A stretch of DNA of 45,349 bases from an uncultured Actinomycetes bacterium (GTDB taxonomy: Bacteria; Actinomycetota; Acidimicrobiia; Acidimicrobiales; RAAP-2): contig CAIQWC010000032.1 in the NCBI GenBank assembly GCA_903875425.1, positions 1-45,349 on the forward strand. The letters are read 5' to 3'. The notes below the pieces were generated by a model that did not search any database, was not told the origin of the DNA, and saw only the letters and a list, made by a program, of their open reading frames with translations. Both the position numbers and the translations under genes were made by a program. Numbering within the stretch: the stretch's first letter is position 1; every line of letters starts with the position of its first letter. Positions 1-45,349 of this stretch are shown in pieces.

Positions 1-796
1 CCTCGAGGTCGATAGCCAAGGGGTCGTTGTAGCAGGTCACTAACACTCGATCACCACGCCGCAATGCCCGTTGGGCCCAAGCAAGGGCGAGTCGGGACTT
101 ACCGCTTCCCGCACCACCCGTCACGATTGCTCGATGGTTGATGTCGAGGCTTTCGAGAACTTGGGTCTCGAGCAACATGCGTTGTTCGAGCTGTGCGTGG
201 GCAATCTTGCGCAGTCCCTCCACTGAATTATCAAAATCGGCGCTTGGACACAGCTCGTCCAAGATCAACTTGAAGGCGTGTTCTCCAAGATAAAACGATC
301 CTTTGTCGATAGCACAGAGTTCGTTAATCCATCGCGGTATGTTTGCGAGTTTTCCCGAGTCGAGAATTTGAATCGTTCGATAACCAGCCGGCAACGAGCC
401 CGTGATCTGTACGGTGGCAGGAGAAGCAATCACTCTTCGGATCTTGTTGTAAATGTCTCTGTCGATGTGGAGGAGTGTTTCGGTGAGTACTTCTCGCTGT
501 GCTTGGAGTTGGCGAGTTGGGTCCTTGTCAAGCTTCTCGTCTTCACGGATTTTGTAGAACTCGCCATCTCGAATAGCAAACGCAGATTTGACTTCAATTA
601 GCACCATGCCGTGGACCGGATGAATGAGAAGGATGTCCGCCTCTCGTTCTTTAAAGGAATTTTGGAGCAGCAGCTCAATATTTGGGATGATGACCCAGCC
701 GGCATTGAGGCCGTAAAGCAGGCGCTCATATACCTTGAATTCAGAGTCGTGTTTAAAGTCTTCGCGACTTCTCATAGGTCGAGAAATAGCTGGCAT
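1..796 (-). CDS. NERD-domain P-loop ATPase/helicase, C-terminus outside window
   Basis: Reading the minus strand from ATG 796-794 gives an open frame of 265 codons running off the left edge. The N-terminal part has a NERD nuclease-like pattern: Asp54 in READ, then Glu68-x-Lys70 in IEVKSA. A linker follows, then Walker A GGAGSGKS at residues 227-234 and the start of a helicase-like fold (VLVTCYN near 252). NERD-UvrD/DUF2075-like proteins are predicted DNA-processing helicases with a nuclease-like front domain; the helicase motifs that would prove this lie outside the window. The ATG sits just after GGGTGAAAGG, a weak ribosome site. It is divergent from the DUF2130 gene, with a palindrome between them. 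A second start (ATG 775) is possible. Nuclease activity is inferred from the motif only. Confidence 0.8.
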   Translation of the reverse strand, partial: MPAISRPMRSREDFKHDSEFKVYERLLYGLNAGWVIIPNIELLLQNSFKEREADILLIHPVHGMVLIEVKSAFAIRDGEFYKIREDEKLDKDPTRQLQAQREVLTETLLHIDRDIYNKIRRVIASPATVQITGSLPAGYRTIQILDSGKLANIPRWINELCAIDKGSFYLGEHAFKLILDELCPSADFDNSVEGLRKIAHAQLEQRMLLETQVLESLDINHRAIVTGGAGSGKSRLALAWAQRALRRGDRVLVTCYNDPLAIDLE

Positions 797-833
797 CCTT
801 TCACCCTACCTAGGTATTGAGACTTGGAAATTA

Positions 834-849
834 AACAAGAGATCTTGTT
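834..849. promoter_or_regulatory. 16-bp palindrome between divergent genes, candidate operator
   Basis: AACAAGA-GA-TCTTGTT is a perfect 7-bp inverted repeat with a 2-base centre, 38 bp upstream of the NERD gene and 242 bp upstream of the DUF2130 gene. It could bind a dimeric repressor controlling one or both. The rest of 797-1091 shows no convincing gene: short frames exist on both strands but lack ribosome sites and recognisable sequence. Confidence 0.35.
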
Positions 850-1091
850 CTAGTACCCACTAATTATCAAAATGGCCGGGACCTTAGATCGACAAGACTT
901 GCAGCCGATTGGATTAGAAGGCCTGGTGTTACAACCTTTGGCTATGGTGAAAAGGGATGATTTAGAACCGACTATCAGCATGAGTCCTTGCTGAGAATTA
1001 CTAAAAATGATGATCCCGTGAGGCACCGTCAGAAGATTCACGTTGCTTGCGTCAGTATGTATTCAGCCACACCTACCAGCAAGGAAGATTG

Positions 1092-2294
1092 ATGAACGAA
1101 ATTGTCTGTCCCCATTGCGATAAGGCCTTCAAAATTGACGAGGCGGGATACGCCGATATTTTGAAGCAAGTTCGTGATCGTGAGTTTGAGAAGTCCCTTC
1201 ACGACCAACTCGAACTGGCCGAAAAGGAAAAGAATACGGCCATTGAACTCGCGAAGGCCCAGGTGGCGGCTGATCTCGCTCAACAGGCGGCGAGTAAAGA
1301 CATCGAAATTGAAAAGTTGAAGGCTGAATTGAGTGGCACAGAAATGGTAAAGCAGTTAGCGCTCAACGAAGCGCTCGGCGAGATTGTGAAAGAACGAGAC
1401 GGTCTCGCCCGCCAACTTGAAGTCAAGTCGGCAGAACAGAAATTACTGGAACATTCCTTGAACGAAAAGTATGAGGCTGAGATCAAAAGTAAAGATGAAC
1501 TGATCGCCTACTACCGTGACTTTAAAGCCAAGCAGTCGACGAAGATGGTTGGAGAGTCCTTAGAACAGCACTGCGAAATCGAGTTCAACCAACTCCGGGC
1601 AACAGGATTTCCACGTGCGTACTTCGAGAAAGACAACGACGCCAGCACCGGGAGTAAGGGCGACTACATCTTCCGTGACTTGGGAGAAGACGGTACGGAA
1701 TTCATCTCGATCATGTTTGAGATGAAGAACGAGAGCGACGCCACCGCTACCAAGAAGAAGAATGAAGACTTCTTCAAGGAACTCGACAAAGACCGCAACG
1801 AAAAGGGCTGTGAGTACGCCGTCTTGGTCTCACTTTTGGAATCCGATAACGAGCTCTACAACGCGGGCATCGTCGATGTCTCGCACCGTTATCCCAAGAT
1901 GTATGTAGTCCGTCCCCAGTTCTTCATCCCCATTATCACGGTGTTGCGCAACGCTGCACAGAACTCACTGGCGTATCGAGCTGAACTCGCTCGGGTGCAA
2001 GAGCAGAACATTGATATCACGACCTTTGAGAGTGATCTTGAAACCTTTAAACAAGGTTTCGCGAGGAACTACGAATTGGCCTCGAAGAAGTTCAAGACCG
2101 CAATCGATGAGATCGACAAGACCATCGACCACCTTCAAAAGACAAAAGACGCTCTCTTGGGTTCAGAAAATAATCTTCGGCTCGCCAATAACAAGGCTGA
2201 GGACCTCTCGATCAAGAAACTCACCAAGGGAAACCCAACGATGGCAGCGAAGTTCCAGGAGGTCAGAGACCCCCTGGGAGGGGGTCAGGAATAG
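1092..2294 (+). CDS. DUF2130 family coiled-coil protein, possible nuclease fold
   Basis: A protein of 400 residues. It opens with a CPHC half zinc-ribbon ([10 protein letters not shown]). A long charged coiled coil follows to about residue 160. Then comes the conserved DUF2130 block, with GDYIFRD, FEMKNE and a Lys-rich stretch ending in [10 protein letters not shown], and a second helical region near the C-terminus. Asp of GDY and Glu-x-Lys of EMK resemble the core of PD-(D/E)xK enzymes, so a nuclease fold is my inference; the family has no settled function that I know. I chose ATG 1092 because AAGGAAG lies just before it at 1081-1087; an upstream in-frame start at 1047 has no ribosome site. 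Its neighbours are also nucleic-acid enzymes. Confidence 0.8.
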
Positions 2295-2416
2295 GGAGTT
2301 CAGATCGAAGGTCACGGTGGCAACGGCGGCCTAATTGGGATCTGGATAATTCCATCAAATAGTTCAAGAGGGTCCGAAGCCATTTGTTGTTACAGCCGTG
2401 GTTTAGGGTGTCTCGC

Positions 2417-5400
2417 ATGTCTCTAGAAGCCCTCAGCCCAACTGTCATTACCGGATGGCTCGAGTGTGAGCACTCGCTCACGCTGCGCCTCAAAGGTTCA
2501 TCAGCCCCCCAAGCCTTCGGAGATTTTGCCGATCTTGTGCGCGATAAGGGAACGGCGCATGAAGAAGCGGTGTTGGCTCGCTATGAGGCTGAGGGACTTC
2601 GGGTATTGAGGGTCCCAGAAAAAGGCGATCACAGCTTTGAACAGTGGGCGCAGAACTCGGTTGCCCTTTTGGACCAGCCCGATATTGACGTGATTTATCA
2701 ATTCCCACTCGTTTGGAATGGGATCAAGGGTGTTGCGGACTTTTTGGTCAAGGTGAAGGCTGACGGCAACTACAGCCAATGGGAACCCGTTGACGCCAAG
2801 TTGGCTCGCAGTGAGGGAAAGCCCGGACACCTTCTCCAAATTTGTTTTTACGCAGAAGCCGTCGAATCGCTCGTTGGAGCACCGCCCAAGCAAATGCACT
2901 TAGAGCTCGGTTCTGGTGTGCGCGAGTCTCATCGCTTCGAAGAGTTTGGCCCCTATTGGCGGCGCATGAAATTAGAACTCTCCCGGGCTTCGGAGGGTGG
3001 CGCCGTTGATGTTGCCACTGAACCTGAGCCCTGCAAGTTTTGTGATTATTGCGATTTTCAAAAAATTTGTGAAACGCAGTGGCGCAAAGAGGACTCCCTG
3101 GTGTTTGTCGCCAACCTGCTCAAGGCCGATCGACAAGCTTTGAAAGCGGCGGGCATTGAAACTTTGGAAGCCCTCGCCACCGCAACGGTCGCTAAGGGTT
3201 TGCCAGAGGAGCGCTTCGAGCGAGTTCACGAACAAGCGGCGTTGCAACGTCAGCACCGCAATGACGAATCATCTCCCATTCCTTATCGACACGTCGCCCC
3301 TGGCGATGACCCTACCTGGGGACACGGGTACTCCCACCTCCCACACGCAGCTGCTGGCGACGTGTTTTTTGACCTCGAAGGCCACCCCCTGTTCACCGCC
3401 GAACGAGGCATCTTCTTCCTCTTTGGACTGCTCTACGAACAAGACGGAAAGTGGATCTACGACGCTCGCTGGGCTCATGACTTTGAATCCCAAGAACGCG
3501 AAGCTGTCGAGCTAGTTGCCTTCTTCGAACAACGCCGCAAGCAGTTCCCTGGCATGCACGTGTATCACTACAACCACACGGAGCGAAGCTCGCTGGCTTC
3601 GATGACCGCCAATACCGAAGCCTCCGTGGGGTTCGCACACTTAGCCTCACGCGGTCTCTTCGTTGACTTACTCACGGTGGTGCGAAACGCGTATCAGATG
3701 GGTATCGAGTCCTATGGCCTCAAGAACATCGAAAAGGTAATGGGTTTCAAGCGTTCAGGCGAGATCGAAGCCGGTTCGGGAGCAGTGCTGCTCTATGAGA
3801 GCTATGTGAAGGACAAAGGTAAAAACGAGCAATATCTCACCGACATCGCGCTCTATAACGAAAATGATGTTCGCTCTACCAAAATCCTTCGCGATTGGCT
3901 GATCGTGCACCGGCCCGAGGGGCTTCGGTGGCGAGACGCTGAACTACCCGAATACGACAACAACGCCGAACTCGATGAACTCGAATTCAACCTGCTGGCT
4001 TTTGACCAAGGAACGATTCAGCACCTCTTAGGAAATTTGATTGGCTACTGGAAACGAGAGCGCTCGGCTCAGATGACGCCTCTTCGGGCACTGGTGGCCC
4101 AACCGGCGGCCGATTTGGTGGACGAACCCACGGTGATTACCAACCTTGAAATCAAGACTCGAGAGGTCGTCTCCGAAGATCCCAACACGGGCATCGTCAA
4201 AGAAAAGGGAACCTTCAGGTTCCCAGAGCAAGATATTGATGATGGCTGGGGGGACAACCAAAAAAAATTCCTTGTTGGTGGCACTGATGGCCAGACGAGT
4301 TTTGCTAGCGGTTCAGAACTTGACCTCACTAATCGAAGCATTACCTTGACGTGGTCGCGAGATCCTGATCTCCAAGATCTCGTTCCCATCTCTGTCGTTC
4401 CCGATGATTGGGTAAGTCCGTCAACTAAACAAGCCGCCTTGCTAGAGGCTGCTCGCAATATCTTGGCGGATTCGAATTCTTTGCCCGAGGTGACACAAGA
4501 GATCTTGCGCCGGCACAAGCCTCGCTTTATCGACGGGGGAGGCCCCGCCAAGGGCGTCTTCACGGACGATGTCGATGAGATGATCGGCTGGATAAGCGAA
4601 CTCGATCGCAGCATCGTGGCGATTCAAGGCCCTCCAGGGACCGGCAAGACTTATCGAGGTGCCCGCATGGTGCGAAAGCTGCTGAATGAAGGAAAGCGTG
4701 TGGGTATCTGTGCTCCGAGTTACGCCGCCATCGGCAACTTCATGGAAGCTGTGGTCAAGCTCCACCGCGATGAAGGTGGTTTTAATCTCAAGGCGGGCCA
4801 GAAGATCCCCGGTTCCAAATCTCCGAAGCCCTTAGAGCCAGAGGTGTATTACGCAACCTCTAACAAGACGATTGCGAATCCGAAATACAACTTGGTAGGA
4901 GGAACGAGTTGGTTCTTCTGTGGCAAAGAGATCATTGAGAACCCGGTTGACTATCTCATTGTCGATGAAGCAGGCCAGATGTCCTTGGCTGACGTTGCTG
5001 CTATGTCGCTCCATGCCACCAACGTTGTGTTGCTCGGAGATCCCCTGCAACTAGAACAAGTCTCCAATGCGCTTCATCCCGAAGGATCGGGGAGTAGTTC
5101 GCTTGAGTACATGCTTGACGGAGCCCTCACTATTCCTCAAGACCGTGGCGTGTTCATTGAAGAGACTCGTCGCATGCATCCGAGTATTTGTCACTTCATC
5201 TCGACCCAAATCTATGAAGACCGTTTACAGAGTCACGAGTCTTGTGAGCAACAAGTGGTCGAAGACTTTGGGGCTGGACTGCGTTGGATTGAAGCGCATC
5301 ACGCGGACAATTCAACCGAATCAGTTGAGGAAGCGAAGCTGATCGTCGCTGAGATCAAGAAGTTGATGGGTAAGACCTGGACGAGTGAAAAAGGCGAACG

Positions 5401-5773
5401 GCGCCCCCTGGCAGCCAAGGACTTCATGATTGTGGCGCCTTTTAACAAGCAAAAGGATCTCATCCGTAAGGAATTAGAACTTGACCCTGCACTCGCACCC
5501 ATCGCCGAGTCAGTTGGGACGGTGGATAAGTTCCAAGGCCGAGAAGCGCCGGTCGTGTTCTTTTCTATGACCACGTCAGATGGCGAAGGCATGGTCCGCG
5601 GCGCAGACTTCTTGTTCTCAAAGAGTCGTTTGAATGTTGCGGTGAGTAGGGCCAGAAGCCTTGCCTACCTCGTCTGCACCGACGCACTCTTGGGTACGAA
5701 GGCTTCCAAGGTTGATGACATGCGACTGATTGGGACGTTGAACTCGTTTGTGGAGATGGCCGAGATAGTGTGA
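2417..5773 (+). CDS. TM0106-like RecB-family nuclease fused to SF1 (Dna2-like) helicase
   Basis: A protein of 1118 residues with three parts. The N-terminal RecB-like nuclease has GVADFL, VDAKL and a Cys cluster CKFCDYCDFQKIC near residue 204 that likely holds an iron-sulfur cluster, as in Cas4/AddB-type enzymes. A middle RNase H-like exonuclease domain has FFDLEG near 317, a later YHYNHTE block and YNENDVRS. The C-terminal superfamily 1 helicase has Walker A GPPGTGKT near 738, Walker B DEAGQ near 849, LLGDPLQL, ETRRMHP, VDKFQGRE and NVAVSRAR. The predicted role is DNA or RNA end processing with ATP-driven unwinding. ATG 2417 is preferred over 2384 because AGGGTG (2404-2409) stands seven bases before it. 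It follows the DUF2130 gene on the same strand after 122 bp. Confidence 0.88.
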   Translation: MSLEALSPTVITGWLECEHSLTLRLKGSSAPQAFGDFADLVRDKGTAHEEAVLARYEAEGLRVLRVPEKGDHSFEQWAQNSVALLDQPDIDVIYQFPLVWNGIKGVADFLVKVKADGNYSQWEPVDAKLARSEGKPGHLLQICFYAEAVESLVGAPPKQMHLELGSGVRESHRFEEFGPYWRRMKLELSRASEGGAVDVATEPEPCKFCDYCDFQKICETQWRKEDSLVFVANLLKADRQALKAAGIETLEALATATVAKGLPEERFERVHEQAALQRQHRNDESSPIPYRHVAPGDDPTWGHGYSHLPHAAAGDVFFDLEGHPLFTAERGIFFLFGLLYEQDGKWIYDARWAHDFESQEREAVELVAFFEQRRKQFPGMHVYHYNHTERSSLASMTANTEASVGFAHLASRGLFVDLLTVVRNAYQMGIESYGLKNIEKVMGFKRSGEIEAGSGAVLLYESYVKDKGKNEQYLTDIALYNENDVRSTKILRDWLIVHRPEGLRWRDAELPEYDNNAELDELEFNLLAFDQGTIQHLLGNLIGYWKRERSAQMTPLRALVAQPAADLVDEPTVITNLEIKTREVVSEDPNTGIVKEKGTFRFPEQDIDDGWGDNQKKFLVGGTDGQTSFASGSELDLTNRSITLTWSRDPDLQDLVPISVVPDDWVSPSTKQAALLEAARNILADSNSLPEVTQEILRRHKPRFIDGGGPAKGVFTDDVDEMIGWISELDRSIVAIQGPPGTGKTYRGARMVRKLLNEGKRVGICAPSYAAIGNFMEAVVKLHRDEGGFNLKAGQKIPGSKSPKPLEPEVYYATSNKTIANPKYNLVGGTSWFFCGKEIIENPVDYLIVDEAGQMSLADVAAMSLHATNVVLLGDPLQLEQVSNALHPEGSGSSSLEYMLDGALTIPQDRGVFIEETRRMHPSICHFISTQIYEDRLQSHESCEQQVVEDFGAGLRWIEAHHADNSTESVEEAKLIVAEIKKLMGKTWTSEKGERRPLAAKDFMIVAPFNKQKDLIRKELELDPALAPIAESVGTVDKFQGREAPVVFFSMTTSDGEGMVRGADFLFSKSRLNVAVSRARSLAYLVCTDALLGTKASKVDDMRLIGTLNSFVEMAEIV

Positions 5774-6098
5774 CGGCTGCGGCGAGAGCACGAGCCACAA
5801 AGGATGGTCAAAACTTGGGCACTGAGGCGTGAGGGCCTTGAAATTTCGTTATTGCCTTGGCACCCGCCTGATATCTCGCCTAGGGTCGCCAATGAGTTAG
5901 TGGCCCTGATCGCCACGAGCCCTCTACCGAGAAAGAGCCAAGGCGATGAACATCTCAGTTGCAACTAACCATGTGGGCCGAAGGGTTGGGGCGGGGATCA
6001 CCGCTCTTGTGATGACCTGCTCGGTCTTGGTGGCCACCCTCCTCGGCTCAACCTTGCCCCAGAAGAGTAGGGAACGATTCCCCTTTCTCGTTGGCAAT
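5774..6098. other. Gap between helicase and rsgA, no supported gene
   Basis: This 325-base stretch separates two genes that converge. I see no strong terminator hairpin. A 63-codon plus-strand frame from 5946, with a hydrophobic middle, begins three bases after AAGG but runs into the rsgA 3' end and matches no family I know. Confidence 0.4.
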
Positions 6099-7103
6099 CT
6101 AGGCTTTTGGTCTGCGCCCCCGTGCGCTAGAGGCTGATGAGCGTTGGCGCTCCTCGGCTCGAAGCGTGATCGCAGTTCGCTGAGCAATTTCTGCCAGGTA
6201 AGCGGTAACCCGCTCAAGGTCAAGCGCTCCTGACGCTAGGGCTTCGCTCACCGCACAGCCTGCGGTGTCGCCGTGCTCGCAGTCGCTAAATCGACAGTGG
6301 GGGACGACGTCACAGATGTCGTGAAACGCCATGGCGATGCCGTGTTCGCCCGAGAACGACGCTGCGTCCCTTACCCCTGGGGTATCAATCACCACCCCGC
6401 CTGTCGGGAGGACGATGAGTTCACGATGGGTGGTGGTGTGCTTGCCTTGGCCTGATCGTGAGAGTTCTCCTGCGGTGAGTTGCTCGGAGCCCGAGAGCTC
6501 ATTGGTCAAGGTGGATTTACCCGTGCCTGATTCTCCGAGCAACACGATGCTTTGATCCTTGATTCGTTGCCTCAAGGCGTTGAGGCCGTAGCCGGTGGCG
6601 GTCGACATCGTCATGGTTTCGACGCCGCCGAGTTTGGTTGAGATGTGGTTCGCAACTGCGTCCGCATCGTCGATGAGATCGCTCTTGGAAATGACCACGA
6701 GGGCTTCGGCGCCAGCGTCATAGGCCATGACGAGAAAAGTGGACAGCAGCTCCAAACGAAATTGCGCAACGGCCGAGTGGACGATGACGACAAGGTCAAC
6801 GTTTGCCACCACTGTTTGGCGCTGGTCTTTATGGGGCCCACCCAGTCGAGCGAGTTCGCTGTGACGGGTCAGCAACACTGCTTGGTCGGCGGTGCCACCA
6901 AGCCAGTCGCCAACGACGAGTTCTTGGCTGGCTTGAGTTTCGATTCGCAGTGCCCCTTGCGCGGTTTCGATGGTGGCGAATCCTCGATCCACTCGACTCA
7001 CCCGACCGAGTACCCCCGGAAGATCTCGATCCTGACATTCCTCGACTTGAGCGGTGGAGAGACCTAATGCGTTCAAGCGGGCATCAGGCATGGTCGAAGT
7101 CAT
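6099..7103 (-). CDS. rsgA: Ribosome small-subunit-dependent GTPase RsgA
   Basis: RsgA (YjeQ) is a circularly permuted GTPase that helps late 30S ribosomal subunit maturation in the cytoplasm. The permuted order is visible: G4 SKSD (139-142, variant of NKxD) comes before G1 GESGTGKST (190-198) and G3 DTPG (240-243). An N-terminal OB-fold region precedes them. The C-terminal zinc site has Cys270, Cys275, His277 and Cys283. The length of 334 residues is usual. There is no ribosome site; instead TAGCGT lies six bases before the ATG, suggesting a leaderless transcript. A second ATG four codons in is possible. Confidence 0.95.
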   Translation of the reverse strand: MTSTMPDARLNALGLSTAQVEECQDRDLPGVLGRVSRVDRGFATIETAQGALRIETQASQELVVGDWLGGTADQAVLLTRHSELARLGGPHKDQRQTVVANVDLVVIVHSAVAQFRLELLSTFLVMAYDAGAEALVVISKSDLIDDADAVANHISTKLGGVETMTMSTATGYGLNALRQRIKDQSIVLLGESGTGKSTLTNELSGSEQLTAGELSRSGQGKHTTTHRELIVLPTGGVVIDTPGVRDAASFSGEHGIAMAFHDICDVVPHCRFSDCEHGDTAGCAVSEALASGALDLERVTAYLAEIAQRTAITLRAEERQRSSASSARGRRPKA

Positions 7104-7109
7104 AGTGCA

Positions 7110-7115
7110 ACGCTA
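7110..7115 (-). promoter_or_regulatory. Leaderless-type -10 box of rsgA
   Basis: TAGCGT on the minus strand is followed by six bases and then the rsgA ATG. This fits TANNNT placement with transcription starting at the first codon. No clear -35 box. Confidence 0.45.
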
Positions 7116-7145
7116 AGTGACGATTGAAGGAACGAGGCGCCATCA

Positions 7146-7829
7146 CTAGAGAGCACCCTCGTCAAGGTGGGAAAGGACTTCTCTGGCGCGAATCCTCACT
7201 TCTTGGATGTCGCTGAGTTTGGTGGAAGCCGCAACTTGGCGAGCCATGCGGTGATTTGATCTGAGCTGATCGTGGTGGCGATCGAGGAAGTCCCAATACA
7301 GCGTGGTGAAGGGACAGGCTTGAGGTCCCGTGCGGGCCTTTCGATCAAAGACACAGTCTTTACAAAAGTCACTCATCTTGCCGATGTACGCCCCACCAGC
7401 GGCATAGGGCTTGGTCGCCATGACCCCACCGTCGCCATAGAGCGCCATGCCAATGACGTTGGGGGCCATGACCCACTCGGCCGCATCAACGAATCGTTCC
7501 GACATCCAGTCCATGAGCGCTCTGGGATTGATGCCAGCAATGAGGCCCAAATTCCCCAGCACCATTAATCGTGGGATGTGATGGGTCCAGCCAAAGGTAT
7601 CGACGTCTTCAAGTACGTGGGACACGCAGTTCATCGTGGTGGAGCCAGAGGTGAAGAGCGGGGGGAGTGGCCGGGTGGCGTTGAGGGCATTCAACTCCTT
7701 GTACGCAGGGCCTTGGGTCCAATAGAGACACCACACAAACTCGCGCCACCCAATGACTTGGCGGAGTAGTCCTTCGGCACTCCAGTGACACCAAACAATG
7801 TCACGCCATGTTTGGCTCATGAGAAGCAT
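7146..7829 (-). pseudogene. 5'-truncated FeS cryptochrome/photolyase (C-terminal half only)
   Basis: The 227-residue product matches only the C-terminal FAD-binding half of the FeS bacterial cryptochrome/photolyase family (PhrB-like), which repairs (6-4) photoproducts and is normally about 500 residues. Family landmarks are VIGWREFVW, ATRPLP, NVIGMAL, KPYAAGGAYI and CPFTTLYWDFLDRH. All four predicted [4Fe-4S] cysteines are present (68, 156, 159, 172), with spacings of 88, 3 and 13 that equal those I recall for PhrB. The antenna-binding N-terminal ~280 residues are missing: the frame reaches a TAA just upstream and the SDR gene begins 170 bp away. A 22-codon frame (7829-7897) with AAGGTG before its ATG ends in TGATG over this start, so some coupled translation is possible. 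Either a decayed gene or a retained short form; I favour decay. Confidence 0.75.
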
Positions 7830-7986
7830 CAGGGCGTCGGTAGAGGGTCGAGACTGCCGTTACGCGCCCAGGCGAAGACACCAGTACCTAAGCTCATGGC
7901 TTCACCTTAATGACTCCTTACCCGGACTCTTCGACCGGCTGATCAGTCAAGCCAGGCGCACTGAGCGCAGCGATGCGATGGAACTC

Positions 7987-7992
7987 TAGGCT
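7987..7992 (+). promoter_or_regulatory. Leaderless-type -10 box of the SDR gene
   Basis: TAGGCT lies six bases before ATG 7999. The identical hexamer at the identical distance precedes the exonuclease III gene at 21532. Confidence 0.45.
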
Positions 7993-7998
7993 GTAGGA

Positions 7999-8676
7999 AT
8001 GAGCGAATCACTAACGGCCAAGCGAGTTGTCATAGTCGGGGGATCGGGTGTCTTGGGCGCCGAATTTGCCCGCCAGCTCCGCGAGGCTGGCGCCAGGGTG
8101 GGTCTGCTGGCGCGGCAGGTGGCTTCGATTCCGAGCGATCTTCAAGACCTCGTTCACGCAAAGGTCGATATTGGTAATCGGGATGATCTGGCCCGAGCGC
8201 TCCGTGAGGTAGCAGCCGAAGGAATCGACGGAATAATCAATGCTGCCGGAGTCGTCGCCTTCGGTAGTCTCCATGAATTGCCGTCTTCGGTAGTGGAGGA
8301 ACTCTTCCGTGTTAACGCAGTGGGGACGATCAACGTATTGGCCTGTGGTGCTGATGTAGTGGAGGAGGGTGGATTTATTGTGTCGCTCTCGGGCGTTGCG
8401 GCAGATATGACGGTACTGAACATGAGCGCCTACTGTGCGTCGAAGAGTGCGGCCCATGTCGCCATGGCCGTAGGTGCTCGCGAGCTTCGATCGAAGAAGA
8501 TCAGCGTGCTCGATGTTCGCGCTCCCCATACTGAAACGGGATTAACCGATCGCGCCCTATGGGGCAGTGCACCAACGATGCCGCCGGGCTTAGCGCCATC
8601 GGTGCTCGTGACTCGCGTTCTGAGCGCCGTGACCAATGGCGAGCGCGACCTGCCAGCGGATTCGTTCTCGACCTGA
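7999..8676 (+). CDS. Short-chain dehydrogenase/reductase (SDR)
   Basis: A classical-type SDR of 225 residues that should use NAD(P)H to reduce or oxidise an alcohol/ketone; the substrate is unknown. The nucleotide-binding loop GGSGVLG is at 14-20 (Gly-Gly in place of the usual Thr-Gly start), NAAG follows, and the catalytic Tyr145-x3-Lys149 lies in YCASK. Length is slightly short for the family (about 240-250), mainly at the C-terminus. It sits 103 bp before oleA on the same strand but has its own promoter-like box, so it may be only a neighbour of the olefin genes. There is no Shine-Dalgarno sequence. Confidence 0.85.
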   Translation: MSESLTAKRVVIVGGSGVLGAEFARQLREAGARVGLLARQVASIPSDLQDLVHAKVDIGNRDDLARALREVAAEGIDGIINAAGVVAFGSLHELPSSVVEELFRVNAVGTINVLACGADVVEEGGFIVSLSGVAADMTVLNMSAYCASKSAAHVAMAVGARELRSKKISVLDVRAPHTETGLTDRALWGSAPTMPPGLAPSVLVTRVLSAVTNGERDLPADSFST

Positions 8677-8766
8677 GATTACCCTGTGGCCGAGGACTCT
8701 TAAAGCCTAGAATGCCTCTGTCAGGGTGCGGCCCGGAGAGAGGCATGAGAGGGAGTCACTTGCCCG

Positions 8767-8772
8767 TATCCT
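8767..8772 (+). promoter_or_regulatory. Leaderless-type -10 box of oleA
   Basis: TATCCT is followed by seven bases, then ATG 8780. It would drive the oleA-oleBC-oleD operon. No ribosome site lies between. Confidence 0.4.
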
Positions 8773-8779
8773 ATTTTTA

Positions 8780-9793
8780 ATGACTTCCCCCCTCCACTAC
8801 AGCCGCCCAACAATTTGGAGCGTGGCTCATGCCGAGGCCCCCGAGGTAGTCACCTCCGCATGGTTCGATGAGCAGCTCAGCGACACCTACCAACGATGCC
8901 GTATCCGCCCCGGGCTTTTACAAAGCGTCGCCGGCATTATCGAGCGTCGCTGGTGGCCCGAAGATCTCCGTTTCGATGAAGCAGCCGCCCTAGCCGGTGC
9001 ACAAGCCATGGAGCAAGCAGGCATTGCGGCCTCCGACGTTGACCTTTTAATCTCGACGTCGGTATCGAGGCACCATCTTGAGCCTTCGGTGGCCTGTGCG
9101 GTACACCAGCACCTGGGACTTCCGTCGACGGCCACCAACTATGACCTAGCCAATGCCTGTCTTGGCTTTGTTAATGCCATGGACATTGCCGCGATGGCTA
9201 TTGAAACAGGTCGTGCTCGCGTGGTACTCATCGTCGACGGTGAGGGAAGCCGTGCGACGCAACTTGCTACCATCAGGCGGCTGCAAGAAACCACGACAAT
9301 CTTGAGCGATGTCTTTGATCAGTTCGCATCGCTGACCCTTGGATCTGGGGCGGCTGCCATGGTGATGGGTGGACCACGAGATGGCTCGCATCGCTACCTT
9401 GGTGGCATCTGTCGTGCCGCTACCCAACACCATGAACTCTGCGTTGGCGACTTAGAAAGTATGAAGACCGACGCTGGCGCCTTACTCAAAGGTGGTCTGG
9501 CCTTAGCGGACGAAGCCTTTCGGGCAGCCGCTGAGCAGGGCTGGTCCTGGCATGATGCTGATCGGTATATCCCCCACCAAATCTCAACGGTCCACACTCA
9601 AAAACTTTGCGAACTCGCCGACATTGATATGGCCAAGGTTGCTCAGACCTTCCCGCTCTTTGGCAATATTGGTCCGGCGTCTGTGCCGTATACGCTCTCG
9701 ACGGTTGCGGCTGATCTCCAGCAGGGCGAGCGCGTGGTCTTGTTAGGGGTTGGCTCGGGCCTTAACTGCGCCGGCGCTGAATTGCTCTGGTAA
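8780..9793 (+). CDS. oleA: OleA, acyl-CoA head-to-head condensing thiolase (3-oxoacyl synthase III family)
   Basis: OleA joins two long-chain acyl-CoA molecules in a non-decarboxylative Claisen reaction to give a beta-keto acid, the first step of long-chain olefin synthesis. The 337-residue product has the thiolase-fold triad Cys127 (NACLGF), His266 (IPHQIS) and Asn296 (NIGPAS). A Glu at 101 in LEPS may be the cross-dimer glutamate described for OleA. Fusion and gene order downstream (oleBC, oleD) support OleA over FabH. ATG 8780 was chosen: an upstream GTG at 8726 would add 18 residues unlike the family, and a -10-like box sits just ahead of 8780. The stop overlaps the oleBC start (TAATG), implying coupled translation. 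Confidence 0.9.
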   Translation: MTSPLHYSRPTIWSVAHAEAPEVVTSAWFDEQLSDTYQRCRIRPGLLQSVAGIIERRWWPEDLRFDEAAALAGAQAMEQAGIAASDVDLLISTSVSRHHLEPSVACAVHQHLGLPSTATNYDLANACLGFVNAMDIAAMAIETGRARVVLIVDGEGSRATQLATIRRLQETTTILSDVFDQFASLTLGSGAAAMVMGGPRDGSHRYLGGICRAATQHHELCVGDLESMKTDAGALLKGGLALADEAFRAAAEQGWSWHDADRYIPHQISTVHTQKLCELADIDMAKVAQTFPLFGNIGPASVPYTLSTVAADLQQGERVVLLGVGSGLNCAGAELLW

Positions 9794-12225
9794 TGACCGT
9801 GGCGACACCTGCGGCTCTGTCGCCGACACCCGAACAGCTTGCGGCTTGGGGGATAGATCCCGCTTGGTCGAGACGGGTGAGAATCGACGGCGCTGATGGA
9901 CGCCCCGTTAATTGGCATGTCTTCGACACGGGACCCGGCCCCCGCGGCACCATTGTTTGTGTTCATGGCAATCCCACCTGGGCCTATGCCTGGAAAGATC
10001 TGCTCACCACGCTGAGTCCGGCATGGCGCGTCATCGCCGTTGATCAAACCGGCATGGGCTATTCAGAGCGTGAGCGGCCTCGAACCTTGGAGCAACGCAT
10101 AGAAGAGTTAGTCAGTTTTTGCCGCCAAGAAGTATCGGGACCGCTCGTCGTGGTGGCCCACGACTGGGGTGGGGCCATCAGCGTCGGGGCGGCTGACCAA
10201 CTTCAAGTCGAAGCGCTGGTACTGGCCAATACTGCGGTAGCGAAACCAGATGACGTCGCGGTACCCCCCTTGATTACGGCGTCGCGAGCACTCGTCAATG
10301 TGATGTGCCGATATACGCCGCTCTTTGTAGAAGGCACAGCCCGAATGACGAGCCGGCAGCACCGAGCAGCCCTGCGCGCCCCGTATCGAGGAGCGAAACG
10401 CCGAGTAGCGGTTCGTGATTTCGTCGCCGATATTCCCCTTCGTCCTTCGGATATCTCCCATGGGGCCTTAGAACGCTGCGGAGAAAATTTCGCAGCACTG
10501 ACCTGCCCGATCTTGCTGCTGTGGGGTGCGAAAGATCCGGTGTTCCATGATCGTTTCCTCCGCGACCTGAGACAACGCGCTCCCCATGCTGATGTCCAGC
10601 GCTTTGCCGATGCTGGTCACCTCGTCGCCCTCGATAAGCCAATCGGTGCTGTGGTCGCCGATTGGCTTCATGCTAAGGCTTCGCGGCAGTCGACCGTGGC
10701 GCGCGACGCTAGATTCTCGGACGTGCTCGCGACAGTGAAGCAACGAGCTAACGATGAGCGTCCCGTCTATGTCGGCCCCGACGGATCCCTGAGCTGGGCC
10801 GCCTTGGCCGAGCGTTCACGGCAGCTAAGCCATGTGCTCCGAAGCGATGGACTCAGTAAGGGTGATCGCGTAGCGGTACTGATTCCACCGAGTCCCGATC
10901 TCTTGGTGGCGGTATGTGCGCTGTGGCGCTGTGGAGCCGTCCCCGTGCTCGCCGATGCTTCAGCGGGATTGGGCGCACTGAAAACCTTGATGCGCGCGCA
11001 AAGTCCTCGCTACGTATTAGGGACCAAGCTCACGCTCTTGCTGGCGCGCAGCCTTCGTTTTGCGCCCCGCGCCCGCTATGGCTTGTTCGGCTCCCTGCCT
11101 GGCACCCTCGATTGTGGCGGCCTAAACGCGGGGGACGAGCACGATGACGCAGTGATCGCCAGCGATGATGTTGCCGCCATCGTGCATACCTCGGGCGCGA
11201 CGGGACCAGCCAAGGCCGTGCGCTATAGCCACGGACAACTCAGCGCACAGCGTGGCGCCATGAATAGCTTGGTAGATCGTGATCCCGATTCGGCGTTTAC
11301 GACATCGTTTGCAGCCTTTATGTTGCTTTCACCACTGCTTGGCAAGACCTGTGTCCGGCCAGATTTCAATATCAATAAACCTTCAACCTTAGGTTTTGAT
11401 GAACTCTCTAAGGCGAGTCAACGAGCTCGTGTTGGTGCGGCGTGGCTCTCGCCCGCATCGGCGAGGCGGGTGGTTGCCACGGCTAAGGGGCGCACGCTGC
11501 CTATTCCTCTCGTGATGCTCGCGGGGGCACCTATCGCTCCGTCGCTTCGACGTGAGCTGGCGGCCATTACGGGAGGTGCCGTGCATACTCCCTACGGCAT
11601 GACCGAATGCCTCCCCGTTACCGACGGCGTGCAGCGAGTGGCCAATGAGTCGCATGCTGGCGTTGGTGTCGGCGTGGCACTTGATGGATGTGCGATTGTC
11701 ATTGAGCGACTCGATGCGCCGGGCCATGGCGTGGTGGCCGATGATGGATGGGGCGAGATTCTCGTATCGGCTCCATGGCTCTTTGACGGCTATGAGGGAT
11801 CCTCAAGCGCTGACGTGGCCTCCACGGTGATGATGGACGGCGTTCGCTTTCACCGAACCGGTGACGTTGGCTATCTCGCGGGCGAGGAACTCTTCGTGTT
11901 GGGCCGGCGTATCCACGTCATTGACGCGGCATCGGGGCCCTTAGCTAGCGTGGCCCTAGAAGGCAGCGTGAGCGATGCCCTCGCTAACGAGGTAGCCGCC
12001 GTAGGGGTGGGCCCTAAGGGAGCCCAAGTTGTGGCGTTAGTTCTTGAGCGGGAGGGGTCACTACGCTTAGCACCCCCAGCAATGAGCGAAGCGGCGAGAG
12101 CGGCACTGAGCATTCCGGTAGCTGCGGTACTTGAAGGGACCTTGCCACGGGATCGTCGTCACCAGTCCAAGGTGGATCGAACAACACTGAGCCGTGATGT
12201 GAGCAACTTCCTAGCTGGCCGCTGA
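9793..12225 (+). CDS. oleBC: OleBC fusion: beta-lactone decarboxylase + beta-lactone synthetase
   Basis: Two enzymes in one 810-residue chain. The N-terminal alpha/beta-hydrolase OleB (to about 300) has oxyanion motif HGNPTW near 59, nucleophile Asp124 in AHDWGG and the catalytic His near 276 in DAGHLV, like haloalkane dehalogenases. OleB turns a cis-beta-lactone into a cis-alkene and CO2. The C-terminal AMP-dependent OleC (from about 315) has the P-loop HTSGATGPAK near 466-475, YGMTE, and RTGDVGYL near 688; it closes the beta-hydroxy acid to the beta-lactone using ATP. Fusion places consecutive steps together and is known in Actinobacteria. Start is fixed by TAATG overlap with oleA; oleD begins two bases after the stop. 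Confidence 0.93.
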   Translation: MTVATPAALSPTPEQLAAWGIDPAWSRRVRIDGADGRPVNWHVFDTGPGPRGTIVCVHGNPTWAYAWKDLLTTLSPAWRVIAVDQTGMGYSERERPRTLEQRIEELVSFCRQEVSGPLVVVAHDWGGAISVGAADQLQVEALVLANTAVAKPDDVAVPPLITASRALVNVMCRYTPLFVEGTARMTSRQHRAALRAPYRGAKRRVAVRDFVADIPLRPSDISHGALERCGENFAALTCPILLLWGAKDPVFHDRFLRDLRQRAPHADVQRFADAGHLVALDKPIGAVVADWLHAKASRQSTVARDARFSDVLATVKQRANDERPVYVGPDGSLSWAALAERSRQLSHVLRSDGLSKGDRVAVLIPPSPDLLVAVCALWRCGAVPVLADASAGLGALKTLMRAQSPRYVLGTKLTLLLARSLRFAPRARYGLFGSLPGTLDCGGLNAGDEHDDAVIASDDVAAIVHTSGATGPAKAVRYSHGQLSAQRGAMNSLVDRDPDSAFTTSFAAFMLLSPLLGKTCVRPDFNINKPSTLGFDELSKASQRARVGAAWLSPASARRVVATAKGRTLPIPLVMLAGAPIAPSLRRELAAITGGAVHTPYGMTECLPVTDGVQRVANESHAGVGVGVALDGCAIVIERLDAPGHGVVADDGWGEILVSAPWLFDGYEGSSSADVASTVMMDGVRFHRTGDVGYLAGEELFVLGRRIHVIDAASGPLASVALEGSVSDALANEVAAVGVGPKGAQVVALVLEREGSLRLAPPAMSEAARAALSIPVAAVLEGTLPRDRRHQSKVDRTTLSRDVSNFLAGR

Positions 12226-12226
12226 C

Positions 12227-13192
12227 ATGCTGCGTGTCCTTGTAACGGGAGCTAGCAGCATGCTTGGCCGAGCCGTTGTCGAAGGCTTGGTCCAGCGAGG
12301 AGACGACGTCACCTGTTTCCAACGTCGACCCAGCGCGTCACAAGGGAAAGACGTACTCGGGGACATACGAGACGCTGATGCCATTGCCTCTGCGTCTCAG
12401 GGTTGCGAAGCCATAATTCATCTCGCGGCCCTCGTGGCACCTCGTCCGCGCTGGCGCGACGCCTATGACGTCAATGTTGGGGGTACGACCAAGGTGCTCG
12501 ATGCGGCCCGAGATTGTGGCCGCCTGGTCTACATCTCTACACCCTCGGTTGCGTTCGACGACAAACCCAGCGTGGGGAGTGCCGCCGAAGTTGCCCGCTA
12601 CGAAGGCCCCGATGCGTATGCCCGATCCAAGGCCATGGCAGAAGTCGAGGTGTTGTCTCGGCGAGACCTGGCCTGCGTGATTCTTCGCCCCCACCTGGTC
12701 TGGGGACCAGGAGACACCCAGCTCGTGGGTCGCATTATCAGCCGTGCGCGTCAGGGACGTCTTGTGTTGCCCGATCACGGGCGGGTACTCCTCGATACCA
12801 CCTACATCGACGACGCAGCCTCCGCCATTATCGCTGGCCTTGATCGTAGCGACGACGCCCCCCAAACGTGGGGTCGTCCCTGGGTGGTCACGGGCAATGA
12901 TCCGAGGCCGCTCGCCGAATTAGTCGCTGGAATTTTGGCTGCCGCCAAGATCTCACGTTTGCCGAGGTCGCTTCCTGCACCGGTCGTTGAACGTATTGGT
13001 TGGGTCCTCGGGCGCTGCTGGCCAACGGATGAACCACCCTTAACTCAGTTCGCCGCTCGTCAGTTATCGGTAGCTCACTGGTTTGATCAACGAGATACTC
13101 AAAGGGCGCTTCGCTGGCAGCCCATGGTCAGCGTTGATGAGGGCATTCGTCGGCTCTCGACGTGGTTTCAAGAGCATGATTTGAGTACCTGA
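12227..13192 (+). CDS. oleD: OleD, NAD(P)-dependent 2-alkyl-3-ketoalkanoate reductase
   Basis: An extended-SDR (NAD-dependent epimerase fold) protein of 321 residues that reduces the OleA beta-keto acid to the beta-hydroxy acid used by OleC. TGASSMLG at 7-14 binds NAD(P); catalytic Tyr131-x3-Lys135 is in YARSK, with Ser/Thr at 104-107 (STPS). HLVWGPGD and the substrate-side C-terminal region are typical of the 3-beta-HSD/OleD subgroup. It begins two bases after the oleBC stop, so the three genes form one operon. The next gene, on the other strand, ends 24 bp away. Confidence 0.9.
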   Translation: MLRVLVTGASSMLGRAVVEGLVQRGDDVTCFQRRPSASQGKDVLGDIRDADAIASASQGCEAIIHLAALVAPRPRWRDAYDVNVGGTTKVLDAARDCGRLVYISTPSVAFDDKPSVGSAAEVARYEGPDAYARSKAMAEVEVLSRRDLACVILRPHLVWGPGDTQLVGRIISRARQGRLVLPDHGRVLLDTTYIDDAASAIIAGLDRSDDAPQTWGRPWVVTGNDPRPLAELVAGILAAAKISRLPRSLPAPVVERIGWVLGRCWPTDEPPLTQFAARQLSVAHWFDQRDTQRALRWQPMVSVDEGIRRLSTWFQEHDLST

Positions 13193-13216
13193 TCACACTT
13201 TGGAGCCACCGTACTC

Positions 13217-13453
13217 TCAAGGTAGGTGTGGTGTTGGCGAGGGCTTCGCCGGAGCTCGAGTTCGCTCAGGTTCACCATCATCGTCGACGAGACCGAGGAA
13301 TTTAAGAATCCGCCTCCCGCCGCCCCCATCGTCATCGTCGTCGCCGTCTTCGCTATTCCAGATTCTCCAGAAGTAATAGGCGGCAAACGCCGCGGCGACC
13401 ATGCGGACGATGGCTCGTGGGTTCGTCAGAATCCAATGCCAGGCCTCACCCAT
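13217..13453 (-). CDS. Small single-pass membrane protein, unknown function
   Basis: A 78-residue product. I see one hydrophobic helix (about residues 14-30, VRMVAAAFAAYYFWRIW), then a run of Asp (DGDDDDDGGGG), then a charged Pro-rich tail. The start at 13453 is preferred because GGAG lies eight bases before it; an upstream codon at 13495 lacks this. The plus-strand frame across the same bases (13226-13492) has no such signals. I do not recognise a family. It lies upstream of nothing on its own strand except the racemase gene behind it. Confidence 0.55.
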   Translation of the reverse strand: MGEAWHWILTNPRAIVRMVAAAFAAYYFWRIWNSEDGDDDDDGGGGRRILKFLGLVDDDGEPERTRAPAKPSPTPHLP

Positions 13454-13501
13454 AGGAATTCTCCATGGCAAGACTCTGCCATCGAGCTGTGACATCTATT
13501 C

Positions 13502-14557
13502 CTAGCAACGCACAAAGGGCGAGGTCATCGCGGCAAGTAAGGCTGCGTAGTTGACGGCGAAGCTGAGCTCTTGGCCCACCGAGGCCTCCCCATCGAGGCT
13601 TTCAAGCACGAGATGGTCGCTGCTAGAGCCGATGATGGTGAATCCCTCGGGAGCGGTTAAACCCGAGGGATCAGTGTCTTGTCGGCCCAAGGCGACGATG
13701 ACCCGGTGAACGAGGCCTTCGCGGTGTTGGCGAGGGTGTTCTTCGCCAAAGGCATTTTCGCCCCTTGACCCCCAAGGATTCGCAGGTTTTGTATTTGACT
13801 CAATGACTTCGGCGGTCAAGGTAAACGCATTGTCCTTGAGGCCTTCGATATGGCTTCGGTGCACGGTTTCTCGGCCAAGCAAGATGGATTCGCCAAGGCG
13901 TAGGTGGTTAATACGTCCGATATGGCTATCGACACCGAAGGCCCAAACGAGATTCGCAGAATTTCCCCCCGAAATGATCTCGAGTTCCATATCGAGGCTG
14001 CTTTCGAGTGAGTCAACGAGATCTGATAGTTGACTCATGTTGGTGTTGTCAGGGATCACACCGCTTTGACAGGCCAAATTGGTGCCGATGCCTTTGACGT
14101 AGATACCTGGGAGTTGGCGGACGGCGCGGAGTACTGCTTCGACATCCTCAAGCATGATGCCTTCACGGAGGTCTCCGAGTTCGACCATGAGAATGACGCC
14201 GTGTTGCCTGTCTTGCGAGAGAGCTTCTAAGGAGAGGGCTTCGATGACGCCTAATTCAGTATTGAGGCTGATATCAGCGTGGGCAACGACGCGAGCTACT
14301 TGGCTAGGCATAGGCGAGCGAATGAGCATGATGGGATGGGTGATGCCAGCATGTCGGAGTCGTTCTACGTTTTCTATGCGAGATTCACCCAGCGACGTTG
14401 TACCGGCATCGATGAGTTGCTTCGCTACCTCGGGATTACCGAGCGTGGCTTTGGTGACGCCACAGACTTCAATACTGAGGGGTTGGAGTTGGGTGACGAG
14501 AGTACTGGCGTTGTGATGAATGGCTTGGAGGTTGGTGGTCAACCTCGGGTTGTTCAT
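13502..14557 (-). CDS. PLP-dependent alanine/ornithine racemase family protein
   Basis: A fold-type III PLP enzyme of 351 residues, closest by motif to the ornithine/amino-acid racemase group (COG3457 type). The PLP-binding Lys lies in VTKATLGNPEVA near residue 36, followed by LGESRIEN; the C-terminal FAVNYAALLAAMTSPFV also fits that group. It would interconvert L- and D-forms of an amino acid; which one cannot be read from sequence. Its ATG overlaps the stop of the DUF1611 gene (ATGA), so the two are translated together. That pairing suggests a shared D-amino-acid or N-acyl-amino-acid pathway. Confidence 0.82.
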   Translation of the reverse strand: MNNPRLTTNLQAIHHNASTLVTQLQPLSIEVCGVTKATLGNPEVAKQLIDAGTTSLGESRIENVERLRHAGITHPIMLIRSPMPSQVARVVAHADISLNTELGVIEALSLEALSQDRQHGVILMVELGDLREGIMLEDVEAVLRAVRQLPGIYVKGIGTNLACQSGVIPDNTNMSQLSDLVDSLESSLDMELEIISGGNSANLVWAFGVDSHIGRINHLRLGESILLGRETVHRSHIEGLKDNAFTLTAEVIESNTKPANPWGSRGENAFGEEHPRQHREGLVHRVIVALGRQDTDPSGLTAPEGFTIIGSSSDHLVLESLDGEASVGQELSFAVNYAALLAAMTSPFVRC

Positions 14558-15684
14558 GTCGTCAAGGCGGCGGGGATTCGGATGAGCTCGGGGAAAGCGC
14601 CGATCACCATATCGATGAGACGACTCGTGGGCCGAGTTAACGCGTCGGTAACGGGGATGTTCAGGTCTCGTTCGAATTCTTTGATCGCGAAGCTGACCTC
14701 TCTATCATCCATATTCTCATGGTTGATGGTGAGGCCAATGACCGATGCGTCAGAGAAGGTCTCGAGCAAGGTGATCTCACGAGCCGGAGATGGCGTAGGG
14801 ATTTGGGGGAAGTCACCAAGGTAGTGTCGAGCGGGAGCGTGCTGCAAGATAACCCCATTGGGTTTGGCGCCCCGAAGAATAAACGTTGAAGAGAGATAGG
14901 CCGGATGGCTTAAGGCCCCCTGGCCTTCGATGATGATGACGTCGGGGTGTTCACCAGTAAAGGCTTCAACTACCGCGCTCTCCATCTCGCCGGAACAGAA
15001 TTGACAAGGTATGGCATCTAAGGCCACGCCGTAGCGCACACCTTGGATGAGGCCGGTTTGGCCGGTACTCACCATGACCGCGTGGACGCCATAGTCGTTC
15101 AGTGCTTTGGTCAGAATCGTGGCGGTGGTTCGCTTACCAACGGCTGAATCGGTTCCGAGAACCGCGATCCTCGGGCAGGTTACCGTATCGATGCGACCAG
15201 AGAACATATGGAGATCTTTTTTGTCAGGCGGTCGGCGTACGTCAATAATCTCGACGTCGTTGGCGGCAGCTTCGGCGACGAACTCGAGGTCGTCATTTAA
15301 GAACTCGTGGAGGCCATTGACGATGCTGATGCCTTGTTCCATCGCATCGAGAAGCACACGGCGTTCCTTGGAGTTCAACATGCCCGAGAGCGGGGCCATG
15401 CCGAAGATGAGATAGTCAGGTTTGGGGAATTGGAGATGAATCGCTGCCGTTAAGTCCCGAACGATAGGGATGCCATTGGGCTGATCATCAAGGAAGAGAC
15501 CTGCGTCTTGGCCGACGTGGTGAGAATCAATAACCGACAAGATGCGGTATCGCTCCGAGTGTCTCACGAGGCCGTTGGCAGTTTTGCCATCTTGGGAGCC
15601 AAAGTTGGCTTCGCAGTAGATAACGGCGGTGGGAGAAGTGGTTTCTTGAGCGACCATCGCACGAGAGGGGGGGACAGTAGCCAT
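14554..15684 (-). CDS. DUF1611 family P-loop protein (DgcN-like)
   Basis: A 376-residue DUF1611 protein. A Rossmann-like N-terminal part is followed by a P-loop-type segment LGTDSAVGKRTTA and IIIEGQGALSHP. One member, DgcN, has been described as a D-glutamate N-acetyltransferase acting beside an epimerase; I recall this from the literature and cannot check it here. The overlap with a racemase-family gene (ATGA) fits such a role, but the partner here is a PLP enzyme rather than the enolase-type epimerase. AAGGAG stands four bases before the ATG, giving a strong start. It is the first gene of a two-gene operon. Confidence 0.8.
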   Translation of the reverse strand: MATVPPSRAMVAQETTSPTAVIYCEANFGSQDGKTANGLVRHSERYRILSVIDSHHVGQDAGLFLDDQPNGIPIVRDLTAAIHLQFPKPDYLIFGMAPLSGMLNSKERRVLLDAMEQGISIVNGLHEFLNDDLEFVAEAAANDVEIIDVRRPPDKKDLHMFSGRIDTVTCPRIAVLGTDSAVGKRTTATILTKALNDYGVHAVMVSTGQTGLIQGVRYGVALDAIPCQFCSGEMESAVVEAFTGEHPDVIIIEGQGALSHPAYLSSTFILRGAKPNGVILQHAPARHYLGDFPQIPTPSPAREITLLETFSDASVIGLTINHENMDDREVSFAIKEFERDLNIPVTDALTRPTSRLIDMVIGAFPELIRIPAALTT

Positions 15685-15997
15685 GGGGCTCCTTGAGACG
15701 AGCCAAGAAGAGGCGACGGTGTGGACGAGCCTGAGAAATCACAAGCATCCACCAAGGGGTCCCCAAGAAGCGTGAAGTTCCTAGTGTACAGGGCTTTTTC
15801 TCAAAAAGTTCTGGCCCGGCCTATGGGGCGTGGCGAACCCGAGCACGTGGGGCCAGAGGTGGCCGAGGGATCACGTAATTTCCCAGCGAACGCTGAGCAA
15901 TGACAATGCGAAGCGCACGGAAGCCTTGGCGTTCTCTGATTCAACGCTGAGTACGCTTTGGGGCTAGGCCCGCGGATCAACTGCACCTACCGTTCAG
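15685..15997. other. Gap upstream of DUF1611 gene, no supported gene
   Basis: This 313-base stretch lies between two minus-strand genes. It should hold the end of the flavoprotein transcript and the promoter of the DUF1611-racemase pair. I see a 6-bp repeat CTTTTT-ctc-AAAAAG near 15798-15812 but no definite promoter or terminator, and no frame with a ribosome site. Confidence 0.4.
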
Positions 15998-17119
15998 CTA
16001 CTGCTTCTTGATGCCCCCATATAAGTAGCGCTCGGTGAAACCTCGAAAGAGCAGTACGGTGGCCAGCGACGCGGGGAATCGGAATCGTCTTCCATTGGGT
16101 TGGAACACCGTGAGACCTCGGTCTTGCAGACCCAAGATCGAACCCCAGCGATATGGGGTTGCTTTAAAGCGCTTATGGCTTGGCTTCCCCTGGGAGAGAG
16201 CGTTGATATTGGCGATCACGACCTTCCAACCCCAATTACGCGCTGAGCTTCGAAGCGGGTCACTAGCCGCTACGTCTCCCACCGCGAAGATATTTCGCTG
16301 GCCCGAGACGAGGAGGTGTTCATCGACGATCACAAAACCGTGATCGTCGAGGATATCGCGAGGGAGAAAACCACTATGGGGCCGGGTGATACCCGTAGCC
16401 CAAAGAACGAGATCTGCGCGGAAGGGTTCTTGTCCCGACGAAAACCGTAGGGGCTCTGTGGTGAGTGCCGTAGGGGTCATGCCGTTGGGGAGCTCCACTC
16501 GATGATGGGGGTGGAGGTGGACGCCATCGCGAGCAAGGACGCGGCTCACCCACGCTCGCACTTTCGGGTGGTAGTCGGAGAGGAGAGTCTCCTTGCCGTA
16601 GAAGAGATGAATAGTTTTGTTAGTACTCAGCGCCAAGTTGTCAGCGACACTGACTCCCGTTGCACCTCCGCCAACGATGGCGATAGTGGAGGCAGCCTCA
16701 ATCATTCGAGCATGATCGTCTAGCTCTTGGTCGATCTCTGCCTGAGTTTGGCTTCGGTCATGTCGCCAAAAACCATTACTCGCTCCCGTGGCGATAACGA
16801 GGAAGTCGTACGACTCGATAGAGCTTGTTGCGTCGACGTGTTCGATGGTCACGGTCCGAGATGAACGATCAACCTCGATGGCGCGCCCGTGGATGGTAGG
16901 GACCTTGGCTAATTTTTTAAATCGAGATAGGGCAATAAAATAAGACGCTCGCCACTGAGCAGGGTTAGTGAGGCGGGTGCCAAGTTCTTGGCCACTGAGG
17001 AGTGCAGGCTTGGTAGAAACTCCCAAGACATCGAAGTTCCGACTGAGTCGGGTGGTGATGAGGATGCCGGTATCGCCGAGTCCCAGCACAATGACTCGAG
17101 GCTTTGTATGGCTACTCAT
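15998..17119 (-). CDS. FAD-dependent pyridine nucleotide-disulfide family oxidoreductase (NDH-2-like)
   Basis: A 373-residue flavoprotein with two nucleotide-binding folds. The FAD loop VLGLGDTG is at the N-terminus, VIATGAS ends the first domain, IVGGGATGVSVA is the NAD(P)H loop and NIFAVGDVAASD is the second FAD motif. It resembles type II NADH dehydrogenases and AIF/ferredoxin-reductase-like enzymes that pass electrons from NAD(P)H to a quinone or protein. The C-terminal LFRGFTERYLYGG could touch the membrane. ATG 17119 was chosen over a TTG at 17134. A 129-bp gap separates it from the divergent DUF1295 gene. Substrate is not determinable from sequence. Confidence 0.78.
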   Translation of the reverse strand: MSSHTKPRVIVLGLGDTGILITTRLSRNFDVLGVSTKPALLSGQELGTRLTNPAQWRASYFIALSRFKKLAKVPTIHGRAIEVDRSSRTVTIEHVDATSSIESYDFLVIATGASNGFWRHDRSQTQAEIDQELDDHARMIEAASTIAIVGGGATGVSVADNLALSTNKTIHLFYGKETLLSDYHPKVRAWVSRVLARDGVHLHPHHRVELPNGMTPTALTTEPLRFSSGQEPFRADLVLWATGITRPHSGFLPRDILDDHGFVIVDEHLLVSGQRNIFAVGDVAASDPLRSSARNWGWKVVIANINALSQGKPSHKRFKATPYRWGSILGLQDRGLTVFQPNGRRFRFPASLATVLLFRGFTERYLYGGIKKQ

Positions 17120-17248
17120 GGTCCATAACCTCAACCGTTTCCCTCGCTAAATCCATGAAGAATCGAGACGAGCCTAATAGGGTAGAACGCATAACACCGT
17201 GCTTGCCTGAGGGTATTCAGCAAGCGTGAAGGACGAAAGAAGGCGGCG

Positions 17249-18166
17249 ATGAGCGGAAGAGCTCTGGGGCAACGACTACACAAGACAGGAGCGCTGTTCA
17301 TTGTTTTGGTGGCCTACGTCATCGCCGTGGGCGGCGCGTGGTTGGTAGCGCAAGCCTTTGGCTTCCATCGACCCGTCTGGGCTTTGGGACTTGGCTACGG
17401 AGCCGCGACCCTCATTATTTATGGATGGTCATGTCTTCTTGACAACGCGTCAATGTTTGATCCCTGGTGGAGTGTATTGCCAGCCGCGGCCGCGGTGTGG
17501 CTCAGCTGTGGGGCCACAGCGGGAGTGCCCACGCTTCGGATCATCCTCGTGTTAGTTACGGTTTGGGTCTGGGCGGTACGGCTCACCCTTAACTGGATCC
17601 GAGGTTGGGCAGGCCTTCACCACGAAGATTGGCGCTACCTCGATCTCTACACCAAGGGCCCTAAATACCTCATGTCGCTCAGTGCGGTTCACTTCTTTCC
17701 AACGTTTATTGTCTTTTTGGTTTCGGTGCCCATGGTTCCGGCCTTGGTATGGGGACATAACCGAGTCAGCGCGCTCGACTGGATTGCCTTAGCGCTGGGG
17801 CTTAGTGCAGCGGCTATGCAGCTCATCGCCGATGAGCAGATGCGCGCGTTTCGAAGGCAAAAACAATCCGGTGCGGTTATGGATCGCGGGCTATGGCGTT
17901 ACTCGCGCCATCCCAACTACTTCGGCGAAGTGCTGCTGTGGTGGTCGATCTGGCTCTTTGCACTCAGTGCAGATCCTGCTTGGTGGTGGACTGTGGTTGG
18001 ACCTATTGCGGTTACGGTCATGATGTTGGCTGCCTCGATTCCTATGCTTGATGAGCGCAGTCGTGCTCGGCGTCCTGAGTTTGAGGCCTACGCCAAGACG
18101 ACCTCTGCCTTTGTGCCGTGGCCTCCGAAGAAATTGTCGGCAGGTAACCGGCCTCGTGAGGCCTAG
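17249..18166 (+). CDS. DUF1295 / steroid 5-alpha-reductase-like membrane enzyme
   Basis: A 305-residue polytopic membrane protein with about seven hydrophobic helices. The C-terminal signature RGLWRYSRHPNYFGE is the conserved NADPH-binding motif of the DUF1295/isoprenylcysteine methyltransferase/5-alpha-reductase superfamily. It likely reduces a double bond in a lipid or sterol-like substrate at the membrane; the real substrate is unknown. GAAAGAAGG five bases before ATG is a good ribosome site. The next gene is a UbiA prenyltransferase, so both may act on isoprenoid lipids (inference). Confidence 0.85.
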   Translation: MSGRALGQRLHKTGALFIVLVAYVIAVGGAWLVAQAFGFHRPVWALGLGYGAATLIIYGWSCLLDNASMFDPWWSVLPAAAAVWLSCGATAGVPTLRIILVLVTVWVWAVRLTLNWIRGWAGLHHEDWRYLDLYTKGPKYLMSLSAVHFFPTFIVFLVSVPMVPALVWGHNRVSALDWIALALGLSAAAMQLIADEQMRAFRRQKQSGAVMDRGLWRYSRHPNYFGEVLLWWSIWLFALSADPAWWWTVVGPIAVTVMMLAASIPMLDERSRARRPEFEAYAKTTSAFVPWPPKKLSAGNRPREA

Positions 18167-18255
18167 AGCGTTGGGAATTCAAGGGTAAGGCTGGCCTCTA
18201 GAGCCCTTCTCTACGCTTCTATGACGCCGTCACCTAAAGCCGAGAAACCCGTGTC

Positions 18256-18285
18256 TTGACTTGCTGGTCATCGATCGCTCATAGT
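18256..18285 (+). promoter_or_regulatory. Promoter of the UbiA gene
   Basis: TTGACT (18256-18261) and CATAGT (18280-18285) are separated by 18 bp, close to the sigma-70-type consensus. Transcription would begin near 18292, which rules out translation starts at 18256 and 18286. Confidence 0.5.
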
Positions 18286-18324
18286 TTGAGCGCTCGAAGA
18301 GAACGTCGTGTCAAACTCGAAGCC

Positions 18325-19161
18325 GTGGTACGCAACACAATCAAAACGCGAATCATAGGATTTGCGCTCGCTACACATCTGGGTCCGACACTTGCGGTTT
18401 CGACTATCGCGACAACATTAGGACTTCAAGCGGGCTTAGGGCCCATGGCTCCGGTTCTTTTTGTGGTGGCGTTCACGGGACAGTGCTCGGTGGGATGGAG
18501 CAACGATGCAGCCGATGCTGGTCTTGATGCCCTAGCTAAACGCGTTGAAAAACCAACGGTGCAAGGAGCGGTGAGCCCGACGCAACTTTGGTACGCAGCT
18601 TCGATTGCAGCGGTAATTTCTATTGGTCTCTCGTGGCTTTTAACGTGGCAGTCCGCGCTCCTCTACGGCGTGGCGCTAGGGTCAGCGTGGATCTACAACC
18701 TTGCCCTTAAAGCCACGTGGGCGAGTTTCGTACCCTACGCAGTTTCGTTTGGTCTCCTACCCGCCATTGTGACCGTGGCCGGGTCTCCATCGCACTGGCC
18801 ACCACGCAGCGTGATGCTTGGCGCGGTACTTCTTGGGGTTGGCGCTCACTTCATTAATACCCTGAAGGATGTGTCGCACGACCACACAACTGGCGTTCGT
18901 GGCCTACCGCAGATGATGGGACCGGGACTATCTCTTTGGGTAGGTGTGGCGTGCACGGCTATGTCGCTTAGCCTGTTCTTCTTGGCTGCTCACGCGTCGT
19001 CGTGGGCGCTGATGGTCATGATCGCGGGTGCGCTTGGTCTAGTCGCCGTGGTGACGACCGCGTTATTAAAAGCCCATCACTGGGCGTGGCGCTTGATTAT
19101 TGGAGAAGCGCTTCTCTGCGTCGTGATGATGGTGGTCTCGGGAACCGCACTGCGTCACTAA
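18325..19161 (+). CDS. UbiA-family prenyltransferase
   Basis: A polytopic membrane enzyme, 278 residues from GTG 18325, with about eight or nine helices. Both Asp-rich motifs of UbiA enzymes are visible: NDAADAGLD before the third helix and KDVSHDHTTG between later helices, which bind Mg-prenyl diphosphate. It should attach an isoprenoid chain to an acceptor, possibly an aromatic or quinone precursor; the acceptor is unknown. A TTG at 18256 extends the frame but coincides with the -35 box, so I use the GTG, which has only a weak ribosome site. The downstream gene converges and ends nine bases away. Confidence 0.85.
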   Translation: MVRNTIKTRIIGFALATHLGPTLAVSTIATTLGLQAGLGPMAPVLFVVAFTGQCSVGWSNDAADAGLDALAKRVEKPTVQGAVSPTQLWYAASIAAVISIGLSWLLTWQSALLYGVALGSAWIYNLALKATWASFVPYAVSFGLLPAIVTVAGSPSHWPPRSVMLGAVLLGVGAHFINTLKDVSHDHTTGVRGLPQMMGPGLSLWVGVACTAMSLSLFFLAAHASSWALMVMIAGALGLVAVVTTALLKAHHWAWRLIIGEALLCVVMMVVSGTALRH

Positions 19162-19170
19162 CGCGGTGCC

Positions 19171-19845
19171 TTAGCGATAGCGGCGATGAATTCGTCGAGC
19201 AATCACAAGACTAAGCGCGCCAAGGATAATAAGACTCGGCCCATAGAGCAGTGGGGTTTCTAGGTTTGAACCCGTGGAGGGTAATTGGGGCGGCGTCGTC
19301 GTCGTGGTCGTTGTCGTTGTCGTTGACGCCGTTGCGGCACTCAATGTCGCCGACGTCGTCAAGTTGGGAAGTTTGCCGGGGTTCGCGGTCGTTACGACTA
19401 CGGAATAGGCCTGCGTATTGCTGACGCCATGGATGACGCAAGAATTTGTGTGCGCATCACTGGTGATGCAATGTGCGGAACCAGGGGATGCGCTGGCTAC
19501 GTAGTGGCCTTGGTTCTGGCCAAAGTTGTTCGAACCCACCGGCGAATTCCAGCTGACCGTTAGGGTCGTGTCACCTCGCGTCACTGAGGTGATCGTGGGG
19601 GTAACGAGCGCAACAATGGTGTCCGTCAGGGGGTTAATTGCGTAGCTCCCCAGTGTGGCATTGGTATCCAAAATCTGGCCATTCACGGTTTGGTCATTGA
19701 ACCAAAAGACCAGTTGATCACTTGGGATGTTGGTTTGGAGAGAGACCGCAGTGGCGATGGAGGAGATCGTATTACTTGCCAAGCAAGGAGCAACCTGAAT
19801 CAGCGTGTTGGCTTCATCCTCGACATTGCACCAAGCGATACTCAT
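19171..19845 (-). CDS. Ubiquitin-like + fibronectin III protein with LPxTG sorting signal
   Basis: A 224-residue product. Residues 12-81 align by eye with ubiquitin: NTLIQV, then TISSIATAV, then IPSDQLVFWFNDQ, then ILDTNATLGSYAI, ending TIVAL, suggesting a beta-grasp domain. A fibronectin type III domain covers about 83-170. A Thr run (175-184) leads to LPSTG (188-192), a hydrophobic helix and the tail RRIHRRYR, the classical sortase wall-anchor signal. AAGGAG six bases upstream fixes ATG 19845, yet the N-terminus has no signal peptide, which is odd for a sortase substrate. Export could need a signal I cannot see. No sortase is in the window. Confidence 0.75.
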   Translation of the reverse strand: MSIAWCNVEDEANTLIQVAPCLASNTISSIATAVSLQTNIPSDQLVFWFNDQTVNGQILDTNATLGSYAINPLTDTIVALVTPTITSVTRGDTTLTVSWNSPVGSNNFGQNQGHYVASASPGSAHCITSDAHTNSCVIHGVSNTQAYSVVVTTANPGKLPNLTTSATLSAATASTTTTTTTTTTPPQLPSTGSNLETPLLYGPSLIILGALSLVIARRIHRRYR

Positions 19846-19911
19846 CGTTTACTCCTTAGGGTCTATGCGCTTTCCCGATCGTAGGGCAGATGGAAATGTA
19901 GCGAGGAGCGA

Positions 19912-20340
19912 TTAGCTGATTTGAACTAACGCCCAGGTAGCCCCGCCTGCACAAAGAGACCAAGCCAGCGTTCTGAACCAGTGATAGCGCAAGAGTCGAT
20001 GATGAAGCGTCTCGTCAAAACCGTGACTGAGTTGGCTATGAATGGGCACCGCTGCGACCATGGTGAGCACGACGGCTGCGAAGGCAGCCGTCGCTGTGAT
20101 GATCCATGATGGCCAGGTTTGGTGTGGACCACGCAGGAGCCAGATTCCAAGGCCTCCTGCTTGGGCTAACCACGCGGGACCTACCGCCCATGTAATGCGG
20201 GTGGAGTGTTGACGGTGGAAATCTAACCAGTGTTCTTCGCCTACGAAGGCGAAGGAAGGGTAGATCACGAGTGCGACGGTGGCACTTAAGCCACAGAGAT
20301 ACACACTGGAGATCAAGGTAACGATCGTGCCGAGTTCCAT
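19912..20340 (-). CDS. Four-helix integral membrane protein, unknown function
   Basis: A 142-residue protein with four hydrophobic helices, at about 3-25, 50-65, 75-95 and 120-140. Between the first two is YPSFAFVGEEHWLDFHRQH, a pattern I recall from small uncharacterised actinobacterial membrane proteins. GAGG four bases before ATG 20340 supports the start; an upstream start at 20379 has no such site. It runs 66 bp upstream of the LPxTG gene on the same strand. No function can be assigned. Confidence 0.65.
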   Translation of the reverse strand: MELGTIVTLISSVYLCGLSATVALVIYPSFAFVGEEHWLDFHRQHSTRITWAVGPAWLAQAGGLGIWLLRGPHQTWPSWIITATAAFAAVVLTMVAAVPIHSQLSHGFDETLHHRLLRYHWFRTLAWSLCAGGATWALVQIS

Positions 20341-20437
20341 AGGCCTCAGGCTAGGGGGTGGAGCGCACGCCTTCACCAACGATCGCGTCGCACTTGATCG
20401 CTGCGGTAGCGGTCAAGTACGACGAGCAAAGCTCTTG

Positions 20438-21088
20438 CTAGGGCGTTGGGATCAAGGTACTTGGCTGAGCCACGATGGGATCGGGAAGCCCAACTGCGGC
20501 TTCAGTGATTGCGTGGGTGCCGTACGCAATTGGTTTGTTGTTCAAGTTCTCCATGAGGGGACCCTCACAGATCGCAACGGTGAATTTCGTACCGTTCGTT
20601 GCCGTGAGCTGCTTCGGCTGAATCACGCAGGGGAAGGACCAGAGATTACTGCTACCGCCGCCAGGCTTTCTCGTCAAGGTGAAGACGCGCTTCTTACCTG
20701 CTTGGATGACCCAGGTTCCATTAGCTTGCTGCTGAGGAAAGGTTGCTGGAGCACCAAAGATCGACCAGATGGTGTTTGGGCCAGCAGGTCGAGGCTTACC
20801 GCCGGTAAGCACGGTATTGGCGAAGGAAGTACCGGTGGTAATGACAGGACAGGTTGCGACACCAATGCGGAAACGATATCCGTTGAGGGTCATGAATTGA
20901 TTTGTAGGCGTAGCGCCCGAAGCCGCGCAGAGTGCGTAAGGCAGGTTGGTGTATTTCTTAATGTGAATCCCCGAGGCGTGTGCGTAGGCTTTGAGGTTCA
21001 GCTTGATATTGGGAGCCGATGCTGCGCTTGAGGCAAGTCCTGCAAACAGGGCTAGTGATAGTACGGGGGCGATAAATCCCTTTTTCAT
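20438..21088 (-). CDS. Secreted protein of unknown function
   Basis: A 216-residue product with a clear Sec signal peptide: MKKGFIAPVLSLALFAGLASS, with cleavage likely after ASA near residue 24. The mature part has four cysteines (CAAS, TCPV, FPCV, ICEG), consistent with disulfides outside the cell. GGAG six bases before the ATG supports the start. I do not recognise a family. It lies on the same strand and about 100 bp upstream of the four-helix membrane protein gene. Confidence 0.65.
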   Translation of the reverse strand: MKKGFIAPVLSLALFAGLASSAASAPNIKLNLKAYAHASGIHIKKYTNLPYALCAASGATPTNQFMTLNGYRFRIGVATCPVITTGTSFANTVLTGGKPRPAGPNTIWSIFGAPATFPQQQANGTWVIQAGKKRVFTLTRKPGGGSSNLWSFPCVIQPKQLTATNGTKFTVAICEGPLMENLNNKPIAYGTHAITEAAVGLPDPIVAQPSTLIPTP

Positions 21089-21531
21089 GGAAACTCCAAA
21101 TTGATTGGGTGGCTACAAGGTTAACGTAGTAGGCGATGGTCGAGAAAGCCCAATGCGATGGTTAAACCTTAGGCGATCAGGTCTGAAACCAGACGGCGGA
21201 TTCTCAGCCTGTTCTCAGGGTGATACGGGAAACAGGGCTCAATCACGCGACGGTGTGGGGCGCCACCGTAGTTTCCGAGCGAAGCTTTGCGAGTTGGGGA
21301 ACCCCACCCGCAAGCGTACGGGCGCTGGCTCGCACGGCCCCTAAGCGTTGCCACCGGTGGAGGTCCTGTCGGGCCGAGGGCTTCATGCTTGGCGATCTCG
21401 TAGTTTTGGCACTTCATAGAGGGGAGGCTGGTGGTTCCTCGTTCGTCGCCGAAGTAACGAATAGGAGAAGAAACGCTGCGGTCGTCATGGCGAAGAACGC
21501 GTCATTGAGAAAGTGCTTCTAGGCTAGGCAA
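21089..21531. other. 443-base gap with no supported gene
   Basis: This gap separates the secreted-protein gene (minus) from exonuclease III (plus). Frames of 80-100 codons on both strands have no ribosome site or family resemblance. It must contain two divergent promoters; only the exonuclease III box is clear. Confidence 0.4.
21520..21525 (+). promoter_or_regulatory. Leaderless-type -10 box of exonuclease III gene
   Basis: TAGGCT lies six bases before ATG 21532, matching the box and spacing at the SDR gene (7987). Confidence 0.45.
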
Positions 21532-22335
21532 ATGACGCTTCGCCTCGTTTCATGGAATGTCAACGGTATCCGCGCGGTGCATAGCAAGGAACTTTTCCAG
21601 CCTTTCTTGGACGAGGTCCAACCCGACATCGTCTGCCTCCAAGAAATTAAGGCTCACCAAGAGCAGTCGCCGCTAGAACTAGAGGGTTTCCACGAGTACT
21701 GGCACTCAGCGGAGAAGCCTGGTTACTCAGGCACCGCTATCTTTTCGAAAATAAAGCCCCTGAAGGTGACCCAAGGTCTAGCAAAGCGCCTCGAGGCGAA
21801 GCATGAACTCGATGACGATGACTTTGGTAACACCAATACAGAAGGTCGCGTGATCACGGCTGAGTTCGATGACTTCTACCTAGTCACGGTGTATACGCCC
21901 AACGTTAAAGATGATCTCAGTCGCTTAGCCGTCCGCCATGAAAAGTGGGATCCGGCGTTTTTAGCCCACGTCACGGCACTCGCGAAGAAAAAGCCCGTGG
22001 CGTTTTGTGGGGACTTAAACGTTGCGCACACGGAAGATGATTTGGCACGGCCAAAACCCAATGTTGGCAAAGCTGGCTTTACCGATGAAGAGCGCGCCGG
22101 TTTCGACGCCATGCTCAACGCGGGCTTCGTGGATACCTATCGCATGTTTACCCAAGGCAATGGTCACTACACCTGGTGGTCGTATCGCGGGGGAGCGCGC
22201 AGCAACAACGTCGGATGGCGTATCGACTACTTCTTGGTTTCTGATGATCTCGCCCCTAAGGTGCTCGACGCTCAGATCCACGATCAAATCATGGGCTCAG
22301 ATCATTGCCCGGTCAGCATTACTCTCGACCTTTAG
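21532..22335 (+). CDS. xth: Exodeoxyribonuclease III
   Basis: An AP endonuclease/3'-5' exonuclease of the EEP fold, 267 residues, for base excision repair. Conserved motifs in order: WNVNGIR, CLQEIK (metal-binding Glu), VYTPN, FCGDLNVA, WRIDYF and the catalytic SDHCPV. The length matches ExoIII enzymes. No Shine-Dalgarno sequence precedes it; a -10-like box sits six bases upstream. It converges with the following minus-strand membrane protein gene, 29 bp apart. Confidence 0.95.
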   Translation: MTLRLVSWNVNGIRAVHSKELFQPFLDEVQPDIVCLQEIKAHQEQSPLELEGFHEYWHSAEKPGYSGTAIFSKIKPLKVTQGLAKRLEAKHELDDDDFGNTNTEGRVITAEFDDFYLVTVYTPNVKDDLSRLAVRHEKWDPAFLAHVTALAKKKPVAFCGDLNVAHTEDDLARPKPNVGKAGFTDEERAGFDAMLNAGFVDTYRMFTQGNGHYTWWSYRGGARSNNVGWRIDYFLVSDDLAPKVLDAQIHDQIMGSDHCPVSITLDL

Positions 22336-22364
22336 AAAGGTGATCGGCCGCACGATTGCCATCC

Positions 22365-22970
22365 TTAGGCAATAGTGTCGCCGCCACCATCTAGTGCATC
22401 GTGACTGTTCGTGTCAACGAGAAATTCTTGACGCCACATTGATGGCGAGGATCCGGATAAGCCTCTGAGTTTGGCAACCAAGGCAGCGCTGCGACGCATG
22501 ATCAAGAGTGCACTAGTAATCAAGAGCAGGCCGACGGGCACTTCAACGAGGATTCCCGAAAGCACTGCTCCTCCGAAACCTCGCGTTCCCCATGAGAGGG
22601 TGATGTCGAACCAAGCGTCCATCAGCATCATGGAACCCGCCATCACGAGCCCAACGAGAGCGATTTGTCGGCGCTTATGCCCTAACCATGCGGTCGACAA
22701 AAGTACGACAGCCAAAATGCAGTCGAATCCGACCCAGGCAAGTGACCAAGCTTGCGTCTTTTCAGTAATCGGGAGGCTGTAGGCCAACCAGGTGATCCAT
22801 GGCACCAACAAGACGGCGGCGCCGAGGGTCACGGCGATCGATATCTCGCGCAGAACGAAGATGCCGAAGGCTTCGCGGGTAGAGCCGACGTTTTTGGCAA
22901 GGAGACGAGCAACATGTTCACGCTCTGGGTCCGACCAAGACGCAATGTCGCTGGAGCTGGGGATTGGCAT
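22365..22970 (-). CDS. Four-helix membrane protein, unknown function
   Basis: A 201-residue product. The N-terminal segment of about 45 residues is soluble and charged (SDPEREHVARLLAKNVG). Four hydrophobic helices follow, the last ending in LLLITSALLIMRRS, and then a soluble tail rich in Ser and Asp. GGGAG six bases before the ATG supports the start. I do not recognise the family or a function. Confidence 0.65.
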   Translation of the reverse strand: MPIPSSSDIASWSDPEREHVARLLAKNVGSTREAFGIFVLREISIAVTLGAAVLLVPWITWLAYSLPITEKTQAWSLAWVGFDCILAVVLLSTAWLGHKRRQIALVGLVMAGSMMLMDAWFDITLSWGTRGFGGAVLSGILVEVPVGLLLITSALLIMRRSAALVAKLRGLSGSSPSMWRQEFLVDTNSHDALDGGGDTIA

Positions 22971-23178
22971 GAAAACTCCCTGGGTTTCCTATGACGCTAG
23001 AAGATAATGAAGCAGAGCGATAGTACCTATCACCGTGGTCAATTATCCCTGAAGTAATGAGCCTGCGCGCCGAAGCGTCACCAAGGCGTTCGAGCCCCCA
23101 CTTCGTGATAGAGATTGGCTCGTGATCAGGCTGGTTTAGTGCGAAACTAGGAGCCAAACGTCAATGCAGAGGAGCATC

Positions 23179-23808
23179 ATGGCCTATCGCAAACTCGACA
23201 GCCTAAACAAAGACGGATTTTTGATCTTAAAAGACCACGAAGGCCCGAGTCCCGATCCTCAAGAGTGGCAGAGCCTTGAGTACATCGACTGGAAGAGTGG
23301 CGGTGACACGAACTTTGCCCCCTTGGCATCTGCATTTGGTGACCTTGAATGCCATGGTTTCTGGGACCATGGCAAAGCCGATAAAGACGGCATATGGACA
23401 TCGAACGCGGGATTAACCCCCACGATCAAGGCGTGGGTAGAAAACGTCGGCGCTAATTTCGGTCGCGTCCGGGTGATTCAGTTGAACCCCTCGAAGGAGG
23501 AGGAGGCTCGTCGCCACCTTCACAAAGACGACAATAATCGACTCAATCCTGATGGTGAAGGTTGGGTCGTTCGCGCCTGGTTAGAACTCGATGCTCCCGA
23601 GGGTTCGAAGTTTATTCTTCGCGAAGAGGGAGACAACCCCGATACCGAGACGGTTATCCCTCTCTACCCAGGACGCCAATTGCTCATCGATACCGAGCGG
23701 CTATGGCACGTGGTCCATAACCCGGGGCCCGCTCCGCGCCATGCGCTCATCGCGTCATTTGAGACGTCAGACGCTCTCGACACTTGGGTCGAATCCCAGC
23801 GCGTATAA
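23179..23808 (+). CDS. Double-stranded beta-helix protein, possible Fe/2-oxoglutarate enzyme
   Basis: A 209-residue protein. HLHKDDNNRLN followed by WLELDAPEG, LYPGRQLLIDTERLWHVVHN and RHALIASFE gives the order of His/Asp...His expected in double-stranded beta-helix (cupin/aspartyl-hydroxylase-like) folds, with a possible metal set of His, Asp and a later His in WHVVHN. This assignment is inference from pattern alone. ATG 23179 follows GAGGAG by four bases; an in-frame ATG 15 bases earlier lacks that site. It stands alone between two intergenic gaps. Confidence 0.6.
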   Translation: MAYRKLDSLNKDGFLILKDHEGPSPDPQEWQSLEYIDWKSGGDTNFAPLASAFGDLECHGFWDHGKADKDGIWTSNAGLTPTIKAWVENVGANFGRVRVIQLNPSKEEEARRHLHKDDNNRLNPDGEGWVVRAWLELDAPEGSKFILREEGDNPDTETVIPLYPGRQLLIDTERLWHVVHNPGPAPRHALIASFETSDALDTWVESQRV

Positions 23809-23870
23809 GTCACGGCCACCTTCGGGGAAGCTCATAAATCTCGAGGATCTGCTTTCTTGATCTCCGGTGT

Positions 23871-23892
23871 CTCCTAGCATGATCGCTAGGAG
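23871..23892. promoter_or_regulatory. Perfect inverted repeat before the alcohol dehydrogenase gene
   Basis: CTCCTAGC-atgatc-GCTAGGAG is an 8-bp perfect inverted repeat ending 33 bp before ATG 23926. TAGCAT inside it could be a -10 box, so a regulator binding here would block transcription. No T-run follows, which argues against a terminator. Confidence 0.4.
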
Positions 23893-23925
23893 TGGAAAAG
23901 TACCAACCAGAGAGGCCACGACGCC

Positions 23926-25092
23926 ATGATTCCAGCATTTAATAACCACCTTCCGGTCAAGATTCGCTTCGGTGAAGGTATTGCTGAGACCCTGCCTGCG
24001 ATCTTCGAAGAAATTGGTGCGACGCGTGTCTTTTTAATGGTCGATGCTGGAATCGATACCTTCAACCCTGCGGCTCAGACACTGTTGACCTTGCTCGCGA
24101 GTCATTCGGATCTCAGTATTGTGCGCTTTGATCGCCCTGCCGAAGAGCCAACGATCGCCATGGTCGATGAAGCAACCGTGGCTCTCCTTGCCGCCAAGCC
24201 CGACGTTGTTGTGGCGCTCGGTGGTGGTTCGGTCATCGACACCTTGAAGGCAGCACGTCTGTGTGCGCAACTCGGTACTGATTTTAAGACCTTCATATCA
24301 GGGACGCCAACCTACCCAACTCCTCAGATCCCGCTCATTGCTATGCCAACAAGTGCGGGGACGGGTTCAGAAGTTTCGGGTGGTTCCGTAGTCTCCGACC
24401 CCGAGGCCGGTGTTAAGCGTGGTATCGCGAACGCTACCTTGCGAGCTCAATACGCGCTGGTTGATCCAAAGCTGACTTGGTCCATGCCACCTCGAATGAC
24501 GGCTAACACGGGTATCGACGCTATCGCTCAAGCCATCGCTGGCATGGTGGCATCGTGCCGTACCCCTATTGGCGACGCCATAGCGCTCGAGGCCGTCGCC
24601 ATGATGGGCCCCGCTATTGTTGCGGCCTATCGAGACCCTAACGATGCTGACGCACGCAGCGCTATGTCATGTGGATCGATGATGGCTGGCCTCACCATGA
24701 ATATCTCAGATTGCACCGCTGAGCATTCCCTCGGACAAGCCATCGGTGGTATTCGACACGTTCCTCACGGCCTAACCATTGGCTTAGTGCTCGCTGAGAC
24801 CCTGGAGCGAGAGCGTCAGCACGTTCCCGGCCAACTTGAGCGTGTCGCTGACGCCTTGGGCGAGCCTGATGACGGGAGCGGCGACGGGAGTCGTTGCGTG
24901 AGAGCCATTCGCCGTATTCTGGCCGATCTTGATTTCCCGGTCCTCTCAGAGATTGAGATCACCGATGGTGACCTTGAGCACCTCGCCGACTTGGCTTTGG
25001 CTGACTACTTCATTACGCAGTCACCCTCTCCGTGGAGCCGTGACGAGGTCCTTGAGGCCTTCGGATCAGCACTAGCGACTACGAGTCGCTAA
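23926..25092 (+). CDS. Iron-containing alcohol dehydrogenase family protein, altered metal site
   Basis: A 388-residue group III alcohol dehydrogenase-fold protein. GGGS (99-102) and PTSAGTGSE (141-149) bind the nicotinamide cofactor. Compared with the metal ligands of E. coli FucO (Asp196, His200, His263, His277, as I recall), this protein has Asp198, Gln202, His267 and His281. The conserved His of the HPLG motif is also Gln (271). So one ligand and one active-site His are replaced. This may change the metal or make the enzyme metal-independent; substrate is unknown. GAGAGG lies about ten bases before the ATG. The gene converges with cysH. Confidence 0.85.
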   Translation: MIPAFNNHLPVKIRFGEGIAETLPAIFEEIGATRVFLMVDAGIDTFNPAAQTLLTLLASHSDLSIVRFDRPAEEPTIAMVDEATVALLAAKPDVVVALGGGSVIDTLKAARLCAQLGTDFKTFISGTPTYPTPQIPLIAMPTSAGTGSEVSGGSVVSDPEAGVKRGIANATLRAQYALVDPKLTWSMPPRMTANTGIDAIAQAIAGMVASCRTPIGDAIALEAVAMMGPAIVAAYRDPNDADARSAMSCGSMMAGLTMNISDCTAEHSLGQAIGGIRHVPHGLTIGLVLAETLERERQHVPGQLERVADALGEPDDGSGDGSRCVRAIRRILADLDFPVLSEIEITDGDLEHLADLALADYFITQSPSPWSRDEVLEAFGSALATTSR

Positions 25093-25171
25093 CGCGTTTC
25101 GCTCGCGCGCATCGGCGTGGCGATGAGATGTCCACCTCGGGGTGTCCCCACTGCTTGGGACGCACCGCTTT

Positions 25172-25846
25172 CTAGGCTTCGTGGAGGCCGCACTCAACTT
25201 TGTCGGACCCTGCCCAGCGACCCGAACGCGGGTCTTGGCCTGGAGCCACGGGCTTGGTCGTTGGAGCGCAGCCAATGGAGAGGTAGCCCTGGGGGATGAG
25301 CGGGTGAAGGGGAAGGTGGTGGCTCTGCTCGTAGTAGGCGACGTCATCGTCAGTCCACGTGGCCAAGGGATTGAGCTTTACGAGACCAAAGACATCATCC
25401 CAAGCGACGATGGGAGCATCGTGTCGAGTGGATGCGTCAACGCGCTTGAGTGAGGTAATCCACGCTGCCTTTCCCGAAATCGCCTTCCGCAGCGGTGCCA
25501 CTTTTCTTTGGGCGCAGCAACCATCCTGGCCACAGGCAATAGCGCCGGCTTCTGGTTCCGTAATGGTGACGTGTAGGCCGGGATACCGCGCTCTGGTGGT
25601 TTCGAGATAGTCCCAGGTCTCGGGAAAGTGGGCCTTGGTATCGAGAAAGATGATTTCGAGCTGTGGCATGACGGCTACCGCGAGGTCCAAGAGGACGATG
25701 TCTTGAAAGGAGCAGGCAAAGGCCAGGTCATTGCCGAAGCGCTCATGGGCCCACGCCAAAATCTGGCCGGGGGCTGCCGTTTCGAAGCGGGCATTGGCCT
25801 CCGCCAATTCAGCGATGAGTTCGGGGCTTGCGTCCTGTTCGGTCAT
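25172..25846 (-). CDS. cysH: Assimilatory adenylyl-sulfate (APS) reductase
   Basis: CysH reduces APS (or PAPS) to sulfite with thioredoxin. The 224-residue product has FSGG-loop equivalent CSFQD, the CC pair at 110-111 (GCCAQRK) of the APS-type [4Fe-4S] form and the redox Cys219 in ECGLH. The second pair, normally C-x2-C, reads CAPT: Cys193 is present but position 196 is Thr. APS use is favoured by the CC pair and by the absence of a CysC kinase nearby; the missing ligand makes the cluster uncertain. GAGAGG four bases upstream fixes the start. It is divergent from cysD, sharing one control region. Confidence 0.88.
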   Translation of the reverse strand: MTEQDASPELIAELAEANARFETAAPGQILAWAHERFGNDLAFACSFQDIVLLDLAVAVMPQLEIIFLDTKAHFPETWDYLETTRARYPGLHVTITEPEAGAIACGQDGCCAQRKVAPLRKAISGKAAWITSLKRVDASTRHDAPIVAWDDVFGLVKLNPLATWTDDDVAYYEQSHHLPLHPLIPQGYLSIGCAPTTKPVAPGQDPRSGRWAGSDKVECGLHEA

Positions 25847-25875
25847 GGGGCCTCTCGGGTGCTTGGGATATCCTG

Positions 25876-25909
25876 TAAGATTACCTGACTAAATGAATCA
25901 TATTTTAGT
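25876..25909 (+). promoter_or_regulatory. cysD promoter region with inverted repeat
   Basis: TAAGAT (25876-25881) is a likely -10 box. It is followed by the inverted repeat ACTAAA (25888-25893) and TTTAGT (25904-25909) with 10 bases between, a likely regulator site in the cysH-cysD divergent region. The same TAAGAT occurs upstream of sir on the minus strand (31087-31110 region). Confidence 0.35.
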
Positions 25910-25922
25910 TATTAAACCCCCC

Positions 25923-26852
25923 ATGGCTGAAACTCACCCACACAACCGACAAATTATGGGAGTCGACTCTATCGATCTGCTCGAGAGTCAGGCGATTTTT
26001 ATTCTTCGCGAAGTAGCCGCTGAGTGTGAACGCCCCGTCCTTCTCTTTTCAGGGGGTAAGGACTCAGCGGTGTTACTACATCTCGCTGTCAAGGCCTTTG
26101 CTCCTGGCAAATTACCCTTCCCCGTCATGCACGTCGACACCGGACACAACTTTCAAGAGGTACTCGACTATCGCGACGAGCGTGTGGCTGAACTTGGGGA
26201 GCGTCTGATCGTTGCTTCAGTTCAAGAAAGTATCGACAACGGTCGCGTCTTAGACCCTGGCCCTGGGGGTATGCGTAACCGCCTCCAGACCACGACTTTG
26301 CTTGATGCAATTCAGTCGAACAACTTTGACGCGGCCTTTGGCGGTGCTCGACGCGACGAAGATAAAGCTCGTGCCAAAGAGCGGGTTTTGAGTTTCCGCG
26401 ACGCCTTTGGCCAGTGGGACCCTCGGGCTCAGCGACCCGAACTCTGGCAGCTTTACCAAGGCAAGGTGAATCCGGGTGAACACCTGCGCTGCTTCCCGCT
26501 ATCTGACTGGACTGAACTCGATATCTGGCGCTACATCGAGCGCGAGAACGTTGCCTTACCGACTATCTACTTTGCTCACGAGCGTGACGTCATCGAGCGT
26601 GACGGTATGTTGTTGGCACTCAGTGAGTGGGTCTCCCCACGTGACGGCGAGAGTATCCGCCGCGAAACCGTACGTTTCCGTACCGTTGGCGACGCTACCT
26701 GCACTGGCGCTGTGTTGTCGGACGCCACCAGTTTTGAACAAATCATTCTAGAAGTTGCGGGATCGAGAATTTCGGAACGAGGCGCCACTCGCGCTGATGA
26801 CCGCTTTAGCGAGTCAGCTATGGAAGATCGTAAGCGGGAGGGTTACTTCTAG
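25923..26852 (+). CDS. cysD: Sulfate adenylyltransferase subunit 2
   Basis: The small catalytic subunit of ATP sulfurylase, which makes APS from sulfate and ATP together with CysN. PP-loop motif LLFSGGKDSAVLLHLA is near residue 40. FPVMHVDTGHNF, GARRDEDKARAKER and the C-terminal RKREGYF are typical. I use ATG 25923; ATG 25893 lies inside the inverted repeat and gives an N-terminus unlike the family. Neither has a ribosome site. The stop overlaps the GTG of cysN by one base (TAGTG), so the pair is coupled. Confidence 0.93.
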   Translation: MAETHPHNRQIMGVDSIDLLESQAIFILREVAAECERPVLLFSGGKDSAVLLHLAVKAFAPGKLPFPVMHVDTGHNFQEVLDYRDERVAELGERLIVASVQESIDNGRVLDPGPGGMRNRLQTTTLLDAIQSNNFDAAFGGARRDEDKARAKERVLSFRDAFGQWDPRAQRPELWQLYQGKVNPGEHLRCFPLSDWTELDIWRYIERENVALPTIYFAHERDVIERDGMLLALSEWVSPRDGESIRRETVRFRTVGDATCTGAVLSDATSFEQIILEVAGSRISERGATRADDRFSESAMEDRKREGYF

Positions 26853-28144
26853 TGACGACGCAAGCCCCTGAAGACCTCGTTAAGTTACTCCGTTTTGCAA
26901 CCGTGGGCTCCGTCGATGATGGTAAATCTACGGTCATCGGTCGCCTACTCTTCGATACGAAGCAACTCTTTGATGACCAAGTCGATGCGGTAGCGAGCGC
27001 TTCGCGAAACCGTGGTGTTGGAGAAATGGACTTGAGTTTCATCACCGATGGCCTGCGTGCTGAGCGCGAGCAGGGCATCACCATTGACGTGGCCTATCGC
27101 TATGCCTCCACCCCGAAGCGCAAGTTCGTCATCGCCGATTGTCCCGGCCACGTTCAGTACACCTCCAATATGGCCACCGGTGCATCGACGGCAGACCTCG
27201 CGCTCGTGGTGGTTGATGCCACGGCTGGCGTCAAAGAACAGACGCGTCGCCACCTCTGCATTGCAGCTTTGCTTGGCGTCCGCCAAATTATTGTCTGTGC
27301 CAACAAGATGGATCTTGTCGATTGGGACCAAGGTGCCTATGACCGAGTCGTCACTGAAATCGAGAGCTTGGCCAAGCGTCTCCATATCGCCTCAGCCCTC
27401 GTGGTGCCCATCTCGGCACTGCTCGGCGACAACGTGGTGGAAGCCTCCACTGCGGCTCCTTACTACGACGGCCCGACAGTTCTTGAGGCCTTAGAAGCAG
27501 CTCCCGCGGGTGAATGGGCCGGAGCCCATGGGGGTAACGAAGATGCCGCAACGCGCTTACCGGTGCAATGGATTCTTCGCCAACCCGGCGGTGGCCGGAC
27601 CTATGCCGGAATGGTTGATGGCGCACCACTCAGCGTAGGAGAAGCCGTAACGGTATTGCCTGCGGGACTCTCGACCACCGTAAAAGCCATCGCTACCCCT
27701 GCTGGTCCGGTAGAGATTGCCCAGGTGGGAATTTCTGTAGCGGTTGATTTAGCCGATGACTTCGACGTTTCACGTGGTGACATCATCGTGGGATCAGATG
27801 ATCTCCCCACCGTCACCTCTGAATTCGAAGCCACGCTTTGCTGGTTCAGCCTGAAGGCGTTAACCCCAGGGAGTCGTTTTCGGCTCAAGCACACCACCCG
27901 CTCCACTCCAGCAATCGTGGCGTTACTTGATTCAGTGTTGAATATCAACGAGCTCTCCCTAGAGCCAACCGCATCGTTGGAACTGAACCACATTGGGGTC
28001 GCCACCATCAAAACCGCATCGCCCTTGGCACTTGATACCTACAGTCACAACCGCATCACTGGCAGCTTCGTTTTGATCGATGAGGTCACCAACATCACGG
28101 TGGCGGCTGGCATGGTCGGCGCACCGACGCTGATCGAGCCTTAG
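26852..28144 (+). CDS. cysN: Sulfate adenylyltransferase subunit 1 (GTPase)
   Basis: The regulatory GTPase of ATP sulfurylase, an EF-Tu-like protein of 430 residues that drives APS formation with GTP. G1 GSVDDGKST, GITIDVAYRY, G3 DCPGH and G4 NKMD are present, followed by two beta-barrel domains. There is no CysC kinase domain fused at the end, which fits direct use of APS by CysH. GTG start, overlapping the cysD stop. Its stop shares four bases (TTAG) with the stop of the oppositely oriented precorrin-2 dehydrogenase gene. Confidence 0.95.
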   Translation: MTTQAPEDLVKLLRFATVGSVDDGKSTVIGRLLFDTKQLFDDQVDAVASASRNRGVGEMDLSFITDGLRAEREQGITIDVAYRYASTPKRKFVIADCPGHVQYTSNMATGASTADLALVVVDATAGVKEQTRRHLCIAALLGVRQIIVCANKMDLVDWDQGAYDRVVTEIESLAKRLHIASALVVPISALLGDNVVEASTAAPYYDGPTVLEALEAAPAGEWAGAHGGNEDAATRLPVQWILRQPGGGRTYAGMVDGAPLSVGEAVTVLPAGLSTTVKAIATPAGPVEIAQVGISVAVDLADDFDVSRGDIIVGSDDLPTVTSEFEATLCWFSLKALTPGSRFRLKHTTRSTPAIVALLDSVLNINELSLEPTASLELNHIGVATIKTASPLALDTYSHNRITGSFVLIDEVTNITVAAGMVGAPTLIEP

Positions 28145-28686
28145 TCTTCGAGTAAATCGGCGACAAGCTGTCGCCAATCGATATCTTCTGTTGACTCGCC
28201 CGAGGCGTGCACCGTTTCTCGCAAGGCGCGTAAGGCCGTGGCGGCTTCTGCAGTATTGGCTGGCAGCGCTGCCTCTACGCGGTCTCTGATGGCCTGAGCG
28301 AGAGCAGGAGAGGATCCGTTACTCGAGACCGCTACCGTGACCTCGCCGCGCGACGCAGTGGCACAGAAGTAGAAATCACAGCGTTCGGGGTCATCAACGC
28401 AGTTGATCAAGATGCCGCGACGTCTTGCTTCGCCGATTAGGTCGTCGTTGATCGTGGCGTCACCCGTGGCCGAGATGATCAGCAGTTTGTTGTCGAAGTC
28501 TGAGAAAACTACGGGTCGTTCGAGCAGCTCATAGAGGCCTTCAGGTGCTGGGGTGCGCTGCTCGGTGGTCACCATGGTGACCAACGCCCCATCATCGATG
28601 AGCTGTTGGGCTTTTCGCTTCCCGATGACGCCACAGCCAATAACGAGGACGTGTCGATCCTTGAGTTTGATGGCTAGGGGGATCAC
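28141..28686 (-). CDS. Precorrin-2 dehydrogenase / sirohydrochlorin ferrochelatase-like
   Basis: A 181-residue protein like the N-terminal part of CysG (Met8p fold). The NAD loop VIGCGVIGKRKA follows the start, and INCVDDPERCDFYFCA and VAVSSNGSSPALA are family blocks. It oxidises precorrin-2 to sirohydrochlorin and may insert iron, finishing siroheme for sulfite reductase. Its ATG overlaps the end of the methyltransferase gene (four bases), placing it last in the sir-cobA operon. It converges with cysN with a four-base overlap. Confidence 0.9.
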   Translation of the reverse strand: MIPLAIKLKDRHVLVIGCGVIGKRKAQQLIDDGALVTMVTTEQRTPAPEGLYELLERPVVFSDFDNKLLIISATGDATINDDLIGEARRRGILINCVDDPERCDFYFCATASRGEVTVAVSSNGSSPALAQAIRDRVEAALPANTAEAATALRALRETVHASGESTEDIDWRQLVADLLED

Positions 28687-29414
28687 GCGAGTTCGGCGCC
28701 TGCTACCACTTCGGCGTCGTTGAGATCGAGGGCGGCTACGGCACCAATGACGAGAGCCGCAGGGTTCAGAATCTCGGTGTCACCGAGTTCGTCGAGGCGG
28801 CATCGAAGAACTCGCTGGGCTGGCGTTGACGCTGACTCAATGGCGGCAACCGGGGTGCTGGGGCTCAGGCCACCGCTCATGAGTTGCCTCGCAATGGCGC
28901 CTCGGTTGGCGACACCCATGAGGACCACCAAGGTGATCTGGCCATTGGCTAAGCGCGAATAATCGACCGCGTCGTCGCCCAAGGTGTGGCCGGTGATGAC
29001 ACAAACACCCCGAGAGACACCACGGTGGGTGACCGGGATGCCAGCAGCCAAGGGGGCCGCAAAGGCCGAGGTGATGCCAGGGACAACTTCGGTGTGGATC
29101 CCCGCACTCCGCAGGGCAGCGAGTTCTTCGCCTCCGCGACCAAAGACAAAGGGATCGCCGCCTTTTAGGCGAACCACGCGATCAAATCGCTGACCCAGCG
29201 AGATCAACAGGTCATTGATGAGCGCTTGGTTGTGACTGCCTCCAGGGCGTTTTCCCACATCAATACGCTCTGCGTCAGCCGGGGCTAACGCGAGTACCTC
29301 ATCGTCGACGAGTCGGTCATAGACCACAACTTGTGCACGGCTGAGCAGCTTGGCTGCTCGAAGCGTTAGGAGATCAACGCTACCCGGTCCCGCTCCGACG
29401 AGAAAGACGCTCAC
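28683..29414 (-). CDS. cobA: Uroporphyrinogen-III C-methyltransferase
   Basis: SUMT methylates uroporphyrinogen III at C-2 and C-7 with S-adenosylmethionine to give precorrin-2 for siroheme. The 243 residues show VGAGPGSVDLLTLRA, VVYDRLV, RLKGGDPFVFGRGGEE and PVTHRG, all diagnostic of this family. The ATG overlaps the sir stop (ATGA) and its own stop overlaps the next start, so sir, cobA and the dehydrogenase are one operon. Confidence 0.93.
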   Translation of the reverse strand: MSVFLVGAGPGSVDLLTLRAAKLLSRAQVVVYDRLVDDEVLALAPADAERIDVGKRPGGSHNQALINDLLISLGQRFDRVVRLKGGDPFVFGRGGEELAALRSAGIHTEVVPGITSAFAAPLAAGIPVTHRGVSRGVCVITGHTLGDDAVDYSRLANGQITLVVLMGVANRGAIARQLMSGGLSPSTPVAAIESASTPAQRVLRCRLDELGDTEILNPAALVIGAVAALDLNDAEVVAGAELA

Positions 29415-31069
29415 GCTGAACCCACCCGCGCCAGGAATTCACCGAAGCGCTCATCGTCATGGCTCTCCTCACGCCAGCGTTTCAGAAGGGGATGTAGTAC
29501 GCCAGGAATATCTTCGAACTTGACCTTTTCTTGGTGCAAGGTGGCCAGGCGGTCTCCGTTGGGACCGCCGCCGACGTAGAGGTCGTAGGTGGTTTTTGTA
29601 CGCCCCACAATCCCAACCTCGGCGACTGCTGGTCGGGCACAGCCGTTAGGGCAGCCGGTCATACGTAGCTGCAGTGGTCGAGATTGCATGCCGAGGTCGC
29701 TGAGCTCAGTTTCGATGAGGCCGATCATTTCAGGTAATCGACGCTCAGACTCGGTAAGTGCCTGCGAGCAGGTTGGTAGCGCCGGACAAGCCAAGGAGGA
29801 ACGCACGAGGCTCGAGAGTTCAGAAACGGGGATGACGTGGTGCTCAGCAAGCACAGCATCGATAGCACTACGGTCCGATGCGTCAATACCGGTGATGAGG
29901 ATGTCCTGGAGAGCGGTCAGCGTGAAGCTCACGTCAAAGCGCTCCGCGATGCTCTTTAAGGCAGCCTTCGGCGATGCGGTCGCGCCGTCGCGTAGGCGAC
30001 CAGATAGGACGGGGACTCCTAGTGTCCACGTTGCGTCACTGAGCTCATTCCAGCCCAGGTGATCGTCGGCTTCGCCGAGGCGCTCCATGCTGATCGGGTC
30101 GCGTAAACCACTGTCGAGCCGCGCAGCGACTTCGCGACGGAACTGCTCGAGGCCGAGGTCGCTGACGATGTACTTCATCCGCGCGCGCCTGCGGTCGCTG
30201 CGGTCCCCGAGATCACGGTACGTCACCACCACGGCCTGAATGACCCTTTCGAGCTCATCGTCAAGGACAAAGGTGAGGGGTTCGGCTAAGCGAGCGAAGG
30301 TGTCTAGATTGGCGTAGCTGCGGCCTAAGCCTCCGCCGACAACGAGGTGGTAGCCCGGGCCGAGCTCGGGGTGAATGGCAGGAATAATGCCGAGGTCCTG
30401 GGCGTACACGTCGATGCAGTTCTCCGTGGAGCTCGCGACGCCAATCTTGAATTTACGAGGTAGGTAGGTCTCCCCGTAGAGGTCACGTTCGGGTTCGTAC
30501 TCACCACTCGCGGCAAGGTCTCCATCGACAAATACTTCCCACCAAGCTTTGGTATTGGGTCGAAAGGCTAGGGCGAGGCGTTCGGGTAACTGGCGAAGTA
30601 TGGGCGACACCGAGTGGTCGTGGAGCGGGCAGGACACAACGTTTCGAACCACGTCCCCACACGCGCCGAACGAGGTCATGAGTCGCTGGTGGAGCTCTGA
30701 GGCTAAGGGGCGTAGGCCGCCCTTGCGCACGCCGTGGAATTGAATGGCTTGGCGAGTGGTGAGACGCAGTGAACCGTCAGCAAGGGTGTCGGCCACGCCG
30801 TCGAGGGCGAGCCACTGCTGGGGCGAAAGGCGTCCACCAGGAATCACGACTCGGATCATGAAGCTGTAATCGAGAGGTTCTTTGGCCAAAGTTCGCTCTC
30901 GGCGCACATCGCGGTCGTCTTGTGAGTAGATCCCGTGGAACTTGAGGAGTTGCTCGCTCTCACCGGAAAAGTTGGGGGCGTCGTTGGCTAACTCGGACCC
31001 AATCGGGCCTCGTAGCTGGCGGCTCTGGGCTTTAAACCCTTCGACGTCGGTCAGGATGATTTCAGGCAA
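29411..31069 (-). CDS. sir: Ferredoxin-type sulfite reductase (siroheme)
   Basis: A 552-residue nitrite/sulfite reductase that takes sulfite to sulfide in six-electron steps in the cytoplasm. Cluster and siroheme cysteines are near 427/433 (CPALPTC) and 472/476 (TGCPNGC). FHGIYSQDDRD and RNVVSCPLHDH match the region of the Tyr-Cys link known in actinobacterial SirA/NirA. The CPALPTC form and the sulfur neighbours favour sulfite over nitrite. Translation starts at TTG 31069, with AGGAG six bases before it at 31076-31080. It leads the operon with the two siroheme genes. Confidence 0.92.
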   Translation of the reverse strand: MPEIILTDVEGFKAQSRQLRGPIGSELANDAPNFSGESEQLLKFHGIYSQDDRDVRRERTLAKEPLDYSFMIRVVIPGGRLSPQQWLALDGVADTLADGSLRLTTRQAIQFHGVRKGGLRPLASELHQRLMTSFGACGDVVRNVVSCPLHDHSVSPILRQLPERLALAFRPNTKAWWEVFVDGDLAASGEYEPERDLYGETYLPRKFKIGVASSTENCIDVYAQDLGIIPAIHPELGPGYHLVVGGGLGRSYANLDTFARLAEPLTFVLDDELERVIQAVVVTYRDLGDRSDRRRARMKYIVSDLGLEQFRREVAARLDSGLRDPISMERLGEADDHLGWNELSDATWTLGVPVLSGRLRDGATASPKAALKSIAERFDVSFTLTALQDILITGIDASDRSAIDAVLAEHHVIPVSELSSLVRSSLACPALPTCSQALTESERRLPEMIGLIETELSDLGMQSRPLQLRMTGCPNGCARPAVAEVGIVGRTKTTYDLYVGGGPNGDRLATLHQEKVKFEDIPGVLHPLLKRWREESHDDERFGEFLARVGSA

Positions 31070-31277
31070 GGCGATCTCCTAGGTGTAATCATGACCTATC
31101 TTATCGGGTTTTAAGAAAGCCCTAAAACAACGGGATCTACGGCCATTGGCGCGAGGAGTACCTGACCGGTGAGCGTGGTCCAAGCCCGGACGGTCACGGC
31201 TGATCAAGCACATCAGCCACGCTTGCGAGACCCAAGATGGTCGATCGCTGCTTGTGTATCAAAACTACGTAGGGACA

Positions 31278-31311
31278 AAAGAAACGGAGCCCCGAAGGGC
31301 TCCGTTTCTTT
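31278..31311 (-). terminator. Intrinsic terminator of peroxiredoxin gene
   Basis: A perfect 15-bp stem with a four-base loop; on the minus strand the loop is TTCG, the stable tetraloop type, and the stem ends in TTTCTTTTG. It lies 32 bp past the peroxiredoxin stop. The rest of 31082-31342 shows no gene. Confidence 0.85.
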
Positions 31312-31342
31312 CAATACTGTGCCAGCGTGTGCTGGCGAGTTG

Positions 31343-31828
31343 CTAGAGAGCGGCGAGCACGTTCTCGGCGCCGGACATTTCAATACCTGCCGGGTTCTCC
31401 TCGATGAAGAGCTTCGAGACGACACCGTCTTCAATGATGATGGCGAAGCGCTGTGAACGGGTGCCGAGACCGAAACCACTTCCATCCATTTCAAGGCCAA
31501 GCGCCTTGGTGAAGGCTCCGTTGCCGTCAGGCAACATGGTGATGCCATCGCCAACGTTTTGGTCCTTAGCCCACGCGCTCATCACGAAGGGGTCGTTAAC
31601 CGATAGGCAAGCAATCGTGGTGACGCCCTTAGCTCGCAAATCTTCATTACGCAGCACGAAACTTGGGAGGTGGTAGTCAGAGCAGGTAGGGGTGAACGCG
31701 CCAGGGACTGCGAAGAGGACGGCTTTGCCAGTTCCAAGTACTTCAGCGGTAGAGAGGGTCGTAGGACCCGACTCGGTGAAGATAGTTAAATCGACATTGG
31801 GGATTTTGTCTCCAACATTGATACTCAT
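31343..31828 (-). CDS. Peroxiredoxin, Prx5 subfamily
   Basis: A 161-residue thiol peroxidase that removes hydrogen peroxide and alkyl hydroperoxides. The peroxidatic Cys is in PGAFTPTCS near residue 49; VNDPFVMSAWAK and FGLGTRSQRFA are subfamily blocks. The closing segment ENVLAAL is typical of short Prx5 proteins, which are reduced by glutathione, mycothiol or thioredoxin systems. AAGGAG six bases before the ATG is a strong ribosome site. Its terminator lies downstream at 31278-31311. Confidence 0.92.
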   Translation of the reverse strand: MSINVGDKIPNVDLTIFTESGPTTLSTAEVLGTGKAVLFAVPGAFTPTCSDYHLPSFVLRNEDLRAKGVTTIACLSVNDPFVMSAWAKDQNVGDGITMLPDGNGAFTKALGLEMDGSGFGLGTRSQRFAIIIEDGVVSKLFIEENPAGIEMSGAENVLAAL

Positions 31829-31906
31829 GAATACTCCTTAGATTTTGGGAATGTTTTTCTATAGTAGCGGAGCACTTTCGATAGTGCACTTGGGGCTTCG
31901 GGGTCC

Positions 31907-31912
31907 TAGTGT
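31907..31912 (+). promoter_or_regulatory. Leaderless-type -10 box of metallophosphoesterase gene
   Basis: TAGTGT is followed by seven bases and ATG 31920. It also supports choosing this start over the more upstream in-frame ATG at 31845. Confidence 0.4.
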
Positions 31913-31919
31913 TTTGCCC

Positions 31920-32720
31920 ATGCGAATCATGCTCCTCGGGGATACCCATAGAAATGAGGCTTTTGCGCGGAAGGCTTTTGAGCACGCCCGGCGACTCGAT
32001 TGTGAGGAAATTATCCAGTTAGGCGACTTTGGCTTTGGCTGGAATTGGTTACCGTTGACGGACACCTTGGCGATATGTCGCTTTTCTGCCGCCATTTCTC
32101 TACTCGTCGAGGAGTTCGGGATTGCATTCAGCTTCATCGACGGAAACCACGAGAACTTCGATCGACTCGTCGACCATCCCCTTGGCGTTGATGGTCGGCG
32201 TGAAGTGGCGCCGGGAGTTTGGCATATGCCCCGGGGTTATCGCTTTGAGCGCGATTCAGTCAGCTTTCTAACGTGTGGGGGAGCGGTCAGTGTGGATCGA
32301 CTCGCGCGTACTGAGTCGGTTTCATGGTGGGCGGCCGAAGCCGTTACGCCCGCCGATGTCACCGCATGTGGTAGCGATGCAGTCGACATCCTCTTAACGC
32401 ATGATGCTCCGATAACGTCAGCATTTTTCGAGAACGTGAGCACGACGGGATATGGAATCCAAGCCGATGTCGACGTACTACGAAACAAGATCTTGCTCGA
32501 AACCATACTGACCGTTACGCAACCAACGCTCACGGTTCATGGGCATGTACACCGCCACTTCGTTCAAGATCTAGGTTCGGGTCGTCGCATGATCGCTTTG
32601 GCTCACGATCGAGCAGCCCTTCACCGAGCAGCGCTAGTTCTCGACACTCGCCTCGATGGTTGGGTTGAATTCCTTAACAAACCGCTACGTACTGTGCGTA
32701 GTGCTGAAAAGGCGCAGTGA
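31920..32720 (+). CDS. Metallophosphoesterase (calcineurin-like)
   Basis: A 266-residue phosphoesterase with the two-metal motifs in order: LLGDTH, LGDFGFGWNW, DGNHENF, LLTHDAP and VHGHVHRHF. These ligate Fe/Mn/Zn ions for hydrolysis of phosphomono- or diesters; substrate is unknown. ATG 31920 is chosen because the first motif begins three residues later and a promoter-like box precedes it. It lies 22 bp before the pyruvate kinase gene, which has its own similar box. Confidence 0.87.
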   Translation: MRIMLLGDTHRNEAFARKAFEHARRLDCEEIIQLGDFGFGWNWLPLTDTLAICRFSAAISLLVEEFGIAFSFIDGNHENFDRLVDHPLGVDGRREVAPGVWHMPRGYRFERDSVSFLTCGGAVSVDRLARTESVSWWAAEAVTPADVTACGSDAVDILLTHDAPITSAFFENVSTTGYGIQADVDVLRNKILLETILTVTQPTLTVHGHVHRHFVQDLGSGRRMIALAHDRAALHRAALVLDTRLDGWVEFLNKPLRTVRSAEKAQ

Positions 32721-32728
32721 TGAACCGA

Positions 32729-32734
32729 TAGTGT
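32729..32734 (+). promoter_or_regulatory. Leaderless-type -10 box of pyruvate kinase gene
   Basis: TAGTGT lies eight bases before ATG 32743, the same hexamer as at 31907. No ribosome site. Confidence 0.4.
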
Positions 32735-32742
32735 AGTTAGGT

Positions 32743-34254
32743 ATGAACGCTGAAGGAATTACTGATCACAGTCCAAGTACCGCCTTCCTTCGCGATGCGG
32801 CTTCGCGAGGCGATTTTCGCGCCCTGAAAGAGCGTCGTACCCGCATCGTGGCTACTATTGGACCTTCATCATCTGACCCTGAAACGCTCAAAGCGATGGC
32901 TGCTGCGGGACTTGATGTTGCGCGCGTCTCGTTCTCTCATGGCTCGATCGACGAGGCCATCGAACGTATCCGCACCATTCGTAAGGCTATTCCTGGAATT
33001 GCGATTCTGGCTGACCTACCCGGCCCCAAGGTGCGGACCACCCCCTTTGGTGAGCGCGGAGCCTTTCTTGAAGAGGGTCAAGAACTTGCTCTCGCAGTTG
33101 CGGCCTTGGCTCCGTCGTCTGACGCCACGTGTATCGGCGTAGAAACTGAGCAAGGTTTTGGAGAACTCGAAGTTGATGATCGTATTATTTTTGGCGACGG
33201 CGGCGTGGTGCTCAGCGTTGTCACGCCCGGAAGCGATCGCGTTCTCGCTCGCGTCGTTACTTCAGGGACTTTGCATGGCAAACCCGGCGTCACCGTACCG
33301 TCGCGCTCAATGAGTTTGGCGGCACCGACTGAAGAAGATCTTGAGCGAGTAAAAGCCCTCGTGGCTGAAGAAGTTGAAGTCATCGCGATTTCCTTTGTAC
33401 GTTTCCCTGAAGACGTCATCAAGGTCCGTGATGCTTGCGGCCATCTCCCCTGCCAGCTCATGGCCAAGATTGAGACCAAAGAGGCGATCGACAACCTCGA
33501 AGAGATTGTCAAAGTCGCCGACGCCGTAATGGTTGCGCGAGGTGACCTCGGTGTTCGCATGCCCATCGAGGAGATTCCCTCGCTCCAGAAGCGTATTATT
33601 CGCGCTGGTATTCGCTACGCGAAACCGGTCGTAACGGCAACACAGATGCTCGAGTCCATGATTCACGCCACCACACCGACGCGGGCCGAAGTCACCGATG
33701 TGGCCAACGCAGTCTTTGATGGAACCTCTGCCGTAATGCTGTCGGCAGAAACGGCGATCGGCGAACACCCGGCACTGGTCATCGAAACGATGGCTCGGGT
33801 TCTTCACCGTGCTGAACAAGACTTTCCCTACTTCGAGTGGGGGGCAAGCCTGGGAGTCCAGCAAGTCTCTGGTGATCGAGCATCGTCGCTTCGTATCACG
33901 GCTGCAATTTCAGGAGCTGCATGGCGGGCCGCCATCGAAGAAGGCGCGGCGGCCATTATCGCGTGCTCTTCATCGGGTACGACCGTCCGATCTATTTGCC
34001 GATTTCGCCCCGCAATCCCGATCGTGGCGGTGACCGCGAATGAGTATCGAGCTCGTCAGCTTCGAACCTCATGGGGGGTCTCGAAGGTGTTGATCGATGA
34101 TTCCGAGGACGAGCGTGAACTAGCGAATACCGCGATGTCCTACCTTCGCGCCGAGGGAAAGGTCAGGGTGGGCGATGTCGTCGTGGTGCTGGCCGGTTCC
34201 CGGCATACCTCTTCGCCCGTCACCGACACCGTTCGCTTAATTCGCGTTGAGTAG
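32743..34254 (+). CDS. pyk: Pyruvate kinase
   Basis: Pyruvate kinase makes ATP and pyruvate from phosphoenolpyruvate and ADP, the last step of glycolysis. The 503 residues show RIVATIGPSS, RVSFSHGS, DLPGPKVR, the catalytic MAKIETKEA, MVARGDLGV and PVVTATQMLESM. An extra N-terminal segment of about 30 residues precedes the usual start of the fold. The C-terminal allosteric domain is complete, ending in VTDTVRLIRVE. A -10-like box eight bases upstream suggests a leaderless transcript. Confidence 0.96.
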   Translation: MNAEGITDHSPSTAFLRDAASRGDFRALKERRTRIVATIGPSSSDPETLKAMAAAGLDVARVSFSHGSIDEAIERIRTIRKAIPGIAILADLPGPKVRTTPFGERGAFLEEGQELALAVAALAPSSDATCIGVETEQGFGELEVDDRIIFGDGGVVLSVVTPGSDRVLARVVTSGTLHGKPGVTVPSRSMSLAAPTEEDLERVKALVAEEVEVIAISFVRFPEDVIKVRDACGHLPCQLMAKIETKEAIDNLEEIVKVADAVMVARGDLGVRMPIEEIPSLQKRIIRAGIRYAKPVVTATQMLESMIHATTPTRAEVTDVANAVFDGTSAVMLSAETAIGEHPALVIETMARVLHRAEQDFPYFEWGASLGVQQVSGDRASSLRITAAISGAAWRAAIEEGAAAIIACSSSGTTVRSICRFRPAIPIVAVTANEYRARQLRTSWGVSKVLIDDSEDERELANTAMSYLRAEGKVRVGDVVVVLAGSRHTSSPVTDTVRLIRVE

Positions 34255-34280
34255 CGCTCAACATCAGGCCGCTCGCCCGG

Positions 34281-34286
34281 TATCGT
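34281..34286 (+). promoter_or_regulatory. Leaderless-type -10 box of lysS
   Basis: TATCGT lies six bases before ATG 34293. No ribosome site. Confidence 0.45.
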
Positions 34287-34292
34287 GTACTG

Positions 34293-35816
34293 ATGCCTGA
34301 AGACCTTGCCATTCCAAGCGACGACGATCAATCTCAGGGAGCCCTTGACGCGCTTATCGCAGAGCGCAAGCGCAAGCGTGATCATCTTGGCTCTCTTGGT
34401 GTGAATCCCTACCCATCTCGCTTTGATCGCACGGCAAGCGCTGGCGAACTCCACCGCGATTACGACGGACTCGAAGCAGATCAACGAACCGGGCAGATCG
34501 CCACATTGGCTGGCCGTGTGGTTTCCCTGCGCGGACACGGCAAACTTATTTTTATTACCTTGGCGGATCAGTCCGGCACGATTCAGCTGCTCATTCAAGA
34601 ATCGCGCCGTAGCGATCGCGCTGGCCAGGTACTCGAAGCCTTGGATCTTGGGGACTGGATTGGAACGAGCGGTGAAGTGATTACCTCTCGTCGCGGCGAG
34701 CTTTCACTCGATGTCGATGATCTCCAGATGCTGTCGAAGGCGCTACGGCCCCTACCCGATAAGTGGCACGGCCTCGTCGAGACCGACACCCGCTATCGGC
34801 AGCGTGAAGTGGACTTACTTGCTAACGCTGAGAGTCGCCGTGTCTTTGATATCCGTTTTAAGGCTATTGCGGCACTTCGACGCTTCATGCAAGACGATGG
34901 TTTTGTAGAAGTAGAGACGCCAATTCTGCAGCCCATGGCTGGTGGCGCAATTGCTCGCCCTTTCTTCACCCATGGCAATGCGCTCGACATCGAACTTAGT
35001 CTTCGTATCGCGCCCGAGCTCTACCTCAAGCGTCTTATCGTTGGTGGTTACGAAAAGGTATTCGAGATTGCACGTAACTTCCGCAACGAAGGCGTTGATA
35101 CCCGCCATAGTCCCGAGTTCAGTGCCTTGGAGGCATATCGCGCCTTTGGTGACTTTAACGATGGTATGGATCTATCAGAGAGCATGATTGTGGCTGCTGC
35201 GGAGGCTTCGATTGGCACGATGACGGTGACCGTAGGAGAACGAAGTCTGGACTTAACGCCGCCGTGGCCTCGTCGCCATCTCCTCGATTGGTTAGAAGCG
35301 GTAGTTGGAGTGCGCCTTCACCCGAGTGATCCCGTAGAGAAAGTAAGAGCGATCTGCGATGCTCATCACTGTGAATATCTTGAGGAGTGGACGTCAGGCA
35401 AACTTATCTTCGAGCTCTATGACACGGTTTTACTACCATTAGTTACCGATCCCGTCTTTGTTTACGGTATTCCTATTGATGTTTCTCCTCTAGCGCGAAG
35501 TAACGATGACGATCCCACGATGGCTGATCGTTTTGAGTTGTGCATTGATGGGAAAGAGTTCGTTAATGGCTACTCAGAACTCAACATCCCAGAAGTCCAA
35601 GTAGAACGCTTCGCTCGTGAATCGCAGTTGGCGGCCCAAGGTGATCTCGAGGCAATGCCTGCAGATGCTGCGTTTGTTAGAGCACTCGAATATGGCTTAC
35701 CGCCTACGTCAGGTATCGGGCTCGGTATCGATCGACTCGTCATGTTGCTCGCCGGCGTTGAAGCAATCCGGGACGTAATTTTGTTTCCGATGCTTCGGCC
35801 TGAATCCTTTGATTAG
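34293..35816 (+). CDS. lysS: Lysyl-tRNA synthetase, class II
   Basis: LysRS charges tRNA-Lys. The 507 residues hold an N-terminal OB-fold anticodon-binding domain (LAGRVVSLRGHGKLIF) and a class II catalytic core: motif 1 VEVETPILQP, motif 2 RNFRNEGVDTRHSPEF, motif 3 GIGLGIDRLVMLLAG. IDGKEFVNGYSELN is a LysRS/AsnRS-type block. Length is typical. Its stop overlaps by four bases (TTAG) the stop of the RNA methyltransferase gene on the other strand. Confidence 0.96.
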   Translation: MPEDLAIPSDDDQSQGALDALIAERKRKRDHLGSLGVNPYPSRFDRTASAGELHRDYDGLEADQRTGQIATLAGRVVSLRGHGKLIFITLADQSGTIQLLIQESRRSDRAGQVLEALDLGDWIGTSGEVITSRRGELSLDVDDLQMLSKALRPLPDKWHGLVETDTRYRQREVDLLANAESRRVFDIRFKAIAALRRFMQDDGFVEVETPILQPMAGGAIARPFFTHGNALDIELSLRIAPELYLKRLIVGGYEKVFEIARNFRNEGVDTRHSPEFSALEAYRAFGDFNDGMDLSESMIVAAAEASIGTMTVTVGERSLDLTPPWPRRHLLDWLEAVVGVRLHPSDPVEKVRAICDAHHCEYLEEWTSGKLIFELYDTVLLPLVTDPVFVYGIPIDVSPLARSNDDDPTMADRFELCIDGKEFVNGYSELNIPEVQVERFARESQLAAQGDLEAMPADAAFVRALEYGLPPTSGIGLGIDRLVMLLAGVEAIRDVILFPMLRPESFD

Positions 35817-36982
35817 TCGCGGCTAAGTACAGCCACGTACTCTGCGTGCTCGGTCATTTCAAAGAGGTCGAAGGCTCGGATCGAGTCGATGGTGAAGCCA
35901 CCTTCGATAAATCGCGCAAGGTCTCGAGCAAAGGTTGCTGCATCACACGACACCGAAACGCAGCGCACGAGATTTGAGAACTCACTGAGCGCTTCGATGA
36001 CACCTGTCTCGATACCTTGGCGCGGGGGGTCAAATACGGCGTGGGAGAGATCATCGCGTAGTTCGGCAACAAGTGCCTCGCACACCGGTGCATCGACAGT
36101 TACCGCCCATCCGAAGGCAGCGAGGTTTTCTTCGCAGGCTCCGACACCCTGGGGCGCAGATTCAATCGCGATAACGCTGCCGCTTTCGCCCACTGCTCGG
36201 GCCATGGGCCTAGCAAAGAGGCCTGCTCCGGCGTAAAAATCAGCAGCGACTTCTCCGCCGCGGAGATTGAGGCCTTCCATCACGACCCGGACAAGGAGTT
36301 CAGGTGCTGCACGATGAATCTGGAAGAAGCCTGCAGGATTTATGGTGTAGGACTCGTCGCCGACGGTGACGCTGACGTCGTCGGGGAGGAACCCTGCTTC
36401 GAGGTCGTCGTCACTCACGATGGTGGTGCGATCCCCAAGATCAACGAGTTCGATATCCCCTAAACCCTCAAGGCCTCGAGCGCGTTCCATGGCAGCGGTG
36501 ATGGTGGGTGTGCCGAGGGGGCAGCTAGCAATCTCGATAATGTCGTGGCTGGCACGACGACGGAGACCGAGCCCGCCAGCGCTGTCTCGGCCAAATCGAA
36601 CACGGGTACGGTTGCCGAGTCCGCTCTCAGTACCCACCGCCTCGACCGTAACGCCATATTCGATACCAGCCACACGACGAAGCTGCTCGCTCAGTAGCTC
36701 AGTTTTGTAACGCCGCTGTGCGTCGAGGCTGGCATGTTGGTAGTCACAGCCGCCGCAGCGTCCTGCACCGAAGTAGTCACAGGGGGGCGTCACTCGATCG
36801 GGGGACGCTTCGATGATCTCTATAGCGTCGGCTCTGCCCCAGCGTTTGTGCCGTTCAGTGATTTCTACCCGCACGGTTTCGCCCGGTAGTCCGTAGCGGA
36901 CGAAGAGGACACGGCCCTCAGTATCTCGACCCACGAAGCCCCCACCGGCGCTGGGTGCACCCAAGGTAATAATCTCACTCAT
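35813..36982 (-). CDS. TRAM-domain RNA (uracil-C5) methyltransferase, RlmD/TrmA family
   Basis: A 389-residue SAM-dependent methyltransferase making 5-methyluridine in rRNA or tRNA; which RNA is unclear. A TRAM-like N-terminal domain is followed by the Cys cluster C-x5-x-CGGCDYQH near 63-75 for a [4Fe-4S] centre. The SAM-binding segment has DFYAGAGLFARPMA and the later catalytic block DPPRQGIE, with VSVSCDAATFARD near the active Cys. Start has TAAGGT six bases upstream in leaderless fashion, though AAGG also lies nearby as a possible ribosome site. Confidence 0.9.
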   Translation of the reverse strand: MSEIITLGAPSAGGGFVGRDTEGRVLFVRYGLPGETVRVEITERHKRWGRADAIEIIEASPDRVTPPCDYFGAGRCGGCDYQHASLDAQRRYKTELLSEQLRRVAGIEYGVTVEAVGTESGLGNRTRVRFGRDSAGGLGLRRRASHDIIEIASCPLGTPTITAAMERARGLEGLGDIELVDLGDRTTIVSDDDLEAGFLPDDVSVTVGDESYTINPAGFFQIHRAAPELLVRVVMEGLNLRGGEVAADFYAGAGLFARPMARAVGESGSVIAIESAPQGVGACEENLAAFGWAVTVDAPVCEALVAELRDDLSHAVFDPPRQGIETGVIEALSEFSNLVRCVSVSCDAATFARDLARFIEGGFTIDSIRAFDLFEMTEHAEYVAVLSRD

Positions 36983-36988
36983 TCACTG

Positions 36989-36994
36989 ACCTTA
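36989..36994 (-). promoter_or_regulatory. Leaderless-type -10 box of RNA methyltransferase gene
   Basis: TAAGGT on the minus strand is followed by six bases and the ATG. It overlaps AAGG, so a short-leader alternative remains. Confidence 0.35.
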
Positions 36995-37143
36995 TCCTTA
37001 GGAGAATACGTCTCGGTTTGCTACGGGCACAAGCTAGTCATCGACAGCGAAGCATCGTGGCGACGGTACCCTTGCCAGCCTGCTTCCTCAGACCTATGTT
37101 GGGGTTGTCGACCCGTGAGCGTCACGGTCGAGAAGGGAGTCCC

Positions 37144-37431
37144 ATGCCAGTTGCCAAGATGGACCACCACAACCGCACGACCGCGGAGCGGATCTACCGT
37201 CATCCCACGAGTCACAACATCCAGTGGCATGACGTAAAGACACTGCTGGAATCTCTGGGTGAATGTCGTGAAACCAAGCATGACTCCTTCGAAGTCAAAG
37301 CAGGTGACATCATCGGCTTTATCCACGGTCCGCTCACTCGCGAACTCACTATTGATCAAGTCGTGCAGACGCGTCATCTGCTTCGCGATCTCGGTGTCAC
37401 TGAAGATGCGTTGGTGAAGCACGCGAGCTAA
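37144..37431 (+). CDS. Solitary HicA-like small protein
   Basis: A 95-residue protein. The pattern of IQWHDVKTLLESLGE, a short beta region around SFEVKAGD, FIHGPLTRELT and VVQTRHLLRDLGV resembles the HicA mRNA-interferase fold (a dsRBD-like domain). No hicB antitoxin gene is next to it: the neighbours are an RNA methyltransferase and a nitrobindin-like gene. Such single proteins are common in actinobacteria, so it need not be a toxin. GGGAG four bases before ATG 37144 sets the start. A shared terminator lies 24 bp past the stop. Confidence 0.7.
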   Translation: MPVAKMDHHNRTTAERIYRHPTSHNIQWHDVKTLLESLGECRETKHDSFEVKAGDIIGFIHGPLTRELTIDQVVQTRHLLRDLGVTEDALVKHAS

Positions 37432-37454
37432 CGACGACGGATCATAGAAAACAA

Positions 37455-37489
37455 AAGAGCCCGGTCTGAGATATTCAGACCGGGCTCTT
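37455..37489. terminator. Bidirectional intrinsic terminator
   Basis: AAGAGCCCGGTCTGA / TCAGACCGGGCTCTT is a perfect 15-bp stem with a 5-base loop (gatat). It lies between two converging genes. The minus-strand side is followed by TTTTGTTTTC, a good U-run; the plus side by GTTGTATT. Confidence 0.85.
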
Positions 37490-37509
37490 GTTGTATTCGA
37501 ATTAATGCA

Positions 37510-38079
37510 CTACGCGTCGCGCGACACCAGCGTTAAGGTGTTGCGGTCGGTGTGGATGATCGGTTCTTTCGAGAGGTAGTGCTCGTAGACCGTGGTTTCG
37601 TCGTAGCTGAAGCTATCGGCCTCAACCTTGATGGTGACGTCAAAACTGGTGGTCTTGGCGTTGCCGTCAAGGTACAGGTTTGACAAGATGCCGTAGTTTG
37701 CGACGCCGAGCTTGGCGGACATGGTGAACTCGGAAGCACCAGCATCGGCTGTCCCACCGGCGATCAAGGTCGAACCACGCGGAACCATGAAGCAACGCAT
37801 TACCTGACGGTCCGCAGCATCCCATAGCCAGTATCCAACTTCCGTGTGGAAGGGGTTCAGGTGTTCTTCACCCTTACGCCATGCGGCAGTACGGTAATCG
37901 AGGCCATAGAGCTCTTGGCGTCCATTGGCCACGGGACCAAAGGCCTTGAAGGTCGTGCGCTCAAAGAAGGCGGTTTCGCCGACTTTGCCTTCTTCGTTGT
38001 GGAAGGAAACGTCAAGTCCCTTGTCGCCCTCCCAGGTACCGATGAGCCCAGCTAGGGGGCCCCACTCTTCATTCGCCAT
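37510..38079 (-). CDS. Nitrobindin/THAP4-like heme-binding beta-barrel protein
   Basis: A 189-residue protein whose start LAGLIGTWEGDKGLDVSFH resembles the GTWxGxG opening of nitrobindins, ten-stranded barrels that bind ferric heme and scavenge reactive nitrogen. The usual sequence after GxG is different here, so heme binding is not certain. The late IIHTDRNTLTLV segment could carry the axial His. ATG 38079 is set by AAGGAG eight bases upstream; a much longer upstream extension to 38436 has poor, Arg-rich sequence. The downstream terminator is shared. Confidence 0.72.
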   Translation of the reverse strand: MANEEWGPLAGLIGTWEGDKGLDVSFHNEEGKVGETAFFERTTFKAFGPVANGRQELYGLDYRTAAWRKGEEHLNPFHTEVGYWLWDAADRQVMRCFMVPRGSTLIAGGTADAGASEFTMSAKLGVANYGILSNLYLDGNAKTTSFDVTIKVEADSFSYDETTVYEHYLSKEPIIHTDRNTLTLVSRDA

Positions 38080-38229
38080 GTGGGCGTCTCCTTGTTGATT
38101 GCGTTGGTAGTTATTGTTGCCACGAGGTGGCCTATGCACGATCATAGATGCTGCAGGGAGCCCCGTGCCATGTGAGCGAGAGGGCGAAGCCCGATACCCT
38201 AGTGACGCGAGTTTGTTTGGGGAGGATCG

Positions 38230-39966
38230 ATGACACGAGGGGCGCTGGGGCCAACGAGCCAAGCAGCTGATCACGGCGAGTTCAATGCCGGAACGCTTGA
38301 CCAAGCGCTCCGTGATCTCTCGGCCAAGACGTCGTGGTGGGCCAGCCAAGATCCCGGATCTCGAGCGGCGCTCCTTGAGGCCACGCTCGACGCGACCGTA
38401 GCCGCCTCGCCCCTGTGGCTCTCTGCGGCCTGCCAAGCCAAGGGTCTTGACCCTGCTTCAAGCGCCGCTGGCGAGGAGTTATTTTCCGGTATCGGCACCT
38501 TTGTCCGCATGGCGAAAACCTTGCTTACCTCCTTGCGTGATCTCGATGCAGGGCGTCAACCTCAGTTCCCCGGTCCCGTCACCGAAGCCAGCGACGGCCG
38601 CCTCGTCGTGGGCGTGTTTCCCAAAACGATCTTTGATCGGATTCTCTATGCGGGTACGTCGGCACAAGTGTGGATGGAAGCGGGCGTTACCCGTCGTGAG
38701 ATAGAGCGTGATCAAGCACGCGCCTATCAAAACCGCCAGGTGCATCACGGTATTTCCCTGGTGCTTGGTGCAGGGAACGTGGCATCGCTAGGTCCTCGAG
38801 ATGTACTGACGAAACTCTTTGTCGAAGGACACACCGTTATCTTAAAAGCTAACCCGGTCAACGATTATCTAGTAGCCCACTGGAGCGCTGCCATGGCTCC
38901 CTTAATCGATGCCGGCGTGGTTCGAATTGTTACCGGTGGCGCTGATGCTGGTTCCTATCTTTGTAAGCACGATCTCGTGAGTGATATCCACATCACGGGA
39001 TCAGACAAGACCTTCGACGCCATTGTGTTTGGAACCGGCGAAACGGGTGCCTCGAATAAAGCAGCGAGCACCCCGATTATTGACAAGCCCGTGACTGGCG
39101 AACTCGGAAGTGTTTCCCCTGTGATCGTGGTCCCGGGCACGTGGTCAGACGCCGATATTTTGTTTCAAGCCGAACACGTAGCAACCATGGTGGCGAACAA
39201 TGCAGGTTTCAATTGCCTCACCCCTCGCGTGTTGATTACCTGGAAGCACTGGCCCCAGCGCGATGCGTTTCTGCGGGCGCTGGCCCAGGTACTCAGCGCT
39301 ATCCCCACTCGAGAGGCCTACTACCCCGGGGCCCAAGAGCGCTACGGGTCATTCAAACAAGCCCATCCCGACATGCTCGAACTCGGAGGAGCATCGGCGA
39401 AGACACTTCCCTGGGCCATCGTCGAAGGGTTAGATCCCCTAGCGGTGGATGATATTTGCTTCAATGTGGAAGCCTTTTGCTCCTTGACCTCGGAGACGGC
39501 TCTTGATGCCACCGATGAGGCAGCCTTCGTTGACGCAGCGGTAGGCTTCGCGAACGACGTGGTGTGGGGATCGCTTTCAGCGACGATCTTGGTCCATCCG
39601 ACCTCCTTGGCTGACGTCGTCGTCGGCTCCCGTGTGGAAGCGGCCGTAGCCAAGCTCCGATACGGCTCCATTGGCGTAAACCTCTGGCACGCTCTTTCCT
39701 TCGCCCTTGGGGTCACCACCTGGGGTGCATATCCCGGACACGCCATCAACGACATTCAATCTGGGCTTGGGGTGGTGGGTAATGCCTACATGTTTGACCA
39801 TACGCTCAAGTCCGTCGTACGCGGACCATTTAGAGCGAAGCCTAAGCCAGCATGGTTTGTGACTTCTCGTAGCAGTCTCGCCGTCATGAAGCGCCTCCTC
39901 ACCTTTGAGGCTCACCCTTCGTGGCGACGCCTTCCCGGTTTACTGTTAGCGGCGCTACGTTCCTAA
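38230..39966 (+). CDS. Aldehyde dehydrogenase superfamily protein, divergent long form
   Basis: A 578-residue member of the aldehyde dehydrogenase superfamily, longer than the usual ~480-500. Recognisable parts are SLVLGAGNVASL and ILKANPVNDYL in the nucleotide domain, HITGSDKTFDAIVFG, GELGSVSPVIVVPG near the catalytic Glu and NNAGFNCLTPRVL with the catalytic Cys. The N-terminal ~130 residues and tail are extra. It could be a reductase of long-chain acyl-CoA or a specialised aldehyde oxidiser; substrate unknown. GGGAGG five bases before the ATG. It converges with gabT. Confidence 0.8.
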   Translation: MTRGALGPTSQAADHGEFNAGTLDQALRDLSAKTSWWASQDPGSRAALLEATLDATVAASPLWLSAACQAKGLDPASSAAGEELFSGIGTFVRMAKTLLTSLRDLDAGRQPQFPGPVTEASDGRLVVGVFPKTIFDRILYAGTSAQVWMEAGVTRREIERDQARAYQNRQVHHGISLVLGAGNVASLGPRDVLTKLFVEGHTVILKANPVNDYLVAHWSAAMAPLIDAGVVRIVTGGADAGSYLCKHDLVSDIHITGSDKTFDAIVFGTGETGASNKAASTPIIDKPVTGELGSVSPVIVVPGTWSDADILFQAEHVATMVANNAGFNCLTPRVLITWKHWPQRDAFLRALAQVLSAIPTREAYYPGAQERYGSFKQAHPDMLELGGASAKTLPWAIVEGLDPLAVDDICFNVEAFCSLTSETALDATDEAAFVDAAVGFANDVVWGSLSATILVHPTSLADVVVGSRVEAAVAKLRYGSIGVNLWHALSFALGVTTWGAYPGHAINDIQSGLGVVGNAYMFDHTLKSVVRGPFRAKPKPAWFVTSRSSLAVMKRLLTFEAHPSWRRLPGLLLAALRS

Positions 39967-40007
39967 GCCTTTGGCGAGTTGTGAGTACTCGGCGCTCGCG
40001 CGGACGT

Positions 40008-41348
40008 TCACGCGCCGAGCGTGCGAACTGCCTCTTCGACGACGTCCAAGCCCTCGCTGAGAAGGTTTTCCTCAATGGTGAGGGCTGGTAGGAAACGAAG
40101 TACGTTGCCAAAGGTTCCAGTACTGAGGACCACGACGCCTTGTTCAGCACAGGAAGCAACGATGGCCTTGGCAAGAGCAGCATCGGGCTCCTTGCTGTCA
40201 CCAGGCTTGACGAGCTCCACAGCAACCATGGCGCCCCGACCGCGCACGTCGCCAACGCATTCGAGGTCGATACCGAGTTTGGCGAGACGGGTTGTGAGCA
40301 CCTCCTCGATGACGAGTGCTTTGGCATTGAGATTTTCGTCGCGCATGACGTTGATGGTGGCCAGCGCAGCCGCACAGGCAACGGGATTTCCGCCGTAGGT
40401 GCCACCAACGCCACCGGGGTGCACCGCATTCATAATCTCGGCGCGACCGGTTACGCCGGCAATGGGCATACCAGCGGCGATGCCCTTGGCCGTGGTGATG
40501 ATATCGGGAGCGATCTCTTCGTGCTCTGAGGCGAACCACTGACCCGTCCGACAAAAGCCACTTTGGACTTCATCAGCGATAAACAGGGCTCCATGGTCCG
40601 AACACCACGTCGTCATCGCTGTTAGGAAGCCTTCGGCTGGAACGATAAAGCCGCCTTCGCCCTGTATCGGTTCGATGAGTACCGCTGCCACATTGCTTGC
40701 GCCGACGAGTATTTCGATTTGGCTGATCGCGCGGGCAGCCGCTTCAGCGCCAGAGAGGCCATCGCGGTAAGGGTACGACATGGGTACGCGATAGATCTCA
40801 GGGGCGAAGGGACCGAAGTGGTCCTTGTAAGGATTATTTTTTGCCGTCAGGGCCATGGTCAAGTTCGTACGACCGTGGTAGGCGTTCTCAAACACGATGA
40901 TGGCTTGGCGACCTGTGGCGAGTCGTGCGATCTTTACCGCGTTCTCGACGGCTTCGGCCCCTGAGTTCACCAGCATTGACCTTTTTTCAAAGCTACCCGG
41001 AGTGAGGTGGTTGAGTTCCTCGCACACAGCAAGGTACTCCTCATAGGGGGTCACCATGACGCAGGTATGAACGAAGTCGTACGCCTGGGCGGCGATAGCG
41101 GCAGAGACCTTGGGGTGTGAATGGCCAACACCGGTAACCGCGATACCCGAACCAAGGTCGATGAGTTGGTTGCCGTCGGCGTCGAGAAGAACGGAACCCT
41201 GCGCTCGTTCAATAAAGGCCGGCAACTGGGCGCTTACGCCGGCCGAGACCGCGGCGGTTCGTCGAGCGTTGAGCGCGAGTGATCGCGGGCCTGGGATCGC
41301 CGTGTTTAGAATTCGACGTTGTTCGATGGGGCTACGGGTATCAGCCAT
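40008..41348 (-). CDS. gabT: 4-aminobutyrate aminotransferase
   Basis: A class III PLP aminotransferase, 446 residues, moving the amino group of GABA to 2-oxoglutarate to give succinate semialdehyde and glutamate. GSGIAVTGVGHSHP, FENAYHGRTNLTMALT, PIQGEGGF, FIADEVQSGF and the PLP-lysine segment TTAKGIAAGMPIAG are typical of GabT. GAGGAG six bases before the ATG. No succinate-semialdehyde dehydrogenase is beside it; the converging aldehyde dehydrogenase is of another type. Related 2,4-diaminobutyrate or 5-aminovalerate use cannot be excluded. Confidence 0.9.
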   Translation of the reverse strand: MADTRSPIEQRRILNTAIPGPRSLALNARRTAAVSAGVSAQLPAFIERAQGSVLLDADGNQLIDLGSGIAVTGVGHSHPKVSAAIAAQAYDFVHTCVMVTPYEEYLAVCEELNHLTPGSFEKRSMLVNSGAEAVENAVKIARLATGRQAIIVFENAYHGRTNLTMALTAKNNPYKDHFGPFAPEIYRVPMSYPYRDGLSGAEAAARAISQIEILVGASNVAAVLIEPIQGEGGFIVPAEGFLTAMTTWCSDHGALFIADEVQSGFCRTGQWFASEHEEIAPDIITTAKGIAAGMPIAGVTGRAEIMNAVHPGGVGGTYGGNPVACAAALATINVMRDENLNAKALVIEEVLTTRLAKLGIDLECVGDVRGRGAMVAVELVKPGDSKEPDAALAKAIVASCAEQGVVVLSTGTFGNVLRFLPALTIEENLLSEGLDVVEEAVRTLGA

Positions 41349-41414
41349 GCTTGCTCCTCGTTGCGTGGTGCTTCCTCGCCATGTTACCTAGGATGATGCC
41401 GCGGTGACCAGGAA

Positions 41415-41439
41415 AACCGGGGCCTTGGCAGCCCCGGTT
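41415..41439 (-). terminator. Terminator after tRNA-Ser
   Basis: AACCGGGGC / GCCCCGGTT is a 9-bp stem with a 7-base loop; on the minus strand the stem ends in TTTTCC, just past the tRNA 3' end. Confidence 0.7.
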
Positions 41440-41448
41440 CGCCATCTT

Positions 41449-41536
41449 TGGCGGAGAGGGTGGGATTTGAACCCACGGTAGCTTGCACTACAACGGTTTT
41501 CGAGACCGTCCCATTCGGCCGCTCTGGCACCTCTCC
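41449..41536 (-). tRNA. tRNA-Ser (anticodon CGA)
   Basis: On the minus strand the 88-base sequence starts GGAGAGG and ends CCTCTCCGCCA, pairing as the acceptor stem with an encoded CCA. The anticodon stem ACGGT/ACCGT encloses loop CTCGAAA, giving anticodon CGA, which reads UCG. A long variable arm, the class II feature of serine tRNAs, and a GTGGG TTCAAAT CCCAC T-arm are visible. A terminator follows. Confidence 0.95.
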
Positions 41537-41635
41537 TTGGCCGTCAACCGTGATTTCCGCGAAGCGTGGATCACGGTAACGACAGGGATTCAGGGTAGCC
41601 GATGAAGCGTGGGTGCCACCCCCCGCAATTTTTTC

Positions 41636-43570
41636 CTAGCCGGGGATGCCGCTAGAAACCAAGCAGCCCGGGGGCGATGCGGCGTGCGCGGGGAAGGCAT
41701 TTGCAAGAGCATGGGCTATCCGTGTCGATCGCTGTGCGTAACCCGCAGAGGTGAAGTGAATATCGTCGGTTTGATACCAGTTGTCTTGAACTTCAGCCCG
41801 CCAGTTGTAGACCCGCATGTTGGGATAGAGACGACACGCTGCAATCAGATCTTGGTTCATGGCCTCCATGTTGGGATCGGCGTATGGGGTCGCGGCGCCC
41901 GACAAGGTTTTGAGGGTCATCCACATGGTGGGTTGGCCGTTGACGAGATGCATGATGGCGTTGATGCGAGCGGTAATACCCATGTGGGAACCCACCGCAA
42001 CGTCGGCAGTGTCGTTCGTTCCGAGGGCGAAAATCCAGCAACCACGAACGCCTTGGCGCAAGAGAGCACTGGTGCGCATCTGGGCGTTGGGTTGGTTATT
42101 CCATAGTTCGTTAATACTCTGCGCTCCCGAAATTTCGTTGTAGAAGGTCGTAACGCCCAGGGCCTTGAGCTGCGCATCAATGCGGTCAGCGGGATTGGGC
42201 AGATAGTCGGGACTCACTAAGCCCTCTGAGGTTGAGTCACCGTCGTAGGCCACGACCTTGCAACCCGTCTGCGTGGCGAACTGTTGGGGAAGCGTCGTGG
42301 TTGACACATTGGGATTCGTGGTGGTGGTCGTTGGCGCGATTACTTGCGTTGTGTGACGCGACAGCAAGGCGATGCCGCCAATGGCGACGGCGACGACGAC
42401 TGCGGCCACGCCGAGGACAGCGATTGGTGAGCGGTTTGATTTACGAGCATGGCGTCCCATATCTATCAAGTGTGCCAGCCCGCCACGGAAACCGAGGCGA
42501 CGGATGGGATCTTCAAGGAAGGTCCACGAAATCGCGGACACGCCGAGGATGACTGCGATGATGACGATGTCTCGAATAACGGCCTGTCCCGCGAGGAAGG
42601 TCTTAGGAAACGCCAGCGTGATGGGTAGCTGCCAGAGATAGATGCCATAGGAGCGCTCGCCCACCCAGCGCAAGGGGGCCACCCCGATGACTCGGTTGGC
42701 ATCAGAACCTGGGTGCATAACTAGCGCTACGAGTAGCGCGGTCGCCAAACTGAGCCAGAGTAAGCCAGAGTGATAAATCGAGAGGGAATACTGGTCGGTG
42801 GAGATGATCTGCTGGGCGATGACGCCCAGGGCAAGGACTGCTAGGGCGTTGAGGAAGATACGCGCGCCCAGCGTTACCTGCCGACTAAGACGGGCTGGCC
42901 TCCAGGTCATGGCGAGTATGGCACCAATGAGGAGCGCGCCAGCTCGAGTGTCGGTGCCTTCGTAGGCACGGGTGTTGTCGAAACCAGGATGGCTGTAGAT
43001 CCACAGCATGGCGAAGGAAACACTGGCGAGCCCCGCGGTAATCCAGGCAACTCGTCGAAGGCGGCCTCGAGTCAGAGCCAGGAGACCGAAGAGCAAAATT
43101 GGCCACACAATGTAGAACTGCTCTTCCACCGAAAGCGACCAGAGGTGATCGAAGGGTCCGCCTGCGCCAAAACGCGCAAAGTAACTGACGCCTTGGTGGA
43201 TCACGACCCAGTTATTGACGTAGAACACTGCTCCGAGCGCTTGGCTAAAGCGCTCATGAAATGCTGAAGGATTAACAATGGCCGAAACCACGAGCACCAC
43301 GAGCAACACGCTGAGTAAGGCTGGTACCAGGCGACGAGCTCGGTGAAGCCAGAAATTCTTAAAGCCCATAGATCCGGTCTTGGCGTAGGTGCGAAGCAGG
43401 ATCGAGGTGATGAGGTAGCCAGAGAGCGTGAAGAAGATTCCTACGCCAAGGAGGCCTCCTGAGGCGTGAGGAACATTGAGGTGGTAGGCCACCACTGCCG
43501 CGACTGCGAGCGCGCGAATACCGTCAAGACCGGGTACATAGGCTGATGGTCTCCCTACTGGGCGCGGCAA
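41636..43570 (-). CDS. Acyltransferase-3 membrane protein with C-terminal SGNH hydrolase
   Basis: A 644-residue OafA/YrhL-type protein. The N-terminal ~380 residues form ten to eleven membrane helices with LDGIRALAVAAVVAYHL, the R-x10-H region LHRARRLVPAL, SVEEQFYIVWP and WTFLEDPIRR of the AT3 family. A Thr-rich linker leads to an extracellular SGNH domain with GDSTSEG, GTNDT and DDIHF (Ser, Asn and Asp/His blocks). Such enzymes move O-acyl groups onto cell-surface glycans or lipids. Translation seems to begin at TTG; GAGGAG upstream is rather far. It lies downstream of a secreted dimethylformamidase-like gene. Confidence 0.88.
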   Translation of the reverse strand: MPRPVGRPSAYVPGLDGIRALAVAAVVAYHLNVPHASGGLLGVGIFFTLSGYLITSILLRTYAKTGSMGFKNFWLHRARRLVPALLSVLLVVLVVSAIVNPSAFHERFSQALGAVFYVNNWVVIHQGVSYFARFGAGGPFDHLWSLSVEEQFYIVWPILLFGLLALTRGRLRRVAWITAGLASVSFAMLWIYSHPGFDNTRAYEGTDTRAGALLIGAILAMTWRPARLSRQVTLGARIFLNALAVLALGVIAQQIISTDQYSLSIYHSGLLWLSLATALLVALVMHPGSDANRVIGVAPLRWVGERSYGIYLWQLPITLAFPKTFLAGQAVIRDIVIIAVILGVSAISWTFLEDPIRRLGFRGGLAHLIDMGRHARKSNRSPIAVLGVAAVVVAVAIGGIALLSRHTTQVIAPTTTTTNPNVSTTTLPQQFATQTGCKVVAYDGDSTSEGLVSPDYLPNPADRIDAQLKALGVTTFYNEISGAQSINELWNNQPNAQMRTSALLRQGVRGCWIFALGTNDTADVAVGSHMGITARINAIMHLVNGQPTMWMTLKTLSGAATPYADPNMEAMNQDLIAACRLYPNMRVYNWRAEVQDNWYQTDDIHFTSAGYAQRSTRIAHALANAFPAHAASPPGCLVSSGIPG

Positions 43571-43761
43571 TCTGGTTCAACGTCTCCTCGTGAGCAACTC
43601 AAGCGCAGGCGCAACCGCAACCGCTACCACGGCGGCATAGCTCCGTGGCGTAATCGATCGCGTACCCGTGTGACAACCTACCGGAGCACGGAGGAATTGC
43701 TTGGGCACTAGCGACGAATATTTCGTTACCTTGGCCCGGAGTTACGGGGCGCAGTGTCGAA

Positions 43762-45349
43762 TTAGGAACCTGAAGGTTGAATCCTGGTGGCATTGGCGAT
43801 CACTGGCTTGATGAGACCTGCAGGCCCCGCACCGAAGACTTTTAAAATATTTCCCGTGATCATCTGGACGTTGTTATCAGGGCAGGTGGGTCGCTTGGCG
43901 ACACATGAGCTCATGGCCCAGATCCAGTTCACGGTGCCCGTATCGATGATGCCCGCGTGACTTTTAGCGTTGACGTGGTACACGAAGTCGGAGTACGTCA
44001 CGCCGTTCCAACTCCCTTGGTTGGTGTAGGCGAGGTTGAGGGGAACCGGGGAGTGACCCACGACATCACTCTTGGGGTCTGAACCACCGCCAAGGTAGAG
44101 ATGGTCTATGTCCGAGGAGATGACACCCCCGAGCTTGCTGCCGTTGTGCAGGCCGGTGCCCTTCATGATCCATGATGATGCATCACTCACCACGAAGGGC
44201 ATGTTGTTGGCACCCGTTAAGAAACCAGCGTAGATCTCGCCGACCAGAGGAATCTCGGTCCAACTTGTGGGCGGATTGGAGAACGTGTTTCCCGTCACAT
44301 ACAAAGGATTACCGTGGCCATTGAGAGGATCTTCGGCAGAGTTGCGATAGTCGACTTCCGTTCGCTCTGGCCCGAGAGCGGAAGGCTCCATGCGGACGTG
44401 ACGAAGTACGGCGGCAGCCCCGAAGAAGGCGATGTTGGTTCCCTTGTTGTATGCGGCTTCGACACCTTGGCGCTCAGGGGTGGACCAGGTTTCATCGTGG
44501 CCAAGCGACAGAATCGCTTTGTGGCCTGATGCAGCGGCTGGGGTCGCATCCAAGGTGGTATCCGTTACGTAGGTGACATCGAGGCCGTGTTCTTCCGCGT
44601 AGCGAATGAGGGGATATTCGCTGCCGAAGTAATCGCTTGCGCCATTGCCGGTGTTGTAGGGACGATCGAGGGAGACGACACGAGCACGGTTGCACACGGG
44701 ATAGGTCGGGACACATCCACCGAGGCCTTGGTAGAAGTCATAACCGCCCCAGTAGTTCCAACCCTGTTCAACGAAGGTTCGATTGATAACAAGGTACGCG
44801 GCCTTAGAGCCAGGTTGCCAAATAGTGAGCGGAACGTAGTCTTCTTGACCGGTACTAGCGATCAACTTAAAGAGGTAATCACCTTGTACGAAATTTGACG
44901 TCAAGGTGATCGTGAACGATGGTGTCCAATTGGCGCAACTCACCTCGTTGATCCCCGATGTGTATCGACAGGCCGCTTGCTTTATGCCAGGCAGCGTGGT
45001 CGAAGCCCAGATCTGGCGAGCGCCGAGACCTTGGTAGTAACCCATGCGGTACGCGACGACGCTGAAGGTGGGAGACGGTGTGGTCACATAAAAGGTGACT
45101 CGCTGGCCGACCTTGGCGTAGTCGTGGTTCGCAAAGCCGGCGATGACGTTTTGATGGTTGGAAACCGGAATCTTCCACGCCCTCGTTCCCGCTTTCGCGT
45201 TCTCTTGTATTACCCAGCGAGCCTCAACACCTTGAGGACCCATCGCCGTGGCACCTGACGGCACAGCGGTGCTCGTCGATGAACTTGCCGCCGATGCCGA
45301 CGGTGCACCCTTGGGTCCTACGGCAAGCACAACAGCGACTACGGCAAGC
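43762..45349 (-). CDS. Secreted N,N-dimethylformamidase large-subunit-like protein, 5' end outside window
   Basis: The frame is open to the right edge, so the start lies beyond 45349. The visible N-terminus LAVVAVVLAVGPKGAPSASA is the hydrophobic end of a signal peptide. The body has VAYRMGYYQGLGARQIW, GWNYWGGYDFYQG, DVTYVTDTTLD and LSLGHDETWSTPERQGVEAA, the conserved blocks of the dimethylformamidase beta-like domain; GHDE is probably in the active site. Several Cys suggest disulfides outside the cell. Many actinobacterial secreted proteins with this domain have no proven amide substrate, so a different role is likely. It lies upstream of the acyltransferase, 191 bp apart. Confidence 0.82.
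   Translation of the reverse strand, partial: LAVVAVVLAVGPKGAPSASAASSSTSTAVPSGATAMGPQGVEARWVIQENAKAGTRAWKIPVSNHQNVIAGFANHDYAKVGQRVTFYVTTPSPTFSVVAYRMGYYQGLGARQIWASTTLPGIKQAACRYTSGINEVSCANWTPSFTITLTSNFVQGDYLFKLIASTGQEDYVPLTIWQPGSKAAYLVINRTFVEQGWNYWGGYDFYQGLGGCVPTYPVCNRARVVSLDRPYNTGNGASDYFGSEYPLIRYAEEHGLDVTYVTDTTLDATPAAASGHKAILSLGHDETWSTPERQGVEAAYNKGTNIAFFGAAAVLRHVRMEPSALGPERTEVDYRNSAEDPLNGHGNPLYVTGNTFSNPPTSWTEIPLVGEIYAGFLTGANNMPFVVSDASSWIMKGTGLHNGSKLGGVISSDIDHLYLGGGSDPKSDVVGHSPVPLNLAYTNQGSWNGVTYSDFVYHVNAKSHAGIIDTGTVNWIWAMSSCVAKRPTCPDNNVQMITGNILKVFGAGPAGLIKPVIANATRIQPSGS

Follow-up and report, generated by a model that had tools for sequence, protein, structure and literature searches.

YukD and the Bil-type proteins carry a ubiquitin-like fold in bacteria, where they belong to cytoplasmic or conjugation systems. 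Compared with these proteins, two members of the protein family described here are nearer to eukaryotic ubiquitin in sequence. YukD and poly-Ubl operons are treated in excerpts of PMC11354881. A eukaryotic-like ubiquitin found outside the cell is described for Bacteroides fragilis in excerpts of PMC3352274 and PMC5705921; this protein, BfUbb, is secreted by means of a signal peptide, is thought to have been acquired horizontally, antagonizes other strains of its species, and in its mature form starts exactly at the first residue of ubiquitin (the last point from PMC5705921). The protein analyzed here is likewise a eukaryotic-type ubiquitin in a bacterium, but it has no signal peptide, is fused to a predicted FN3 domain and a putative wall anchor, and is far more diverged. 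According to excerpts of PMC10924467, actinobacterial sortase substrates are known as Tat clients, and signal-less C-tail proteins hitchhike through Tat. The Tat-dependent C-tail substrates in those excerpts resemble our protein in their C-terminal helix, their LPxTG or LAxTG motif, and their actinobacterial origin, but they bear a Tat signal of their own, which our protein lacks, and none is named there with a ubiquitin. Apart from B. fragilis, the PMC literature searched gave us no account of a bacterium that uses ubiquitin as a surface module, and none of signal-less ubiquitin wall proteins.

The gene lies in a 45,349-nucleotide stretch of DNA from an uncultured actinobacterium; this whole stretch is called the window below. 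We consider it probable that the gene product is a short surface protein, anchored by sortase and made without a signal peptide, whose outer, N-terminal end is formed by a diverged ubiquitin.

Gene, start codon, and protein layout

The features of the gene and the segments of its product are collected in Table 1. Because an in-frame TAA stands two codons ahead of the ATG, no upstream start can supply a signal peptide, and the other two upstream frames, read by eye, contain no signal-like stretch. Signal peptides were called throughout by a hydropathy rule of our own together with reading of the sequence. The highest 13-residue hydropathy within the first 45 residues was 1.29 for the window protein and 0.68 to 1.36 for the five members of its protein family (type A), compared to 1.65 to 3.09 for eight signal-bearing controls, a gap that is real but not wide. 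On the basis of this rule and the reading frames, a signal peptide is absent from all five members. The preliminary description had held that a strong AAGGAG site fixes the start and that no Sec signal is present, and the in-frame stop and the five members bear this out. The GC content was 0.546 for the gene and 0.567 for the window, so composition gives no mark of a recent foreign insert. Over 216 codons, the gene differs from its counterpart in a genome of the same genus (G001) at 98, 79, and 143 first, second, and third codon positions, respectively, with the third position dominating. A promoter and terminator scan returned one match each, at chance level and neither on the strand of the gene.

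Table 1. Positions of the gene, its upstream signals, the segments of its product, and the adjoining gene within the window.
Feature	Position	Strand	Basis or remark
Whole gene	19171..19845	-	224 codons plus stop, ATG start; ORF listing, four full-length homologues
AAGGAG ribosome-binding site	19852..19857	-	Read directly; ATG six bases on
In-frame TAA	19849-19851	-	Between AAGGAG and ATG; frame order TAA, ACG, ATG
Ubiquitin-like domain (predicted), residues 1-82	19600..19845	-	hhalign, Pfam of homologues, AlphaFold model and structural alignment
FN3 domain (predicted), about residues 83-172	19330..19599	-	Pfam below cut-off, Foldseek, alignment
Thr-rich linker, residues 173-187	19285..19329	-	Sequence
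LPSTG sorting motif (putative), residues 188-192	19270..19284	-	Sequence, genome search, alignment
Hydrophobic stretch, about residues 199-216 (helix 202-223 in the model), with the basic tail RRIHRRYR	19174..19269	-	Sequence, model
Small membrane protein gene	19912..20379	-	Adjoins the window gene; 50% identical counterpart in G001

An FN3 fold is predicted for the middle of the protein, which scored 16.6 bits against PF00041 (cut-off 25), and two cysteines of this domain (Cys126 and Cys136) are invariant in the alignment of the five members. The C-terminal region matched Gram_pos_anchor (PF00746) with 17 bits by hmmscan, below the cut-off of 20, and with 20.6 bits, above it, in the genome search. 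Each of the five members has an LPxTG or LAxTG motif, and the same motifs occur on signal-bearing proteins of the bacterial family. A sortase gene, which the preliminary description had proposed to look for, is present in the genome of the window (G000:C12:248525-248887, E 1.5e-34). The motif, the hydrophobic helix, and the basic tail fit a sortase substrate and point to putative wall anchoring.

A search of 100 related genomes followed by a profile search located the full architecture in at least 5 of 397 genomes, a lower bound because these five members themselves supplied the profile and at most seven first-look candidates were scored per genome. The members come from the genome of the window (G000), from G001, from G007 and G026, which represent one genus of the same bacterial family, and from G126, which represents another genus of that family. 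The G026 gene corresponds to locus L005 and the G126 gene to L050, apparently the same contig as L064 (CAISIU010000161.1, uncultured actinobacterium; 100% match). Identity to the window protein ranged from 33 to 43% for the other four members, with G001 at about 43%, and the G126 and G026 proteins have the same FN3-Thr-L(P/A)xTG layout. The arrangement of FN3 domain, Thr linker, LPSTG, and hydrophobic tail that had been noted for the window protein is thus common to four homologues, none of which has a signal peptide. An initial scan of the genome collection with the window protein gave 215 pattern stretches, among which no relative was confirmed. The small membrane protein gene lies on one side of the ubiquitin gene in the window and on the other side in G001, and a transporter gene directly precedes the type A gene in G007 and G026; with neighbors differing among members, gene order is not conserved.

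Ubiquitin homology of the N-terminal domain

The window protein scored 14.0 bits against PF00240 (E 0.045, hmmscan of Pfam), below the cut-off of 25.4 bits. This cut-off was passed by two of the four full-length homologues (L005, 52.2 bits; L050, 92.9 bits); L003 scored 12.7 bits and L004 gave no match. The Pfam ubiquitin E-values were 1e-26 for G126 and 5e-14 for G026, the best match of G007 was a SUMO-like ubiquitin model at 9.7e-5, just under the cut-off of that model, and G001 had no Pfam ubiquitin match. Identity to a canonical-type ubiquitin, for which the sequence from L116 served as reference, was 81% for G126, 44% for G026, 25% for the window protein, 24% for G007, and 18% for G001. 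When the window, G001, and G007 domains were compared by hhalign with seven ubiquitin domains of the same order (G126 included), the probability was 87% (E 3.8e-6); for the same query against eleven ubiquitin domains from unrelated bacteria it was 90.6% (E 1.3e-6). A query with G026 added gave 98% (E 2.4e-14). Each of these E-values is for one comparison. None of 500 shuffled versions of the window domain reached the real score with the HMM of the seven same-order domains (G126 again included) or with that of the eleven from unrelated bacteria, with a small margin (6.5 and 6.6 bits versus 4.9 and 6.1 for the best shuffles, respectively). For the G001 domain, 9/500 and 3/500 shuffles reached the real score with the same two HMMs, and for the G007 and G026 domains none of 500 did so with either. 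At the level of sequence, the homologues and the profile comparison together settle the ubiquitin homology of the window domain. In the PDB, phmmer found just weak matches to the window protein, the best being an FN3 protein (E 0.022). The window domain has no Gly-Gly end and no lysine. The E2 family PF00179 matched in none of the 11 genomes examined, and the control likewise matched in none.

An AlphaFold model computed from the single sequence was poor (pLDDT 42.7), and one computed from a 16-sequence alignment reached a pLDDT of 70.5. The alignment held the window protein and 15 sequences from loci examined here, 14 of them ubiquitin domains only. The second model places a strand, a helix (27-38), two strands (45-51 and 54-58), a short helix (65-68), and a strand (76-81) in that order, followed by FN3-like strands and the C-terminal helix. 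A structural aligner ranked ubiquitin first against this model (Z 10.5, rmsd 1.9 Å, 74 residues). Since ubiquitins were present in the alignment from which it was built, the model speaks for consistency and is not independent proof. The 50 Foldseek matches listed are mostly FN3-bearing proteins (E from 5.5e-4), with no ubiquitin among them. The preliminary description had predicted a ubiquitin-like domain from the order of short motifs and had proposed a structure prediction and fold search; the claim holds on the clear ubiquitin at the same place in homologues, the profile-profile match, and a predicted fold that aligns with ubiquitin.

Ubiquitin loci elsewhere and evidence on export

A scan of a collection of 84,980 species yielded 372 ubiquitin-encoding loci. 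In 70 of the best 80 of these, a signal-like stretch directly precedes the first residue of ubiquitin. Those among the best 80 that lack such a stretch comprise four loci of the same group as the present finding (L064, L104, L120, and L141), one with just 12 codons of upstream frame (L081), and five with single, fused, or poly-ubiquitin that by eye are possibly eukaryotic contamination (L072, L091, L130, L133, and L139). In the readable loci among the best 80, ubiquitin is followed by, among other things, repeats, barrel-like regions, and anchors, with sortase-like tail ends in L105 and, by eye, in L071; the Gly-Gly end is kept in 8 of the best 80. Such signal peptide-ubiquitin proteins of many phyla resemble the window protein in having an N-terminal ubiquitin on extracellular-type domains, but their signal lies right before the ubiquitin, where the window family has none. 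The preliminary description had called a ubiquitin-like wall protein unusual. With 372 loci, ubiquitin on surface-type proteins is not rare; its occurrence on a wall-anchored protein varies a theme that is scattered among bacteria, and what is new, and sets the actinobacterial order apart, is the missing signal.

Among 396 genomes sampled evenly from the phylum, just two had a match to PF00240, G000 (on two contigs) and G271, both of this order. The G000 matches (L040, G000:C18:699-899; L045, G000:C19:2430-2651) were set aside as ORFs that look eukaryotic or retroelement-like by eye; in Pfam, their matches were of ubiquitin type only. In view of these eukaryotic-looking contigs, the assembly of the window may hold some contamination. 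The G271 ubiquitin gene (L053:9958-10197) is seemingly frame-shifted and lies beside a second, partial ubiquitin. A match in G362 (L042/L057) was also set aside, as it was read as an E1-plus-JAB operon: in L057 (G362:C443), ThiF/E1-like and JAB-protease-like ORFs are adjacent and the ubiquitin match is weak, possibly a bacterial ubiquitin-like conjugation operon.

The ectodomain of the window protein contains 1.1% Lys plus Arg (2/187), with none in the first 80 residues. The corresponding value was 10.3% for ORFs of the window without a strong hydrophobic segment (8617 residues; these ORFs were listed mechanically, and some may be chance frames) and 0.9 to 2.2% for seven LPxTG/LAxTG proteins of the same bacterial family with signal peptides by reading (L010, L022, L025, L026, L058, L062, and L063). 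Also in the LPxTG/LAxTG set, L061 duplicates L022, the contig start truncates L059, L060 corresponds to the window gene, and chance frames account for L017 and for one frame of L010; L020 yielded no result. The frame of one further LAxTG protein (L023, G007:C28) opens after a stop without a start that could provide a signal, and a signal-like stretch lies immediately upstream in a different frame; this is either a frameshift or a real signal-less case, and it counts against the statement that the others all have a signal. Canonical-type ubiquitin (L116) has 7 Lys and 4 Arg. The first 80 residues contain 8 Lys plus Arg in G126, 3 in G026, and none in the other three members, thus fewer with divergence, which may be read as adaptation to life outside the cell. 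A low Lys/Arg ectodomain such as is seen in signal-bearing wall proteins, together with the invariant Cys pair of the FN3 domain, argues for export, but low Lys/Arg could also be a general property of FN3/Thr-rich sequence, and the 8 such residues retained by the least diverged member, G126, count against the argument.

All 11 genomes examined have one match for SecA, one for TatC, and one to three for sortase. A motif scan of the 45-kb window for Tat-type signals, which misses Tat-like signals with Ala for Phe/Leu, found none. In the stretches examined beside the other four type A genes, the same scan gave no match in L054 and L050 and two each in L055 and L056, where in either locus one lies inside the transporter gene and one was judged a chance frame. 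A different architecture, type B, has a short upstream ORF with a Tat-like signal and the apparent start of a carbohydrate-binding-like domain, and then a signal-less ORF with the ubiquitin and the domain remainder. The split domain is what the sequence reads as, and Pfam matched no family to the short ORF of L104. The Tat-like signal was identified by the motif scan in L049, L051, L052, and L120 and by reading in L046, L047, L104, and L141, which have Ala after RRx. A methyltransferase gene stands between the short ORF and the ubiquitin ORF except in L049, in which just TGA-GCG separates the short ORF from the ubiquitin ATG; Pfam confirmed the methyltransferase in the two loci tested (L104 and L051). 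In L104, whose type B locus lies at 4665-7402, two ubiquitin ORFs stand in tandem, and there is a four-base overlap between the first of them and the methyltransferase stop. None of the ten type B ubiquitin ORFs that were examined has a signal by the hydropathy rule. Uninterrupted relatives of the short L141 ORF with the Tat-like signal were sought in 248 genomes, with one weak and unconvincing match (L144); this search was insensitive, as it missed the short ORFs of three genomes that probably belong to the set (G037, G040, and G111).

The ubiquitin ORFs of L046, L047, L048, L104, and L141 have P-x-F-(T/A)-G, or a sequence close to it, as their very last residues, as do L046:1015-2199, 2403-3770, and 5359-7317 and L051:13224-15380; this terminus is possibly an undescribed C-terminal sorting signal. 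The L104 sequence (CAMCTY010000014.1) is titled Bifidobacterium breve, probably wrongly, given that a similar operon occurs in genus g73 of the order of the window.

Interpretation

The window ORF is very probably a real surface protein, given that its relatives confirm the ubiquitin, the anchor, and the missing signal. We give hardly any credence to the view that the N-terminal domain merely resembles ubiquitin and has a different beta-grasp fold or an unrelated one. The Pfam score of 14.0 of 25.4 bits, the poor single-sequence model, and Foldseek matches listed without ubiquitin could be taken in that sense, but the proteins of the same architecture form a stepwise series in their identity to ubiquitin (from 81% through 44, 25, and 24 to 18%), and the hhalign E-value of 1.3e-6 was obtained without the two clear members on either side. 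The signal-like stretch before ubiquitin in most of the best 80 loci elsewhere would fit a window gene that once encoded a ubiquitin surface protein with a signal and that has been decaying by drift since the loss of its 5' end. We regard such decay as very unlikely: 224 codons have remained open at about 43% identity to the G001 protein, changes at third positions dominate, the ribosome-binding site is strong, and the signal is absent from five type A and ten type B ubiquitin ORFs.

A cytoplasm-facing membrane protein of the ordinary tail-anchored type, with an idle or coincidental LPSTG and a ubiquitin domain that works inside, would account for the absence of a signal peptide in all five members and for the single C-terminal helix, which is the layout of tail-anchored proteins. 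By the positive-inside rule, a basic flank favors the cytoplasmic side, and the basic tail after the helix favors a C-in orientation instead. The sorting motif has also been kept in every member despite identities of 33 to 43% to the window protein, the Lys plus Arg composition is that of exported proteins, and the members have an invariant Cys pair and a Thr-rich stalk; on balance, a tail-anchored protein seems unlikely, though we do not dismiss it lightly. The surface protein that we prefer could take the form of a ubiquitin protein that folds with a separate, Tat-signal-bearing polypeptide and hitchhikes out with it. Eight type B loci pair a short ORF with a Tat-like signal and a signal-less ubiquitin ORF, TatC is encoded in 11/11 genomes, and hitchhiking is known for C-tail proteins (excerpts of PMC10924467). 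We hold this form only tentatively, as the motif scan found no partner ORF close to any of the type A genes, that of the window included, the type A architecture differs from type B, and the short L104 ORF has no Pfam family, its split domain being a reading.

For a sortase-anchored surface protein, we propose the following course. A eukaryotic-type ubiquitin was probably acquired by horizontal transfer into the actinobacterial order. The nearly Lys/Arg-free N-terminal 187 residues would end outside the cell, the likeliest routes being co-transport with a partner that bears a Tat signal and N-tail insertion through Sec/YidC, and the C-terminal helix and basic tail would hold the protein in the membrane with the N terminus out and the C terminus in. 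Sortase would then cut the LPSTG motif and join the protein to the wall, so that the ubiquitin would be displayed on an FN3-Thr stalk. The loss of the Gly-Gly end and of all lysines from the window domain suggests a display or binding module and not a conjugated tag. By analogy, we would guess at a role as binding module, decoy, or antagonist, with protist proteins, or other bacteria antagonized as by BfUbb, as possible targets. A more sweeping proposal, which we offer as a long shot, is that ubiquitin has replaced the signal peptide at the N terminus of such proteins in this order, and that proteins of types A and B exit by a route unseen by signal prediction, such as joint passage through Tat with a short polypeptide that brings the Tat signal and completes the fold.

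The one studied case of such reuse that we found is that of B. fragilis; these findings add further bacteria in which ubiquitin is reused for display on surface-type proteins, and they define a set of sortase-substrate-like proteins without a signal peptide. They also make testable the question of whether a wall protein can be exported without a signal sequence of its own, and by which translocase.
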